Of a stretch of 64,000 bases of DNA, positions 1 through 64,000 are shown piece after piece. A program made the position numbers and the translations under genes. Numbering within the stretch: the stretch's first letter is position 1; each line of letters starts with the position of its first letter. Origin of the DNA: Tessaracoccus sp. MC1679 (GTDB lineage: Bacteria; Actinomycetota; Actinomycetes; Propionibacteriales; Propionibacteriaceae); NCBI RefSeq assembly GCF_014164775.1, contig NZ_JACJGB010000005.1, forward strand, positions 186,001 to 250,000, in the 5' to 3' direction. Below the pieces are notes generated by a model. That model ran no database searches and was not told where the DNA came from. It saw only the letters and a program-made list of their open reading frames with translations.

Positions 1-384
1 ATGCAGGAGGAGGGCCGCTGGGGGCGCGCCCGCGACGCCCTCTCCGGCCTCGCGGACTCCCTCACGCCGGACGACCATGTCACCCTCATCACGTTCGACG
101 ATGGCGCCCAGACGGTCTTCGCGGGCGACGCTCCAAGCACCAACACCCTGCTGGGCGCCCTGCCCGACGAACCCACCGGCACCCAGACCGACATTGGCGC
201 AGCCATCGACGAGGGAGTCGACGCGCTGAACCGCGACGGCGCTTCCGAGGTGGCCGCGTTGGTGCTCCTCACTGACGGCGAACAGCTCACACTCCCCGAT
301 GGAACAACCCTGCGGTACACCACGGAGCGCTCGCGGATGCTGGAGATGATCAACTCCACTGGGCCTGCGTTGCCACAAGGCTGA
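1..384 (+). CDS. von Willebrand factor A domain protein, 3' part only (5' end outside window)
   Basis: This is the distal half of a VWA (metal-ion-dependent adhesion) domain. It has the strand-and-turn pattern VTLITFDDGAQTVF, a Thr-containing loop (TDIGAAIDEGV, which fits the second MIDAS position) and VLLTDGEQ, which fits the third. The ATG at base 1 is probably not the start: MQEEGRW reads like the residues after a DxSGSM MIDAS motif that would lie upstream of the window. The frame ends at 384 soon after the last recognisable strand and only about 26 bp before a palindromic repeat. The 3' end may therefore be eroded by the repeat region. Substrate and partners are not visible. Confidence 0.75.
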   Translation: MQEEGRWGRARDALSGLADSLTPDDHVTLITFDDGAQTVFAGDAPSTNTLLGALPDEPTGTQTDIGAAIDEGVDALNRDGASEVAALVLLTDGEQLTLPDGTTLRYTTERSRMLEMINSTGPALPQG

Positions 385-410
385 AGCAGCCGTTCCTTCT
401 CCCCGCACCA

Positions 411-605
411 GGCGCGAGAGGGTTTCGACGCGGGCTGCGCCGCTTCGCGGCTTGGCCCGGCTCAACCAGCGGGGACAGGGCTGAATCGGCGGGGAAGGGG
501 CTCGAACTTCGGTGGACTCGCCGCAGGACTCGCCGCAGCGGGCGCGAGAGGGTTTCGACGCGGGCTGCGCCGTTTCGCGGCTTGGCCCGGCTCAACCAGC
601 GGGGC
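411..605. repeat. Two direct copies of a 65-bp palindrome-containing intergenic repeat (family A)
   Basis: Copies at 411-475 and 541-605 differ at one base. Each runs from GGCGCGAGAGGGTTTCGACG through a GC-rich hairpin core (CGCCGCTTCGCGG) to GGCTCAACCAGCGGGG. Degenerate fragments such as CCAACCGGCGG and CCAACCAGCGG continue to about 670. The same family reappears in inverted orientation at 63019-63111. The 370-bp gap between the VWA fragment and gatC holds only this repeat material and the gatC promoter. Confidence 0.85.
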
Positions 606-704
606 GGGGCGAGCGGGCCAACCGGCGGGCAGGCGGCCCACCGACGGGGGAAGGCGGCCCAACCAGCGGAGCGATTGCGCCGAGCACCCGCACCTGCAGG
701 GTCC

Positions 705-710
705 TAAGAT
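705..710 (+). promoter_or_regulatory. Probable -10 box of the gatCAB promoter
   Basis: TAAGAT fits the actinobacterial TAnnnT -10 pattern and lies 44 bp before the gatC GTG. No clear -35 box is visible. Confidence 0.45.
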
Positions 711-754
711 GGGGCGAGCCGCCGCCGCGGCACCCGTCGACCTGAAGGAGCACC

Positions 755-1048
755 GTGGGTATCACCGCCGACGACGTGGCCCGGTTGGGCGCGCTGGCCC
801 GCATCCAGCTCACCCCCCAGGAGTGCCAGGACCTGGCGCCCGAGCTCAACGTCATCCTCGAGTCCGTCCGCAGCGTCTCCGAGGTCGCCGGCCCGGACGT
901 GCCCATGGCCACCCACGCCATGCCGCTCACCAACGTGTTCCGCGACGACGTGACCACCCCGTCGCTCACGCAGCAGCAGGCGCTCTCCGGCGCCCCCGAC
1001 AGCGAGGACGGCCGCTTCCGCGTCCCGCAGATCCTGGGGGAGGAGTGA
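755..1048 (+). CDS. gatC: Asp-tRNA(Asn)/Glu-tRNA(Gln) amidotransferase subunit C
   Basis: GatC is the small belt subunit that holds GatA and GatB together in the cytosolic amidotransferase, which converts Asp-tRNA(Asn) or Glu-tRNA(Gln) to the amidated forms. The 97-residue product has the usual family length. It shows the helical N-terminal pattern [14 protein letters not shown] and the C-terminal [10 protein letters not shown]...RFRVPQIL that wraps GatA. The GTG start is preceded by GGAG at 747-750. It stops 2 bp before gatA, first in a gatC-gatA-gatB operon. Confidence 0.95.
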
Positions 1049-1050
1049 GT

Positions 1051-2559
1051 ATGAACCCCATCCTCGCCAAGCCCGCCCACGAGCTCGCCGCGCTGCTGGC
1101 CGACGGCAGCCTCACCTCCGAGGCCCTCACCCAGGCCTGCCTGGACCGCATCGACGAGCTCAACGACACCCTCAACGTCTTCCTCTCCGTCGATGCCGAG
1201 AACGCGCTGAATCAAGCCCGCGCCATCGACGCCCGCCGCGCCGCCGGCGAGAAGCTCGGCCCCCTCGCCGGGATCCCGATCGGCGTCAAGGACAACTTCT
1301 GCACCACCGACCACCCCACCACCTGCGGCTCCCACATGCTGGAGGGCTGGGTCCCGCCCTACGACGCCACCGTCGTCACGCGCCTCCGCGAGGCCGGGCT
1401 GGTCATCGTCGGCAAGACCAACATGGACGAGTTCGCCATGGGTTCCTCCACGGAGACCTCCTACTTCGGCCCCACCCGCAACCCGTGGGACACCGAGCGC
1501 ATCCCCGGCGGCTCCGGCGGCGGCTCGGCCGCGGCCGTGGCGTCGTTCATGGTGCCGCTCGCGGTGGGCTCGGACACCGGCGGCTCCATCCGCCAGCCGG
1601 GCTCCGTCACCGGCACCGTCGGCGTGAAGCCCACGTACGGGGGCGTGTCGCGCTACGGCCTGGTGGCGATGGCCTCCAGCCTGGACCAGCCCGGCCCCTG
1701 CGCCCGGACCGCCCTCGATGCCGCCATGCTGCAGCAGGTCATCGGCGGCTACGACCCGCACGACTCGGCCTCGATCAACCAGCCCGTCGGCGACCTCGCC
1801 GGCGCCGCCACCGCCGCTGACCTCACCGGCGTCCGCGTCGGCGTGGTCAAGGAGCTCGGCGGCGAGGGCTACGAGCAGGGCGTACTGGACCGTTTCGCCG
1901 AGGCCGTGGACCTCCTGCGCGAGGCCGGCGCCGAGGTGGTGGAGGTGTCCTGCCCGGCGTTCAGCTACGCGCTGCCCGCGTACTACCTCATCCAGCCCGC
2001 CGAGCTCTCCAGCAACCTCGCCCGCTTCGACGGCATGCGCTACGGCCTGCGCGTCGGCGACGACGGCACACGCGGGGCCGAGGAGGTCATGAACATCTCC
2101 CGCGACGCCGGCTTCGGCAAGGAGGCCAAGCGCCGCATCATCATCGGCACCTACGCCCTCTCGGCGGGCTACTACGACGCCTACTACGGCTCAGCGCAGC
2201 GCGTCCGCACCCTCATCCAACAGGACTTCGACAAGGCCTTCGAGGCCTGCGACGTCCTCGTCTCACCCACCACGCCCACCGTCGCGTTCAAGATCGGCGA
2301 GCGCATGGCGGACCCGATGAGCATGTACATGGCGGACCTGTGCACCATCCCGTCGAACATGGCCGGCAACGCGTCCGCCTCGTTCCCGGCCGGGCTCAGC
2401 GACGACGGGCTCCCGGTGGGCCTGCAGGTGATGGCCCCACCCATGGAGGACGCCAGGCTCTATCGCGTGGGCGGAGTGCTGGAGCGCGCCCTCGAAGCAC
2501 AGTGGGGCGCGCCCCTGCTGAGCACCCTGACCAACGGCGAGAAGGCGGTGTCCGCATGA
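1051..2559 (+). CDS. gatA: Asp-tRNA(Asn)/Glu-tRNA(Gln) amidotransferase subunit A
   Basis: This amidase-signature subunit hydrolyses glutamine and passes ammonia to GatB. The 502-residue protein carries the Ser-cis-Ser-Lys triad in context: Lys80 ([10 protein letters not shown]), cis-Ser155 (PGGSGGGSA) and nucleophile Ser179 ([13 protein letters not shown]). The frame is open further upstream, but ATG 1051 follows the gatC stop directly with GGGGGAGGAG just ahead, and [16 protein letters not shown] is a normal GatA start. Its TGA overlaps the gatB ATG (ATGA). Confidence 0.97.
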
Positions 2560-4046
2560 GCGCGACGGTGGACTACGACGACCTGCTGAAGCGCTACGAG
2601 CCCGTCCTCGGGCTCGAGGTGCACGTGGAGCTCAACACCCGGTCCAAGATGTTCTGCGGCTGCCCCACCACCTTCGGCGGCGAGCCCAACACCCAGGTGT
2701 GCCCCGTCTGCCTCGGCCTGCCCGGCTCGCTGCCGGTCATCAACGGCAAGGCGGTGGAGTCCGCCATCCGGATCGGCCTGGCGCTCAACTGCCAGATCGC
2801 TCAGTGGTGCCGCATGGCGCGGAAGAATTACTTCTACCCCGACATGACCAAGAACTTCCAGACCTCCCAGTACGACGAGCCCATCGCGTTCGACGGATGG
2901 GTGGACATCGAGGTGGACGGCAGGACCTACCGCGTGGAGGTCGAACGCGCGCACATGGAGGAGGACGCGGGCAAGGCCCTCCACATGGGCGGCGCCACCG
3001 GCCGCATCCACGGCGCCAGCCACTCGCTCATCGACTACAACCGCGCCGGGGTGCCGCTCATCGAGATCGTCACCCGCCCCATCCGCGGCGCGGGGGAGAA
3101 GGCGCCGGAGGTGGCCCGGGCGTACGTGGCGCACCTGCGCGAGCTGCTCCGCGGGCTGGGGGTCTCAGACGTGCGGATGGAGCAGGGCTCGCTGCGCTGC
3201 GACGCTAACATCTCGCTCATGCCCATCGGCGCCGAGGTGCTGGGCACCCGCACCGAGACCAAGAACGTCAACTCGCTCCGCTCCGTCGAGCGGGCCATCC
3301 GCTACGAGATGACCCGCCAGGCCGCCATCCTCGACGGCGGCGGCAAGGTGAAGCAGGAGACCCGTCACTTCCACGAGGCTGACGGCACCACCTCGCCCGG
3401 GCGCTCTAAGGAGGAGGCGGAGGACTACCGCTACTTCGCGGAGCCGGACCTCATGCCCATCGCCCCCTCCCGCGAGTGGGTCGAGGAGTTGCGCGCCACG
3501 CTCCCCGAGCCGCCCGCCGAGCACCGGGCCCGCCTGCAGCAGCAGTGGGGCTTCAGCGACGTCGACTTCGGCAACATCGAGGCCGCCGGGGCGCTCGCGC
3601 TCGTCGAGGCGACGGTGGCCGCGGGTGCGGCGCCCGCGTCGGCCCGCAAGTGGTGGGTCTCCGAGCTGGCGCGCCGGGCCAACGAGGCCGGCGTCGAGCT
3701 GGAGGAGCTGGCCATCACGCCCGCCCAGGTCGCGGCGGTCCAGGGTCTGGTGGACGAGGGCAAGATCAACGACAAGCTCGCCCGCCAGGTGATCGAGGGA
3801 GTGCTTGCCGGTGAGGGCGAACCCGCCGAGGTCGTCGCGGCTCGCGGGCTCGCTGTGGTCTCCGACGAGGGCGCCCTGAGCGCCGCCGTCGACGAGGTGA
3901 TCGCGGCGAACCCGGATGTCGCGGCGAAGATCCGCGACGGCAAGGTCCAGGCCGCGGGCGCCCTCATCGGCCAGGTGATGAAGGCCATGAGGGGCCAGGC
4001 CGACGCGGGGATGGTCCGCGAACTGATTCTGTCGAAGCTGTCCTGA
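2556..4046 (+). CDS. gatB: Asp-tRNA(Asn)/Glu-tRNA(Gln) amidotransferase subunit B
   Basis: GatB binds the misacylated tRNA, activates its side-chain carboxylate with ATP and amidates it. The 496-residue product starts [23 protein letters not shown] and keeps the zinc-site cysteines (CGCP...CPVCLGLPG). The [15 protein letters not shown] motif and a C-terminal YqeY-like helical tail that contacts tRNA are present. The start is fixed by the ATGA overlap with gatA. The AspRS encoded near 60.8 kb looks non-discriminating, which would give this complex an Asn-tRNA role. Confidence 0.97.
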
Positions 4047-4055
4047 GGAGGGCTG

Positions 4056-4349
4056 ATGTACCTGTTCCATGCCTACGTCACCGTGGGACCCGGAGCTGAG
4101 GACGAGTTCGCCGAGGCGTGCGTCGTCAACAGTCGTGCGTCGCTGGAGGAACCGGGTTGCCTCACCTTCGACGTGCTCCAGCAGGCCGACGACCCCACCC
4201 GCTTCGTGCTGGTGGAGGCGTATCGGTCGGAGGACGACCTGGCGGCGCACAAGACGACCGACCACTACAAGGCGTGGGCCGAGGTGGCCAACCGTGTGCA
4301 GGTCGAGCCGAGGTCGAAGACGGTGTACGTCCCGCTGATCACCGGCTGA
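4056..4349 (+). CDS. Antibiotic biosynthesis monooxygenase (ABM) domain protein
   Basis: A 97-residue ferredoxin-like ABM (YgiN/LsrG-type) single-domain protein. It shows the strand MYLFHAYVTVGPG, the helix EDEFAEACVVNSRASLEEPGCLTFDVLQ, the strand RFVLVEAYRSEDDLAAHKTTDHYKAW and the last strand SKTVYVPL. Family members dimerise. They include quinol monooxygenases, haem-degrading enzymes and many proteins of unknown substrate. The gene begins 9 bp after gatB with GAGGAGGG ahead of the ATG, so it is probably co-transcribed. A second ABM gene lies at 29511. Confidence 0.8.
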   Translation: MYLFHAYVTVGPGAEDEFAEACVVNSRASLEEPGCLTFDVLQQADDPTRFVLVEAYRSEDDLAAHKTTDHYKAWAEVANRVQVEPRSKTVYVPLITG

Positions 4350-4360
4350 CGTTACCGGCC

Positions 4361-4500
4361 CCTGAGGAGGTCGACGTCGCGGAGCGACCGTCGGCCGTCT
4401 CGAAGGGTTGTGACGCAACCTCGGAGCGAGACTGCCTGTCAGGTCACGATTCGACCCTTCGAGACGCCCACGCGCCTTCGGCGGTGGGGCTCCTCAGGGA
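4361..4500. repeat. Head-to-head pair of family-B intergenic repeats between convergent genes
   Basis: One arm runs CCCCTGAGGAGG...GTCTCGAAGGGT and the other, inverted, ACCCTTCGAGACG...GCTCCTCAGGGA, about 30 bp apart. The arrangement lies between the convergent ends of the ABM gene and the caspase-fold gene. In RNA it would fold from either strand, so a bidirectional terminator role is plausible. There is no U-tract. Confidence 0.75.
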
Positions 4501-4507
4501 TCGAAGA

Positions 4508-6133
4508 TCAGCCCAGGGCGGCCCACGTCTGCGGGCCCACGACGCCGTCGGCCGATAGCCCGTTGCTGCGCTGGAAACTCCGCACCTGGGACTCGGTTCC
4601 CGGGCCGAACTGGCCGTCCGCGGTGAGCCAATAGCCGTGGTCCGACAGCCGTTGCTGCAGGTACTTCACGTGCTCACCAGTGGACCCGCGACGCAGCGTC
4701 GGCCGGGTTTGGGTCTGAGTGCCGCCGCCCTGGTTGCCGGAGCCGCCGGAGTTGCCGCCCCAGCCGCCGCTGTTGCCGCCGCCCTGGTTGCCAGAGCCGC
4801 CCGACGGGTCGCCCCAGCCGCCACTGCTCCCTCCGCCCTGGTTCCCCGAGTTGCCGCCACCACTGCCTCCGCCCTGGTTGCCTGATCCACCGGACGGATC
4901 GCTCCAGCCACCGTTCCAGCCGCCCGAGTTGCCACCGCCGGAGTTGCCGCCACTGGGCTCCTCCCAACCGCCCGAGCCGCCTGATCCGCCGCCTGATCCG
5001 CCGCCCGAGACGCCTTCAAGGGCCGCCCACGTGGCCGGGCCGACCACCCCGTCCACCGTCAAGCCGTGCGAGCTCTGGAAGCCGCGGACCGCATTGGCCG
5101 TGGCCGGGCCGAACTGTCCGTCCACGCTCAACCAGGCGCCCCCGTCGACCAGCTTCTGCTGCAGGTAGCGCACGTCCTCCCCGCTGTCGCCTTGGCGCAG
5201 CGTCCGCCGCGACGTCCCCGTCTCGGGCTCGCCCCAGCCGCCCGGATCCACCGGCACCGAGGCCGCCGGGGCGGTGAGGGTGAAGGGCCGCTGCGCCTGG
5301 AACGCCGCCGAAACCGTGCCGACGGTGTAGAAGTTGGGCGTCTGATCCATCGGCATCCTGCGCACGATCGCCGAGTGGAACGAGCGGTAATCGCCCGAGA
5401 ACGACGCATTTGCCCACACCCGCAGCAGCGTCTCTGTGAACAGTCCGTTGACGTCCCCGTCGCTGGACAGCTGGTTGTCCTGGCAGCCGGAGATGAGGAT
5501 CAGCTCCGCCGCGATGTCCGTGCTCCGCGTGCTCCCCGCGACAGTCTTGGCGACGGCGTACAGCTCCCGGCGGCGTGCCGAGTCGGCCGCCGCGACACTC
5601 GGTGCCATCATGCGCGGCTGCAGCTTCGGCACGTGCACATCCGTGGGCCAGTACTCTTCGCCCAGCGGGTTGCGCAGCAGCGCTTCGCGGGTGGCGATGG
5701 CCAGGATGCTGCGCGCCACGGTGCCCGAGTGGCAGGAGTCGGACAGCACCACGATCCGCACCCCGGAGCGGAACTGGGACCACTTGAGGTACAGCTCGTC
5801 GTCGAGGACCTGCCTGTCGTACAGGCACCAGGTTTCGTCGAGCCCGTCGTCCTCGTCGCCGGTGTTGTCGCGGATCTGGCCGCCGTGGCCCGAGAAGCTG
5901 ACGAACGCGATGTCCCCGTCGACGGCGGTGTTAGCCAAGCTGTCCAGGGCGCTGAGCAGCGCTGTGGAGGTGGCCTGCGCATCGAGCAGCTTCCGGGTGC
6001 GGAACCCCTCCCCGGAGGCAAGGGCCTCCATGTCGTTGGCGTCGTTGACGCACCCCGCGAGCACGGTGGGCGCCGGGATGTAGCTGGAGGTGTCTACCAC
6101 GTTGAGTCCGACGTGGAGCGAGTAACCGGTCAT
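4508..6133 (-). CDS. Caspase-fold (C14) protease with two peptidoglycan-binding domains
   Basis: A 541-residue protein. Residues 1 to about 270 form a metacaspase-like p20 domain with catalytic His83 (SFSGHGGQ), Cys134 (SDSCHSGT) and the acidic loop GDEDDGLDETW. Residues 312-372 and 480-541 are two PG_binding_1 domains (DGQFGP..., DGVVGPATWAAL). They are joined by a linker of about 107 residues (373-479) that is nearly all Gly, Ser, Asn, Gln and Trp. ATG 6133 is chosen over upstream starts because AAAGGAC precedes it. No signal peptide or membrane segment is visible, which is odd for a wall-binding module. It is the last gene of the sigma-CHAT-caspase operon. Probable targets are unknown; neighbours in the operon are candidates. 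Confidence 0.85.
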   Translation of the reverse strand: MTGYSLHVGLNVVDTSSYIPAPTVLAGCVNDANDMEALASGEGFRTRKLLDAQATSTALLSALDSLANTAVDGDIAFVSFSGHGGQIRDNTGDEDDGLDETWCLYDRQVLDDELYLKWSQFRSGVRIVVLSDSCHSGTVARSILAIATREALLRNPLGEEYWPTDVHVPKLQPRMMAPSVAAADSARRRELYAVAKTVAGSTRSTDIAAELILISGCQDNQLSSDGDVNGLFTETLLRVWANASFSGDYRSFHSAIVRRMPMDQTPNFYTVGTVSAAFQAQRPFTLTAPAASVPVDPGGWGEPETGTSRRTLRQGDSGEDVRYLQQKLVDGGAWLSVDGQFGPATANAVRGFQSSHGLTVDGVVGPATWAALEGVSGGGSGGGSGGSGGWEEPSGGNSGGGNSGGWNGGWSDPSGGSGNQGGGSGGGNSGNQGGGSSGGWGDPSGGSGNQGGGNSGGWGGNSGGSGNQGGGTQTQTRPTLRRGSTGEHVKYLQQRLSDHGYWLTADGQFGPGTESQVRSFQRSNGLSADGVVGPQTWAALG

Positions 6134-6161
6134 GGAAGTGTCCTTTCGGATGGTGCGTGGT

Positions 6162-8714
6162 TCACTGCGGAACGGGGGTGGAGAGGGGGATGAGCACGCC
6201 ACGGGTGCGCACCGGCCAGTCGACAGGCGGCGCCGCGGTCCGGGTGCCGTCGGTGCCCACCGCGGTGACGGTGAACCTCACGGCGGGATCGGTGGCATAG
6301 GTGGTCAGCGGGAGGACGAACTGACGCTCTGCCTGGCGCTGGGTGTGGGTGACGGTCACCGGGTCCGCGGCGGCGCCCAGCAACGTGGCCGCCACCTCCA
6401 ACCCCGCGACACCCGTCAGATCTCCGGTGGCCACGAACGTGACGCCCAGGTGGAGATCCTCGATGTAGCTGCGGGTCTCGTCGAGGCTCTCGGTGCCGGG
6501 CTCGACGGTGTGGTCCAGCGCAAGCAGACCCACCGTCCCCGGCGGCAGGGGCACTGTGGTCTGCTGCCCAGCGGTGAGGAGCAGCGACGGCGTGGCCACG
6601 ACGGCGCCGTCGGCCACCACCCGGTTGACCGCCACGCGCCGGTCCAGCCGGTTGGTCAGCCGCACCTCGTCCCCCGTCCGCTCCGCGGTGACCGGCCCCC
6701 CGGCCGGTCCGACGACGCGGCTCAGGTCCAGCCGCAGGGTGCTCACCGCGCTGTCGCCGCCGGGAATGGCGTAGCGGGCGGAGCCCACGAGCCCGCCGCG
6801 CTGCAGCAGGGTCCTCAGCGTGAGCAGGCCGGGAATGTCGGTGGTCAGCATGAAGGTGAAGCCGGTGTCGATGGGCACGCAGTCCGCGCGGTCCGAGCCC
6901 GGCACCGCCCAGCTCACCTCGGGTGCCACCCCCGCCTGCCAGGGGCCGACGAGCTCGACCGGTCGGCCGAGGCGCTGGCGGAGCTCACCGGCGAGGAGAG
7001 CGAAGTCCGCCGCGTCCGGCTCGGGCTCCAGCGCTGCCGCCAGCACGCAGCGGATGTTGGCCGGGTTCTCCACGTCGATGGTGGAGGTGAGCAGCAGCGT
7101 GGGCTCATAGGCCCGGTCAGGGTCTTCGGCCGGGTAGCGACCAACCGCGTAGTTCTCGGGGATGACCAGGAACCTGCCCGGCTGGGTCAACGAACGGAAG
7201 ACCCTGACGCCCGCGACCGTGACGGGTTCCGGCTGCCACGGCCGGTACTGCGTCTCGCCCAGGCGGAGAGCGGGCCGGCAGCCGACGGCCTCCCATCCGT
7301 CGCCGGCGCGCTGTCGGTACAGCTGCGGGTGGTCGGCGCACGGCAGAAGGGCGGGGAGCCTGGTGGTGGCGGTGGCACTGATCTTCACGTGCCTGACTAC
7401 GCCCAGCTGTGCCAGGTCGAACTTCTCGAGGGCGATCGCCGGCGTCAGGCGGATCTCCGCCTTGGCCATGGCAAGCAGCTGCGTGGCCGCGATCGGGCGG
7501 GTGGCGTCGTCGCGGCGCCGCAGCGCCATCAGCTTCGGCGCGGTGAGACGGTCCACGGTGAGCCTCGACGGCGTCCGCTCCGCCCGCCAGCCGCTGTGCG
7601 CCAGGCCCACCTCGACGACGGCGGGCTCCGCCTGGAACCCCGGCGTCGACAGCGCACCGTAGGCGAGGCGGGCCCAGTTGTTCTGCAGCACGAAGGTGGC
7701 GGTGATTCTCGAGCCGACCTCGCCGAGCACCCCGCTCACCACCGCCGAGTTCGCGGTGACCAGCTCGGTGCGGGCGGCGCCGTCGTCGTCCCGGAAGGGC
7801 AGGTGCAGCCCCACCTGCGGCACGCACGGCACAGGCTTCAGCGGAGGCCTTCCCCCGCTCTCCCAGGGTGCGAGTGTGGCGGCGGAGGGGCGGGCGAGCA
7901 GGGTCACCACCACGGTGGCCTCCAGCGCGGGGGAGCCGTCGGCCTGATGCCCGACCTGCGCCAGATCGAACCGGAAGGGAGAGGAGTCCGGGTCCTGTCC
8001 CGGGGCGGGGACGTCGAGCACGATCTCGGGCAGGTACCAGCGGTCCTCGCCCCGCCGGTCCGCCAACAACGGCCTGCCGTCCAGCACCGGCCCGGTCTCC
8101 TGGGGTGCCAGGGGCGTGGACAACACCAGATTCTCGGCCAGGAGCGGCCGGATCACGGCGGGTTGCGGGCGGATGACCTGCATCAGGGGGACCGCCTCGT
8201 TCCGGCGCATCATCAGCAGCTCACGGCCGGGGCCTCTGGTCCTGGTGCTGCGTGCGGGAAAGACGTCCCCCACGACGCCGCCCTCGGCGGTGACCAGGTG
8301 CACGACCTGCTCGGGGGCGGCCCCGAGCAGGGGAACGATGAGGTCGGCCACCGGCCGCCGCCACTGCCCCGACATGCCGTCGGTCCGCCGGGCCCGGATC
8401 ACCAGGTCCGGGCCCCCGCCGCCGCCCGCCAGCGCCGCGAGGAGCCCGCGGGCATCGTCGCCGGCGAAGGTGGCGGCCAGCGCCGCCGCCCCGAACGGAC
8501 CCCGCGACTCGGCGCGCACCGGCTCGGCCACCTGCAGCGTGAACTCCACCCAGGCGAGGTCATCCAGCGTGCAGCGGAGGTCCAGGGCAAGCGTCGCCGT
8601 CATCACCAGGCCCGCTATGGGCTCGTGGGGCGCCGGTCTCCGGCTGAGGAGGAACGTGACCGAGCACGCCGGCGCGCCGGAGGGGTCGCGCCGGATCTCG
8701 GCGATGCTGGCCAT
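6162..8714 (-). CDS. Unrecognised 850-residue beta-rich protein of the sigma-CHAT-caspase cluster
   Basis: I do not recognise a family. The sequence is dominated by alternating hydrophobic strands (for example LEATVVVTLLARP, RFTVTAVGTDGT), with few helices and no signal peptide, membrane segment or catalytic motif that I can name. Repeated segments of the form strand-VxVT-loop-strand suggest several beta-sandwich domains. The last ~90 residues (LTGVAGLEVAATLL to LIPLSTPVP) resemble in pattern the beta-sandwich before the tail of the adjacent 739-residue protein. The ATG has GAGGTC ahead of it, 9 bp after the upstream gene, and the caspase gene follows 28 bp downstream. Co-expression with two proteases makes it a candidate substrate, inhibitor or effector. 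Confidence 0.6.
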   Translation of the reverse strand: MASIAEIRRDPSGAPACSVTFLLSRRPAPHEPIAGLVMTATLALDLRCTLDDLAWVEFTLQVAEPVRAESRGPFGAAALAATFAGDDARGLLAALAGGGGGPDLVIRARRTDGMSGQWRRPVADLIVPLLGAAPEQVVHLVTAEGGVVGDVFPARSTRTRGPGRELLMMRRNEAVPLMQVIRPQPAVIRPLLAENLVLSTPLAPQETGPVLDGRPLLADRRGEDRWYLPEIVLDVPAPGQDPDSSPFRFDLAQVGHQADGSPALEATVVVTLLARPSAATLAPWESGGRPPLKPVPCVPQVGLHLPFRDDDGAARTELVTANSAVVSGVLGEVGSRITATFVLQNNWARLAYGALSTPGFQAEPAVVEVGLAHSGWRAERTPSRLTVDRLTAPKLMALRRRDDATRPIAATQLLAMAKAEIRLTPAIALEKFDLAQLGVVRHVKISATATTRLPALLPCADHPQLYRQRAGDGWEAVGCRPALRLGETQYRPWQPEPVTVAGVRVFRSLTQPGRFLVIPENYAVGRYPAEDPDRAYEPTLLLTSTIDVENPANIRCVLAAALEPEPDAADFALLAGELRQRLGRPVELVGPWQAGVAPEVSWAVPGSDRADCVPIDTGFTFMLTTDIPGLLTLRTLLQRGGLVGSARYAIPGGDSAVSTLRLDLSRVVGPAGGPVTAERTGDEVRLTNRLDRRVAVNRVVADGAVVATPSLLLTAGQQTTVPLPPGTVGLLALDHTVEPGTESLDETRSYIEDLHLGVTFVATGDLTGVAGLEVAATLLGAAADPVTVTHTQRQAERQFVLPLTTYATDPAVRFTVTAVGTDGTRTAAPPVDWPVRTRGVLIPLSTPVPQ

Positions 8715-8723
8715 GGCCAGACC

Positions 8724-10943
8724 TCACAACGGGTAGGACAGGAACGAGGTGGGCGTGCCTCCGGCCGACCGCCTCACCGGCTCGGCCTCCGTCTCGTGGG
8801 CCTCCGGGGAGTAGCCCTCCGCGGCGTACTCCTCGGCGTCGTACCCGACGGCGGTGGTAGCTGCGGCCGCGACCACCTCGCGGGTCGACGGGGCGGCAAG
8901 CTCGCGCAAGCGGCGGACCCGGTCGTCGGACAGGGAGCGAGTCACCACGCCGTCGGCGTCCGGCGCAGGCACCTCGACGATCAGCGGGCCGTTGCCGTTG
9001 GCCGTGACCCATGGGCCGGTCCACGTCTGCCCCTTGCGGAACAAGGTGCCCTTGACGGTGGCCGTGACCTGGTAGCGGTAGTAGGGCAGCAGCTGCGGGT
9101 CGCCGGAGAAGATCGTCCAACTGCGGTCCTCGTCCACGTCCTCGAAGCCCCACCGGAAGCGCACGGGCGCCAGCCCGATCGGCTTGTAGTCCGCGTCCGT
9201 GGCCTCCATCACCACCTCGACGGTCTGCGAGCGGTCCTCCAGCATCACGCCCAGGCCGATGGGGCCCACCGCCACCCGGCCCGCGTTGTCGGCGCGGACC
9301 TCGAGCGTGGTGTCGTTGAGCAGTGTGCCGTTGGGCTCCGGGTCGAGGTCGATCACGTTGCGCTCGATCTGCACCCGGTGGAACGGATCCAGAGCCTCAC
9401 TGGGCGGCTCGGCCAGGTGGACCTTGCGCTTGACGTAGGTGAGGTCCGGCGTCCAGCCCGAGGGCGGGTTGTTGACGTCGCCGGCCACCTTCTTGGCGGT
9501 CTGGAACTTCCACGTGGGGTCGTTGCCGTCCGCACCGGAGAAGCTGTGTCCCTGCCAGTTGAGCTCGCCCCCGGTGTTGGGATAGCCGATCTGCACCGAC
9601 ATGAACTGCACCGTCTTGTCCTCCCAGCTCGCCACGGGGCGGACCACGCGCGCCAGCCGCTGCGGCCAGTCGTCCAGGTAGACGGTGAGGAAGTACTTGC
9701 GCTCGGCCTCGGGATCGCCCTTGATCTCGTCACCCATCCCGGCCAGCGAGCTGGAGATCGTGTGGTCCTGCAGGTAGGCGAACTGCCTGGTCTCCTCGTA
9801 GTGGAGGTCCAGGTGGCTCTCGTCGCGGCGGTACTTCAGCGACAGCCCAACCCCCCACGGCGACCAGAACGAGCCGCCCGAGGACGCCTGCGCGGCGTCA
9901 ACCTTGGGCTGCGGCTGCTCGAAGATGGTCTTCTGCGCCATCTCCATGAACTTGTTGAACACCAGATCCGAGCGCTCGTCCATCTTCCGCGCGATCTCGT
10001 CGGCGCCCGGCAGCGTCGTGTCCACCTTCACGTCGACCTTGATGGCCCCGGACTTGCGCATGTTGTTGAACTCGGCCTGCGCGTCCACCTTGGCCCACAG
10101 GTAGCGGCCCGACGCCGCGGCCGAGAAGTGCGTGAACACCGAGTCCCAGTTGCCGTCGATCTTGATGGTGCACACCGGTGACCAGACCTTCAGCTTGTAG
10201 TTCTGGATCACGATCAGCGGGCTGGCCGTGCCGTGGAACGCCGCCCACGCGATGTTGGCCGGGTAGACCCCCAGCAGGCCCGAGAAGGCGTGCGTGCCGG
10301 TGGGGTCGATGGAGCCGCTGCCCTGGCCCTGCATCATGCAGTACCACGGGTCAAGGTTGTTGTCCCTGGACGGGGTGGCGCCGGGCTCCGGGTCCCGGGT
10401 CAGCGCCCGGTTGCCTGGCATGCCGACGGTGCGGAACCCCCGGGTGCGGCCGCCGCGGGTGGGTTGGTCCGCCGTCGGGAACCCGGTGGGGGTGGGCGAC
10501 ATGTTGGACACCGATGTGATGGTCTGCGCGATCACCGCGGGCCGGAACATCGGAGGCTTGCGGGCGTTCTTGATGCCCCAGAACGCGTCAGTACTGGTGC
10601 TCATCTTGGCCGTGATGTCGGCCTCGGCCTGCCGCCTGGTCTGCTCGGGGAGCGCGCCCGTCACCGAGAACGTCATGATGCCGCCGGCCACGTCCCCGCC
10701 GCCGCCGATCACGCCCTCGCCGCCGGTGCCGGAGAAGCGCACCAGGTTGAACAGGTAGTCGCCCTTGTCCGGGCCGTCCTTGCGGGCCATCCGGATCCGG
10801 TTGGGCACGTAGTAGAAGACCGGGGCCTCGCCCTGGGCGATCAGCTCGTGGTTGTTGACGTCGGGCAGGTAGAGCACGTCGTACCCGTCCTTGGTGATGG
10901 GTTGGGTGCCGCCGGCGTAGGTGGGACCCATTGCCTGGACCAT
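8724..10943 (-). CDS. Unrecognised 739-residue protein of the sigma-CHAT-caspase cluster
   Basis: No family recognised. The N-terminus has YDVLYLPDVNNHELI and FYYVPNRIRMARKDG. A Gly-rich stretch follows at about residues 70-90 (FSGTGGEGVIGGGGDVAGG) and then an amphipathic helical segment (EQTRRQAEADITAKMS). The middle holds WYCMMQGQGSG and an acidic/basic helical region (EIARKMDERSDLVFNKFMEMAQ). The C-terminal third is beta-rich and ends in a disordered Ala/Glu/Tyr tail (GYDAEEYAAEGYSPEAHETEAEP). No signal peptide is visible. The ATG at 10943 has GAGGAAGG at good spacing. The gene has its own copy of the 34-bp motif upstream, so it can probably be induced separately. A glycine-rich plus amphipathic region could suit membrane insertion, but that is speculative. 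Confidence 0.6.
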   Translation of the reverse strand: MVQAMGPTYAGGTQPITKDGYDVLYLPDVNNHELIAQGEAPVFYYVPNRIRMARKDGPDKGDYLFNLVRFSGTGGEGVIGGGGDVAGGIMTFSVTGALPEQTRRQAEADITAKMSTSTDAFWGIKNARKPPMFRPAVIAQTITSVSNMSPTPTGFPTADQPTRGGRTRGFRTVGMPGNRALTRDPEPGATPSRDNNLDPWYCMMQGQGSGSIDPTGTHAFSGLLGVYPANIAWAAFHGTASPLIVIQNYKLKVWSPVCTIKIDGNWDSVFTHFSAAASGRYLWAKVDAQAEFNNMRKSGAIKVDVKVDTTLPGADEIARKMDERSDLVFNKFMEMAQKTIFEQPQPKVDAAQASSGGSFWSPWGVGLSLKYRRDESHLDLHYEETRQFAYLQDHTISSSLAGMGDEIKGDPEAERKYFLTVYLDDWPQRLARVVRPVASWEDKTVQFMSVQIGYPNTGGELNWQGHSFSGADGNDPTWKFQTAKKVAGDVNNPPSGWTPDLTYVKRKVHLAEPPSEALDPFHRVQIERNVIDLDPEPNGTLLNDTTLEVRADNAGRVAVGPIGLGVMLEDRSQTVEVVMEATDADYKPIGLAPVRFRWGFEDVDEDRSWTIFSGDPQLLPYYRYQVTATVKGTLFRKGQTWTGPWVTANGNGPLIVEVPAPDADGVVTRSLSDDRVRRLRELAAPSTREVVAAAATTAVGYDAEEYAAEGYSPEAHETEAEPVRRSAGGTPTSFLSYPL

Positions 10944-10993
10944 GGTTGCGCCTTCCTCGTCGAGTCTCCGATGCGCACTGCACCGTCACAGAC

Positions 10994-11027
10994 ACAGGAG
11001 CCCGCGGGCGGCCCGGTGATACGTCAG
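10994..11027 (-). promoter_or_regulatory. Copy 1 of a 34-bp cluster-specific promoter/operator motif
   Basis: Minus-strand sequence CTGACGTATCA, 14 bp, GGCTCCTGT. It matches the copy at 14721-14754 in both conserved blocks with the same 14-bp spacing, while the spacer itself is diverged. It sits 50 bp before the ATG of the 739-residue gene, in the 80-bp gap after the CHAT gene. The two blocks are spaced like -35/-10 elements of an ECF-type promoter. Confidence 0.6.
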
Positions 11028-13444
11028 ACGGTGGCGCGCCACGGAGCGCCGAAGCACACGAAGGCGCCCGCGCTCGCGTCGCCGACGGTGGCGCGGGCCA
11101 GCGCGGTGGCGGCGTCGACGCCGCCACAGAGCTCGGCGTGGTAGGCGGCCATCACGGCGGCGGCCAGCTGGTCCCCGATCGGCGCGACGGGGGCCACCAC
11201 GCAGGAGGCTCCGGCCGACAGCAGTGTCGCGGTGAGACCCAGCGGCTGATCGCCGGGCCGATGGGTGGCGCGCCCCACCTCGCAGGCCGACAGCACCACA
11301 TGGCTGGCCCGCATCTCCAGGCCCTCCAGCTCGTGCGCGAACACCGGACCGCCGGCCAGCAGGAGGCTGGAGAACTGAGGGTTGTCGCCGCGGTGCTCGC
11401 CGTGGGCGGCCACGTGGACCAGGTCATCGCCCGCCAGCGCATCGCTGAGGTCGGGCGTCTGCACCAGCGGCCAGCACCCCGCGACGGACTGCCGCTCCTC
11501 AGCCGCGAACGGCAGTCCGGGGCCGGTCAGCACGCTGACGCGCGGCCGGTGCACCACCCGGCCGGAGCTCGCCCAGCTCGACGCGGTGGGTGCCACCGTG
11601 ACGGCTCGGCCGCGCAACTGGGGCAGGGCCAACCACGGCACTCCTGACAGGACGCGGGTGGGCACCACGACGAGCTGCCCGGGCAGATCCGCCAGCGGCG
11701 CCGCCACCAGGTCCCCCAGCGCGGCCAGGCGCGCCGCCAGCGACGCCGCGACAGCCCCGGCCAGCGGGTGCGCCGGATGCATGTTCGCGCGCGCCGTGAG
11801 GTCCGCCCTGGCGGCCTCCACCAACTCGGCTGCCAGTTCGGCCGACCCGAGGCTGATGGTGCGATCCGGGCCGTCGCCCAGCACGACGGCCCTCAGCTCG
11901 TCGCCCCAGCGGAGCGTCACCACGAGGCTGCATCCCTGCTCCTCGGCGGCGCTGCGCAGCGTGGCCGAACGGAGAACGACGACGGTGGGGGGCGGTTTCG
12001 TCACGGCCCCCCAGGTGAGCGCCCGGAGCTCCCGCTCGGCCCCGACGACGGCGCGCGCGGCCTCCTCTGCGTCGGCTGCCCCGGGGTCGAACGCGGCGCG
12101 AAGGCGGCGCAGCTCGGAGGCGGCCTCCTGCACCCGCTGGTCCGGTCCCACCCTCAGCCGCGGCGTGGGCCGGGTGGCGGCCCGCCACCGCTCCGCCGCC
12201 TCCACCACGGCCGACGGGCCCCTCGAGTCGGCGAGCTCCAGGTCCAGAGCCGCCGCAGCCTCGCCGTGCAGGGCGGTCGCGGTGCGCAGGTCCAGGCTGG
12301 CCAGGCCCAGCTGGGCGTGCACCAGGGTGGCGTTGGCCCGCCTCAGCACCCGCCGTGCCTCCTCGTCGTCCCCCCGCCGGGAGGCGGCGGTGGCCAGCGC
12401 CACCAATCCGGCCAGCCGCAGCGAGACCACCGGCGAGCGCGACAGCCACGCGACGTCCGGGATCAGGTCCGCGACCTCTGCCGGCCGCCCGGAGGCAGCG
12501 CGCAGCCCGGCCGCCGCGGCCTGGGCCGCCACGAACCGGTCGCCGTCGGCGCTCGCCGCCTCCCACAGCGCCCGGGCCGCGGACAGGCGCGGCCGCGACA
12601 TCAGCTGGCAGAGCACGGCCCGACGGTGCCAGCCCGGCTCGCCCCGCCGTCGGAACACCTGGGCCGCGGCACGGCTGCGGGTCAGCGCCTCGTCCGAGCG
12701 GCCGAGCAGGAGGGCGCACCTGGCCAGGTCAAGGTCCACCTCGGAAGCCTGCTGCGCCCCGGGCTGGCCGGCGCGTGCCAGGAGCAGGAGGTCGTAGGCC
12801 TCGGACACCAGGCCCGCCTCCATCAGGGCTCGTGCGCGGTCCTGTCGGGCGACGGAGCGGTCCAGGGTGACGCTCAGGGCGTCCGCGTCGTGCATGTGGC
12901 GAAGCGCGGCGGGGAGATCCCCGCGCAGGAACCGGATCCAGCCCAGGTTGTGCCGGGCCATGAACGACACTGGCGCCACGCCCAGCTCGTCGGCCAGCGC
13001 CGCCGCGGACGTCAGGTCGGCGGCGGCCTCCTCGAAGCGCTGCAGCTCGGAGGCGATGGTGCCGCGGTTGAGCAGCAGCCGCATCCGGTCAGGCGGCGGA
13101 AGGAAGTCCTCGTCCAGGCCGGCCAGCGCGCGCCAGGCCGCCGGCCGGTCCCCGGCTCGGGCCAGGAGAGTCCCTGCCTGGACGTCCGCGGCGCAGGCGA
13201 TCTGGGGGAGTCCCTGGGCGAGGGCTTCGGCGGCCGCGGCGCGCAGCTCCTCCAACGCCGGCGAGGTGCCCCGCTCCTCGAAGGTGACCCAGGCGGACGA
13301 GATCCGGATCCGGAGCGCCAACTCGACCTCCGAGGCGTCGCAGGCGGCCGCCGCCCGCGCCAACAGCGCAGCCCCCTCTGCCGTGCGATGCTCCGCGAGC
13401 GTCGCACGGGCCGAGTCGTAGAGCTGCTGCGCGGACCGGGTCAC
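11024..13444 (-). CDS. TPR-like/CHAT-domain protease
   Basis: An 806-residue protein. Residues 1 to about 430 are Ala/Leu/Arg-rich helical repeats with TPR-like spacing (RFEEAAADLTSAAALADELG; GDLPAALRHMHDADAL). Residues ~480-806 are a CHAT domain, a caspase-fold cysteine protease, with His681 (DLVHVAAHGEH) and Cys721 (HVVLSACEVG). Both catalytic residues are intact. The GTG start abuts the stop of the upstream gene, with GAGGTG in that junction. In known systems (separase-like CHAT, type III-E CRISPR TPR-CHAT) the helical repeats sense a partner and license cleavage. Here the partner and substrate are unknown. The cytosolic location is inferred from the lack of a signal peptide. Confidence 0.9.
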   Translation of the reverse strand: MTRSAQQLYDSARATLAEHRTAEGAALLARAAAACDASEVELALRIRISSAWVTFEERGTSPALEELRAAAAEALAQGLPQIACAADVQAGTLLARAGDRPAAWRALAGLDEDFLPPPDRMRLLLNRGTIASELQRFEEAAADLTSAAALADELGVAPVSFMARHNLGWIRFLRGDLPAALRHMHDADALSVTLDRSVARQDRARALMEAGLVSEAYDLLLLARAGQPGAQQASEVDLDLARCALLLGRSDEALTRSRAAAQVFRRRGEPGWHRRAVLCQLMSRPRLSAARALWEAASADGDRFVAAQAAAAGLRAASGRPAEVADLIPDVAWLSRSPVVSLRLAGLVALATAASRRGDDEEARRVLRRANATLVHAQLGLASLDLRTATALHGEAAAALDLELADSRGPSAVVEAAERWRAATRPTPRLRVGPDQRVQEAASELRRLRAAFDPGAADAEEAARAVVGAERELRALTWGAVTKPPPTVVVLRSATLRSAAEEQGCSLVVTLRWGDELRAVVLGDGPDRTISLGSAELAAELVEAARADLTARANMHPAHPLAGAVAASLAARLAALGDLVAAPLADLPGQLVVVPTRVLSGVPWLALPQLRGRAVTVAPTASSWASSGRVVHRPRVSVLTGPGLPFAAEERQSVAGCWPLVQTPDLSDALAGDDLVHVAAHGEHRGDNPQFSSLLLAGGPVFAHELEGLEMRASHVVLSACEVGRATHRPGDQPLGLTATLLSAGASCVVAPVAPIGDQLAAAVMAAYHAELCGGVDAATALARATVGDASAGAFVCFGAPWRATV

Positions 13445-13921
13445 CTACACCTCGATGGTGGGAGTGATGACGGGCCGCTGGTCGGGGCGGCCGGGGCGGA
13501 TGAGGAAGCGCAGCTGGCCGTGCGGCACCAGCGGCCAGGTGAGCCGTCCCGTGGCGTCCGAGACCTGCAGGTCTATCGTGTCGGCAGTCCTGGCCTCCAC
13601 GCCCACCCCGCCGCCGGTGACCCAGCCGTCCACCCGGACCCCGCCGTCGGTCTCGCTCAGCACCACCATCAGGCTCAGGCTGGAGGCGGTGAACGTGAGC
13701 GTGTCGGTCACCGCGGGGTCCAGCCCCCTGGCGCCCGCCCGCTCCTGCTGGCTCAGGGAGGCGAGCTCGGCGTCCATCAGCTCCAGCGACACCGCGAACG
13801 AGACCCGTTCCGCCAGGCCGACCGGCGGCGGATCGAACCGGGCCTGGGCGGCGGCGACGGCGGCGAGCAGGTCATCGTCGCCGGCGTCGAGCGGCCGGAG
13901 GGCGTCGTCGTGAGGGGTCAT
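13445..13921 (-). CDS. Small beta-domain protein between the sigma factor and CHAT protease
   Basis: A 158-residue protein. The N-terminal half is helical and acidic (DDDLLAAVAAAQARFDPPPVGLAERVSFAVSLELMDAELASL). The C-terminal half is a small beta domain (LSLMVVLSETDGGVRVDGWVTGGG...DLQVSDATGRLTWPLVPHGQLRFLIRP), resembling a carboxypeptidase-regulatory-like or SpaA-like sandwich. There is no transmembrane segment, so it is not a classical membrane anti-sigma factor. Its ATG overlaps the sigma stop (ATGA) and its TAG abuts the CHAT GTG. That position between sigma and protease suggests a regulatory link, possibly a soluble anti-sigma. This is inference from position only. Confidence 0.6.
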   Translation of the reverse strand: MTPHDDALRPLDAGDDDLLAAVAAAQARFDPPPVGLAERVSFAVSLELMDAELASLSQQERAGARGLDPAVTDTLTFTASSLSLMVVLSETDGGVRVDGWVTGGGVGVEARTADTIDLQVSDATGRLTWPLVPHGQLRFLIRPGRPDQRPVITPTIEV

Positions 13922-14481
13922 GCAGGGCTCCAGGCGGGATCGGAGGCCAGCGAGCGGCGCAGCGTGGCCAGGCATCGCCCCCGGGTGGGGCCGATGGAGC
14001 CGACAGGCATGCCGAGCGCGGCGGAAATGGTGGCGTAGTCGGGTCTGGTGGAGAAGGCGATGACGCGCAGCAGGGCTTGGCAGCGCGGGCTCAGCGCGTG
14101 GATGTGGGTCCACAGCCGCCGGTTGAGGTCCTCGGACTCGGCGATGGCCTCGGGTGTGGGTTCGGGGGCGACGGTGGACTCGGGGAGTTCGAGCTCCGGC
14201 GGCACGCGGGCGATGCGCCACGCCTCCCTGCGGGTGGTGGTGAGCAGCCACGCGAACACCGCCTGCGGCTCGGCGATCGATCCGGCGCTGCGCACCAGCG
14301 CCAGCCAGGAGGACTGGACCACGTCCTCTGCCTGGGAGTGGCTGAGCCCTGACGAGCGCGCCACAGCCCACAGCGGTGGGGTGAGCAGCTCCACCAGGTC
14401 CGCGAGGCGCGACGAGTCGCCCTCGCGGTAGCCGCGGAAGGCCTCGGCAGCCCGGCTGGACAGCGACTCCGCCGAGGTCAT
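13918..14481 (-). CDS. ECF-like RNA polymerase sigma factor
   Basis: A 187-residue two-domain sigma-70 family protein. The region 2 pattern is AFRGYREGDSSRLADLVELLTPPLWAVARSSGLSHSQAEDVVQSSWLAL, then the region 2.3/2.4-like FAWLLTTTRREAWRIAR. Region 4 is the helix-turn-helix LSPRCQALLRVIAFSTRPDYATISAALGMPVGSIGPTRGRCLATLRR. ATG 14481 is chosen because it overlaps the stop of the upstream small gene (ATGA) and begins just before region 2; the open frame continues to 14724 without family similarity. No anti-sigma with a membrane segment is adjacent. The 34-bp motif repeated at 14721 and 10994 is its likely target. Confidence 0.88.
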   Translation of the reverse strand: MTSAESLSSRAAEAFRGYREGDSSRLADLVELLTPPLWAVARSSGLSHSQAEDVVQSSWLALVRSAGSIAEPQAVFAWLLTTTRREAWRIARVPPELELPESTVAPEPTPEAIAESEDLNRRLWTHIHALSPRCQALLRVIAFSTRPDYATISAALGMPVGSIGPTRGRCLATLRRSLASDPAWSPA

Positions 14482-14681
14482 GGCGCCCGACCGGCCGAAG
14501 GTGCCGTCGTCACCACCAGCCGAGGGGCCCCCGTCCGCTCCGAGCCGTGGAACGGCATCGGCACGTAGTAGGGCATCGGGACGTAGTAGGGCAGCGGCAC
14601 GTAGTACGGCTGGGGCGCGTAGGACGCGCGCTGGCGGGGGGATGGTGGGGCGTCGAGGATGCAGGGCTGTGACGGTGACAC
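14478..14681 (-). CDS. Small Tyr/Pro repeat peptide, first gene of the sigma-CHAT-caspase operon
   Basis: A 67-residue ORF from GTG 14681, which has a strong Shine-Dalgarno sequence (GGAGGAG) 5 bp upstream. Its TGA overlaps the sigma ATG (ATGA), so translation is probably coupled. The middle is a tandem repeat: three PYYVP(L/M) units plus an imperfect first (SYAPQ) and last (PMPFHG) unit. The flanks are low complexity (APPSPRQ; APSAGRAP). No signal peptide or membrane segment is visible. I know no function. Possible roles are translational control of sigma, a partner-binding repeat or a protease substrate. Confidence 0.6.
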   Translation of the reverse strand: MSPSQPCILDAPPSPRQRASYAPQPYYVPLPYYVPMPYYVPMPFHGSERTGAPRLVVTTAPSAGRAP

Positions 14682-14720
14682 CGGTACTCCTCCGGGGACG
14701 GTTGAAACGGACGTCACCGG

Positions 14721-14754
14721 ACAAGAGCCGACGGCCGCCCTCCTGATACCTCAG
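14721..14754 (-). promoter_or_regulatory. Copy 2 of the 34-bp cluster-specific promoter/operator motif
   Basis: Minus-strand CTGAGGTATCA, 14 bp, GGCTCTTGT. It lies 39 bp before the GTG of the small Tyr/Pro gene, so it would drive the whole operon. It has the same two blocks and spacing as 10994-11027. Presence upstream of the sigma factor itself suggests autoregulation. Confidence 0.6.
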
Positions 14755-14793
14755 TGTCTCCGCTGAAGGCCCACAGTGGAAGGACCGGCTTCC

Positions 14794-15402
14794 TCAGAGG
14801 CCGGAGAGCGCCTCCCGCCAGGCCTCCAGCGCGGCGGGTTCGCCGCCGACAGTGACGTCCGCCTCACGCCCGCTGAGCAGCAGAACCAGCTCCGACGGCA
14901 GCCCGGAGACATGGATCGGGCGATTACCCGTGCCCATGGCGATTTGTTGCGCGGTGTCGGTCCGGGTGAGAAGAACGCGCCCCCGGTAGCCCGCCTGCGC
15001 CTTGTGGGCCAGCATCCGCGCCACCGGCCACAGCTCCTGCTGCTCCGCCGGGGTGAGCACCTGCGAGCCGCCGTTGGCGCGGAGCACGTCCTCGTGGTGG
15101 ATGAACAGCTCGGAGGTGTTGACGAGCTTGTCGATCGGCCGCATGAACCAGGCCGGCTGTTCCAGTGCATCCAGCAGGGCCGGATAGCCGAGGCTGTGCA
15201 GCGATTCCCGCTGGATGCGTTCGGTCAGCGGCGCGAAGCGCGGAATGCCGATGCCCGGCAGTGCGGCCGGCCGGTGTTCACGGACGTAGATGTGGGAGGC
15301 GAGGTCCTGCGTCTGCCAGCCGCCGCACTTGGTTGGGGCGAACGGGCCGAGGCCGCGGAGGAGGGAGACGAGGGCGGAGCGCTGCCGCTGGGCGAAGGTC
15401 AT
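14794..15402 (-). CDS. TIGR03085-type metal-binding protein (maleylpyruvate isomerase/DinB-like fold)
   Basis: A 202-residue protein of the actinobacterial family related to mycothiol-dependent maleylpyruvate isomerase. The start MTFAQRQRSALVSLLRGLGPFAPTKCGGWQTQDLASHIYVREHRPAA contains the helix-bundle metal-ligand His (LASHIYVRE). A second motif, SELFIHHEDVLRANG, supplies further His residues. The C-terminal part (HVSGLPSELVLLLSGREADVTVGGEPAALEAW) is the usual small alpha/beta tail. The reaction is unknown. Start 15402 fits a leaderless mRNA: TAAGCT lies 7 nt upstream. A 163-bp inverted-repeat element begins directly upstream of that box. Confidence 0.8.
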   Translation of the reverse strand: MTFAQRQRSALVSLLRGLGPFAPTKCGGWQTQDLASHIYVREHRPAALPGIGIPRFAPLTERIQRESLHSLGYPALLDALEQPAWFMRPIDKLVNTSELFIHHEDVLRANGGSQVLTPAEQQELWPVARMLAHKAQAGYRGRVLLTRTDTAQQIAMGTGNRPIHVSGLPSELVLLLSGREADVTVGGEPAALEAWREALSGL

Positions 15403-15409
15403 GGGCTCA

Positions 15410-15415
15410 AGCTTA
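15410..15415 (-). promoter_or_regulatory. -10 box of the TIGR03085-type gene, leaderless
   Basis: Minus-strand TAAGCT is 7 nt from the ATG at 15402. Its upstream side touches the left terminal repeat of the 163-bp element, so any -35 contact would fall inside that element. Confidence 0.4.
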
Positions 15416-15578
15416 GGGAGTCACTGATCAATGCTGTTCTCGGCGAGGACGTGCCGGGCGGGATGAGATGGTGCCACTGCATCTGGTGCGTGTACTTGAC
15501 GTCCATATCCAGATGCTGGGGGGGCAGATCGCCCGATCCGGTGCGCCGCAGCCAGGACATGATTGATCAGTGATTCCC
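15416..15578. mobile_element. 163-bp MITE-like element with 17-bp terminal inverted repeats
   Basis: GGGAGTCACTGATCAAT (15416-15432) and ATTGATCAGTGATTCCC (15562-15578) match as inverted repeats at 16 of 17 positions, against one tolerated mismatch. No target-site duplication is obvious. The interior has an 8-bp inverted repeat (GCATCTGG/CCAGATGC, 15480-15516). On the minus strand there is a 53-codon ORF (15560-15399) with high third-position GC that could be a gene remnant; I do not recognise the product. In RNA the 17-bp arms would pair fully with one G-U, so a long-range stem is an alternative reading. This element fills most of the 198-bp gap before hisI. Confidence 0.5.
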
Positions 15579-15600
15579 CACGCAGGGCACAATGTGCTGC

Positions 15601-15926
15601 ATGACTGGCACCATCGTGTACAACCAGGACGGACTGATCCCCGCCGTCGCCCAGGACGCCGACACCGGCGAGGTCCTCATGCTGGCCTGGATGAACGAGG
15701 AGTCGCTGCGCCTCACGCTGGCCACGGGCCGCGCCACCTACTGGTCCCGCTCGCGGCAGGAACTGTGGGAGAAGGGCCTCACCTCAGGGCACACCCAGCA
15801 GGTGGTGTCCGTCGCGCTGGACTGCGACGGCGACGCCCTCCTGCTGCGCGTCCACCAGAGTGGCGCCGCCTGTCACACCGGCAACCGGACCTGCTTCTTC
15901 ACCCCCCTGACGGCAGAGGACCTGTG

Positions 15927-15927
<1 letters not shown>
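15601..15927 (+). CDS. hisI: Phosphoribosyl-AMP cyclohydrolase
   Basis: A 108-residue enzyme of histidine synthesis that opens the adenine ring of phosphoribosyl-AMP. It shows the diagnostic [30 protein letters not shown] and metal-ligand cysteine region [31 protein letters not shown] 15601 is preferred over ATG 15592 because family members start with a few residues before the first strand. It overlaps trpE by one base (TGATG). The hisI-trpE junction is common in actinobacteria and puts this His enzyme under the same transcript as Trp synthesis. No phosphoribosyl-ATP pyrophosphatase (hisE) is fused or adjacent. Confidence 0.95.
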
Positions 15928-17410
<1,483 letters not shown>

Positions 17411-17414
<4 letters not shown>

Positions 17415-17818
17415 CCGGACGGTGGGCCGTCACGCTGCTGGCGCTGGCCGGCGCGCTGACCGCGGGGTTCTCGGCGCAGGCCGCTGGCAGCGGGGTTGCC
17501 TCCCTCGGATGGGCGCTGGCGGCTGGCCTCGGACTCTCGCTGATGCTGCGCGGGCTCCAGCTGCGGTTCCTGGGCGTGGTCCTCACCGCCCTGGCGGTCG
17601 CGGCCGCCGGGTGGGCGGGTCAGGCCGGGCAGTGGGTGTCGCTGGCCGGATTCGCGGCCTCCGCCATCGCCCTGCTCGGCATGGTGTGGTGGGGGCCGGG
17701 CTGGGTGACCCGCCGCCGCGCGGACGGCGCGCACCCCGTCGACCTGTGGGCCGCGATGGATTCCGGGGCCGATCCCACCGACGAGCAGGACGTGCACCGC
17801 GCTGGGGACGCACGGTAG
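17411..17818 (+). CDS. Trp biosynthesis-associated membrane protein (TIGR02234 type)
   Basis: A 135-residue inner-membrane protein with about four hydrophobic helices (WAVTLLALAGALTAGFS; LGWALAAGLGLSLML; FLGVVLTALAVAAAGWAG; LAGFAASAIALLGMVWW). It ends in the family-typical cytoplasmic motif HPVDLWAAMDSGADPTDE. The GTG overlaps the trpE stop. The family is found only in actinobacterial Trp operons and its role is unknown; transport or complex anchoring has been supposed. Confidence 0.8.
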
Positions 17819-17821
17819 TCT
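17816..17821 (+). promoter_or_regulatory. Possible internal -10 box ahead of the DUF6704-trpCBA genes
   Basis: TAGTCT fits TAnnnT and lies 35 bp before the ATG at 17857, in the only real gap of the Trp operon. Confidence 0.35.
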
Positions 17822-17856
17822 CGGCGCATACCTGAAGCGACGAAAGGCTCACGGCA

Positions 17857-18063
17857 ATGGCGCGCACTCCGCAGTACTACCACCACGGCAAGAGCCCCAT
17901 GGCCTGGGCCGCCTCGGGCATCGCCGCCCTCGGCTTCATCATCGCGGCCGCGGGATCCCTCATGGGCCCGCACTGGGCGCTCGTGATCACGGGCGGGGTC
18001 ATCGTGGCCATCGCCGCCGTGCTCGCCCTGGTCATGAAGGCCATGGGCTACGGGCAGCCGTGA
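17857..18063 (+). CDS. Small DUF6704-type membrane protein of the Trp operon
   Basis: A 68-residue protein with two predicted transmembrane helices (MAWAASGIAALGFIIAAAGSLM and WALVITGGVIVAIAAVLALVMKAMGYG). An N-terminal HHGKSPMAW fits the HGxxPAAW motif of this actinobacterial family. ACGAAAGG precedes the ATG. Its TGA overlaps the trpC GTG. Function is unknown; conservation next to trpC suggests a link to Trp synthesis or membrane placement. Confidence 0.75.
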   Translation: MARTPQYYHHGKSPMAWAASGIAALGFIIAAAGSLMGPHWALVITGGVIVAIAAVLALVMKAMGYGQP

Positions 18064-18854
18064 CCGTCCTGGACGACATCATCGCCGGAGTCCGGCTAGA
18101 CCTCGAGCAGCGCAGGGCGCGAACCCCCCTGGTTGACGTGATGCGCGCGGCCGAGCAGGCCGCGCCCGCTCTGGACCCCATGCCCCGGTTCCGTGCGCCC
18201 GGGCTGGCCGTGATCGCTGAGGTCAAGCGAAAGTCTCCGTCGAAGGGTGACCTCGCGGATATCGCGGACCCGGCAGCGCTGGCCGCCTCGTACGAGGCGG
18301 GCGGCGCCGCGGCCATCTCGGTCCTCACCGAGCAGCGGCGGTTCGGCGGCAGCCTGGCAGACCTCGACGCGGTCCGCGCCGCCGTCGGCATCCCCGTGCT
18401 CCGCAAGGACTTCATGGTGGAGGAGTACCAGTTCCACGAGGCCCGAGCCCACGGGGCGGACCTGGTGCTGCTGATCGTCGCGGCGCTCACCGACGACGAA
18501 CTGGCGAGATTCGGCGCCCTCACCCACGAGCTCGGCATGACGGCGCTCGTCGAGACCCACACCGTCGACGAGGTGGACCGGGCGCTTGCGCTCGGCTTCC
18601 AGCTGATCGGCGTCAACAACCGCAACCTCAAGACCCTGGAGGTGGACCTGTCCACCTTCGGCGCGCTGGCGGAGCGGATCGGCGGCACGGCTGTCAGGGT
18701 CGCGGAATCCGGCATCCTCACCACCGACGACGTGGCCGCCGTCGCGGCGGCCGGCGCAGACGTGATCCTCGTGGGGGAGGCGCTCGTCAAGCACGGCGAC
18801 CCCTCCCGGGCCATCGCGGACTTCAGGTCCGCAGCAGAAAGGCAGGACGCATGA
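18060..18854 (+). CDS. trpC: Indole-3-glycerol phosphate synthase
   Basis: A 264-residue TIM-barrel enzyme that closes the indole ring from CdRP. It has the expected [19 protein letters not shown] (catalytic Lys and phosphate loop), [41 protein letters not shown] and [11 protein letters not shown]. It starts with GTG overlapping the stop of the preceding small gene and ends in ATGA overlap with trpB. trpD and trpF are absent from the window. Confidence 0.96.
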
Positions 18855-20086
18855 GCGTGCCAGATGACAGGGGCCACTTCGGACGCTTCGGCGGCCGATT
18901 CGTGCCCGAGGCGCTGCAGGCGGCGCTGACCCAGCTCACCGTCGCGTTCGACGCGGCGCAGGCGGATCCCGCCTACCGCGCCGAACTCGCCCGCCTCCAG
19001 CGCGACTACTCGGGGCGCCCCACCCCCATCTCGGAGGCGGAGAACTTCTCCAAGCTGTGCGGCAACGCCCGCATCCTGCTCAAGCGTGAGGACCTCAACC
19101 ACACCGGCGCGCACAAGATCAACAACGTGCTCGGTCAGGCGCTGCTCACCAAGCGGATGGGCAAGACCCGCGTGATCGCCGAGACCGGCGCCGGCCAGCA
19201 CGGCGTGGCCACCGCCACCGCGGCTGCGCTGCTGGGGCTGGAGTGTCGCGTCTACATGGGCGAGGTGGACACCAAGCGCCAGGCCCTCAACGTGGCGCGC
19301 ATGCAGCTGCTCGGCGCCGAGGTGTACGCCGTGGCGTCAGGCTCGCGGACGCTGAAGGACGCCATGAACGAGGCGATGCGGGACTGGGTCACCACCGTCG
19401 AGTCCACGCACTACCTGATCGGCACCGTCGGCGGACCGCACCCGTTCCCGTACATGGTGCGCGAGCTGCAGCGGATCATCTCCACCGAGGCGCGCCAGCA
19501 GATGCTGGACGACCACGGCGCCCTGCCCGACTATGTCGCGGCGTGTGTGGGCGGCGGCTCCAACGCCATCGGCATGTTCTTCGACTTCATCCCCGACGAG
19601 AACGTCAAGCTGTACGGCTTCGAGGCCGAGGGGGAGGGGATCGCGACGGGCAGGCACGCGGCCACCATCGTCGCGGGCACCCCGGGCGTGCTGCACGGCG
19701 CCCGCACCTACGTCCTGCAGGACGAGGACGGGCAGACCATCGAGTCGCACTCCATCTCCGCCGGGCTGGACTACCCAGGAGTCGGGCCGGAGCACGCCTG
19801 GCTGGCCGACACCGGGCGCGCGGTCTACGAGGGCATCACCGACGACGAGGCCATGGACGCCTTCCGGCTGCTGAGCCGCACCGAGGGCATCATCCCGGCC
19901 ATCGAGTCCGCCCACGCCCTGGCGGGAGCCCGACGGCTGGGCCTGCGAATCGCGGAGGAGGACCCGTCGGCCCGCCCCACGATCCTGGTGAACCTGTCGG
20001 GTCGCGGGGACAAGGACGTGGCCACAGCGTTCGAGTACTTCGGGTTGTCGGGCCAGCCGGACCAGACCGTCGGGGGCATGGAATGA
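18851..20086 (+). CDS. trpB: Tryptophan synthase beta subunit
   Basis: A 411-residue PLP enzyme that condenses indole with serine. It shows [13 protein letters not shown] at the start, [11 protein letters not shown] with the PLP lysine, [25 protein letters not shown], the phosphate loop [12 protein letters not shown], and [18 protein letters not shown]. It is the TrpB1 type that pairs with TrpA, encoded next with a 4-bp overlap. Confidence 0.97.
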
Positions 20087-20931
20087 GCCAGTTCACCGAC
20101 GCTGACCGGCTCGGAATCTCCGGCCAGGTCGTCGCCCGCGCACTCGACGCGGGACGCCCGGCGCTGGTGGGGTACCTGCCGGTGGGGTACCCGAGTGTCG
20201 CGGATTCGATCACCGCGCTGAAGGCCATCACCGAGGGCGTCGAGGGTCGCGGCGTGGACATCGTCGAGATCGGCATGCCGTACTCGGATCCGCTCATTGA
20301 CGGGCTGGTCGTCCAGCACGCCACGGCCAAGGCACGCGCGCGCGGCGTGCGCACCAGGGACGCGTTCCTCGCCGTCGAGGCGGTGGCGCAGACCACCGCC
20401 ACGCCCATGGTGATGACGTACTGGAACCTCATCGAGGCCTACGGCCCTGACGCGTTCGCCCGCGACCTCGCCGCCGCCGGCGGGGCAGGTGTGATCACCC
20501 CGGACCTGCCGCCGGACGACTGCCCGGAATGGCATGAGGCCACGGACAACTACGGCCTGGACCGGGTGTTCCTGATCGCGCCGTCGTCGACGGAGGAGCG
20601 GATCGCGCTCACCATGGCGTCGTGTCGCGGCTGGGTCTACGCCTCCAGCGTGATGGGCGTCACCGGCACCCGCACCGCCACCTCGGACGCGGCCCCCATC
20701 ATCACGGCCCGGGCCCGGGCCGTGGACCAGGGGCTCCCCATCGGCATCGGCCTGGGCGTCTCGAACGGCGACCAGGCTGCCGAGGTGGGTCGCTACGCGG
20801 ACCTGGTCATCGTGGGATCGGCCCTCCTGAAGTGCCTGGACTCCGACGGGCTGGACCTGCAGACAGACCTCGGCCGCCTCCGCAGGCTCGCCGACGAGCT
20901 CGCCGGTGGCGTCGAGAGGGCCCGCCGGTGA
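20083..20931 (+). CDS. trpA: Tryptophan synthase alpha subunit
   Basis: A 282-residue TIM barrel that cleaves indole-3-glycerol phosphate and channels indole to TrpB. The catalytic Glu sits in [17 protein letters not shown] and the Asp equivalent is in that same loop. Also seen are [46 protein letters not shown] and [15 protein letters not shown]. Start 20083 follows from the ATGA overlap with trpB. Its stop overlaps the GTG of a Sco1-type gene. Confidence 0.96.
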
Positions 20932-21548
20932 TCTCTCGGCGCGGACTCCTCGGCGTCGGCGCGGTGGGGCTCCTGGCCGGCTGCACCCCCGACGAGGGGC
21001 CCGTGGCCAGCGTCAACATGGGCCAGAGTGAGTGGCACGGAACCATGCTGGCCGACGGCGGCAACCCGCTTCCTGACGTGACGCTCACTGACCAGTTCGG
21101 GCAGCCTTACAACCTGGCCACGGGGCCCACCACCAGCGCGGTGGCGCTGTTCTTCGGCTACACCAACTGCCCCGACGTGTGCCCGGGGATCATGGCGGAC
21201 ATGGCCACCGCCAAGCGTCGCCTCCCCGAGGACCTCATCGACGACATCACCCTCATCGTGGTCACCACGGACCCCGCCCGCGACACCCCCGAGGTGCTCC
21301 GGGAGTACCTGGCGCGCGTGGATGACTCGTTCGTGGGCCTCAGCGGCCCGCTGGAGGACATCATGCCCGCCGCGATGAGCCTCGGCATCGACATCGCCGA
21401 GGGCAAGCAGCTGCCCTCCGGCGGCTACGAGGTGGACCACGGCACCTACGTGCTGGGCTTCGGCGAGGACCGCCTGATGCGAGTGGTGTGGAACGGGCTG
21501 TCGGCCGGTGAGATGAAGGACGACTTCGAGCGCCTGATCGCCGTCTGA
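20928..21548 (+). CDS. Sco1/SenC-type copper-chaperone lipoprotein
   Basis: A 206-residue exported lipoprotein: [19 protein letters not shown] gives a short signal with a lipobox and Cys19. The thioredoxin-like domain has the copper motif CPDVC (Cys81, Cys85) and His171 (EVDHGTY), the three Cu ligands of Sco proteins, which help assemble the CuA site of cytochrome c oxidase. The GTG at 20928 overlaps the trpA stop, so it is translationally coupled to the Trp operon although the functions are unrelated. Confidence 0.9.
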   Translation: MISRRGLLGVGAVGLLAGCTPDEGPVASVNMGQSEWHGTMLADGGNPLPDVTLTDQFGQPYNLATGPTTSAVALFFGYTNCPDVCPGIMADMATAKRRLPEDLIDDITLIVVTTDPARDTPEVLREYLARVDDSFVGLSGPLEDIMPAAMSLGIDIAEGKQLPSGGYEVDHGTYVLGFGEDRLMRVVWNGLSAGEMKDDFERLIAV

Positions 21549-21561
21549 CGGGCGCCGGGAG

Positions 21562-21567
21562 TAGCCT
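21562..21567 (+). promoter_or_regulatory. -10 box upstream of the GH13 gene
   Basis: TAGCCT lies 28 bp before the ATG at 21596; the strong site GAGGAGGA follows it. Confidence 0.4.
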
Positions 21568-21595
21568 GGGGCAGAGCCGACGAGGAGGACCCCGC

Positions 21596-22780
21596 ATGGG
21601 CCTGATGGAGCACGCGATCTGGTGGCAGGTCTATCCCCTGGGAGCGACGGGGGCGCCGATCCGAAACGAGCATGGCGATCCCGCGCACCGGCTGACCCGT
21701 CTGGAGGGATGGCTGGACTACCTCGTCGAGCTCGGCTGCAACGGGCTCCTGCTCGGTCCTGTGTTCGCGTCGGTCTCCCACGGTTACGACACGCTGGACC
21801 ACTTCCGCATCGATTCCCGGCTGGGCGACGACGCGGACTTCGACCGCTTGATCGCCGGAGCCCGCGCCCGCGGGATCAACGTCATGCTCGACGGGGTGTT
21901 CAACCATGTTGCCCGTGAACACCCGCTGGTGGCCGAGCGCCCGGAGCTGATCCGTCAGGAGAACGGCCACCCCAAGGGCTGGGAGGGGCACGACTCCCTC
22001 GTGGAGCTCAATCACGACAATCCGGCGGTCCTGGACCTGGTCGCCGACGCCATGCTCCACTGGCTCCGGCGCGGCATCGCCGGATGGCGCCTGGACGTGG
22101 CCTACGCCGTCCCCACCCGATTCTGGCGCGACGTCGCCGAGCGCGTCCGGGCCGAGTTCCCTGACGCCGTCCTCCTCGGCGAGGTCATCCACGGCGACTA
22201 CTCCGCCTTCGTCCGCGAATCGACGCTGGACTCGCTGACCCAGTACGAGCTGTGGAAGGCGATCTGGAGCTCGCTCAAGGACGAGAACCTCTGGGAGCTG
22301 GCTCACGCGTTTGAGCGTCACGCCGCGTTCTGCGCCGAGTTCCTGCCCCAGATCTTCGTCGGCAACCACGACGTCACCCGCATCGCCACCACCGTGGGCG
22401 CCCAGCGGGCCGGCCTCGCGGCGACCATCCTGATGACGCTGCCCGGCATGCCCAGCGTCTACTACGGCGACGAGCAGGGATTCACCGGCACGAAGACCGA
22501 GGCCTGGCACGGCGACGACGAGGTCCGCCCGCCGCTGCCCGCTACGCCAGACGAGCTGTCCGCGCTGGGTGAGCCCCTCCACCGCCGCTATCAGGCCGCG
22601 ATCGCGTTCCGCCGTCGTCACCCCTGGCTGGCCACGGCCTCACTGGAGGTTCTCCACCGGAGCAACACCGAGCTGGTCTACCGCTGCTCCTCCGCCGAGG
22701 GCGCGGCCGAGTTCCGCGTGGACCTCGGGGCGGGGATCGTCGCCGTGCGCTCAGGCCACGACTCGCTCATTCTGGACTGA
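21596..22780 (+). CDS. Compact GH13 alpha-amylase-family glycosidase
   Basis: A 394-residue cytosolic alpha-glucan-type enzyme without a signal peptide. The barrel carries conserved regions I (VMLDGVFNH), II (GWRLDVAYA, nucleophile Asp167), III (LLGEVIHGD, acid/base Glu196) and IV (VGNHDVTRI, Asp259). It lacks an N-terminal extension and has only a short C-terminal beta domain, so it is smaller than most amylases or trehalose synthases. Substrate cannot be told from sequence; an oligosaccharide hydrolase or transferase is likely. It is a single-gene unit between the Trp operon and gltBD. Confidence 0.88.
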   Translation: MGLMEHAIWWQVYPLGATGAPIRNEHGDPAHRLTRLEGWLDYLVELGCNGLLLGPVFASVSHGYDTLDHFRIDSRLGDDADFDRLIAGARARGINVMLDGVFNHVAREHPLVAERPELIRQENGHPKGWEGHDSLVELNHDNPAVLDLVADAMLHWLRRGIAGWRLDVAYAVPTRFWRDVAERVRAEFPDAVLLGEVIHGDYSAFVRESTLDSLTQYELWKAIWSSLKDENLWELAHAFERHAAFCAEFLPQIFVGNHDVTRIATTVGAQRAGLAATILMTLPGMPSVYYGDEQGFTGTKTEAWHGDDEVRPPLPATPDELSALGEPLHRRYQAAIAFRRRHPWLATASLEVLHRSNTELVYRCSSAEGAAEFRVDLGAGIVAVRSGHDSLILD

Positions 22781-22792
22781 TGTTTCGGCCAG

Positions 22793-22808
22793 GTAACAAT
22801 TGCCTTAC
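22793..22808. promoter_or_regulatory. Inverted repeat GTAA-N8-TTAC upstream of gltB, possible operator
   Basis: The arms GTAA and TTAC flank CAATTGCC. It lies 26 bp upstream of the gltB -35 box, where a nitrogen regulator could act. It does not clearly match the GlnR or AmtR consensus that I know. Confidence 0.25.
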
Positions 22809-22833
22809 GCTCTGCCACCGGGCATGGATTCAG

Positions 22834-22862
22834 TTGCTCGGCGCAGGCCGCCCGCATACTGT
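22834..22862 (+). promoter_or_regulatory. gltBD promoter (TTGCTC-N17-TACTGT)
   Basis: A -35-like TTGCTC and a -10 TACTGT are spaced by 17 bp, 57 bp before the gltB ATG. It is the best full promoter match in the window. Confidence 0.55.
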
Positions 22863-22919
22863 TTCCTCGCTGTGGCCCGGCCGCAGCATGTCCTGAATTA
22901 CTTCGAGGAGGACCAGTAG

Positions 22920-25900
22920 ATGGCTCAGAGCGTGTTCCCGCACCGCGAAAAGGTGGGTCTCTACGACCCGTCCTACGAGCACGACGCCTGCGGTGTCGCC
23001 TTCGTGGCCCAACTCGACGGCGTGCCCCGGCACCGGATCGTGGCCCAGGGGCTCGAGGCTCTGCGCAATCTGGACCACCGCGGCGCCACCGGCGCCGACG
23101 AGGCAGCCGGTGACGGCGCCGGCATCCTGATCCAGGTCCCGGACCGGTTCCTGCGTGCCGTGGCGGGGGTCCACCTGCCGGAAGCCGGCGAGTACGCCGT
23201 CGGCCTGGCCTTCCTGCCCATCGACGACGCGCGACGCGCCGAGGTCAAGGCCGCCGTCGAGGCGATCGCCGGGGAGCTGGAGCTCGACGTGCTCGTGTGG
23301 CGTGAGGTGCCCGTCGAGACCTCGACGCTCTCGCCCATCTCGATCGGCGCCATGCCACGCTTCGAGCACCTGATCGTGGCAGGCCGCGAGGGGCAGACGG
23401 GGATCGACCTGGACCGGGTGGCCTACGTCCTTCGCCGCCGCGCCCAGCACGAGACAGGCCTCTACTTCGCCTCGCTGTCGGCGCGGACACTGGTCTACAA
23501 GGGCATGCTCACCACCGCGCAGCTGGAGGAGGTGTTCCCGGAGCTTCACGACGACCGGATCGAGTCAGCGCTGGCCCTGGTCCACTCCCGATTCTCCACC
23601 AACACGTTCCCGGCCTGGGAGCTGGCGCACCCTTACCGCATGATCGCCCACAACGGCGAGATCAACACCGTGCGCGGCAACCGCAACTGGATGCGCGCCC
23701 GGGAGGCGCTGCTCACGTCGGACAAGTTCCCCGGCACCCTGGAGAAGCTGTTCCCCATCTGCACCCCCGACGGCTCGGATTCGGCCTCCTTCGACGAGGT
23801 GCTCGAGCTGCTGCACCTCGGCGGGCGCTCCCTGCCGCACGCCGTCCTCATGATGATCCCCGAGGCGTGGGAGGGCCACGCCGAGATGGACCCGCAGCGC
23901 CGCGCGTTCTACGAGTACCACTCGATGATCATGGAGCCCTGGGACGGGCCCGCCTGCATGACGTTCACCGACGGCACCATCATCGGTGGCTGCCTGGACC
24001 GCAACGGCCTGCGCCCGGGACGCTTCTGGGAGACCGCCGACGGACTCGTGGTGTTCGCCTCGGAAGCCGGCGTGCTGCCCATCGAGGCCGGAGACGTGGT
24101 CCGCAAGGGGCGCCTCCAGCCGGGCCGCATGCTCCTGGTTGACCTGGAGAAGCATTCCATCCTCTCCGACGACGAGGTGAAGGGTTCGCTCGCAGCTGAG
24201 CACCCCTACGAGAAGTGGGTGGCGGAGAACAAGATCGAGCTCGACGCCCTTCCGGGCCGTGCCCACATCGTGCACTCCCACGCCTCCGTGATCCGCCGCC
24301 AGCAGGTGTTCGGCTACACCGAAGAGGAACTCCGCCTCATCATCGCCCCCATGGCCAACACCGGCACCGAGCCGATCGGCTCCATGGGCACGGACTCGCC
24401 GATCGCGGTGCTGAGCAGCCGGCCGCGACTGATCTTCGACTACTTCAAGCAGCTGTTCGCGCAGGTGACCAACCCGCCGCTCGACGCGATCCGCGAGGAG
24501 CTCGTCACCTCGCTGACCACCAAGATCGGACCCGAGCGCAACCTGCTGGAGCCCACCCCGGAGGCGGCCCGGCAGCTCACCATGAACCGGCCGGTCCTGG
24601 ATTCCGAGCAGCTCGCCAAGATCGTGCGCCTCAACAAGGACGGCGAACTGCCCGGGTACGGCACCCACGTGGTGCACGGCCTGTACAAGGTGGCCGGCGG
24701 CGGCAGGGCGCTGGAGAAGAAGATCGAGGAGATCTGCCACGAGGTGTCCGCGGCCATCCGCGGCGGAGCCCGCGCGATCGTCCTGTCAGACCGGCACGCC
24801 ACCGCCCAGCTGGCGCCCATCCCGTCGCTGCTGCTCACCGCGGCCGTGCACCATCACCTGGTGCGGGAGAAGACCCGCACCCAGGTGGGCCTCGTGGTGG
24901 AGGCCGGCGACGTGCGCGAGGTCCACCACATGGCGCTCCTGATCGGCTTCGGAGCCGCCGCCATCAACCCGTACCTGGTGTTCGAGTCCGCGGAGGACCT
25001 GGCCCGACGGGAGATGTACGTCGAGGTGAGCGCCGAGAAGGCCATCGCCAACGTCGCCAAGGCGCTGTCCAAGGGCGTGCTGAAGGTGATGAGCAAGATG
25101 GGCGTCTCCACCATCGCCTCGTACACCGGCGCGCAGATCTTCGAGTGCGTCGGCCTCAGCCAGGACGTGGTGGACCGCTATTTCACCGGCACCACGAGCC
25201 GGCTCGGAGGCCTCGGCCTGGGCCAGCTGGCCGACGAGATCCAGGCCCGGCACACGACCGCCTACCCCACAGACGGCATCCCGCTCGCGCACCGCAACCT
25301 CCTGGTGGGCGGCGAGTACCAGTGGCGCCGCGAGGGTGAGCCGCACCTGTTCGACCCGGAGACGGTGTTCCGCCTCCAGCACGCCACCTCCACCGGCGAC
25401 TACACGATGTTCCAGCGCTACACCTCGCTGGTCAACGACAACTCCTCGCGGATCATGACGCTGCGCTCCCTGATGGACTTCAAGCCCACCGAGCCGATCA
25501 GCATCGACGAGGTGGAGCCCGTCGAGAGCATCGTCAAGCGGTTCTCCACCGGCGCCATGAGCTACGGCTCCATCTCCATGGAGGCCCACCAGACCCTCGC
25601 CGTCGCGATGAACCGCATCGGCGGCAAGTCCAACACCGGCGAGGGCGGCGAGGACCCGGAGCGGCTCCACGACCCGGCCCGCCGCTCCGCCATCAAGCAG
25701 GTGGCCTCCGGCCGCTTCGGCGTGACCTCGGAGTACCTCACCTACGCCGACGACATCCAGATCAAGATGGCCCAGGGCGCCAAGCCCGGCGAGGGCGGCC
25801 AGCTGCCCGGCCCGAAGGTCTACCCGTGGGTGGCCAAGACGCGTCACTCGACGCCGGGCGTGGGCCTCATCTCCCCGCCGCCGCACCACGACATCTACTC

Positions 25901-27449
25901 CATCGAGGACCTCAAGCAGCTGATCCACGACCTCAAGTGCGCCAACCCCTCGGCGCGGGTGCACGTCAAGCTCGTCTCCGAGATCGGCGTCGGCACGGTC
26001 GCGGCGGGCGTCAGCAAGGCCAAGGCGGACGTGGTGCTGATCTCCGGCCACGACGGCGGCACCGGCGCGGCGCCCCTGACCTCGCTCAAGCACGCCGGCG
26101 CCCCTTGGGAGCTCGGCCTGGCCGAGACGCAGCAGACGCTGCTGCTCAACGGGCTGCGTGACCGCATCGTCGTCCAGTGCGACGGCCAGCTCAAGACCGG
26201 CCGGGACGTGCTCATCGCGGCGCTGCTCGGCGCCGAGGAGTTCGGGTTCGCGACGGCGCCCCTCGTGGTGGCCGGCTGCATCATGATGCGCGTCTGCCAC
26301 AAAGACACCTGCCCGGTGGGTGTGGCCACGCAGAACCCGTTCCTCCGGGGCAAGTTCCACGGGGACCCGGACCACGTGGTCAACTTCTTCATGTTCATGG
26401 CGCGCGAGGTGCGCGAGCTGCTCGCCTCCCTCGGGCTGCGCTCCCTCGAAGAGGCTGTCGGACGGGCGGACCTGCTGGACGTCGGCAAGGCGGTTGGCCA
26501 CTGGAAGACCCACGGCCTCAACCTCTCGCCCATCCTCACGCAGATCGACGTGCCCGAGGGTACCCAGCGCCACTGCACCACGGTCCAGGACCACGGCCTG
26601 GACTCGAAGCTGGACGTCGAGCTGATCCGGCTGTCGGAGCCCGCGCTCGCCCGCGGCGAGCAGGTGCGCCAGTCGTTGCCGGTGCGCAACGTGGACCGCA
26701 CCGTCGGCACCATGCTGGGCCACGAGGTGACCAAGGCCACCGAGGGCAAGGGCCTGGAGCCAGGCACCATCGAGTTCACGCTCACCGGCACCGGCGGCCA
26801 GAGCTTCGGCGCCTTCCTGCCCCGCGGCATCACGCTGCGGCTCATCGGTGACTCCAACGACTACTTCGGCAAGGGACTCTCGGGCGGACGCCTCGTCGTC
26901 ACCCCGCCGCAGGGGGTGCGCTTCGACCCCGCCGAGCAGATCGTCGCAGGCAACGTCATCGGCTACGGCGCCACCTCAGGGGCTATGTTCCTGCGCGGCC
27001 TGGTGGGTGAGCGCTTCTGCGTGCGCAACTCCGGGGCCACCGCCGTCGTCGAGGGCGTTGGGGACCACGGCTGCGAGTACATGACCGGCGGCGAGGTCCT
27101 CGTCATCGGGCCCACCGGCCGCAACTTCGCCGCCGGCATGTCAGGTGGCGTGGCCTGGGTGCTGGATCTGAACCCGCTGCGCCTCAACACCGAGTTGGCG
27201 GACCCGGTCGACCCGGAGCCTGAGGACGTGGCACGGATCCGGGAGCTGATGGCCGAGCACCGCGCCGAGACAGGCTCCCTGGTCGCCGACGAGCTGCTCC
27301 AGCTCAGCGACGAGGACCTGCGCCTCCGCTTCACAAAGGTGCAACCGCGCGACTTCGCCCGCATCATGGCCGTCAAGGCCCAGTCCGTCTCCGACGGGCT
27401 GTCCGACGAGGACACCACCACACTGATGATGGAGGCCGCTCATGGCTGA
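22920..27449 (+). CDS. gltB: Glutamate synthase (NADPH) large subunit
   Basis: The 1509-residue alpha subunit makes glutamate from glutamine and 2-oxoglutarate. The class II amidotransferase domain would start at Cys24 (HDACGVAF) after removal of a 23-residue propeptide. A central domain, the FMN/2-oxoglutarate barrel ([11 protein letters not shown]..., [24 protein letters not shown]), the 3Fe-4S cysteines 1120, 1126 and 1131 ([12 protein letters not shown]), and the C-terminal beta-helix (GGQSFGAF...) follow. GAGGAGGACC precedes the ATG. It overlaps gltD by 8 bp. Confidence 0.97.
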
Positions 27450-28908
27450 TCCCAAGGGTTTCATGACCACGCCACGGCAGGTGGCCGAGCGTCGCCCCGT
27501 GGAGGAGCGCGTACACGACTGGAAGGAGGTCTACCCGGGCACCCCGGGCAAGGCCCTCCTGCCGATCATCTCCCAGCAGGCCGGCCGCTGCATGGACTGT
27601 GGCATCCCGTTCTGCCACAACGGCTGCCCGCTGGGCAACCTGATCCCCGAGTGGAACGACCTGGTCTGGCGCGACGAGTGGCAGGCCGCGCTGGACCGGC
27701 TGCACGCCACCAACAACTTCCCGGAGTTCACCGGCCGCCTCTGCCCGGCGCCCTGCGAGACGGCCTGCGTGGTGGCGATCAACATGGACGCGGTGACCAT
27801 CAAGAACGTCGAGGTGGCCATCATCGACAAGGCGTGGGAGGACTCCCGCGTCTTCCCGCAACAGCCTGAGTGGCACACCGCCAAGACGGTGGCCGTCGTC
27901 GGCTCCGGGCCGGCCGGCCTCGCCGCGGCGCAGCAGCTGACCCGCGCCGGGCACACCGTCGTGGTCTACGAGCGTGCCGACGCCATCGGCGGCCTGCTGC
28001 GGTACGGCATCCCCGAGTTCAAGATGGAGAAGGCCGTCCTCAACCGCCGCCTCAAGCAGATGGTGCTGGAAGGGACCCAGTTCAAGACCGGCGTCAACGT
28101 GGGCGTCGACATCACGGGCAAGGAACTCCTGGACCGCTACGAGGCCGTGGTGCTCGCCATCGGCTCCACCGTTCCCCGCGACCTGCCCGTCCCCGGGCGC
28201 GAGCTCGCAGGCATCCATCAGGCCATGGAGTTCCTGCCCCAGGCCAACCGCGCCGCGCTCGGCGAAGAGGTGGCGGACCAGATCACCGCCGAGGGCAAGG
28301 ACGTGGTGATCATCGGCGGCGGTGACACCGGCGCCGACTGCCTCGGCACCTCCACCCGGCAGGGCGCACGATCCATCACCCAGCTTGAGATCCTGCCCAT
28401 GCCCCCGGGGGACCGCCCCGCGGGCCAGCCGTGGCCCACCTACCCGATGACGTTCAAGATCACCTCGGCGCACGAGGAGGCCGGGGACCGGGTGTACTCC
28501 GTGTCCACCAACCGGTTCGTGGGCGACGACCAGGGCCGGGTCGCCGGCCTGGACATCGTCGAGGTCCGCTTCGACGCCGGCCGCTTCGTGCCGGTCGAGG
28601 GCACCGAGCGGCACATCCCGGCCCAGTTGGTGCTGCTGGCGATGGGGTTCACCGGACCCCAGCAGACCGGCCTGGTCGAGGAGCTCGGGGTGGAGCTCGA
28701 TCCCCGCGGCAACATCGTGCGCGATGACAAGTACCGCACCAGCGTGGAGCATGTGTTCGTGTGCGGCGACGCGGGCCGCGGGCAGTCGCTGATCGTCTGG
28801 GCGATCGCGGAGGGTCGGTCCTGCGCGCAGGGCGTCGACGAGCACCTCAGCGGCTCGTCGAAGCTCCCACGGCCGATCGGGCCCCAGGAGCGCCAGCTGC
28901 TGGTCTAG
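27442..28908 (+). CDS. gltD: Glutamate synthase (NADPH) small subunit
   Basis: A 488-residue flavoprotein that passes electrons from NADPH to GltB. The N-terminal Fe-S cysteine clusters are visible ([30 protein letters not shown]). FAD and NADPH Rossmann motifs follow ([34 protein letters not shown]). The C-terminus has the FAD motif [18 protein letters not shown]. It overlaps gltB by 8 bp, which supports coupled subunit synthesis. It is followed by a repeat island. Confidence 0.97.
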
Positions 28909-28924
28909 CGGTCATCTTCGATTG

Positions 28925-29082
28925 TCAGTCGGGGTTTCGGTCCCTGAGGTGGGGCCGCCCGCGGAGCGGCGTGGCCTGTCCCCATCGCTCCCTGAGGAGG
29001 GCCGCCCGCGTAGCGGCGTGGCCTGTCCCCTTTCGCTCCCTGAGGAGGCGCGCCGCCGAAGGCGCGGGTGCCGTCTCGAAGG
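28925..29082 (-). repeat. Family-B palindromic repeats beside gltD
   Basis: About three partly degenerate copies of the family-B unit, inverted relative to 49161-49405. The parts are CCCTGAGGAGG, GGCCGCCCGCG(G/T)AGCGGCGTGGCC and GTCTCGAAGGGTCG. They lead directly into copy 1 of the ~300-bp dispersed element. Confidence 0.75.
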
Positions 29083-29385
29083 GTCGTGACTATCACCTTC
29101 ACGCGTTTCTCGTGGTTGGGTGCGGGGAGACGAGAGACGATGCCCGGGCGGCCGTTGTCCTTGGTCTGAAGGTTGATACCGGTGTGGTCGGTGGTCGGGT
29201 TGTTGAGGCCGCCCGGCCCTCGTCTCCCGTCTCCCCGCACTCGTTCCTCCTGTGGCGTTGTCTTGTCCCGGGTGTGGGCCGGCAGGGCGGCGTTGGGGTC
29301 GGGGCTGCTTGGGCGGGATGCCAGCTGGGTGATCGTCGGGTTGGGCACCGCTGCGCAGTGCCGCCCTGCCGTCCCCCACCCTTGC
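29083..29385 (+). repeat. Copy 1 of a ~300-bp dispersed intergenic element
   Basis: It starts at the GTCGTGACTATCACCTTCAC segment and ends near GCCGCCCTGCCGTCCCCCAC. Much of it matches, base for base over long stretches, the inverted copy at 48847-49155, with a diverged copy at 62658-62990. Inside are opposing GCCCGGGCGGCC / GGCCGCCCGG blocks that would form a long stem. Frames through it are open but low complexity and not consistent between copies, so I do not call a gene. It fills most of the 602-bp gap between gltD and the next gene. Confidence 0.75.
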
Positions 29386-29498
29386 GCTCGGGAGCGGGAC
29401 CCTTTGGACCTGAACCCCCGACAAGCCAGCGGAGACGACCATTGGTGTCCTGCGTCAGGCCGATGGGGCTGTCTCGCACCGGGAGGGTCCCACAGGGA

Positions 29499-29504
29499 TA
29501 GGCT
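29499..29504 (+). promoter_or_regulatory. -10 box of the second ABM gene, leaderless
   Basis: TAGGCT ends 6 nt before the ATG at 29511, and no Shine-Dalgarno sequence is present. Transcription would start at or next to the start codon. Confidence 0.5.
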
Positions 29505-29510
29505 CGGCAG

Positions 29511-29798
29511 ATGAAGACACTGTTCGCCGAGTTCACCGCGCTGCCCGGACACGAGGATCGGGTCGCCGAGCTGATGGCCGGCCTCACCGCGAAGGTCCGC
29601 CAGGAGCCCGGCAACGTGGTGTTCCTCCCGTTCACCCGGGAGGACCACCCGCGACGATGGTTCGTCTTCGAGCAGTACCGCGACGACGACGCCTTCCAGG
29701 CACACATCACGGCCGAGTACGGCGCTGAGTTCAACGCGGAGCTGGTCCACCACATCGTGGAGGACGGCTCGCACCTCACCTGGTTGAACGAGCCCTGA
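29511..29798 (+). CDS. ABM-domain (antibiotic biosynthesis monooxygenase) protein
   Basis: A 95-residue single-domain ABM protein: MKTLFAEFTALPGHEDRVAELMAGLTAKVRQEPGNVVFLPF, then RRWFVFEQYRDDDAFQAHITAEYGAEFNAELVHHIVEDG. It is the same fold as the 4056 gene but clearly diverged from it. Cofactor-independent quinol monooxygenase or an uncharacterised stress role are both possible. It has its own leaderless-type promoter and is probably monocistronic. Confidence 0.75.
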   Translation: MKTLFAEFTALPGHEDRVAELMAGLTAKVRQEPGNVVFLPFTREDHPRRWFVFEQYRDDDAFQAHITAEYGAEFNAELVHHIVEDGSHLTWLNEP

Positions 29799-29821
29799 GC
29801 CGCCCGCGTTTCGTGAAGCGC

Positions 29822-29827
29822 TAGCCT
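29822..29827 (+). promoter_or_regulatory. -10 box upstream of the AspT-type transporter gene
   Basis: TAGCCT lies 42 bp before the GTG at 29870, with GGGGGAGGAG between them. Confidence 0.4.
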
Positions 29828-29869
29828 GCTGACTGCCCGGACGAGTGAACGGGCGGGGGAGGAGTCACC

Positions 29870-31441
29870 GTGCTGGGCCTGCTCGCGTCGTCGCCCCTGC
29901 TGACCATCATGCTGGTCGTGGCGTTGGGCGCCGCGTTCGGCATGATTCCCTTCGGGCCCCTCAAGCTCGGCGCCGCGGGGGCCTTGTTCGTCGGCCTCGC
30001 CGTGGGCGCGCTGGACCCCGCGCTCGGCGACGGACTGGCCCTGATCTCCACACTCGGGCTCGCCCTGTTCGTCTACACCGTGGGCATCGCGGCGGGGGAG
30101 ACCTTCTTCTCAGACCTCCGGCGCCAACTCCCGCTGATGATCCTCGCGGTGGCGGCCATTGCCGCCGTGACGGCCCTAGCCTCGATGATCGGCTCCTGGC
30201 TGGGCCTCGGCACCGGCATGGTGGCCGGGCTCATCGCGGGCGCGCTCACCTCGACTCCGGCACTCGCCGCCGCCACCGCAGCCACCGGCAGCCCCGACGC
30301 CGCCGTCGGCTACGCCCTCGGCTACCCGGTGGGCGTGATCCTGGCCATCGTCGTCGTGGCGCTCGTGGTGGGACGGAAGTGGCCCGGCCGGAACGACCCG
30401 GCGCCCGCCTCGGCCGACGCCATCGTGGCCGAATCCGTGCACGTCAAGAGGCCCACCTCCCAGCGGGGCGTGCCCGGCTGGGCGGACGAGAGCATCAAGA
30501 TGAGCTACCTCGTCCGCGACGCCCGCACCCGGGTCCTGGCCCCCGGTGAGGACCTGCAGGCCGGGGACGAGGTGCTCGTGGTGGGCGCACCGGCCGCCGT
30601 TGAGGAAGCGATCGCCTACCTCGGGCACCGGCTGTCCCGGGAGCTGACCGACGACCGCGCCTTCGTGGACTTCACCCGGTTCGTGGTGTCCTCGCCGTCG
30701 GTGGCGGGGCGTACCGTGGCGCAGCTCAACCTCCCGGGGCGCTTCGGGGCGGTGATCACCCGGGTGCGCCGCGGCGACTCGGATCTCCTCGCCCGTGACG
30801 ACCTCGTCCTGCAGCTCGGCGACCGGGTCCTGGCGGTGGCACCCCAGGAGGAGTTGGACGACCTGTCGACGTTCCTGGGGGACTCCGAGCGACGAGTCGC
30901 AGAGGTGGATGCCCTCGCGCTCGGCCTGGGGCTGGTGGCCGGCCTGCTGATCGGCGCGATCGCGGTCCCCATGCCCGGAGAGGCCGTGTTCTCCCTCGGC
31001 TCCGCGGCCGGCCCTCTCCTGGTGGGCATGGTGCTGGGCGCCACCCACCGCACCGGCCCGCTGATCTGGGCCATGCCGCTCACCGTCAACCTCACCATCC
31101 GGCAACTGGGCCTGCTGCTGTTCCTCGCCAGCGTCGGCCTGGCCTCGGGGCCGCTGTTCGCCGACCAGGCGCTCACCGCCACCGGGCTCCGGGCCGGGCT
31201 CCTGGCGGCCATCATCGTCGCGTTCTCCGCCGTCGTCTTCCTCGCGGGCGCCAGGTTCCTGGGGCTCAGCGCCCCCCGCGCCGCCGGGGGCTTCGCGGGT
31301 TACATCGGCCAGCCGGCCATCCTGTCGTTCGCCACCTCACGGGTCAGCGACGGGCGTGTCGACGCGGGCTACGCCGCCCTGTTCGCGTTGGGGATCATCG
31401 CCAAGATCGTCGCCGTGCAGGTGCTGGGGGCGGTGGCGTGA
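29870..31441 (+). CDS. Aspartate:alanine exchanger-family (AspT/YidE-type) transporter
   Basis: A 523-residue membrane protein with two inverted halves of about five helices each, on either side of a soluble region with two TrkA_C domains (residues ~195-350; KMSYLVRDARTRVLAPGEDLQAGDEVLVVGAP and VSSPSVAGRTVAQLNLPGRFGAVITRVRRGD...LGDRVLAVAP). The first half carries GLIAGALTSTPALAAATAATG and the second the corresponding GGFAGYIGQPAILSFATSRV. Family members exchange or export amino-acid or dicarboxylate substrates. The actual substrate is unknown. The GTG start has GGGGGAGGAG ahead. Confidence 0.88.
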   Translation: MLGLLASSPLLTIMLVVALGAAFGMIPFGPLKLGAAGALFVGLAVGALDPALGDGLALISTLGLALFVYTVGIAAGETFFSDLRRQLPLMILAVAAIAAVTALASMIGSWLGLGTGMVAGLIAGALTSTPALAAATAATGSPDAAVGYALGYPVGVILAIVVVALVVGRKWPGRNDPAPASADAIVAESVHVKRPTSQRGVPGWADESIKMSYLVRDARTRVLAPGEDLQAGDEVLVVGAPAAVEEAIAYLGHRLSRELTDDRAFVDFTRFVVSSPSVAGRTVAQLNLPGRFGAVITRVRRGDSDLLARDDLVLQLGDRVLAVAPQEELDDLSTFLGDSERRVAEVDALALGLGLVAGLLIGAIAVPMPGEAVFSLGSAAGPLLVGMVLGATHRTGPLIWAMPLTVNLTIRQLGLLLFLASVGLASGPLFADQALTATGLRAGLLAAIIVAFSAVVFLAGARFLGLSAPRAAGGFAGYIGQPAILSFATSRVSDGRVDAGYAALFALGIIAKIVAVQVLGAVA

Positions 31442-31482
31442 CCCACCGGCCGCGCCACAGGGCCGGCGCGGCCAGGGGCGAG

Positions 31483-31488
31483 TATGGT
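31483..31488 (+). promoter_or_regulatory. -10 box upstream of dnaE
   Basis: TATGGT lies 39 bp before the dnaE ATG, which has GGAGGAG at good spacing. Confidence 0.4.
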
Positions 31489-31527
31489 GGGGTCCCGTCG
31501 CCCGCTGACGGATGGAGGAGATGACAG

Positions 31528-35060
<3,533 letters not shown>

Positions 35061-35061
<1 letters not shown>

Positions 35062-35630
35062 TGGCCGAGGATGTGCTGGTCATCTCCCGCCGGGGCAGGT
35101 TGTCGGAGCTGTGGGACAGCACCGCCTGGCGCGTCGCGGCCTACCTCGCCGCGGCGGTGGCGCTGGGCGTGATCGCAGGCCTGCTGTGGTCCTCGCTGTC
35201 CCCGCTGCCCGCCTTCACCATCAACAACGACATGACGGCCTCGATCAACGAGCGCAGCCAGACGGCGATGGTGGCTGCGGACGTCACGTTCACGGTGCTC
35301 ACCGGCGTTGTCGGGCTTGTCCTGGGGGCCGTCGGCTGGGTGATTCTGCACCCCAAGGGCTGGGTGGTGATCGCTGTCCCGCTGATCGCGGCGCTGGCGG
35401 CAGCCCTCACGGCGTGGCAGACAGGGCTGCTCGTGGGCGAATCCGGTTTCGTTGACCGGCTCGCCGCCGCCCAGGCCGGCGACGTGGTACGCGTGGACCT
35501 GGCGTTGCGGTCGATGTCGGCGCTGCTGGTGGCGCCCTTCGCGGCTATCACGCCCATCATGCTGATGGCCGCCTTCTGGCCGGAGCCCCGCGTGGACCGG
35601 CCCACGGAGGAGCCCGTCGGCACGGTCTAG
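35061..35630 (+). CDS. Four-helix membrane protein between dnaE and hisD (possibly DUF2567)
   Basis: A 189-residue protein with four hydrophobic segments (WRVAAYLAAAVALGVIAGLLWSSL; VTFTVLTGVVGLVLGAVGWVI; WVVIAVPLIAALAAALTAWQTG; ALLVAPFAAITPIMLMAAFW). An extracytoplasmic loop lies after the first helix. I recall similar proteins near hisD in actinobacteria but cannot confirm the family. It starts by one-base overlap with dnaE. Its TAG stop is part of the hisD -10 box. Function unknown. Confidence 0.65.
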
Positions 35631-35633
35631 ACT
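35628..35633 (+). promoter_or_regulatory. -10 box of the hisDCBHA operon, leaderless
   Basis: TAGACT overlaps the stop codon of the upstream gene and ends 8 nt before the hisD GTG. There is no Shine-Dalgarno sequence before that GTG, which fits a leaderless transcript. Confidence 0.5.
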
Positions 35634-35641
35634 TGGGCAGC

Positions 35642-36943
35642 GTGCTGCGAGTTCTTGACCTGACCGGCGTCAACGACGCCTACCGTGACCACCTTCCGCG
35701 TGGCCAATTCGACGTGGAGGCCGCGGTCTCCGTCGTGGCGCCCATCGTCGAGGCCGTGGCCCATCGCGGTGAGGACGCGCTGCGCGAGTTCTCCCAGCGC
35801 TTCGACGGGGTGGACCCCACCCACCTCAGGGTGCCGGCGGAGGCGCTGGCCAGGGCGGCCGAGGAGCTGGACCCGGAGCTGGCCGCCGCGTTCGCCGAGG
35901 CCATCCGGCGCCGCCGCCACGTGGCCGAGGCGCTGGAACTCGACGGCAACCCGGCCCCTGCGCTGCTGGCCGCGGGCGCCCGGGTGGGGTTGCGCAACAT
36001 CCCCGTCGATCGGGTGGGGCTCTACGTGCCCGGAGGTCTCGCGCCCCTGTCCTCCAGCGTCATCATGAACGTGGTGCCGGCCCAGGTGGCGGGCGTCCCG
36101 TCGATCGCGGTGGCCTCCCCGCCGCAGAAGGACTTCGGCGGCCTCCCGCACCCCAACATCCTCGCCCTGTGTCACATCCTCGGCGTGGAGGAGGTCTACG
36201 CCGTGGGCGGGGCGCAGGCCATCGCCATGTTCGCGCACGGCGTCCCCGGGCTCTGCGAGCCCGTCTCCCTCATCACCGGCCCCGGCAACATCTACGTGGT
36301 GGCCGCCAAGCGCCTGGTGCGCGGGCTCGTGGGCATCGACTCCGAGGCCGGCCCCACCGAGATCGCCATCATCGCCGACCACACCGCCACCCCGGCGTTC
36401 GTGGCCGCGGACCTCATCTCGCAGGCCGAGCACGACCCCATCGCGGCGTCGGTCCTCATCACGGACTCGGCGGAGCTTGCGCAGCGGGTGCAGGAGGAGC
36501 TGGCGGTACAGGTGGCCGCCACCAGGCACGTGGAGCGGGTCCGCACCGCTCTCGGCGGCCAGCAGTCGGCCGTCGTGATGGTCCGCGACATCGATCAGGC
36601 CGTCGCCGTGGCGGACGCCTACGCCGCCGAGCACCTCGAGATCCAGACCGAGAACGCGGAGGCCGTGGCCAACAGGATCCGCAACGCGGGCGCGATCTTC
36701 GTCGGCGACTACGCGCCGGTGTCGCTGGGCGACTACTCGGCTGGCTCCACCCACGTGCTGCCGACTGCGGGCTGCGCCTGCCACTCGTCGGGGCTGACCG
36801 TGCGGTCGTTCATCAAGACGGTCCACGTCATCGGCTACACGGCCGAGGCGCTGCTGGCCATCGCCGACGGGGTGGAGCGCTTCGCGCTGGCCGAGGACCT
36901 GCCCGGGCACGCCAACGCCATCACCGTGCGGAGGCCGCAGTGA
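35642..36943 (+). CDS. hisD: Histidinol dehydrogenase
   Basis: A 433-residue enzyme doing the last two NAD-dependent oxidations of histidine synthesis. Family landmarks are [65 protein letters not shown], the [13 protein letters not shown] region, and the zinc and catalytic motif [15 protein letters not shown] 35642 is chosen over TTG 35633 because the product then starts VLRVLDLTG like other HisD, and because TAGACT fits a leaderless start there. Confidence 0.97.
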
Positions 36944-38031
36944 TCACGCTGGAGGATCTGCCATTGCGGGCGGACCTGGTGGGCCAGGAGCCTTACGGTG
37001 CCCCGCAGCTGGACGTCCCCGTGGTGCTCAACGTCAACGAGAACCCGTACCCGCCCTCCCCGCTGATCCGCCACGAGATGGCCGCGGCCATCGTCACCGC
37101 GGCCGGCACCCTCAACCGGTACCCGGACCGTGAGGCGCTCGCGCTGCGCGAGGACCTCGCGGCCTACCTCGGGCACGGGTTGACGGCGGAGCGGATCTGG
37201 GCCGCCAACGGGTCCAACGAGATCATGGCGCACCTGCTCACCGCCTTCGGTGGACCGGGGCGCCGCGTGCTGGCGTTCACCCCCACCTATTCGATGTACC
37301 CCGAGTACGCCCGCAACACCTGCACCGAGTACGTCACCGTGCCCCGGCACCCGGACTTCACGCTCACCGCGGACCTCGTCCTCGACGCGATCCGCGAGAC
37401 GGAGCCCACCGTCGTGATCATCGCCACCCCCAACAACCCCACCGGCACCGTGGTGCCGGTGGAGGTGATCGACGAGATCTGCTCGGGCACCGAGGCCATC
37501 GTGGTGATCGACGAGGCCTACCAGGAGTTCTCGGCCAAGCCGTCGGCGCTGGAGCTGCTGGACAGGCATCCCCGGATGGTGGTGTCGCGGACCATGTCGA
37601 AGGCCTTCGCCCTGGCCGGCGGGCGCGTGGGGTACCTGGCTGCGGCGTCGGCCATCGTCGACGCGTGCCGGATCGTCCGGCTGCCCTACCACCTGAGCGC
37701 GCAGACGCAGGCGGTGGCCAGGGTGGCGCTGGCCCACGCAGACGAGCTACTGGCCCAGGTGCGTCAGCTGGCCGCGGAGGCCCGCGGCTTCGAGGCCTGG
37801 GCGAGGGGCCGCGGCTACGCGGTGATCGACTCCGAGGCCAACTTCACCCTCGTCGGGCGGTTCGCGGACCGGCACCGGGTCTGGCAGGACCTGCTGGACC
37901 GTGGCATCCTGATCCGCGAGACCGGACCCGCCGGCTTCCTACGCGTCTCGGCGGGCACGCCGACCGAGATGGCCATCCTCCGCGACGCGCTGGAGGACCT
38001 GAATCCACCCATCGAAGGGACCACGCTGTGA
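36940..38031 (+). CDS. hisC: Histidinol-phosphate aminotransferase
   Basis: A 363-residue fold-type I PLP enzyme that converts imidazole acetol phosphate to histidinol phosphate. It shows [17 protein letters not shown], the AANGSNEIM loop, [21 protein letters not shown] and the Schiff-base Lys221 ([17 protein letters not shown]). GTG overlaps the hisD stop and its own stop overlaps the hisB GTG. Confidence 0.96.
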
Positions 38032-38636
38032 CCCGCACCGCCACCGTCGAACGCTCCACCAGCGAATCGAGGATCACGGTCACCGTGGACCTGGACGGCA
38101 CAGGAGCCTCCAGCATCAGCACCGGCGTGGGGTTCTACGACCACATGCTGACCGCCCTGTCCAAGCACTCCCTCATCGACCTCACCGTCGAGGCCACGGG
38201 AGACCTGCACATCGACGGGCACCACACCATCGAGGACACCGCCATCTGCCTCGGCCAGGCGCTGAAGCAGGCGCTGGGGGACAAGTCCGGCATCCGTCGC
38301 TTCGGGCACGCCGTGGTGCCCCTCGACGAGGCGGTGGCGGACTGCGTCGTCGACGTGGCCGGCCGCCCGTACGTGGTGTGCTCCGGAGAGCCGGACGGAC
38401 AGGTGTACGCACAGATCGGCGGCTCGGGAGTGCCCTACGCCGGCTCCATGACCTACCACGTGGTGGAGGCGCTGGCCCTCAACGCAGGCCTCTGCGTCCA
38501 CCTGCGGCTGCTGTCCGGCCGTGACCCCCACCACATCGTCGAGGCCCAGTTCAAGGCCCTGGCCCGCGCCCTGCGCGACGCCGTGGAGCTGGACCCTCGG
38601 GTCCAGGGCATTCCCAGCACCAAGGGCGCGCTCTGA
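38028..38636 (+). CDS. hisB: Imidazoleglycerol-phosphate dehydratase
   Basis: A 202-residue monofunctional HisB, without the phosphatase domain of enteric HisB. It has the duplicated metal motifs [20 protein letters not shown] with [17 protein letters not shown], and the second half [16 protein letters not shown] with [19 protein letters not shown]. The four-base GTGA overlap with hisC fixes the start. The histidinol-phosphate phosphatase is not recognised in this operon. Confidence 0.96.
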
Positions 38637-39244
38637 GCCGCCGGGTGGGTCTGCTCGACTACGGCTCGGGCAACCTGCATTCGGCCGCCCGCGCGTTCGC
38701 CAACGCGGGCGCGGACCTCGTCGTGACCTCGGACCTGTCAGAGCTGCGCCGCCAGGACGCGCTCGTCGTGCCCGGTGTGGGCGCCTTCGCGGCCTGCATG
38801 GCGGGGCTGCGGGCCGCCGGGGGCGTCGAGCTCATCTCCGGGTGGGTGGAGGCCGGACGGCCACTGTTCGGCATCTGCGTGGGTCACCAGGTCCTGTTCG
38901 ACGGCGGCACCGAGCACGGGGTCGACACGCCAGGGCTTGGGCTGTTCCACGGACGGGTCGTGGAACTGGACGCCCACCGGCTGCCGCACATGGGCTGGAA
39001 CACCGTGACCCCGCCGGAGGGCAGCGTGCTCTTCGACGGGTTGGCGGCGGAGCGCTTCTACTTCGTGCACAGCTACGCGGCGATCGCACCGCCCCCGGAC
39101 GCGCTGGTGACGCTCTCCCGCCACGAGGACGCCACGTTCGTGGCCGCCGTCGAGCAGGGGCCGGTGAGCTCCACCCAGTTCCATCCTGAGAAGTCCGGGG
39201 CCGCCGGTGCGCGGCTCATCGCGAACTGGCTCGGGTCCTGGTAG
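38633..39244 (+). CDS. hisH: Imidazole glycerol phosphate synthase, glutaminase subunit; probable CTG start
   Basis: A 203-residue class I glutamine amidotransferase: [18 protein letters not shown], oxyanion loop [11 protein letters not shown], nucleophile Cys in [11 protein letters not shown], and the His-Glu pair [10 protein letters not shown]. There is no ATG, GTG or TTG at the usual position. CTG 38633 overlaps the hisB stop (CTGA), gives [15 protein letters not shown], and has AAGGG 6-7 nt upstream. The next normal start is GTG 38645, four residues later with a weak ribosome site. The partner HisF is outside the window. Confidence 0.9.
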
Positions 39245-39256
39245 CCCCGTTTCAGC

Positions 39257-39262
39257 TAGGGT
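39257..39262 (+). promoter_or_regulatory. Possible internal -10 box ahead of priA/hisA
   Basis: TAGGGT ends 8 nt before GTG 39271, so a leaderless internal transcript of priA and the following genes is possible. Confidence 0.4.
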
Positions 39263-39270
39263 TGGGCGTC

Positions 39271-40002
39271 GTGGAGAAGTTGCAGCTGTTGCCAGCCGTC
39301 GACGTGCAGGACGGCCAGGCCGTCCAGCTCGTGCAGGGGATCGCGGGGTCACAGAAGGAGTTCGGCGACCCGCTCGCCGCTGCCCTCAGATGGCAGCACG
39401 GGGGAGCCGAATGGCTGCACCTCGTGGACCTGGACGCCGCCTTCGGCCGCGGCAGCAACGCTGAGCTGCTGCGCTCCATCGTCGGCAGCCTCGAGATGAA
39501 CGTCGAGCTGTCCGGCGGGATCCGCGACGACGAGTCCCTTGAGCGGGCGCTGTCCACCGGCGCCAGGCGGGTCAACATCGGCACCGCTGCCCTGGAGAAC
39601 CCCCAATGGTGCGAGCGGATCATCGGCCAGTACGGGGACCGGGTCGCCATCGGCCTCGACGTGCGCGGCGAGAACCTCGCCGCCCGCGGCTGGACCACAG
39701 AGGGGGGCCCCTGGCCCGAGACTCTGGACCGGCTCGTCGCCGCCGGATGTGAGCGGTTCGTCGTCACCGACGTCAACTCCGACGGCATGCTCACCGGCCC
39801 CAACATCGAACTGCTCACCGCCGTCGCGCAGCGCAGCGGCCAGAAGGTGATCGCCTCCGGCGGGATCGCCACGCTGGAGAACCTCCGGGCTCTGCGCGGC
39901 CTCGTGGACCGCGGGATCGAGGGCGCCATCATCGGCACGGCCCTCTACCTCGGCCGGTTCACCATCGAGGAGGCACTCGCCGTGGCCGAAGGAGACCTCT
40001 GA
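39271..40002 (+). CDS. priA: Phosphoribosyl isomerase (HisA, probably bifunctional PriA)
   Basis: A 243-residue TIM barrel that isomerises ProFAR in histidine synthesis. In many actinobacteria the same enzyme (PriA) also does the TrpF reaction, and no trpF is present with the Trp genes here. Catalytic aspartates appear in [15 protein letters not shown] and [16 protein letters not shown]. Phosphate loops are in [10 protein letters not shown] and [15 protein letters not shown] 39271 is preferred over TTG 39262 (leaderless box, family start). Dual activity is inferred from taxonomy and missing trpF. Confidence 0.9.
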
Positions 40003-42350
40003 TGCCCAAGCCACCCGCGAGTACGTTCGGCGAGGTCAACTCGGCCCGCGTGCACGTCCCGCCGCTGCTGAACGGCCGGATCGCGGACCTGCTCGCCGGC
40101 AAGAAGATCGTGATGACCGGCGTCACCGGGTTCATCGGCGAGCAGCTCCTGTGGAAGGTGCTCACCGAATGCCCGGACACCACCACCGCCGTCCTGGTGC
40201 GCCGGAAAGGCTCGGTCACGGCCGAGCAGCGCGTCGTCGGCCTCCTGGGCAAGAAGATCTTCAAGCCCATCGTCGAGGCTGCCGGCGGCGTCGAGAAGCT
40301 GATGGCAGAGCGGGTCTCCGTCATCGAGGGTGACCTGCCCAACGTGCCGGACCTCCCGCGCGACCTCGACGTGCTCCTGCACTGCGCGGGCGACGTGTCC
40401 TTCGATCCGCCCATCGACCAGGCCTTCATGACCAACGTCATCGGCACCAAGGCCCTCCTGACGAAGCTGCGCGAGGCCTGCTCGGACGAAGACGGCACGC
40501 TGGTCAAGGTGCCCCACTACGTGCACGTCTCCACCGCCTACACCGCGGGTCGTCGGCGCGGCGCCATCCCCGAGGCAGCGCACGTCCACGACGTGGACTA
40601 CGAGGCTGAGACTGTCGCGGCGATGGCGATGAAGGAGCACATCGAGGCCCGCTCCCGCGAGGCGGGGCAGCTGACGAAGCTCCGCAGGGAGGCCGAGGCG
40701 CTCCACGCGAAGGCCGGCTACCTGACCACCTCCCGCGACACCGAGCGGCGCCGCCAGGAGTGGGTCAAGACTGAGCTGGTCCAGGCCGGCACCGAGCGAG
40801 CCCGTTCCCTGGGCTGGACCGACGTCTACACCTTCGCCAAGGCGCTGGGGGAGCGGGTGGTGGCGGACCTGGGGCAGGATTTCCGGATCTCCATCTACCG
40901 TCCCGCCATCGTTGAGTCCTCCCTGAAGCACCCCTATCCGGGCTGGATCGAGGGGTTCAAGATGGCGGAGCCGTTGATCCTGGCCTACGGCCGGGGTCAG
41001 CTGCCTGAGTTCCCGGCCTCCCCGGATGCGGTCATCGACATCATCCCCTGCGATTTCATCGTCAACGGCATCGTCGCGGTTTGCGCCACCACCCCAGAGG
41101 TGGGCCGGCCGGAGTACTACCACGGCAGCTCCGGGGCCAGGAACCCGCTCACCTTCCGCGGGGTCTACGAGCACGTCCGCAGCTACTTCGAGGCTCACCC
41201 CTACACGTTCGGCCAGGGCTCGACGCCGCTGGCCACCTGGACCTTCCCCGGCGCCGAACCCATCGAGAAGTTCATGTGGGTCGCGGGCAAGGGCGTGACG
41301 GCGGCCAACAAGCTGCTCAGCTTCGCGCCGCGCGGAAAGTCAACCCGGGCCTGGGCCACCCAGCTGGACAAGTCCGCCAAGCAGCTGGACTTCCTCAGCA
41401 AGTACCTCACCCTGTACGGCGAGTACCTGCAGTCCGAGCTGCACTTCGTCGACGACGCCGCCCTTGCGCTGCACAACTCCCTGCACCCTCAGGACTTGGA
41501 CATCTTCGGGTTCGACTCGGCCTCCTACACCTGGACGCACTACATGGAGGAGGTGCACATCCCGGCCATCACGGACCCTGTGCGCCGACTCGAGGCGGCC
41601 CGGAAGCGCCGGCAGGCCCGATCGGCCACCTTCAGGGAGCTGAAGCCGGCGGAGCCGGGCACCGTGGTGGCGGCCTTCGACCTGGACGGCACCGTCATGG
41701 CCACCAACGTCGTCGAGACCTATCTGTGGGCGCGCCTGCCCGAGCTCTCCCCGATGAGACGGGCGCTGGAGGTGGCCCGGGTCACCGCCCAGCTGCCCGT
41801 CTACCTGGGCGCTGAGCGACGTGACCGGGGCGTCTTCCTGCGTTCCATCTACCGCCGCTACGCCGGGGCGGACCTGGCGGCGCTGGAGCAGTTCGTCGAC
41901 GAGAAGCTGGCGCCCCTCATCCTCGACCGGATGTCCCCGGACGCCATCCGGCGCATCCGCGAGCACCGCGACGCCGGCCACACCACCATCCTGATGACCG
42001 GCGTGATCCGGCCCCTCACCCGCCCGTTCGAGGGCCTGTTCGACACCATCGTGGCGGCCGAACTGGCCACTGACGAGAACGGCCGCTGCACCGGGTTCCT
42101 CAGCGGACCGCCCATGGTGGGCGAGTCCCGCTCGGCCTGGCTCACCCACTACGCGTCGCTGCACGACATCGATCTCATGCAGTGCTACGGATACGCAGAC
42201 AGCCACGTGGACCTCCCCATGCTCACCACCGTGGGCAACCCGGTGGCGGTCAGCCCCGATATCGGCCTCATTCGAGCGGCAAAGGCCAAGGGCTGGTCCA
42301 TCGTCGAGTGGCCTGCCATGTCTCCGCTGCCCCGCTGGAGGATGTCGTGA
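40002..42350 (+). CDS. Fusion: fatty-acyl-CoA-reductase-like SDR with C-terminal HAD-IB phosphatase
   Basis: A 782-residue two-domain protein. Residues ~30-520 are an extended SDR of the male-sterility/acyl-reductase type, with NAD(P)-binding TGVTGFIG (39-46) and the catalytic pair Tyr276/Lys280 (YTFAKALGERV). Residues ~555-765 are a HAD-IB domain with DLDGT (560-564), a Thr-containing motif II (TILMTGV) and motif III/IV in YGYADSHVDLPML. Such fusions are seen in actinobacteria, and reduction of an acyl thioester followed by phosphate removal is the natural guess. It starts by one-base overlap with priA and is followed by two other lipid-type genes. Confidence 0.82.
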   Translation: MPKPPASTFGEVNSARVHVPPLLNGRIADLLAGKKIVMTGVTGFIGEQLLWKVLTECPDTTTAVLVRRKGSVTAEQRVVGLLGKKIFKPIVEAAGGVEKLMAERVSVIEGDLPNVPDLPRDLDVLLHCAGDVSFDPPIDQAFMTNVIGTKALLTKLREACSDEDGTLVKVPHYVHVSTAYTAGRRRGAIPEAAHVHDVDYEAETVAAMAMKEHIEARSREAGQLTKLRREAEALHAKAGYLTTSRDTERRRQEWVKTELVQAGTERARSLGWTDVYTFAKALGERVVADLGQDFRISIYRPAIVESSLKHPYPGWIEGFKMAEPLILAYGRGQLPEFPASPDAVIDIIPCDFIVNGIVAVCATTPEVGRPEYYHGSSGARNPLTFRGVYEHVRSYFEAHPYTFGQGSTPLATWTFPGAEPIEKFMWVAGKGVTAANKLLSFAPRGKSTRAWATQLDKSAKQLDFLSKYLTLYGEYLQSELHFVDDAALALHNSLHPQDLDIFGFDSASYTWTHYMEEVHIPAITDPVRRLEAARKRRQARSATFRELKPAEPGTVVAAFDLDGTVMATNVVETYLWARLPELSPMRRALEVARVTAQLPVYLGAERRDRGVFLRSIYRRYAGADLAALEQFVDEKLAPLILDRMSPDAIRRIREHRDAGHTTILMTGVIRPLTRPFEGLFDTIVAAELATDENGRCTGFLSGPPMVGESRSAWLTHYASLHDIDLMQCYGYADSHVDLPMLTTVGNPVAVSPDIGLIRAAKAKGWSIVEWPAMSPLPRWRMS

Positions 42351-42366
42351 ACGGAAAGGAAGACTG

Positions 42367-43887
42367 ATGTCTCGACCCGGATTTGTCCTCGAGGTGGACG
42401 ACCAGACCCCGCCGCTGCTCACCATGGCCGGCTCTGATCTGCGCCTGGAGCGCCTGGGGCTGGGCACCAGGGTGATCTACCCCGCCGACGCCGCGCCCTC
42501 CACGGACTCGGTGGCGCTGGTGGATTCGGCCCTGGCCGCTCCGCTCGGCGCCGACCCGCTGGCCTCGCAGCTCAAGCCTGACACCCGCCTGACCATCGTC
42601 GTGGTGGACTCCGACAGCCCGCTGCCCCGCCCCGAGTTCGAGGTCCGCCGCACCCTCGTCGAGCGCGTCCTCGAGACGGCCGCCCGGGTGGGGGTCGACG
42701 ACGTGGAGCTGGTGATCGCCACGGGCCTCAAGCAGAAGTGGAATGCGGCCGCCGTCACCGAGGTGCTGGGCGACCGCGTGGCCACCTCCTTCCTGCCGGA
42801 CGGGCTGGTCAGCAGCCACGACGTCACCTCGCCGGACCTGGTGCACCTCGGCGACGTGGACGGGGTCCCGGTGAAGTTCAATCGCCGGGTCGCCTCCTCG
42901 GACCTCGTGGTGCTGGTCTCAGCCCGGGCGGACTCGGGGGAGCGGTGCCCGTTCGTCTCTGGTCTGGTGGACGTGGAGACGATCAACCGGCTCGCAGGGG
43001 CGCAGAGCGAGGATCGGTACTGCGCCGGCGTCGAGTCGCTGGTGCACGGGAAGATCCGCACCTTCGCCGTGGTCGCGGTGCTCGGGCAGCCCCTGCTGGG
43101 CCGGTCACTGCGCTTCGCCTCCCGCCGCGAATGGGAATGGAACCTGGCCGACAAGCTGTCGCTGGCCAGCGCCCGCCAGATCGTCGCGGCCCTGCCGCGA
43201 CAGGGCGCCCAACTGCTACACGGCAACCCGCGAGCCGATTACGCCATCGTCGACGTCCTCAGCGGTGACTACCAGCGCGTGATGGCGGACTCACGCCTGG
43301 TGTGGAAGGCGGCCAACGCTGTCGAGGTGAAGGGGCAGGCGGATGTCCTGGTCACATCGGTCTGGGGCGCCTCCTTCGATGAGGGCGACCCGGTGGGTTC
43401 CCCGCTCGGCGCGGCGCACCACGCCCTGGTGACCCGGGCGGGAACCCACCTGGGCACCCCCTACGCCCGCGAGGGAGGGGCGCTGATCGCGTTCCATCCG
43501 CTGCGGAGGCGGTTCTCGAACCGGCGCCAGTCCGCGGCCGCCGACTTCTTCGCGACGGTGCTGCCGCAGACCACGGACCCGGCCGAGATCGCCGCCACCT
43601 ACGAGGCGCGCGCCATCGACGACGAGTGGTACCTGGACCTGTACCGCAAGCAGTTCGCCGAGCACCCGCTGCACGTGTTCCACCGCTGGTACGCTACCGC
43701 CCGGGCGGCTGAGCGGTTCTCCGACGTGATCTGGGTGGGCGGGGACCGGCGCAGCGCCGCGATCCTCGGGCACCGCAGCGCGACCACCTACGCTGACGCC
43801 CTCGAGATCGCGTCGAACACCGTGGGACGCGCCCCTTCCATCACGGTGCTGCGCAGTCCCGGGCTCGCGCTGGGCGATGTGCGATGA
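42367..43887 (+). CDS. Lactate racemase (LarA/DUF2088)-like protein
   Basis: A 506-residue protein with the LarA-like pattern RLTIVVVDSDSPLPRPEFEVRRTLVERVLETAARVGVDDVELVIATGLKQKWNAAAVTEVLG, then a C-terminal half of mixed alpha/beta. LarA itself binds a nickel-pincer cofactor. I cannot confirm the cofactor lysine or His ligands here, and no larB/C/E genes are in the window, so the activity may differ. GGAAAGGA precedes the ATG. It overlaps the next acyltransferase-like gene (ATGA) and follows the reductase/HAD fusion by 16 bp, so a shared lipid or hydroxy-acid pathway is likely. Confidence 0.7.
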   Translation: MSRPGFVLEVDDQTPPLLTMAGSDLRLERLGLGTRVIYPADAAPSTDSVALVDSALAAPLGADPLASQLKPDTRLTIVVVDSDSPLPRPEFEVRRTLVERVLETAARVGVDDVELVIATGLKQKWNAAAVTEVLGDRVATSFLPDGLVSSHDVTSPDLVHLGDVDGVPVKFNRRVASSDLVVLVSARADSGERCPFVSGLVDVETINRLAGAQSEDRYCAGVESLVHGKIRTFAVVAVLGQPLLGRSLRFASRREWEWNLADKLSLASARQIVAALPRQGAQLLHGNPRADYAIVDVLSGDYQRVMADSRLVWKAANAVEVKGQADVLVTSVWGASFDEGDPVGSPLGAAHHALVTRAGTHLGTPYAREGGALIAFHPLRRRFSNRRQSAAADFFATVLPQTTDPAEIAATYEARAIDDEWYLDLYRKQFAEHPLHVFHRWYATARAAERFSDVIWVGGDRRSAAILGHRSATTYADALEIASNTVGRAPSITVLRSPGLALGDVR

Positions 43888-44675
43888 GCCGCCTGCTCCC
43901 GTCCTGGGCGCAGAGCGGGCGCGGACGCCAGCGGCCCAAGCTGACCTGGCCCCGTGACCTGAGGCAGATCGCGTCCGGGATGCTGCACACCGGCACACCC
44001 GCGGGCGCGCCCCCGCGGCCCCCCGTGGCCCGCGACAGGCTCAGCCTCCGCGCCGCCCTGTCTGGGCGACACCTGATGCTGAGGCTGCTGAACCTTCGCC
44101 TCGACATCGAGCTGGTCTCAGCCGACAGCGTCGCCGGCCTTCAGCCGCCAGTCGTGTTCGCCGCCAACGAGCAGGGTGCGATGGACTACCACCTGCTCCG
44201 CTTCGCCCTCCCGTCAAGGGTGCGGCCGACGATGATCGCCCCGTCTCGGGCGATCGCGGGCGGGCGCAACGTGGTGGTGTTCGCCGACGAGCCCGTCAAG
44301 CGCCGCCTTGTCGGCGAGTTCTCAACCGTCCCCGCGGCACTGGCCAACCAGCACAACGTGCCCATCGTGCCGGTCGGCATCGTCGGCACGTTCAAGCTTC
44401 AGGACATCCTGAAGCTGGCGCTCCGCAGCCGGCCGAAGGTCTCCATCCGCTTCGGCGCCCCCCTCTACACCCGGGGACGCTCCCTCGCCGAGGCCACGGC
44501 CGAGGTGCAGGCCCGCGTCGAGGAGCTCGTCCACGAGGGTGATCTGTCGTGGTGGACGGTGCAGCGCCGCCGCGGCGGAGCCAGCTCGGGCACCACCCTG
44601 TCCGCGCCGCGTTGGCGCAGGCTCTGGGACCAGGCCGCACCCAAGCCCGCCCCCGAGCACAGGATCTGGCGGTAG
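43884..44675 (+). CDS. PlsC-like acyltransferase homologue with Glu replacing the catalytic His
   Basis: A 263-residue protein that aligns in pattern with lysophosphatidate acyltransferases: PPVVFAANEQGAMDYHLL takes the place of the NHxxxxD motif, VVVFADEPVKRRLVGEF that of the FPEGTRS block, and LANQHNVPIVPVGIVGTFKL the VPIVPVxIxGT block. The HX4D box is EX4D here (Glu96, Asp101), and the EGTR arginine region is altered. Either the chemistry differs or it is a lipid-binding, non-catalytic member. It is coupled by ATGA to the LarA-like gene. Confidence 0.7.
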   Translation: MSRLLPSWAQSGRGRQRPKLTWPRDLRQIASGMLHTGTPAGAPPRPPVARDRLSLRAALSGRHLMLRLLNLRLDIELVSADSVAGLQPPVVFAANEQGAMDYHLLRFALPSRVRPTMIAPSRAIAGGRNVVVFADEPVKRRLVGEFSTVPAALANQHNVPIVPVGIVGTFKLQDILKLALRSRPKVSIRFGAPLYTRGRSLAEATAEVQARVEELVHEGDLSWWTVQRRRGGASSGTTLSAPRWRRLWDQAAPKPAPEHRIWR

Positions 44676-44683
44676 CGCGGGGA

Positions 44684-45625
44684 ATGGACGTCTATGTGGA
44701 GCCGCACCTCGCGTGGCGACTCCTCGGCCCGGACGACGCTGCCGATCTCGATCACTTCCGCAGCCAGCTCGACGCCTTGGAAGATTCGGTGCTGTCCGGC
44801 GTGGCGGCATCGATCACGCAGCGCAACCTGCAGGTGGCGCACGCCGTCGGCGGCTACGACGCCTACCAGTCCCTCTCGGCCTACGCGGTGGCCTACATCG
44901 CCGAGACGGACCCGCTGCGCATGTACCTCATGGGCGGAGTTCACCCCACCCACCGGCACCTGCACATCGGCACCGCGCTGCTGCACTGGCAGGTCACTCA
45001 CGCCGCCGCGTGGCGGGACGAGTTCCGGCCCGGTCAGCCGCTGTGGCTGGGCTGCTACGCGGAACTCGGGCGCCCCGGCCTCGAGCGCGTGGCCCACAGC
45101 CTCGGCTTCACGATCGAGCGCTACTACTACGATCTCCACCGCGACCTCACCCGGCCCGTCGCGTCACCGGCACTCGAGGACGTGCAGCTGGAGGCCTTCA
45201 CCCCCATGCACTCCGAAGGGGTACGGCAGTTGCACAACCTGTGCTTCAACGGCATGGGCCATGAGGTCACCACGGACGTGTGGGCGGCGCGTCTCCACGA
45301 TCCGGACTTCCGCCCGGACTGGTCGTTCCTGGCCAGCGTCGATGGCCAGGTGGTGGGGTACGCCATGAGCGGCGTGGCGGACACCGACGACGATGGGGCC
45401 CCTGTGGGCTGGATCGAGCGTTTCGGGGTCCACCCGGAGCACCGCGGCCACAAGATCTCCCTGGCCCTGATGGGTCGCTGCCTGCAGGCGATGCGGGAAG
45501 CCGGCTGCCACGAGGCCGGCATCGGCATCGACACCCCGGACGGGGTGGGCGTGCAGCGGCTCTCCGCGGAGCTCAGCTGGACGACACGCGACGCGGTGGC
45601 ACTCCTCACGAAGGTGGTTCCCTGA
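44684..45625 (+). CDS. Double GNAT-domain acetyltransferase
   Basis: A 313-residue protein with two GNAT-type halves. The second half is clear: VQLEAFTPMHSEGVRQLHNLCFNGMG, then WIERFGVHPEHRGHKISLALMGRCLQAMREAGCHEAGIGIDTPDGVGVQRLSAELSW, where the R/HxxG/H loop (PEHRGHKI) binds the CoA pyrophosphate. The first half keeps VHPTHRHLHIGTALL, a similar loop. The layout recalls mycothiol synthase, but the substrate cannot be assigned. ATG 44684 starts 8 bp after the previous gene; the frame is open upstream without similarity. Confidence 0.75.
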   Translation: MDVYVEPHLAWRLLGPDDAADLDHFRSQLDALEDSVLSGVAASITQRNLQVAHAVGGYDAYQSLSAYAVAYIAETDPLRMYLMGGVHPTHRHLHIGTALLHWQVTHAAAWRDEFRPGQPLWLGCYAELGRPGLERVAHSLGFTIERYYYDLHRDLTRPVASPALEDVQLEAFTPMHSEGVRQLHNLCFNGMGHEVTTDVWAARLHDPDFRPDWSFLASVDGQVVGYAMSGVADTDDDGAPVGWIERFGVHPEHRGHKISLALMGRCLQAMREAGCHEAGIGIDTPDGVGVQRLSAELSWTTRDAVALLTKVVP

Positions 45626-45633
45626 GCCCGCGA

Positions 45634-45639
45634 TAGGCT
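45634..45639 (+). promoter_or_regulatory. -10 box of the yebC-ruvCAB operon
   Basis: TAGGCT lies 43 bp before the yebC ATG and just after the GNAT stop. Confidence 0.4.
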
Positions 45640-45682
45640 GTCGGCCAGTACAGACCACGGAGCGCAAGAAGGTGGGACAAGG

Positions 45683-46456
45683 ATGAGCGGCCATTCCAAG
45701 TGGGCGACGACCAAGCACAAGAAGGCGGTCATTGACGCCAAGCGGGGCAAGCTGTTCGCCAAGCTGATCAAGAACATCGAGGTCGCGGCCCGGCTGGGCG
45801 GCGGTGACCTCGCCGGTAACCCCACCCTCTACGACGCGGTCCAGAAGGCCAAGAAGTCGTCGGTGCCCAACGACAACATCGACCGCGCCGTCAAGCGCGG
45901 CTCCGGCGCCGAGTCCGGCGGTGCGGACTACGAGACCATCATGTACGAGGCCTACGGCCCGGCAGGCGTGGCGATCCTCATCGAATGCCTCACCGACAAC
46001 CGCAACCGCTCGGCCTCGGACGTCCGCGTGGCGGTCACCCGCAACGGCGGCACCATGGCAGACGTCGGCTCGGTCCAGCGCCTGTTCGCCCGGAAGGGCG
46101 TGGTGACCGTTCCCAAGCAGCAGGGCGGAAGGGACATCTCGGAGGACGACCTGCTCGAGGCGGCACTGGAGGCCGGAGTCGAGGAGGTCGACGACGACGG
46201 CGACGTGTGGGAGGCGGTCTGCGACCCCAACGACACCGTCGAGGTCCGCAAGGCCATCGAGGCGGCGGGGCTGGACTACGACTCCTCCGAGGTGCAGTTC
46301 GTGCCGTCCTTCGACCAGGAGGTCGACTCCCTCGACGTGGCGCAGAAGGTGTTCCGCATCATGGACGCCCTCGACGACTCCGACGACGTGCAGAACGTCT
46401 TCACCAACCTCGACGTGACCCCCGAGGTCGCCGAGGCCCTCGAGGCCGAGGACTGA
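45683..46456 (+). CDS. yebC: YebC/PmpR-family protein (TACO1-like)
   Basis: A 257-residue protein with the family start [42 protein letters not shown] and [54 protein letters not shown]. Members have been described as DNA-binding regulators and, more recently, as ribosome-associated factors that relieve stalling at proline runs. It sits directly upstream of ruvC, a common arrangement. Confidence 0.95.
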
Positions 46457-46466
46457 TCCGCCGGGC

Positions 46467-46988
46467 ATGCGCATCATCGGCATCGACCCCGGCCTCACCC
46501 GCTGCGGCATAGGGATCGTCGACGGCACAGTCGGGAAACCGCCGCGGCTGGTGGCCGTGGGGGTGGTGCGCACTCCTGTCGGGCTGGACATCGCGCAGCG
46601 CCTGCTGGCGCTCGAGGCAGGCCTGGCGGGCTGGTTCGACGACTACGCGCCGGAGGCGGTGGCCATCGAGCGCGTCTTCTCCCAGCACAACGTCAACTCC
46701 GCCATGGATACGGCGCAGGCCGCCGGTGTCGCGGCGCTCAACGGCGCCCGGCGCGGCCTCCCCGTAACCTTCCACACGCCCTCGGAGGTGAAGGCCGCCG
46801 TCACCGGCTCCGGCTCCGCCGACAAGGCGCAGGTGGCCCTCATGATCACCCGCATCCTGAGGCTCACCGAGCCGCCCAGGCCGGCCGACGCAGCGGATGC
46901 CCTGGCGGTGGCGGTGTGCCACGCCTGGCGCGGGGGCGCCACCAACCGTTACGCCGCGGCAGTCGCGGCAGCCAAGGGGACCCGATGA
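46467..46988 (+). CDS. ruvC: Holliday junction endodeoxyribonuclease RuvC
   Basis: The 173-residue resolvase cuts four-way junctions symmetrically after RuvAB migration. Acidic residues are in place: [13 protein letters not shown] (first Asp), [16 protein letters not shown] (Glu), and [16 protein letters not shown] (final Asp pair). ATG 46467 lies 10 bp after yebC. The stop overlaps the ruvA ATG. Confidence 0.97.
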
Positions 46989-47593
46989 TCGCCCTCCTCA
47001 CCGGCACCGTCCTGTCGGCCGGCGCCACCTTCGGCGTCCTCGACGTCGGCGGCGTCGGCTACCGGGTGCTCACCACCCCTCAGACCGCCGCCGGGCTCCG
47101 CGTGGGGGAGCGCGCCACCCTGCACACCACTCTCGTGGTGCGGGAAGACTCGATGACGCTGTTCGCCTTCGGCGAGGAGGGGGAGCGGCAGGCCTTCGAG
47201 CTGGCCCAGACGGCCACCGGGGTCGGTCCGAAGCTGGCCCTGGCCATCGTGTCGGTGCTCACCCCGGGCGAGCTCCGGCGCGCGGTGCTGACGGAGGACC
47301 TCAAGCGCCTGTGCGCGGTGCCCGGCATCGGGCTCAAGGGCGCGCAGAAACTGGTCATCGAGCTGAAGGACAGGGTGATGGTCCTGGCGGACACGCCCGC
47401 CGGCGACGCCTCCGGCCCGGCGGACACAGACGCGTGGCGCGCGCAGGTCAGCGAGGGCCTCCAGGGCCTCGGATGGTCGTCGCGGGACGCCGAGGCGGCT
47501 TGTGACAACGTCGCCCACCTCGTCGAGTCAGATCCCGGGATCGGGGTGGCGAAGCTGTTGCGCGCCGCCCTCAACTCGCTGGCGAGGCGGTGA
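46985..47593 (+). CDS. ruvA: Holliday junction DNA helicase subunit RuvA
   Basis: A 202-residue junction-binding tetramer subunit. It has the OB-fold start [30 protein letters not shown], helix-hairpin-helix motifs ([30 protein letters not shown]) and a C-terminal RuvB-contact helix domain ([17 protein letters not shown]). ATGA overlap with ruvC, GTGA overlap with ruvB. Confidence 0.97.
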
Positions 47594-48612
47594 TGGACCA
47601 CACGGAGGTGGACCCGACGGCAGACTTCGAGGACCGCGACTACGAGGCGGCCCTGCGCCCCAAGCGGCTGGCGGAGTTCGAAGGCCAACCGCGGGTGCGG
47701 GAGCAGCTGGCGCTGGTCCTGGACGCCGCGCGCCACCGCGGCAGCGCCCCGGACCACGTCCTGCTGTCCGGCCCCCCCGGCCTGGGGAAGACCACCCTGG
47801 CCATGATCATCGCGGCCGAGCTCGGTACCGGGCTGCGGATCTCCTCAGGCCCAGCCATCCAGCACGCGGGCGACCTCGCCGCGATCCTGTCCGGTCTGGA
47901 CGAGGGTGAGGTGCTCTTTCTCGACGAGATCCACCGGCTGTCCCGCCCCGCCGAGGAACTGCTGTACCTGGCCATGGAGGACTTCCGCGTGGACGTGATC
48001 GTCGGCAAAGGGCCCGGCGCCACGGCCATCCCCATCGAGCTGCCGCCGTTCACCCTCGTGGGAGCCACCACCCGTGCGGGGCTCCTTCCCGGGCCTCTCC
48101 GGGATCGGTTCGGGTTCACCGCGCAGCTGGACTTCTACGCCTCAGAAGACCTGGAGGGAATCGTCGCGGGCTCGGCAGGGAAGCTCGGGGTGCGGATCGA
48201 CGACGCCGCGCGCCGGGAGATCGCGACCCGCTCCCGCGGCACGCCGCGGATCTCCAACCGTCTGCTGAGGCGGGTGCGGGACTTCGCGCAGGTCAAGGGT
48301 CACCCGGACGTGGACCGCTCCGTCGCGCGGGCTGCGCTGGAACTCTATGAGGTGGACGAGCGCGGCCTGGACCGGCTGGACCGCTCGGTCCTCGTGGCGT
48401 TGTGCCGCCTGTTCGACGGCGGCCCCGTCGGGCTCTCCACGCTGGCGCTCAGCGTGGGGGAGGAGATCGAGACCATCGCGGAGGTGGCCGAGCCGTTCCT
48501 CATCCGGGAAGGACTCATGGTGCGCACCCCCCGCGGCCGCGTCGCCACCCGGGCTGCCTACGCCCACCTCGGCATGTCGGTGCCCTCGGCCAACCCCGCC
48601 CTGTTCGACTAG
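47590..48612 (+). CDS. ruvB: Holliday junction DNA helicase ATPase RuvB
   Basis: The 340-residue AAA+ motor that drives branch migration. Walker [10 protein letters not shown], Walker [10 protein letters not shown], sensor 1 GATTRAG, arginine-finger region LRDRFGF, sensor 2 [15 protein letters not shown] and the C-terminal winged helix ([16 protein letters not shown]) are all present. Two starts compete: GTG 47590, which overlaps the ruvA stop, and ATG 47593 one codon later. The difference is one residue. Confidence 0.97.
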
Positions 48613-48705
48613 CGGTCCTCTCCGTGAATTCACCAAGGTCAAGTAGTTCACCAAGGGTGTAGCAGTGGCCCATCGAGTGGGCACATATGCTTGTCAGCTT
48701 GAGTT

Positions 48706-48835
48706 GCGACCCTTCGAGACGGTCCACGCCGCTACCTGGGCGGCCTCCTCAGGGCCCTCCTCAGGGAGCGAAAGCTCGGTCCCTGAGGGTCCCGCGTCGC
48801 GAAGCGACCGTGGGAGTCTCGAAGGGTCGAAAACC
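48706..48835. repeat. Head-to-head family-B repeat pair after ruvB
   Basis: GCGACCCTTCGAGACGG ... CCTCCTCAGGGAGCG is followed closely by the inverted TCCCTGAGGGTCC ... GTCTCGAAGGGTCG. The preceding 90 bp contain a short direct repeat (TTCACCAAGG at two places) and no gene. A terminator-like fold for the ruv operon is possible. Confidence 0.7.
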
Positions 48836-48846
48836 CTCAGCTGACA

Positions 48847-49155
48847 GCAAGAGTGGGGGACGGCAGGGCGGCACTGCGCAGCGGTGCCCAACCCGACGGT
48901 CACCCAACCGGCATCCCGCCCAAGCGGACCCGACCCCGACGCCGCCCTGCTGGCCCGCACCGGGACAAGTCAACGCCACAGGGGGAACGAGTGCGGGGAG
49001 ACGGGAGACGACGCCCGGGCGGCCTCCACAACGCGACCACCGACCAGACCAGCACCCGGCAGCAAGACGTTTGACAACGGCCGCCCGGGCATCGACTCAC
49101 GGCTCCCCGCACCCGACAACGAGATTGGCGTGAAGGTGGTAGTCACGACCCTTCG
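48847..49155 (-). repeat. Copy 2 of the ~300-bp dispersed intergenic element, inverted
   Basis: The reverse complement of this stretch follows copy 1 (29083-29385) nearly end to end. It shares the CGTGACTA(C/T)CACCTTCACG end, the GCCCGGGCGGCCGTTGTC block, the CTCCCCGCACTCGTTCC(C/T)CC block and the GGCACCGCTGCGCAGTGCCG stretch near the far end. Differences are scattered substitutions and short indels. No consistent reading frame is shared by the copies. Confidence 0.75.
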
Positions 49156-49160
49156 AGACG

Positions 49161-49430
49161 GGCCACGCCGCTTCGCGGGCGGCCCTCCTCAGGGAGCGGT
49201 GGGGACGGGCCACGCCGCTTCGCGGGCGGCCCTCCTCAGGGAGCGGTGGGGACGGGCCACGCCGCTTCGCGGGCGGCCCTCCGCAGCTCAGGGAGCGGTG
49301 GGGACGGTCCACGCCGCTTCGCGGGCGGCCCTCCTCAGGGAGCGGTGGGGACGGGCCACGCCGCTTCGCGGGCGGCCCTCCTCAGGGAGCGGTGGGGACG
49401 GGCCACGCCGTGCCGCGGCCGCGGACCGGT
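49161..49430 (+). repeat. 47-bp tandem repeat of family-B units, five copies plus a truncated sixth
   Basis: Units begin at 49161, 49208, 49255, 49307, 49354 and 49401. Each contains GGCCACGCCGCTTCGCGGGC, then GGCCCTCCTCAGGGAGC and GGTGGGGACG. The third carries a 5-bp insertion (CCGCAGCTC), the fourth one substitution, and the sixth breaks off after about 10 bp. The array ends right at the promoter of the next gene. The 830-bp gap from ruvB to that gene is entirely repeat material. Confidence 0.85.
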
Positions 49431-49435
49431 AGCCT
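49430..49435 (+). promoter_or_regulatory. -10 box of the HAD-IIA gene, leaderless
   Basis: TAGCCT ends 7 nt before the ATG at 49443, with no Shine-Dalgarno sequence. The 47-bp tandem repeats end just upstream, so copy number could affect this promoter. Confidence 0.5.
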
Positions 49436-49442
49436 TTCCGCC

Positions 49443-50243
49443 ATGCGGACGCGTGCGGACATCAAGGCCTGGCTCACGGACATGGACGGCGTGCTGGTGC
49501 ACGACAACCGGGCGCTGCCGGGCGCGCAGGAGCTCATCGACCACTGGGTGTCATCGGGGACCCCATTCCTGGTACTCACCAACAACGCCACCTACACGCC
49601 GCGGGACCTCTCCGCGCGCCTCAGAGATTCGGGCCTCAACGTGCCGGAGGAGAGGATCTGGACCTCGGCCATGGCCACCGCCAAGTTCCTCGCCGAGCAG
49701 AAGCCCGGCGGGACCTGCTTCATGGTGGGGGAGGCGGGCCTGTCGACCGCCCTCCACGACGCGGGCATGGTCCTCTCGGACCGCGCCCCGGACTTCGTCG
49801 TCATCGGCGACACCCGCACCTACTCGTTCGAGGCCATCACTACCGCCATCCGGCTCATCGACGCCGGGGCGCGGTTCATCGCCACCAACCCCGACGCGAC
49901 GGGGCCGACGCCCTCGGGGGTGGTCCCCGCCACGGGCGCGGTGGCGGCGCTGATCACCAAGGCCACCGGCCGCGAGCCCTACGTGGTGGGCAAGCCCAAT
50001 CCGATGATGTTCCGCTCCGCGCTGAACAAGATCGGCGCCCACTCCGAGGAGACGGGCATGATCGGGGACCGGATGGACACTGATATCGTCGCGGGCATGG
50101 AGGCGGGCCTGCACACGGTGCTGGTGCTCACCGGCATCTCCACCACCTCCTCGATGACACAGTTCCCCTACCGCCCGGTGGAGATCCTCGACGGCGTCCA
50201 CCAGATGCTGGCCGGGGCCACGCCGGCCGACGATGGGGCCTGA
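49443..50243 (+). CDS. HAD-IIA (NagD-type) phosphatase
   Basis: A 266-residue HAD-superfamily phosphatase. Motif I is WLTDMDGVLVHDN with the nucleophile Asp. Motif II is FLVLTNNATYTPRDL. Lys and the motif III region are in YVVGKPNPMMF, and motif IV in MIGDRMDTDIVAGMEAGLHTVLVLTG. A C2a-type cap lies between motifs II and III. Substrates of this class include nucleotides, sugar phosphates and 4-nitrophenyl phosphate; the physiological one is not evident. ATG 49443 agrees with the family start and the leaderless promoter. Confidence 0.88.
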   Translation: MRTRADIKAWLTDMDGVLVHDNRALPGAQELIDHWVSSGTPFLVLTNNATYTPRDLSARLRDSGLNVPEERIWTSAMATAKFLAEQKPGGTCFMVGEAGLSTALHDAGMVLSDRAPDFVVIGDTRTYSFEAITTAIRLIDAGARFIATNPDATGPTPSGVVPATGAVAALITKATGREPYVVGKPNPMMFRSALNKIGAHSEETGMIGDRMDTDIVAGMEAGLHTVLVLTGISTTSSMTQFPYRPVEILDGVHQMLAGATPADDGA

Positions 50244-50259
50244 CGCGCCTCGGCGCGGT

Positions 50260-50283
50260 TATCCTTGCAGGCACCGCTATCCT
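50260..50283 (+). promoter_or_regulatory. Two tandem -10 boxes upstream of yajC-secDF
   Basis: TATCCT occurs at 50260-50265 and again at 50278-50283, the second 37 bp before the yajC ATG. Two start points are possible. Confidence 0.4.
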
Positions 50284-50320
50284 GATCGATGGCTTACCCA
50301 CGTACGGAGTGAAACGAACT

Positions 50321-50767
50321 ATGGACCCCCTTATCCCCATGATGATCGCGCTGTTCGCGGTCATGTACTTCCTCATGATCCGCCCGCAGCAGAAGCGCGC
50401 CAAGCAGCACCAGGAGATGCAGTCAGGGCTCAGCGTCGGTGACCGCGTCCTCCTCACCTCGGGCATGTTCGGCACCGTCTCATATATCGGCGAGCGGCAG
50501 CTGATCGTCGAGCTCGCCCCCGGGGTCGAGGTCACGGTGCTGAAGGGCAACGTGGCGCGCAAGGTCCTGCCTGAGGACGAAGAGTTCGAATTCACCGATG
50601 AGGCCGCCGAGGGCGACGACGTCATCGGCGACGACGCGGACCTCACCCCGGCCCTGGCCGAGACGCCCTCCGACGACGCGGCCACCCCCGTCGACAACGG
50701 TGCTTCAGCCGATGACACGTTCTTCCAGGATCGCACCGCGGAGCCGCGTGCGGAGGACACCAAGTAA
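50321..50767 (+). CDS. yajC: Preprotein translocase accessory subunit YajC
   Basis: A 148-residue single-pass membrane protein: MDPLIPMMIALFAVMYFLMIRPQQKRAKQHQEM, then the small cytoplasmic beta domain LSVGDRVLLTSGMFGTVSYIGERQLIVELAPGVEVTVLKGNVARKV. The C-terminal ~60 residues form an acidic tail (DEEFEFTDEAAEGDDVIGDDAD...). ATG 50321 is preferred over GTG 50309, as GGAG at 50305-50308 fits it and the product then starts at the membrane helix. It forms an operon with secD and secF. Confidence 0.93.
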   Translation: MDPLIPMMIALFAVMYFLMIRPQQKRAKQHQEMQSGLSVGDRVLLTSGMFGTVSYIGERQLIVELAPGVEVTVLKGNVARKVLPEDEEFEFTDEAAEGDDVIGDDADLTPALAETPSDDAATPVDNGASADDTFFQDRTAEPRAEDTK

Positions 50768-50769
50768 CG

Positions 50770-52389
50770 GTGGCCACCTCAGCGAAGAGGGGGCGCCCCG
50801 GCGTCGTCCTCACTGTCTTCCTGCTCATCATCGCGGGTCTCTACACCATCATGGCGGCCACCAACACGTGGACCCCGAAGCTCGGCCTTGACCTCAAGGG
50901 CGGGCAGACGATCACCCTGACGGCCACGAACGACGCAGTGCCCATGGAGTCGCTCGAGTTGGCCCGCGACATCATGCAGCAGCGCGTCGACGGCCTCGGT
51001 GTCGGTGAGGCCTCAGTGGTCATCCAGGGCGAGCGCAACATCGTTGTCTCGGCGCCCAACGTCGAGCGCGACGATCTGGTCCAGCTCGTGGGAGCCACCG
51101 CCCAGCTCGAGTTCCGCCCCGTGCTCCAGGTGGCCGCGGGCACCGGCACGGACCCGTCGGCCTCTCCGGACCCGTCCGAGTCGCCGCTGCCAGGTCTCCC
51201 CGAACCCGCCCCCAGCCCCACGCCCTCCCCGTCGCCCGGCCCGGACGGCGAGCCGGTGGATCAGCTGCCCATCGCCGAGGTGCTCGCTTTTGAGCCTACG
51301 GAGGCCGAGTACCAGGCGTTCCTGGACTTCACGTGCGGCGACGAGGTGGCCGACGATCCGCTGACCTCCCAAGTGGCCTGTGACACGGAGGGCTTTCAGA
51401 AGTACCTCCTGGCCCCCGTCGCGGTGCGCGGTCAGGATCTCTCCACCGCCTCGTTCGGGATTCCCCAGGGTGAGCTGCAGTACGCGGTGACGCTCAGCTT
51501 CAACGCCGAGGGCACCGCCAGCATGTCTGAGCTGACCGGCGCCCTGGTCGGTGCGGCCGAGCCGCGCAACATGTTCGCGATCGTCCTCGACGGCAAGGTC
51601 GAGTCAGCGGCCACGGCCGAGAGCCGGATCACCAACGGCGACGCGATCATCCGCGGCGGGTTCACCGCCGAGTCGGCTGCAGGCCTGGCCAACGTGCTCA
51701 AGTACGGCTCCCTGCCGCTGTCGTTCGAGCCGTCCCAGGTCGAGACCGTCTCGGCCACCCTGGGCGGCGAGCAGCTCCGGGTCGGCATCATCGCCGGCAT
51801 GATCGGGCTCCTCGTGGTCATGCTCTACAGCTTCCTCTACTACCGCGGCATGGGCATCGTCGTGGTGCTCTCGCTCGCGGTGGCCGCGTCGGCCACCTAC
51901 GCGATGATGGTGCTACTGGGTTCCGTGATGGGCTTCGCGCTCAACCTTCCCGGCATCGCAGGTGCCATCGTCGGCATCGCCGTCACCGCCGACTCGTTCA
52001 TCATCTACTTCGAGCGGATCCGCGACGAGATCCGGGAGGGGCGCAGTCTCAAGTCCGCACTCTCGGCCGGTTGGGCGAAGGCGCGCGGCACCATCGTCAT
52101 CTCCGACGCGGTGTCGCTCCTCTCGGCCGTGGTGCTGTTCGTCCTGGCCGTCGGGGCGGTCAAGGGCTTCGCGTTCACGCTCGGCCTCACCACGCTCATC
52201 GACCTGGCCGTGGTGTTCTTCTTCACCAAGCCCCTGGTCGAACTGCTCAGCCGCACGAAGTTCTTCGGGGAGGGTCACAAGTGGTCCGGGCTCGACGCCC
52301 ACCGCATGGGCGTCACCCGGGACTCCCTTCTCGGGCGCCGCATCAGGCGCGCTACGGCCGCCGCCCCAACCGTCCCGCAGGAGGCCTGA
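50770..52389 (+). CDS. secD: Protein translocase subunit SecD
   Basis: The 539-residue SecD half of the proton-driven SecDF complex that pulls exported proteins out at the membrane. The first membrane helix is near residues 10-30. The P1 region holds GLDLKGGQTITL and MQQRVDGLGVGEASV. The periplasmic loop contains a Pro/Ser-rich insert (about residues 128-160). The C-terminal half has five helices, with the RND signature region (AGIAGAIVGIAVTADSFIIYFERIRDEIREG). It starts with GTG 2 bp after yajC and overlaps secF (TGATG). Confidence 0.96.
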   Translation: MATSAKRGRPGVVLTVFLLIIAGLYTIMAATNTWTPKLGLDLKGGQTITLTATNDAVPMESLELARDIMQQRVDGLGVGEASVVIQGERNIVVSAPNVERDDLVQLVGATAQLEFRPVLQVAAGTGTDPSASPDPSESPLPGLPEPAPSPTPSPSPGPDGEPVDQLPIAEVLAFEPTEAEYQAFLDFTCGDEVADDPLTSQVACDTEGFQKYLLAPVAVRGQDLSTASFGIPQGELQYAVTLSFNAEGTASMSELTGALVGAAEPRNMFAIVLDGKVESAATAESRITNGDAIIRGGFTAESAAGLANVLKYGSLPLSFEPSQVETVSATLGGEQLRVGIIAGMIGLLVVMLYSFLYYRGMGIVVVLSLAVAASATYAMMVLLGSVMGFALNLPGIAGAIVGIAVTADSFIIYFERIRDEIREGRSLKSALSAGWAKARGTIVISDAVSLLSAVVLFVLAVGAVKGFAFTLGLTTLIDLAVVFFFTKPLVELLSRTKFFGEGHKWSGLDAHRMGVTRDSLLGRRIRRATAAAPTVPQEA

Positions 52390-53513
52390 TGTCCACCAGG
52401 AAGCTCGGGATCGCCGAGCGGCTCTACACGGGCCAGACCAGCTACGACTTCATCAAGCACCGGCGCCTGTGGTTCATCGTGTCGGCCGTCATCATCGGCG
52501 TCTCCCTGCTGCTGCTCGTGTTGCGCGGTCTCACCCTCGGCATCGAGTTCAGCGGGGGCACCGACTTCCAGGCCCCGATGAGCATCCAGCAGGGCACCGT
52601 CGACGAGGTGCGCGCGCAGATGGACGACGTCGCCGTCGAGGACCTTGCCCCGCAGGTGTTCGCCCTCGGCGAGGACTCGATCCGCGTGCAGACCCGGGCG
52701 CTCAGCCCAGACGAGACCAACACCGTTCGTGGTGAGGTGGCCCGCATCGCGGGCTCGACGGTCGACGACGTCACCTACAACGCCATCAGCGGCTCCTGGG
52801 GAGAGCAGATCACCCGCCAGGGCACCATCGCTCTGGTGGTGTTCATCGTGCTGGTGATGGCGTTGATCGCCGCCTACTTCAGGGACTGGAAGATGTCCGT
52901 GGCCGCGGTCGTGGCCGTCTTCCACGACCTGCTCGTCACGGTGGGCGTCTACGCGGCGGTGGGCTTCACCGTCACCCCGTCGACCGTGATCGGCGTGCTG
53001 ACCATCCTCGCGTACTCGTTGTACGACACCGTCGTGGTGTTCGACAAGATCCGCGAGAACGTCAAGGGCATCGAGCACACGAGCCACACCTACTCGGAGC
53101 AGGCCAACCTGGCCGTGAACCAGGTCCTGGTGCGCTCGCTCAACACCACCGTGATCGGCGTGCTGCCCGTCCTGGCCCTGTTCATCGCCGGCGCCACGCT
53201 GCAGAGCGGGCCCCTGGCCGATCTCGGCCTCGCGCTGCTCATCGGCATGATCGCCGGCGCCTACTCGTCGCTGTTCATCGCCGCGCCGATCCTCGCGTGG
53301 CTGCGGGAACGCGAACCGGCCATGGTGGAGCACCGTGAGCAGCTGGCCCGTCGCAAGGCCCGCGCCGCGCAGCGCGCCGGCGCCCACAAGCAGCAGTTGG
53401 ACGCCGCAGCAGAGCCGATGGCCCTCGTCGACGGCGAGGCATTCCTGGCCGCCGGCGTGCGTCAGCAGAGGCGCACCGGCGGGTCCCGTGCGGAGCGGAA
53501 GGGCAAGCGATGA
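52389..53513 (+). CDS. secF: Protein translocase subunit SecF
   Basis: A 374-residue partner of SecD. It has a first helix (RLWFIVSAVIIGVSLLLLVLRGL), LGIEFSGGTDFQA, a short periplasmic domain and five C-terminal helices. The RND motif is LTILAYSLYDTVVVFDKIRENVKG. A basic cytoplasmic tail ends QRRTGGSRAERKGKR. ATGA overlap with apt. Confidence 0.96.
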   Translation: MSTRKLGIAERLYTGQTSYDFIKHRRLWFIVSAVIIGVSLLLLVLRGLTLGIEFSGGTDFQAPMSIQQGTVDEVRAQMDDVAVEDLAPQVFALGEDSIRVQTRALSPDETNTVRGEVARIAGSTVDDVTYNAISGSWGEQITRQGTIALVVFIVLVMALIAAYFRDWKMSVAAVVAVFHDLLVTVGVYAAVGFTVTPSTVIGVLTILAYSLYDTVVVFDKIRENVKGIEHTSHTYSEQANLAVNQVLVRSLNTTVIGVLPVLALFIAGATLQSGPLADLGLALLIGMIAGAYSSLFIAAPILAWLREREPAMVEHREQLARRKARAAQRAGAHKQQLDAAAEPMALVDGEAFLAAGVRQQRRTGGSRAERKGKR

Positions 53514-54058
53514 TCGTCAACGAATCCGTCAAGCGCCGCGAGCTGGTGGGCGGACTGATCTCCGACGTGCCGGACTTCCCACGCCCCGGTGTGGTGTTCA
53601 AGGACATCACTCCGCTGCTGGCGTCCCCGCAGGGGTTCCAGGCGGCGGTCACCGAGCTCGTCACGACGGCTCCGCGCGGCATCGACGTGGTGGTGGGCAT
53701 GGAAGCGCGAGGGTTCATCTTCGCCGCACCCGTCGCGCTGGCGCTCGGCGCCGGTTTCGTGCCCGTGCGGAAGCCCGGAAAGCTGCCCGGTGAGACGATC
53801 TCGGAGTCCTTCGAGCTGGAATACGGGTTCGAGACCCTCTCGATGCACCGCGACGCCATCCGGCAGGGGGCGCGGGTGCTGGTGGTCGACGACGTCCTCG
53901 CCACCGGCGGCACCGTGGGGGCCACGGCCGCTCTGGTCAAGCAGATGGGGGCCGAGCTGGTGCACGTCAGCGTCCTGATGGAACTGAGCTTCCTGGGGGG
54001 TCGCCAACGGCTCGCTGAGCTGGGGATCGACAATCTCACCGCAGTCCTGACAGTCTGA
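53510..54058 (+). CDS. apt: Adenine phosphoribosyltransferase
   Basis: A 182-residue purine-salvage enzyme that makes AMP from adenine and PRPP. It shows ISDVPDFPRPGVVFKDITPLL, VVVGMEARGFIFAAPVALALGAGFVPVRKPGKLPGET and the PRPP-binding motif VLVVDDVLATGGTVGA. The apt-rel pairing seen in many actinobacteria is interrupted here by a K+ channel gene. Confidence 0.96.
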   Translation: MIVNESVKRRELVGGLISDVPDFPRPGVVFKDITPLLASPQGFQAAVTELVTTAPRGIDVVVGMEARGFIFAAPVALALGAGFVPVRKPGKLPGETISESFELEYGFETLSMHRDAIRQGARVLVVDDVLATGGTVGATAALVKQMGAELVHVSVLMELSFLGGRQRLAELGIDNLTAVLTV

Positions 54059-54061
54059 GCC

Positions 54062-55147
54062 ATGGCCAAGTTGGAGCCCGGCGGACGGGGCGGGGTGCTG
54101 TCGCTGGTGAGCCTGCCGCGGATCACCTCCTCGCCGTTCAAGGAGCTCGCACGGCGGGCACTGCTGGCGCTGCTGCTCCTGATGGTCAGCACGATGATCG
54201 TGTGGCTGGACCGCGACAGCTACGCCGACAACACCGCTGCCGACGGCGTGTCCCTGCTGGACGCGCTGTACTACTCCACTGTCACGCTGACAACCACGGG
54301 CTACGGTGACATCACGCCGTTCGCTGCGCATGCCCGCCTGATCAACGTGCTCGTGGTCACCCCGCTGCGCATCGGCTTCCTCGTCCTCCTCGTCGGCACC
54401 ACCATCGAGGTGCTGACGAAGGAGGGGAGCCGGAGCATCAAAGACACGTTCTGGAGGAGGAAGATGCGCAACCACGTCGTCGTGATCGGTTACGGCACCA
54501 AGGGCCGCAGCGCCGTCAACACGCTGCGCCGCCACGGTGAGGCCGCGGACAAGATTCTGGTCATCGACGCGCACGCCAGCGCTGTGGCTGACGCCAACTT
54601 CGACGGGCTCGCCGCGTTCCAGGGCGACGCCACCCGCCGTGAGCTGCTGCGCCGTGCCGAGATCAGCAAGGCCAAGCAGGTCATCATCTCCCTGGACCGC
54701 GACGACACAGCCATCCTGGCCACGCTCACCGTCCGGCAACTCAACCCCACCGCAGGCGTGGTCGTCGCGGTGCGCGAGCACGAGAACGTCCCGCTGGTGC
54801 GGCAGTCAGGTGCGTCGTCGGTGGTGACCAGCTCCGAGACCGTCGGCCGGCTCCTCGGGCTCTCGGCCATCGGACCAGAGCTGGGCACCATCATGCAGGA
54901 CATGCTCACCGGGGCCGAGGGTCTCGAGGTTCACCAGAGGCTGGCCGAGCCGCAGGAGGCCGGGCAGCCGCCGTCGGCCGTGCAGGGTGAACGCGTCATC
55001 GGCATCATCCGCAACGGAACCCTGCGCCGCTTCTACGATCAGACGGCCACCAAGATCGAGATCGGGGACGAGCTGATCGTCGTGCGTCGCGCGCAGCCGC
55101 CGGCCAAGGATTCACACGGGCTGCTGTCGCGCCCCTACGACGAGTAG
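54062..55147 (+). CDS. Two-helix K+ channel with TrkA-N (RCK) domain
   Basis: A 361-residue protein. The membrane part has an N-terminal helix (ALLALLLLMVSTMIVWL), a pore loop with the filter TTTGYGD (residues 77-83) and an inner helix (LINVLVVTPLRIGFLVLLVGTTIEVL). The RCK domain begins HVVVIGYGTKGRSAVNTL and continues with a nucleotide-binding pattern and a TrkA_C-like end (VIGIIRNGTLRRFYDQTATKIEIGDELIVVRR). It is a ligand-gated K+ channel in the membrane. It starts 3 bp after apt. Confidence 0.92.
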   Translation: MAKLEPGGRGGVLSLVSLPRITSSPFKELARRALLALLLLMVSTMIVWLDRDSYADNTAADGVSLLDALYYSTVTLTTTGYGDITPFAAHARLINVLVVTPLRIGFLVLLVGTTIEVLTKEGSRSIKDTFWRRKMRNHVVVIGYGTKGRSAVNTLRRHGEAADKILVIDAHASAVADANFDGLAAFQGDATRRELLRRAEISKAKQVIISLDRDDTAILATLTVRQLNPTAGVVVAVREHENVPLVRQSGASSVVTSSETVGRLLGLSAIGPELGTIMQDMLTGAEGLEVHQRLAEPQEAGQPPSAVQGERVIGIIRNGTLRRFYDQTATKIEIGDELIVVRRAQPPAKDSHGLLSRPYDE

Positions 55148-55152
55148 GCGGC

Positions 55153-55158
55153 TACGAT
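55153..55158 (+). promoter_or_regulatory. -10 box upstream of rel
   Basis: TACGAT lies 31 bp before the ATG; GAAGGGAGG is the ribosome site. Confidence 0.4.
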
Positions 55159-55189
55159 TGGGCTTTAGCGGCGCGAAGGGAGGCGACCC

Positions 55190-57463
55190 ATGTCAGAGGA
55201 TTCGCTGACCGGCGTGTCGCGGCTGGTGACCGGCCCCGAGCAGCCGCGGTTGCGGATGCGGCACAGGCTGGCCCGTCTCGGCGCGGTGCGCTCCAAGTCC
55301 GCCGTGCTGGACCCGCTGTTCAGGATCGTGAAGTCCAACCATCCCAAGGCGGATCTCGACGTGATCGAGCGCGCCTACCGGGTGGCCGATCAGTGCCACG
55401 AGGGGCAGAAGCGGAAGTCGGGGGATCCCTACATCACGCACCCGCTGGCCGTCGCCACCATCCTGGCCGAGCTCGGGATGACCGAACCGGTGCTGGTGGC
55501 CGCGCTCCTGCACGACACCGTCGAGGACACGCCCTATTCGCTGGAGCAGCTGCGGCTGGACTTCTCAGACGAGGTCGCGCGAATGGTCGACGGTGTCACG
55601 AAGCTGGACAAGCTGACCTACGGGGAGACGGCCAAGGCGGAGACGATCCGCAAGATGATCATGGCCACCTCCGAGGAGGTGCGGGTCCTGGTGATCAAGC
55701 TGGCGGACCGGCTGCACAACATGCGCACCATCGGTTTCCTGAGGCCGGACAAGCAGGTCCGGATCGCCACCGAGACCCTCAACATCTTCGCCCCGCTGGC
55801 CCACCGGCTGGGCATGAACACCATCAAGTGGGAGCTGGAGGACCTCTCGTTCTCCGTCATCGAGCCCAAGGTCTATTCGGAGATCGTGGACATGGTGGCC
55901 CAGCAGGCCCCCTACCGGGAGCGGTACCTGAGGGAACTGATCGCCGAGTTCCAGAACCTGCTCAGCGAGGCGAAGATCACCGCCACCGTCTACGGCCGCC
56001 CCAAGCACTACTACTCCATCTATCAGAAGATGATGGTCCGCGGCCGTGACTTCAAGGAGATCTACGATCTCATCGGGCTGCGCGTCCTCGTCCAGGACAC
56101 CGCCACCTGCTACGCGGTGCTGGGGGTGGCGCATGCCGCGTGGAAGCCCATCCCCGGCCGGTTCAAGGACTACATCGCCGGGCCGAAGTTCAACCTCTAC
56201 CAGTCGCTCCACACCACCGTGCTGGGCGCCAACAACGAGCCCGTCGAGCTGCAGATCCGCACCCACGAGATGCACCGTCGCGCCGAGTACGGCGTCGCGG
56301 CGCACTGGAAGTACAAGGCGGACCTCCGCGAGGGCGTCACGCCCGAGGATGCCGGCCTGCGCGCCATGCACCAGCTTGGCGTGATGTCGAAGGAGACGGA
56401 AGACCCCAGCGAGTTCCTGGACTCGGTGATGTTCGAGATCAACTCCGACGAGATCTACGTCTTCACGCCCAAGGGCGAGGTGATCGCGCTGCCGCTGGGT
56501 GCCACGCCCGTGGACTTCGCGTTCGCCGTCCACACCGAAGTGGGCTACCGCTGCATCGGCGCCCGCGTCAACGGCCGGCTGGTCGCGCTCAGCACCCGGC
56601 TGGCCCAGGGCGACAAGGTGGAGATCCTCACCTCGAAGGCCGAGGGGGCGGGTCCCAGCCGTGACTGGCTGGGCTTCGTCGTCTCCAGCCGCGCCCGGCA
56701 GAAGATCAAGGCGCACTTCTCGCGCGAGCGCCGCGACGTCGCCATCGAGCAGGGCAAGGATGCGCTGGCCAAGGACCTGCGCCGCACCGGAATCCCGATG
56801 CAGCGCCTCCTGACGCTGGAGAACCTGACGGCCGTGGCCAACGAGCTGGGCCTGAAGGACGTTCCCAACCTGTACGCCGCCATCGGGGAGGGGCACCTCG
56901 GCTCCCAGGGCGTGGTGGAGAAGCTCATCGTGCTGCACGGTGGCGAGGAGGAGACCGTAGACACGGTCACCGAGGACGTCGTGGTGAGGCAGCGCAGGCG
57001 CCCGGTGCGCGACGGCGCCCACATCCTCGTCGACGGCGACAGCTCGGTGGCCGCGAAGTTCGCGAAGTGCTGCTATCCGTTGCCGGGGGACGAGATCATC
57101 GGATTCGTCACCCGCAGCGAGGGGGTGTCCGTGCATCGCGCGGACTGCTCCAACGTGCCGGCGCTGATGAAGGAGCCGGAGCGCATCGTCGACGTGGCGT
57201 GGTCCGGCCACGAGCAGGGCGCGAGCTTCCTGGTCACGATCCAGATCGAGGGAATCGACAGGGCACGTCTGCTGTCGGACGTCTCATCGGTGCTGTCCGA
57301 GCAGCACGTCGACATCCTCTCGGTCAACATCACCACCAACAAGCAGCGCCAGTTCAGCGGCCGGATGACGTTCGAATCGGCAGATCCGACGCACCTGCAG
57401 CATGTGATCCGTCAGGTGCGCCGGATCCCTGGGGTCTACGACGTGTATCGGGTGGCGGGTTAG
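55190..57463 (+). CDS. rel: Bifunctional (p)ppGpp synthetase/hydrolase Rel
   Basis: The 757-residue stringent-response enzyme. The N-terminal HD hydrolase has GDPYITHPLAVATILAELG, ALLHDTVEDT and RLHNMRT. The synthetase domain has YGRPKHYYSIYQKM, IYDLIGLRVLV and FKDYIAGPKFNLYQSLHTTV with VELQIRTHEMH. TGS (DEIYVFTPKGEVIALPLGATPVDFAFAVH), helical, zinc-finger-type (CCYPLPGDEIIGFVTR) and ACT domains follow. Both active sites look intact. Its TAG overlaps the stop of the convergent DUF349 gene by 3 bp. Confidence 0.96.
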   Translation: MSEDSLTGVSRLVTGPEQPRLRMRHRLARLGAVRSKSAVLDPLFRIVKSNHPKADLDVIERAYRVADQCHEGQKRKSGDPYITHPLAVATILAELGMTEPVLVAALLHDTVEDTPYSLEQLRLDFSDEVARMVDGVTKLDKLTYGETAKAETIRKMIMATSEEVRVLVIKLADRLHNMRTIGFLRPDKQVRIATETLNIFAPLAHRLGMNTIKWELEDLSFSVIEPKVYSEIVDMVAQQAPYRERYLRELIAEFQNLLSEAKITATVYGRPKHYYSIYQKMMVRGRDFKEIYDLIGLRVLVQDTATCYAVLGVAHAAWKPIPGRFKDYIAGPKFNLYQSLHTTVLGANNEPVELQIRTHEMHRRAEYGVAAHWKYKADLREGVTPEDAGLRAMHQLGVMSKETEDPSEFLDSVMFEINSDEIYVFTPKGEVIALPLGATPVDFAFAVHTEVGYRCIGARVNGRLVALSTRLAQGDKVEILTSKAEGAGPSRDWLGFVVSSRARQKIKAHFSRERRDVAIEQGKDALAKDLRRTGIPMQRLLTLENLTAVANELGLKDVPNLYAAIGEGHLGSQGVVEKLIVLHGGEEETVDTVTEDVVVRQRRRPVRDGAHILVDGDSSVAAKFAKCCYPLPGDEIIGFVTRSEGVSVHRADCSNVPALMKEPERIVDVAWSGHEQGASFLVTIQIEGIDRARLLSDVSSVLSEQHVDILSVNITTNKQRQFSGRMTFESADPTHLQHVIRQVRRIPGVYDVYRVAG

Positions 57464-58704
57464 CCCGTGAAGTCCGCGAGGGTCTCGCGGGCCTGCTCCA
57501 GCCAGCTCTGATACGTCTCGATGGACTGCTTGGCGTCCTTGGCCCGCTTCGCGTCACCCTTGGCCTCGGCCGCTGCCAGGTCCTTCTCGAGCTTGGCGAT
57601 CTGGGCCTCGAACATGGCGACGGTGTCCTGGGCTCGCTTGCGCGCCTCCGGATCCGTCCGGCGCCACTCGTCGGCCTCCATCGTGGCCATCTTGTCCCCG
57701 AGCGCGCGCACGCGGGCGTCCAGGTCCCGCATCGCGGTCCGCGGCACGTGACCGAGCTGGTTGAGCTTGCCCAGGAAGTCGCGGTGGATGGTCTTGGCGG
57801 CCTCCACATCCGTGACGCCTTCCAGGTCCTTCTCCGCCTGCTCGACCAACGCCAACCGGGCAGCGAGATTCTCCGCCTGCTCGCCGTCGACGGCGCTCTG
57901 TGCCGCGGTGCGTGCGTCGAAGAAGGCGTCCTGGATGGCGCGGAACTTCGCCCAGAGGGCGTCATCCTCGGCGCGGCGCGCGCTCCCGGCCGCCTTCCAG
58001 CGCTGCATCAGGTCACGGAACGCGGCCGACGTGGCGCCCCAGTCCGTTGAGGTGGCCAGCGGCTCGGCCTCGGCGATGATGGCCTCCTTGGCTTCCTTCG
58101 CCCCGTCCCGGCGCTGGTTCAGCTCACCGAAGTGGGTCTTGCGTCGGCGCGTGTACTGCGTGCGGGCCGAGGAGAAGCGGTGCCACAGCTCGTTGTCCGT
58201 GGCGCGGTCCACCCGGGGGAGCGCCTTCCACTCCTCGAGAAGCACGCGGAACCTGTCCACGCCGCCGCGCCAGTCGTCACCCTCAGCGAGCTTCTCGGCC
58301 TCCTCGACCATGGCCTCCTTGGCGGCGACAGTGACGGAGTTCTGTTCCGCCCGCTGCGCCTTCCTGGCCTCGATCTGGGCCGGGAGCACCTCAAGCAGGG
58401 CGTCCAGTCGGCGGGTCAGGGCCTCCAGGTTCCCGACGGCGTTGGCCCCGGTCACGTTCGTGCGTGCGGTGCCGATCGCGGAGCGTGCCTCCTCCGGCGA
58501 CATGGCCTGGGCGGCCACCCGTGACTCGAGGAGGCCCACCTCCGCAGCCAGATTCTGGAAGCGCCGAACGTAGAACGCCATGGCTTCATCAGGGGTGGAG
58601 TCGGGGATCTGCCCGACACTTCGTTCGGTGTCACCCACGCGGACATAGACCGTGCCGTCGGCATCGACGCGGCCAAAATCAGAGGGCGCTTGCGATTCGC
58701 TCAT
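57460..58704 (-). CDS. DUF349-domain protein
   Basis: A 414-residue, largely helical protein made of repeated DUF349 modules (DRFRVLLEEWKALPRVDRATDNELWHRFSSARTQYTRRR; AAFRDLMQRWKAAGSARRAEDDALWAKFRAIQDAFFDAR). A short beta-like N-terminus (DFGRVDADGTVYVRVGDTERSVGQ) and a coiled-coil C-terminus frame them. Function is poorly known. It faces rel tail to tail, and its stop and the rel stop share bases (TTAG). The ATG has TAGATT 6 nt upstream, so it is probably leaderless. Confidence 0.88.
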   Translation of the reverse strand: MSESQAPSDFGRVDADGTVYVRVGDTERSVGQIPDSTPDEAMAFYVRRFQNLAAEVGLLESRVAAQAMSPEEARSAIGTARTNVTGANAVGNLEALTRRLDALLEVLPAQIEARKAQRAEQNSVTVAAKEAMVEEAEKLAEGDDWRGGVDRFRVLLEEWKALPRVDRATDNELWHRFSSARTQYTRRRKTHFGELNQRRDGAKEAKEAIIAEAEPLATSTDWGATSAAFRDLMQRWKAAGSARRAEDDALWAKFRAIQDAFFDARTAAQSAVDGEQAENLAARLALVEQAEKDLEGVTDVEAAKTIHRDFLGKLNQLGHVPRTAMRDLDARVRALGDKMATMEADEWRRTDPEARKRAQDTVAMFEAQIAKLEKDLAAAEAKGDAKRAKDAKQSIETYQSWLEQARETLADFTG

Positions 58705-58734
58705 GGGCCCAATCTAGCCGTATAGGGTGTCGTC
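58705..58734. promoter_or_regulatory. Divergent leaderless promoters in 30 bp
   Basis: On the minus strand TAGATT (58716-58711) ends 6 nt before the DUF349 ATG. On the plus strand TAGGGT (58723-58728), within TATAGGGT, ends 6 nt before the MBL GTG. The two -10 boxes are only 6 bp apart, so both polymerases cannot bind at once. Confidence 0.55.
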
Positions 58735-59406
58735 GTGCTCATCCAGCCAATCCAGGTATCGCCCTGGCAGTCCAACTGCTATCTCGTCTCACCGCACGAG
58801 GACACCGCCGAGTGCATCATCGTCGATCCGGGCATCACGGCGGCCGAGCCGGTGCTGGCCGCAGTGGCCGAGCGTGGGCTGCATCCGGTGGCGCTGATCG
58901 CCACCCACGGCCACCTGGACCACGTAGGAGACGCGCATCTCCTGGCGGCCCACTGGAACATCCCCCTGTACCTGGCGAAGGCCGATCAGCACCTGTTGGT
59001 CCGGCCCGGCGACGGGCTCGGCCCCCAGGGAGGTCAGCTGATGCGTCAGCTCACCGGCTCGGACACGCTGCCGCCCGTGGCGGACGTGCGTGACCTCGAG
59101 GGTCCGATCACGCTGGCGAGAATCCAGGTGACTCCGTTCCCGGCCCCCGGCCATACCTCGGGATCCACCCTCCTGGAGTTCACCTCCGCGCGCACCTCCG
59201 TGGTATTCACCGGCGACGTGCTGTTCGCGGGCACGATCGGGCGCACCGACCTGCCCGGCGGTAGCATGGCCGAGATGCGCGAGTCGCTGCGGCGCATCGC
59301 CCTGCACTTCCCGGCCGAGACGCCGCTGCTGCCCGGCCACGGCCAGCCCACCAGCATCGGCCAGGAGCTCGACTCGAACCCCTTCCTGCAGCCGAACCCC
59401 TTGTGA
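58735..59406 (+). CDS. MBL-fold metallo-hydrolase (glyoxalase II-like)
   Basis: A 223-residue cytosolic hydrolase with the zinc motif THGHLDHVGDAH (His58, His60, Asp62, His63). A downstream His is in FPAPGHTSGS, an Asp in VFTGDVLFAGTIGRTDLPGG, and the last His in LLPGHGQPTS. This is the standard pattern of glyoxalase II-like thioesterases found before hisS in many actinobacteria. The thioester substrate is not known. Its stop overlaps a GTG, but the hisS start is placed just downstream. Confidence 0.88.
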   Translation: MLIQPIQVSPWQSNCYLVSPHEDTAECIIVDPGITAAEPVLAAVAERGLHPVALIATHGHLDHVGDAHLLAAHWNIPLYLAKADQHLLVRPGDGLGPQGGQLMRQLTGSDTLPPVADVRDLEGPITLARIQVTPFPAPGHTSGSTLLEFTSARTSVVFTGDVLFAGTIGRTDLPGGSMAEMRESLRRIALHFPAETPLLPGHGQPTSIGQELDSNPFLQPNPL

Positions 59407-59414
59407 GGAACCCT

Positions 59415-60752
59415 GTGTCCCGCCCCAAGCCGCTCAGCGGTTACCCCGAGTTCCTCCCGTCCGGACGGATCATCGAGAACCGCGTCCTCGACGTCGTCAC
59501 CGGCACTTTCGAGTTGCACGGCTTCGCACCCATCGAGACCCGTGCCGTCGAACCGCTGGCGCAGCTGGCCCGCAAGGGAGATATCGAGAAGGAGATCTAC
59601 GTGGTGCGCCGGCTGCACGCCGAGGCCGGCGATGTCGACGAGTTGGGCCTTCACTTCGACCTCACCGTCCCCTTCGCGCGCTACGTGCTGGAGAACGCCG
59701 GCCACCTGGCGTTCCCGTTCCGCCGCTACCAGGTGCAGAAGGTGTGGCGCGGCGAGCGCCCGCAGGAGGGCCGGTACCGCGAGTTCACGCAGGCGGACAT
59801 CGACATCGTGGGTCAGGACTCGCTCGCCGCTCACCACGACGTGGAGATTCCGCTGGTGGCCGTCGACGTGTTCGAGAAGCTGCACCGCGACCTCGGCCTC
59901 CCGCCGGTTTCACTCCACGTCAACAACCGGAAGCTCTCCGAGGGCTTCTACCTTGGTCTGGGGATCGCGGACACCGCTGCGGTGCTGCAGCGGGTCGACA
60001 AGTACGACAAGATCGGGCCTGGGGCCGTGGCGGAGCTGCTGACGGCCGAGGTGGGGCTCTCCGAGGCACAGGCCCGCGCCTGCGTCGCCCTGGCGGGTAT
60101 CTCCGCAAGCGATGAGTCCTTCGTCGACGAGGTGCGCGCCCTCGGTGTCACGCACGAGCTTCTGGACACCGGCCTGGAGGAACTCGCCGCACTGGTCAGG
60201 GTGGCGCGTCGCTCCGTGCCCGACCGCGTCGTCGCGGACCTCAAAATCGCCCGCGGTCTGGACTATTACACCGGCACCGTCTACGAGACGTTCCTCGTGG
60301 GCTCCGAGAAGCTCGGCTCCGTCGCCTCCGGCGGCCGCTACGACTCGCTGGCCAGCGACGGAAAGGTGACCTTCCCCGGAGTCGGCTACTCCTTCGGCAT
60401 CACCCGCATCCTCGTCCCCCTGATCGGCAAGGGACGTCTCGTCTCCTCGCGCAGCGTCCCGAGCGCGGTACTGGTGGCCGTCGACGACGAGGAGTCGCGT
60501 GAGCGGGCCATCGAGGTCGCGGCACAGCTGAGGTCGCGGGGGATCGCGGTGGAGGTTGCCCCGAAGGCCGACAAGTTCGGCAAGCAGATCCGCTTCGCGG
60601 AGCGCAGGGGCATCCCGTTCGTGTGGTTCGGCGCCGGCTACGAGGACTCCGTCAAGGACATCCGCACCGGCGAGCAGGTGGCCGCCTCGCCGGCCACGTG
60701 GCAGCCACCACTGGCGGACCTGCGGCCCACCGTCGGCGCACCGGAGGCCTGA
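59415..60752 (+). CDS. hisS: Histidyl-tRNA synthetase
   Basis: A 445-residue class II synthetase. It opens [14 protein letters not shown]; motif 2 is in [34 protein letters not shown], and the histidine-binding region in [15 protein letters not shown]. Motif 3 is in [14 protein letters not shown], followed by the anticodon domain. GTG 59415 is chosen over GTG 59403 because GAGGA lies at the correct distance before it and the family start agrees. Probably co-transcribed with the MBL gene. Confidence 0.95.
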
Positions 60753-60792
60753 GCCGCACCTCACGAGGTACCGGGCCCGGGCGGCAAGCCGT

Positions 60793-60798
60793 TACGAT
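60793..60798 (+). promoter_or_regulatory. -10 box upstream of aspS
   Basis: TACGAT lies 46 bp before the aspS GTG; GAGAGGAA is the ribosome site. Confidence 0.4.
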
Positions 60799-60844
60799 GT
60801 CGGGGCCAGCTGCACTGTCTATGCAGCGCAACGAGAGGAATACC

Positions 60845-62632
60845 GTGATCCGCACCCACGACGCCGGGGCGCTCCGCGCCGGGCACGCAGGAAACCAGGT
60901 CGTACTCGCCGGATGGGTGGCCAAGCGCCGCGACCACGGCGGACTGGCCTTCATCGATCTGCGCGACGCCTCCGGGCGCGTCCAGGTGGTCATCCGCGAC
61001 GAACTCCTCGAGGCCACCGGCGCCCATGACCTGCGCAATGAGTACTGCATCAAGGTCACCGGCGTCGTCGAGGTCCGCCCCGAGGGAAACAACAACCCAG
61101 ACCTCCCCACCGGTGAGATCGAGGTGGCCATCACCGAGCTCGAGGTGCTCAACACCTCCGCACCGCTGCCGTTCCAGATCGACGAGCGGGTCACTGTCGG
61201 GGAGGAGGCCCGGCTGAAGTACCGCTACCTGGACCTGCGCCGGCCCGCCCCGGGTGCCGCCATCCGGTTGCGCTCCGAGGTCAACAAGGCCGCTCGGCGC
61301 GTCCTGGGAGAGCGGGACTTCGTCGAGATCGAGACCCCCACGCTCACCCGGTCCACCCCCGAGGGCGCCCGTGACTTCATCGTCCCCGCCCGCCTGTCTC
61401 CCGGCTCCTGGTACGCCCTCCCGCAGTCGCCGCAGCTGTTCAAGCAACTGCTCATGGTGGCCGGCATGGAGCGCTACTACCAGATCGCGCGCTGCTACCG
61501 CGACGAGGACTTCCGCGCCGACCGGCAGCCGGAGTTCACGCAGCTCGACGTCGAGATGAGCTTCGTGGACCAGGACGACGTGATCGAGCTGGGTGAGGCA
61601 CTCATCAGGGAGATCTGGGCGCTGATCGGGGCGGATTTGGAGGCGCCGTTCCCGCGGATCACGTTCCTGGACTCCATGGACCGGTACGGCTCCGACAAGC
61701 CGGACCTGCGCTTCGACCTCGAGCTGACCGAGCTCACCGGCTACTTCGCCGACACCACCTTCCGCGTGTTCCAGGCTCCCTACGTGGGCGCCATCGTGAT
61801 GCCCGGCGGAGGGTCGCAGCCCCGCCGCACCTTCGATGCCTGGCAGGAGTGGGCCAAGCAGCGCGGCGCCAAGGGCCTGGCCTACGTCACCCTCGACGAG
61901 AACGGCGAGCTGGGCGGCCCCGTCGCCAAGAACCTGTCGGATTCGGAGCGCGCCGGGCTCGCGGAGAAGACCGGCGCCAAGCCGGGGGACTGCATCTTCT
62001 TCGCAGCCGGCGCCCGGGCCGCCTCCCAGGCGCTACTCGGCGCCGCGCGCAACGAGATCGGTGAGCGCTGCGGCCTCATCGACGCCGATGCCTGGAGCTT
62101 CCTGTGGGTGGTCGACGCGCCGCTGTTCAAGCCCACCTCCGATGCGAAGGCAGAGGGCGATGTCGCGGTGGGCGAGGGCGCCTGGACGGCCGTGCACCAC
62201 GCCTTCACCTCACCCAAGCCCGAGCACCTGGACACGTTCGACACCGCCCCCGGCGAGGCGCTGGCCTACGCCTACGACATCGTGTGCAACGGCAACGAGA
62301 TCGGCGGAGGATCGATCCGTATCCATCGCCGTGACGTGCAGGAGCGCGTGTTCAAGGTGATGGGCATCGGCGCCGAGGAGGCGCAGGAGAAGTTCGGCTT
62401 CCTCCTCGACGCGTTCCAGTTCGGCGCGCCGCCGCACGGGGGAATCGCCTTCGGCTGGGACCGGATCGTCGCGCTGCTCAGCAGGTCGGACTCGATCCGT
62501 GACGTCATCGCGTTCCCGAAGAGCGGCGGCGGATTCGACCCGCTGACCCAGGCGCCGGCCCCGATCTCCGTGCAGCAGCGCAAGGAAGCGGGAGTCGACG
62601 CGAAGCCCGAGGTGAAGGGCGTCACTGCCTGA
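60845..62632 (+). CDS. aspS: Aspartyl-tRNA synthetase, probably non-discriminating
   Basis: A 595-residue class IIb enzyme: an N-terminal OB fold ([19 protein letters not shown]), motif 2 ([29 protein letters not shown]), a GAD insert and motif 3 ([16 protein letters not shown]). GTG 60845 is the start with a good ribosome site; the open frame upstream is not conserved. His31 and Gly81 correspond, as far as I recall, to residues linked to relaxed tRNA specificity in the Pseudomonas aeruginosa enzyme. With gatCAB in this same window, charging of tRNA(Asn) with Asp followed by amidation is likely. Confidence 0.94.
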
Positions 62633-62657
62633 CAGCGACGCTCCGGTGCGCGGACCG

Positions 62658-62990
62658 CGAGTCGATGCCCGGGCGGCCGCGGTCGACGCAGCGCCCCTGG
62701 GGTCTTTGACCACCCAAACCGTCTCGGGCTCGGTCTTTCGATGCGCGGAGTCGAAAGCCGATGCCCGGGCGGCCGCGATCGACGGATCTTGCTGCTGCTC
62801 TGGCCTCGCGGGGCTCGGGTGGTTGAGGCCGCCCGGGCATCGGCTTGCGCCTCCCCGCACTGGTTCGGCGGTGGCGCGGCCCGGTCCGGGTGCGCCTCGT
62901 CAGGGCGGCCCTGGCGCAAGTTCGTCCAAGCGGGACGCCAGTTGGGCGATCGTCGGGCTGGGCATCACTGCGCCGAGCCGCCCCCACGAG
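62658..62990 (+). repeat. Copy 3 of the dispersed element, diverged, with a partial duplication
   Basis: It contains GTCGATGCCCGGGCGGCCGC twice (about 62660 and 62758, the second slightly altered), GAGGCCGCCCGGGCATCGG, CTCCCCGCACTGGTTCGGC and GCGGGACGCCAGTTGGGCGA in the same order as copies 1 and 2. It lacks the GTCGTGACTATCACC end. It makes up most of the 543-bp gap from aspS to the MFS gene, in which I see no gene. Confidence 0.65.
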
Positions 62991-63018
62991 TCGCGCCCTC
63001 ATCTGCGGCTCTCCCGCG

Positions 63019-63111
63019 GGTTGAGCCGGGCCGAGCCGCGAAGCGGCGCAGCCCGCGTCGACTTGGGTTGAGCCGGGCCGAGCCGCGAAGCGGCGCAGCC
63101 CGCGTCGAAAC
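63019..63111 (-). repeat. Two family-A palindromic repeats, inverted relative to the left end
   Basis: Two copies (63019-63061 and 63066-63111) read GGTTGAGCCGGGCCGAGCCG, CGAAGCGGCGCAGCCCGCGTCGA, the reverse complement of the 411-605 family. The second ends in GTCGAAACC as in the full unit. The remaining 60 bp to the MFS stop show nothing recognisable. Confidence 0.8.
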
Positions 63112-63175
63112 CGACGCGAGGGTGTAGCAGGACCCAGTTGAGTTTCAGGACCGGCGTGACCCGACAGGAATTCGG

Positions 63176-64000
63176 TCAGCCGCCGAGGATGTTGGGGACG
63201 CTGCGCGGGCGAAGGACGAGCCACAGCGCGGAGGTGGCCAGCAGCGCGCAGATCAGGATCCCCATACCCATCGGCACGGCGCTGGTCATCGCGAACAGCC
63301 CGATCAGCGGGCCCACCGTCGACCCGACCACCTGAGTGACGGCACCCATCAGGGAGGCTGCAGTCCCGGAGTGCTGGCGATGGTTGTGCAGCAGGAGGAT
63401 CTGCCCACAGGGCGCGGACAGGCCGAACCCGAAGGTCAGGATCCACAGCGCGGGCACCAGGGGCACGAAGCCGACGTTCGCGGCGTCAACCACCAGCACC
63501 GCGACACCCGACGTCACCATCAACGACGTGGCCAGGACCAGCACCCACTGCGGACCCCAGCGCTGCGCCAGCCGGCTGCCGAGTTGGACGCCGACGAAGA
63601 CGCCGAAGGAGCAGATCGCGAAGACCGTGCCGAAGCCTCTGGGGGAGAGGCCGTACACCTCCTGCAGGAGCACCGACGAGCTGGCCACGTAGGAGAACAG
63701 CGCGCCGAAGGAGAATGCCGCCACGAGGATGGCTCCCAGCGCCATCCGGTCGGCGAACACCGCCCGGAAGGCCAGGCCGACCGGCTTCAGCCCACCGCGG
63801 CTCCGCTCCGACGGCGGCCGCGTCTCCACCGTCATCACGACGATGAGCACGATCACGACGGAGCCGTAGGCCGCGAGCCCCCAGAACACTCCCCGCCAGT
63901 CCGTGAAGCTGACCATCCAGGAGCCGACGATGGGCGCGACGATCGGCGCAAGGCCGGAGATCAGGGCAAGTCTCGACAGCATCACCACGAGCGGGCGCCC
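63176..64000 (-). CDS. Bcr/CflA-type MFS drug-efflux transporter, C-terminal part (5' end outside window)
   Basis: The visible 275 residues are the C-terminal two thirds of a 12-helix MFS protein. The first visible part (RPLVVMLSRLALISGLAPIVAPIVGSWMV) matches the region around helices 4-5 of Bcr/CflA-type multidrug exporters, with the APIVG motif-C-like segment. The central loop (VETRPPSERSRGGLKP) and helices 7-12 follow. The gene continues past base 64000; ATG 63988 is internal. The substrate is not evident. Confidence 0.85.
   Translation of the reverse strand, partial: GRPLVVMLSRLALISGLAPIVAPIVGSWMVSFTDWRGVFWGLAAYGSVVIVLIVVMTVETRPPSERSRGGLKPVGLAFRAVFADRMALGAILVAAFSFGALFSYVASSSVLLQEVYGLSPRGFGTVFAICSFGVFVGVQLGSRLAQRWGPQWVLVLATSLMVTSGVAVLVVDAANVGFVPLVPALWILTFGFGLSAPCGQILLLHNHRQHSGTAASLMGAVTQVVGSTVGPLIGLFAMTSAVPMGMGILICALLATSALWLVLRPRSVPNILGG

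Follow-up and report, generated by a model that had tools for sequence, protein, structure and literature searches.

Seven co-directional open reading frames, all on the minus strand, occupy positions 4508-14749 of the window (the whole 64 kb stretch of DNA analysed here) and form two modules (Table 1). In the order of transcription they encode a Tyr/Pro peptide, an ECF sigma factor, a small protein, a TPR-CHAT protein, two large proteins referred to here as p739 and p850, and a C14 protease; the first-pass annotation had listed seven such genes at about this place, and all were recovered. Recurrence of the gene order in related genomes (see below) goes beyond chance. Housekeeping genes flank the operon: gatA and gatB at one end, and at the other trpE, trpC, trpB and a member of the TIGR03085 family. 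When six of the operon proteins (Tyr/Pro peptide omitted) were scanned with PADLOC, the sole match was to the C14 domain (PDLC02987, E 7e-10), and the operon as a set matched no known anti-phage defence system in PADLOC. Hydropathy revealed no clear signal or membrane segment in the seven proteins (peaks 0.68-1.69 over 19 residues, the highest being a borderline stretch inside the CHAT domain).

Table 1. Genes and promoter-like elements of the operon, listed in the direction of transcription.
Feature	Position in window	Strand	Remarks
Promoter-like element P1	14722..14749	-	GTATCA-N16-CTCTTG, upstream of Tyr/Pro peptide and sigma gene
Tyr/Pro (PYYV-repeat) peptide, ~67 aa	14478..14681	-	predicted start codon
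ECF sigma factor, 187 aa	13918..14481	-	ECF54-type, assigned by gene context
Small protein, 158 aa	13445..13921	-	N-terminal part and probable CarboxypepD_reg-like beta domain; candidate sigma regulator
TPR-CHAT protease, 806 aa	11024..13444	-	His681/Cys721
Promoter-like element P2	10995..11022	-	GTATCA-N16-CTCCTG, upstream of p739
p739, beta-rich, unnamed family	8724..10943	-	Ig/FnIII-like domains within ~428-669
p850, multi-beta-domain, unnamed family	6162..8714	-	directly after p739
C14 metacaspase-like protease, 541 aa from ATG at 6133	4508..6133	-	two PG_binding_1 domains; His83/Cys134

The ECF-like character of the sigma factor, proposed earlier, was borne out by TIGR02937 (43.9 bits, cut-off 42.9) and Sigma70_r2 (E 6e-7). 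Both caspase-fold proteases of the first-pass annotation were likewise found with intact catalytic dyads, the TPR-CHAT protein matching PF12770 (E 2.6e-21; His681/Cys721) and the C14 protein PF00656 (E 1e-20; His83/Cys134, counted from the ATG at 6133). The small protein of the window had no Pfam match. One of seven members of its family that were scanned (L073) matched CarboxypepD_reg (PF13620, E 4e-4, below the curated cut-off), and this weak match fits the 'carboxypeptidase' that belongs to the genomic context of group ECF54. In the available text of PMC8999054, which cites the classification of Casas-Pastor et al. 2021, ECF54 sigma factors lack a canonical anti-sigma factor, lie near subtilase, carboxypeptidase and CHAT domains, and are proposed to be under proteolytic control, a proposal made there without a named target. 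The window operon contains the ECF-type sigma factor and the CHAT protein and no subtilase. Genes for the small-protein family were found at 65 places in 60 of 197 actinomycete genomes. Twenty of these neighbourhoods were fetched, and in 13 of them S8 subtilase, sigma, small protein and CHAT occurred jointly; the remaining seven (L074, L075, L077-L080 and L086, all family f21) had sigma and small protein, with no CHAT or S8 subtilase within the 13 kb fetched. Judged by gene content, the sigma-small protein-CHAT part of the operon matches the predicted proteolysis-controlled ECF54 context and is a variant of that predicted kind.

The variant differs from the ECF54 context as described in that the subtilase is missing and a PYYV peptide is left instead. 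An S8 subtilase was present in four of the seven loci that combine sigma with the p739-p850-protease triad (L021, L022, L023 and L025), and these S8 genes bear 3-5 PYY repeats; in the window and in L019, only a short peptide with PYY repeats remains before the sigma gene. Because the repeats are common to the S8 genes of the relatives and to the peptide, the latter is probably the remnant of the S8 subtilase gene that holds this position in relatives. Its full open reading frame spans 14478-14717, and the GTG at 14681, 40 bp from the 3' end of P1, is the more likely start because of the position of the promoter-like element. The idea that the C14 protease is a simple substitute for the subtilase was rejected, since L021, L022, L023 and L025 have both.

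It had been suggested that the operon resembles the type III-E CRISPR protease set in its logic. In function the likeness holds: as in the Csx29/Csx30/CASP-sigma system, a TPR-CHAT protease is encoded together with an ECF sigma factor, and the intermediate protein could be a cleaved sigma inhibitor (PMC10028731, as far as its available text goes). In membership it does not. In favour of the operon being a type III-E remnant or relative are the TPR-CHAT and sigma genes and the weak match of the CHAT protein to the Csx29 model NF041237, which at 14.8 bits is far under the cut-off of 300; against it, RAMP-family proteins (PF03787) had 0 matches in the window genome, the sigma and CHAT genes are part of a widespread actinobacterial module, and the window adds a C14 output operon. 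Such an origin is therefore extremely improbable. No Rfam match was obtained in the 64 kb window, with Rfam covering only some CRISPR repeat types.

Reading the intergenic DNA by eye revealed a promoter-like element, GTATCA-N16/17-CTCYTG, ahead of the sigma operon and a second time between the CHAT gene and p739. No promoter motif is given for ECF54 in the available text of PMC8999054, whereas a promoter-like one can be defined for the window operon, which moreover differs from the context described there by a second promoter-like element before the two unnamed large proteins and the C14 protease. The window has 2 matches to the element (0.02 expected), and the window genome (3.57 Mb) holds 3 exact copies, 2 of them in the operon. 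In the relatives, among them T. lapidicaptus with 2 exact copies, both in the operon, the counts were 2 for L019 (2 in the operon), 2 for L020 (2), 2 for L021 (1), 2 for L022 (1) and 3 for L023 (2). The six sigma-bearing genomes to which these whole-genome counts apply (window and L019-L023; L025 was covered by locus alone) thus contain 14 exact matches, 10 in the operon, compared with 2 for a reversed control pattern. When spacings of 8-25 were scanned in the seven loci (for the window, its first 16 kb), only 16 or 17 occurred, all on the operon strand. On the p739 side, six of the seven loci have an exact copy whose end is 49-60 bp ahead of the p739 start (51 bp, measured from the 3' end of P2, in the window), and L025 has an exact copy 273 bp before the start and a one-mismatch copy ~50 bp before it. 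On the side of the sigma operon, the copy is exact in the window, L019, L020 and L023 and carries one mismatch in L021 and L022; none was found at up to one mismatch in L025.

The element was derived by eye from these same loci; its whole-genome scarcity is partly independent of the derivation, and the fully independent test is provided by the small-protein places in other genomes. A same-strand element lies within 3 kb upstream of 9 of the 65 small-protein places (8 of 64 without the window genome), compared with a chance expectation of ~0.01, assuming 5 Mb average genomes. The distances cluster at 642-828 bp, approximately the sigma start, and at 2252-2356 bp, approximately the S8-sigma start, with one at 996 bp. 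The other 56 places have no exact element within 3 kb upstream, two of them having a copy at 6.9 kb. Exact copies were absent from the seven Microbispora loci, and six triad-only genomes had 4 exact matches in total, 0 of them within the triad loci that were fetched; before p739 of L027, a copy with one mismatch sits where one would be expected. Across the 197 genomes of the class, ~106 element matches were counted manually against ~69 for the reversed control, so most single matches are background. With two mismatches allowed, the window genome gave 44 element matches against 102 for the control; the meaning of the element is therefore confined to exact or near-exact copies, and looser patterns were discarded. 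The third exact copy in the window genome (G000:C13:294482-294509, minus strand), which is outside the window, is ~172 bp before a DUF2278 gene (293669-294310). It may be there by chance; a conserved third target was rejected because the DUF2278 genes in 11 other genomes among the 197 searched have no exact element nearby. At the level of sequence, these results are good evidence that the element belongs to the ECF54-type sigma family and that the triad in this clade has been placed under it. We infer that the sigma factor reads the element, and it probably drives both its own operon and the triad.

The C14 protein carries, in addition to the protease domain, two PG_binding_1 domains that the first-pass annotation had not mentioned. 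Its C14 domain (query residues 26-309) aligned with GSU0716 of Geobacter (PDB 3bij) at E 4e-72, which places the two in the same domain family; the solved chain (285 residues), however, ends at the C14 domain, whereas the window protease also has PG_binding_1 domains. In alignments the C28-x-x-D31 and D-S-C motifs are kept, and both are likewise present in 3bij and the solved metacaspase-1 chain 4f6o. With a His/Cys dyad and, close to the active site, conserved acidic residues, the C14 protein has the sequence marks of a metacaspase. A caspase-fold protease is also the common feature with EACC1/EACC2, and many EACC2 loci include an ECF sigma factor and a TPR protein, according to the available text of PMC7159879 and PMC8195603. 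In contrast to these systems, the window C14 protein reached only 18.9 bits against the EACC1-caspase model NF047832 (cut-off 140), and neither EAD nor NTPase appeared in the Pfam results of the window operon.

The two large proteins, of 739 and 850 residues, had been described as unplaceable, and so they remained: neither had a match in Pfam or PHROGs with the limit at E 1, in NCBIfam at E 0.1 or in PADLOC at E 0.01. Sequence comparison with solved structures gave no match for p739 at E up to 1 and for p850 only matches at E 0.24-0.76. Structure prediction, which had been recommended for both, yielded beta-rich, multi-domain AlphaFold2 models of middling confidence; the structural matches were limited to Ig/FnIII-like single domains. 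A common origin of p739 and p850 was considered and dropped, as the profile-profile comparison was not significant; one weak pairwise match linked the p850 of L032 with the p739 of L041 (E 2e-4, 37-sequence set). The p739 model has a low-confidence loop at ~151-212 and a low-confidence C-terminal tail ending in FLSYPL. Of 23 aligned rows, 16 have a loop (window residues 150-206) of 53-86 aa, and the seven Microbispora rows, in whose loci no caspase was found, have one of 34 aa; the Microbispora rows are also without the N-terminal domain and linker of p850. Loop length may thus track the presence of the caspase, a hint qualified by Microbispora being one clade. The tail is poorly conserved up to its tip (window 8724-8900). 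The tip itself (FLSYPL/YLDYDL type, two FRNYQV) was conserved in all 13 caspase-linked actinobacterial p739s, that of the window included, and absent from Microbispora, Phycisphaerales, Tenacibaculum, the gamma MAG and Deinococcus; it looks like a docking motif. Metacaspases are expected to cleave after Arg/Lys. Cleavable basic linkers (p739 ~151-212, p850 ~145-204) are likewise no more than a hint, since K/R residues are not clearly denser there than in p739 and p850 as a whole.

Checking whether the genes co-occur and move together had also been recommended. Scanning a five-row p739 alignment against the genome collection returned 22 loci. In all 22, from four phyla, p850 directly follows p739 (in L030, which stops near a contig edge, only part of p850 is present), and the same triad was found on a Deinococcus plasmid. 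A C14 protease comes next in 13 of the 22 (L019-L029, L031 and L038). Of the other nine, L032 has an S8 subtilase instead of C14, the seven Microbispora loci showed no C14 by tblastn, and L030 is the locus at the contig edge. The pair in the distantly related L016 has a papain with PG_binding_1 as its neighbour. The protease neighbouring p739-p850 therefore varies between C14, S8 and papain. Pfam confirmed an S8 subtilase next to sigma in L014 (identical in place with L040) and in L033, the two Microbispora loci examined for it. The gene directly before p739 in L014 (8404-9669), where a caspase was not found, contains four hemopexin stretches and, by eye, a lysozyme-like C-terminal part. Beside the triad on the Deinococcus taeanensis plasmid L041 (1-1880, 12617-14515) are a divergent BTAD regulator and, ~13 kb off, an annotated TPR-CHAT gene.

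Sigma and CHAT accompany the triad in seven loci (window, L019-L023 and L025) and are also present, in a different arrangement, in the seven Microbispora loci. At E up to 1e-4, tblastn detected neither in the fetched triad flanks of Nocardioides, Arthrobacter, Ruania, Tenacibaculum and the Deinococcus plasmid. The genes thus co-occur and move, although not as one block of seven, several triads being without sigma and CHAT. These last loci would suit the view that an ECF54 module and an unrelated triad are merely adjacent in the window. Against this, the order is the same in seven loci, the promoter-like element precedes p739 in 7/7 of them, and pairwise distances correlate between the gene families at 0.84-0.996 (uncorrected for phylogeny); chance neighbourhood is accordingly very unlikely.

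In the class the large proteins are rare: p739 was found by profile in 6 of 394 genomes (7 with a single-sequence search, one of these read as spurious), and p850 in 4 of 394, with p739 adjacent in 4/4. In the p739 tree, the rows from Planctomycetota, Bacteroidota, the Deinococcus plasmid and a gammaproteobacterial MAG fall on the side of the window (42-51% identity to it), while the actinobacterial Microbispora (34-35%) are set apart by a branch. This points to horizontal transfer, with several branches long and their positions unsure. A phage or virus origin was rejected, as the searched phage records and viral contigs contained no p739 relative and no PHROG was matched. No description of the triad or of its two protein families was found in the open-licence literature searched.

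Our best explanation, to which we give a probability of roughly 0.5, is that the locus is a self-contained two-promoter protease operon in which an ECF54-type sigma relay would control a p739-p850-metacaspase output. It builds on gene sets, catalytic residues, adjacency and a promoter-like element, scarce in the genome, that can be read directly from the DNA. At rest the ECF54-type sigma factor would be kept inactive. The TPR-CHAT protease would cleave, or sense through, the small protein with its carboxypeptidase-regulatory-like domain, and sigma would be freed; this relay is proposed by analogy with Csx29-Csx30-CASP-sigma (in the available text of PMC10028731) and with the ECF54 proposal. 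Freed sigma would transcribe its own operon from P1, as feedback, and p739-p850-metacaspase from P2, as output, and little else in the genome. As dedicated partners of the adjacent protease, p739 and p850 may serve as scaffold and/or substrate. The output would then be a burst of metacaspase with wall-binding domains and two large partners acting on the cell, an action we infer from the protease partnership; most likely it serves cell fate or a conflict response. The interpretation of the first-pass annotation is in this way partly supported: its proteolysis-controlled transcription switch is backed by the ECF54-type context and by the shared promoter-like element that ties sigma to the triad, and its cell-death or defence role is a possibility. 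Besides the limits of the element given above, the following count against our explanation: triads occur without sigma and CHAT in several genera, 7 of 20 small-protein loci have sigma and no CHAT or S8, and the C14 protein shows by hydropathy no membrane-type hydrophobic stretch despite its wall-binding domains.

The same proteins could instead form an envelope-stress or lysis device, in which p739, p850 and the PG-binding protease are an exported or lysis-released wall assembly for envelope processing or wall remodelling and not for cell fate. PG_binding_1 on the C14 protein and on the L016 papain, the Ig/FnIII-like partial fold matches of p739 and p850, and the hemopexin-domain gene before p739 in Microbispora would all fit. 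The hydropathy of the seven proteins, however, speaks against export, and metacaspases are mostly described as cytosolic; we regard an envelope role as somewhat unlikely. More doubtful is a polymorphic delivery or toxin scaffold, with p739-family proteins as structural carriers of enzymatic cargo and the protease as one such cargo. It draws on tandem arrays of distant p739 relatives on a Pararhizobium plasmid (L098, 423-17487) and on a Paracoccus plasmid (L099, 5414-30843), the latter with trypsins, an EAD1 protein, a STAND-type ATPase, a phospholipase D-like protein and a tyrosinase, and looking like a larger conflict locus. The lack of p739 matches in the viral sequences searched, and of both p739 and p850 in PHROGs, weighs against delivery.

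Returning to the two-promoter operon under sigma control, a broader reading is possible, which we put forward tentatively: p739-p850 may represent a new class of protease-partnered machine, coupled across phyla with proteases of three or more unrelated classes (C14 metacaspase, S8 subtilase and, in a distant relative, C1 papain), which in this clade would be the main output of the ECF54 sigma relay, and hence an inducible caspase pathway with its own transcription factor. ECF54-type modules are widespread, as judged by the small-protein marker, and an element with two or three exact copies per genome (six sigma-bearing genomes) makes sigma, regulators and output directly testable. Its output, in which a metacaspase is joined by two large proteins whose unnamed families span several phyla, would open a new way into bacterial protease-driven cell fate, and the cluster can be tested as a candidate inducible system of cell fate or defence.

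Two further observations concern relatives of the proteases. In the Microbispora CHAT genes (L033-L037, L039 and L040), the His motif was found by pattern in 6/7 and the usual LS(A/S)CxxG Cys motif in 0/7, and these proteins may have a different active site. On rhizobial plasmids (L092 6950-10843, Sinorhizobium meliloti pSymA; L093 8957-15897, Rhizobium leguminosarum), relatives of the C14 domain have genes for C1 or C25 peptidase, chitosanase and murein transpeptidase as neighbours.
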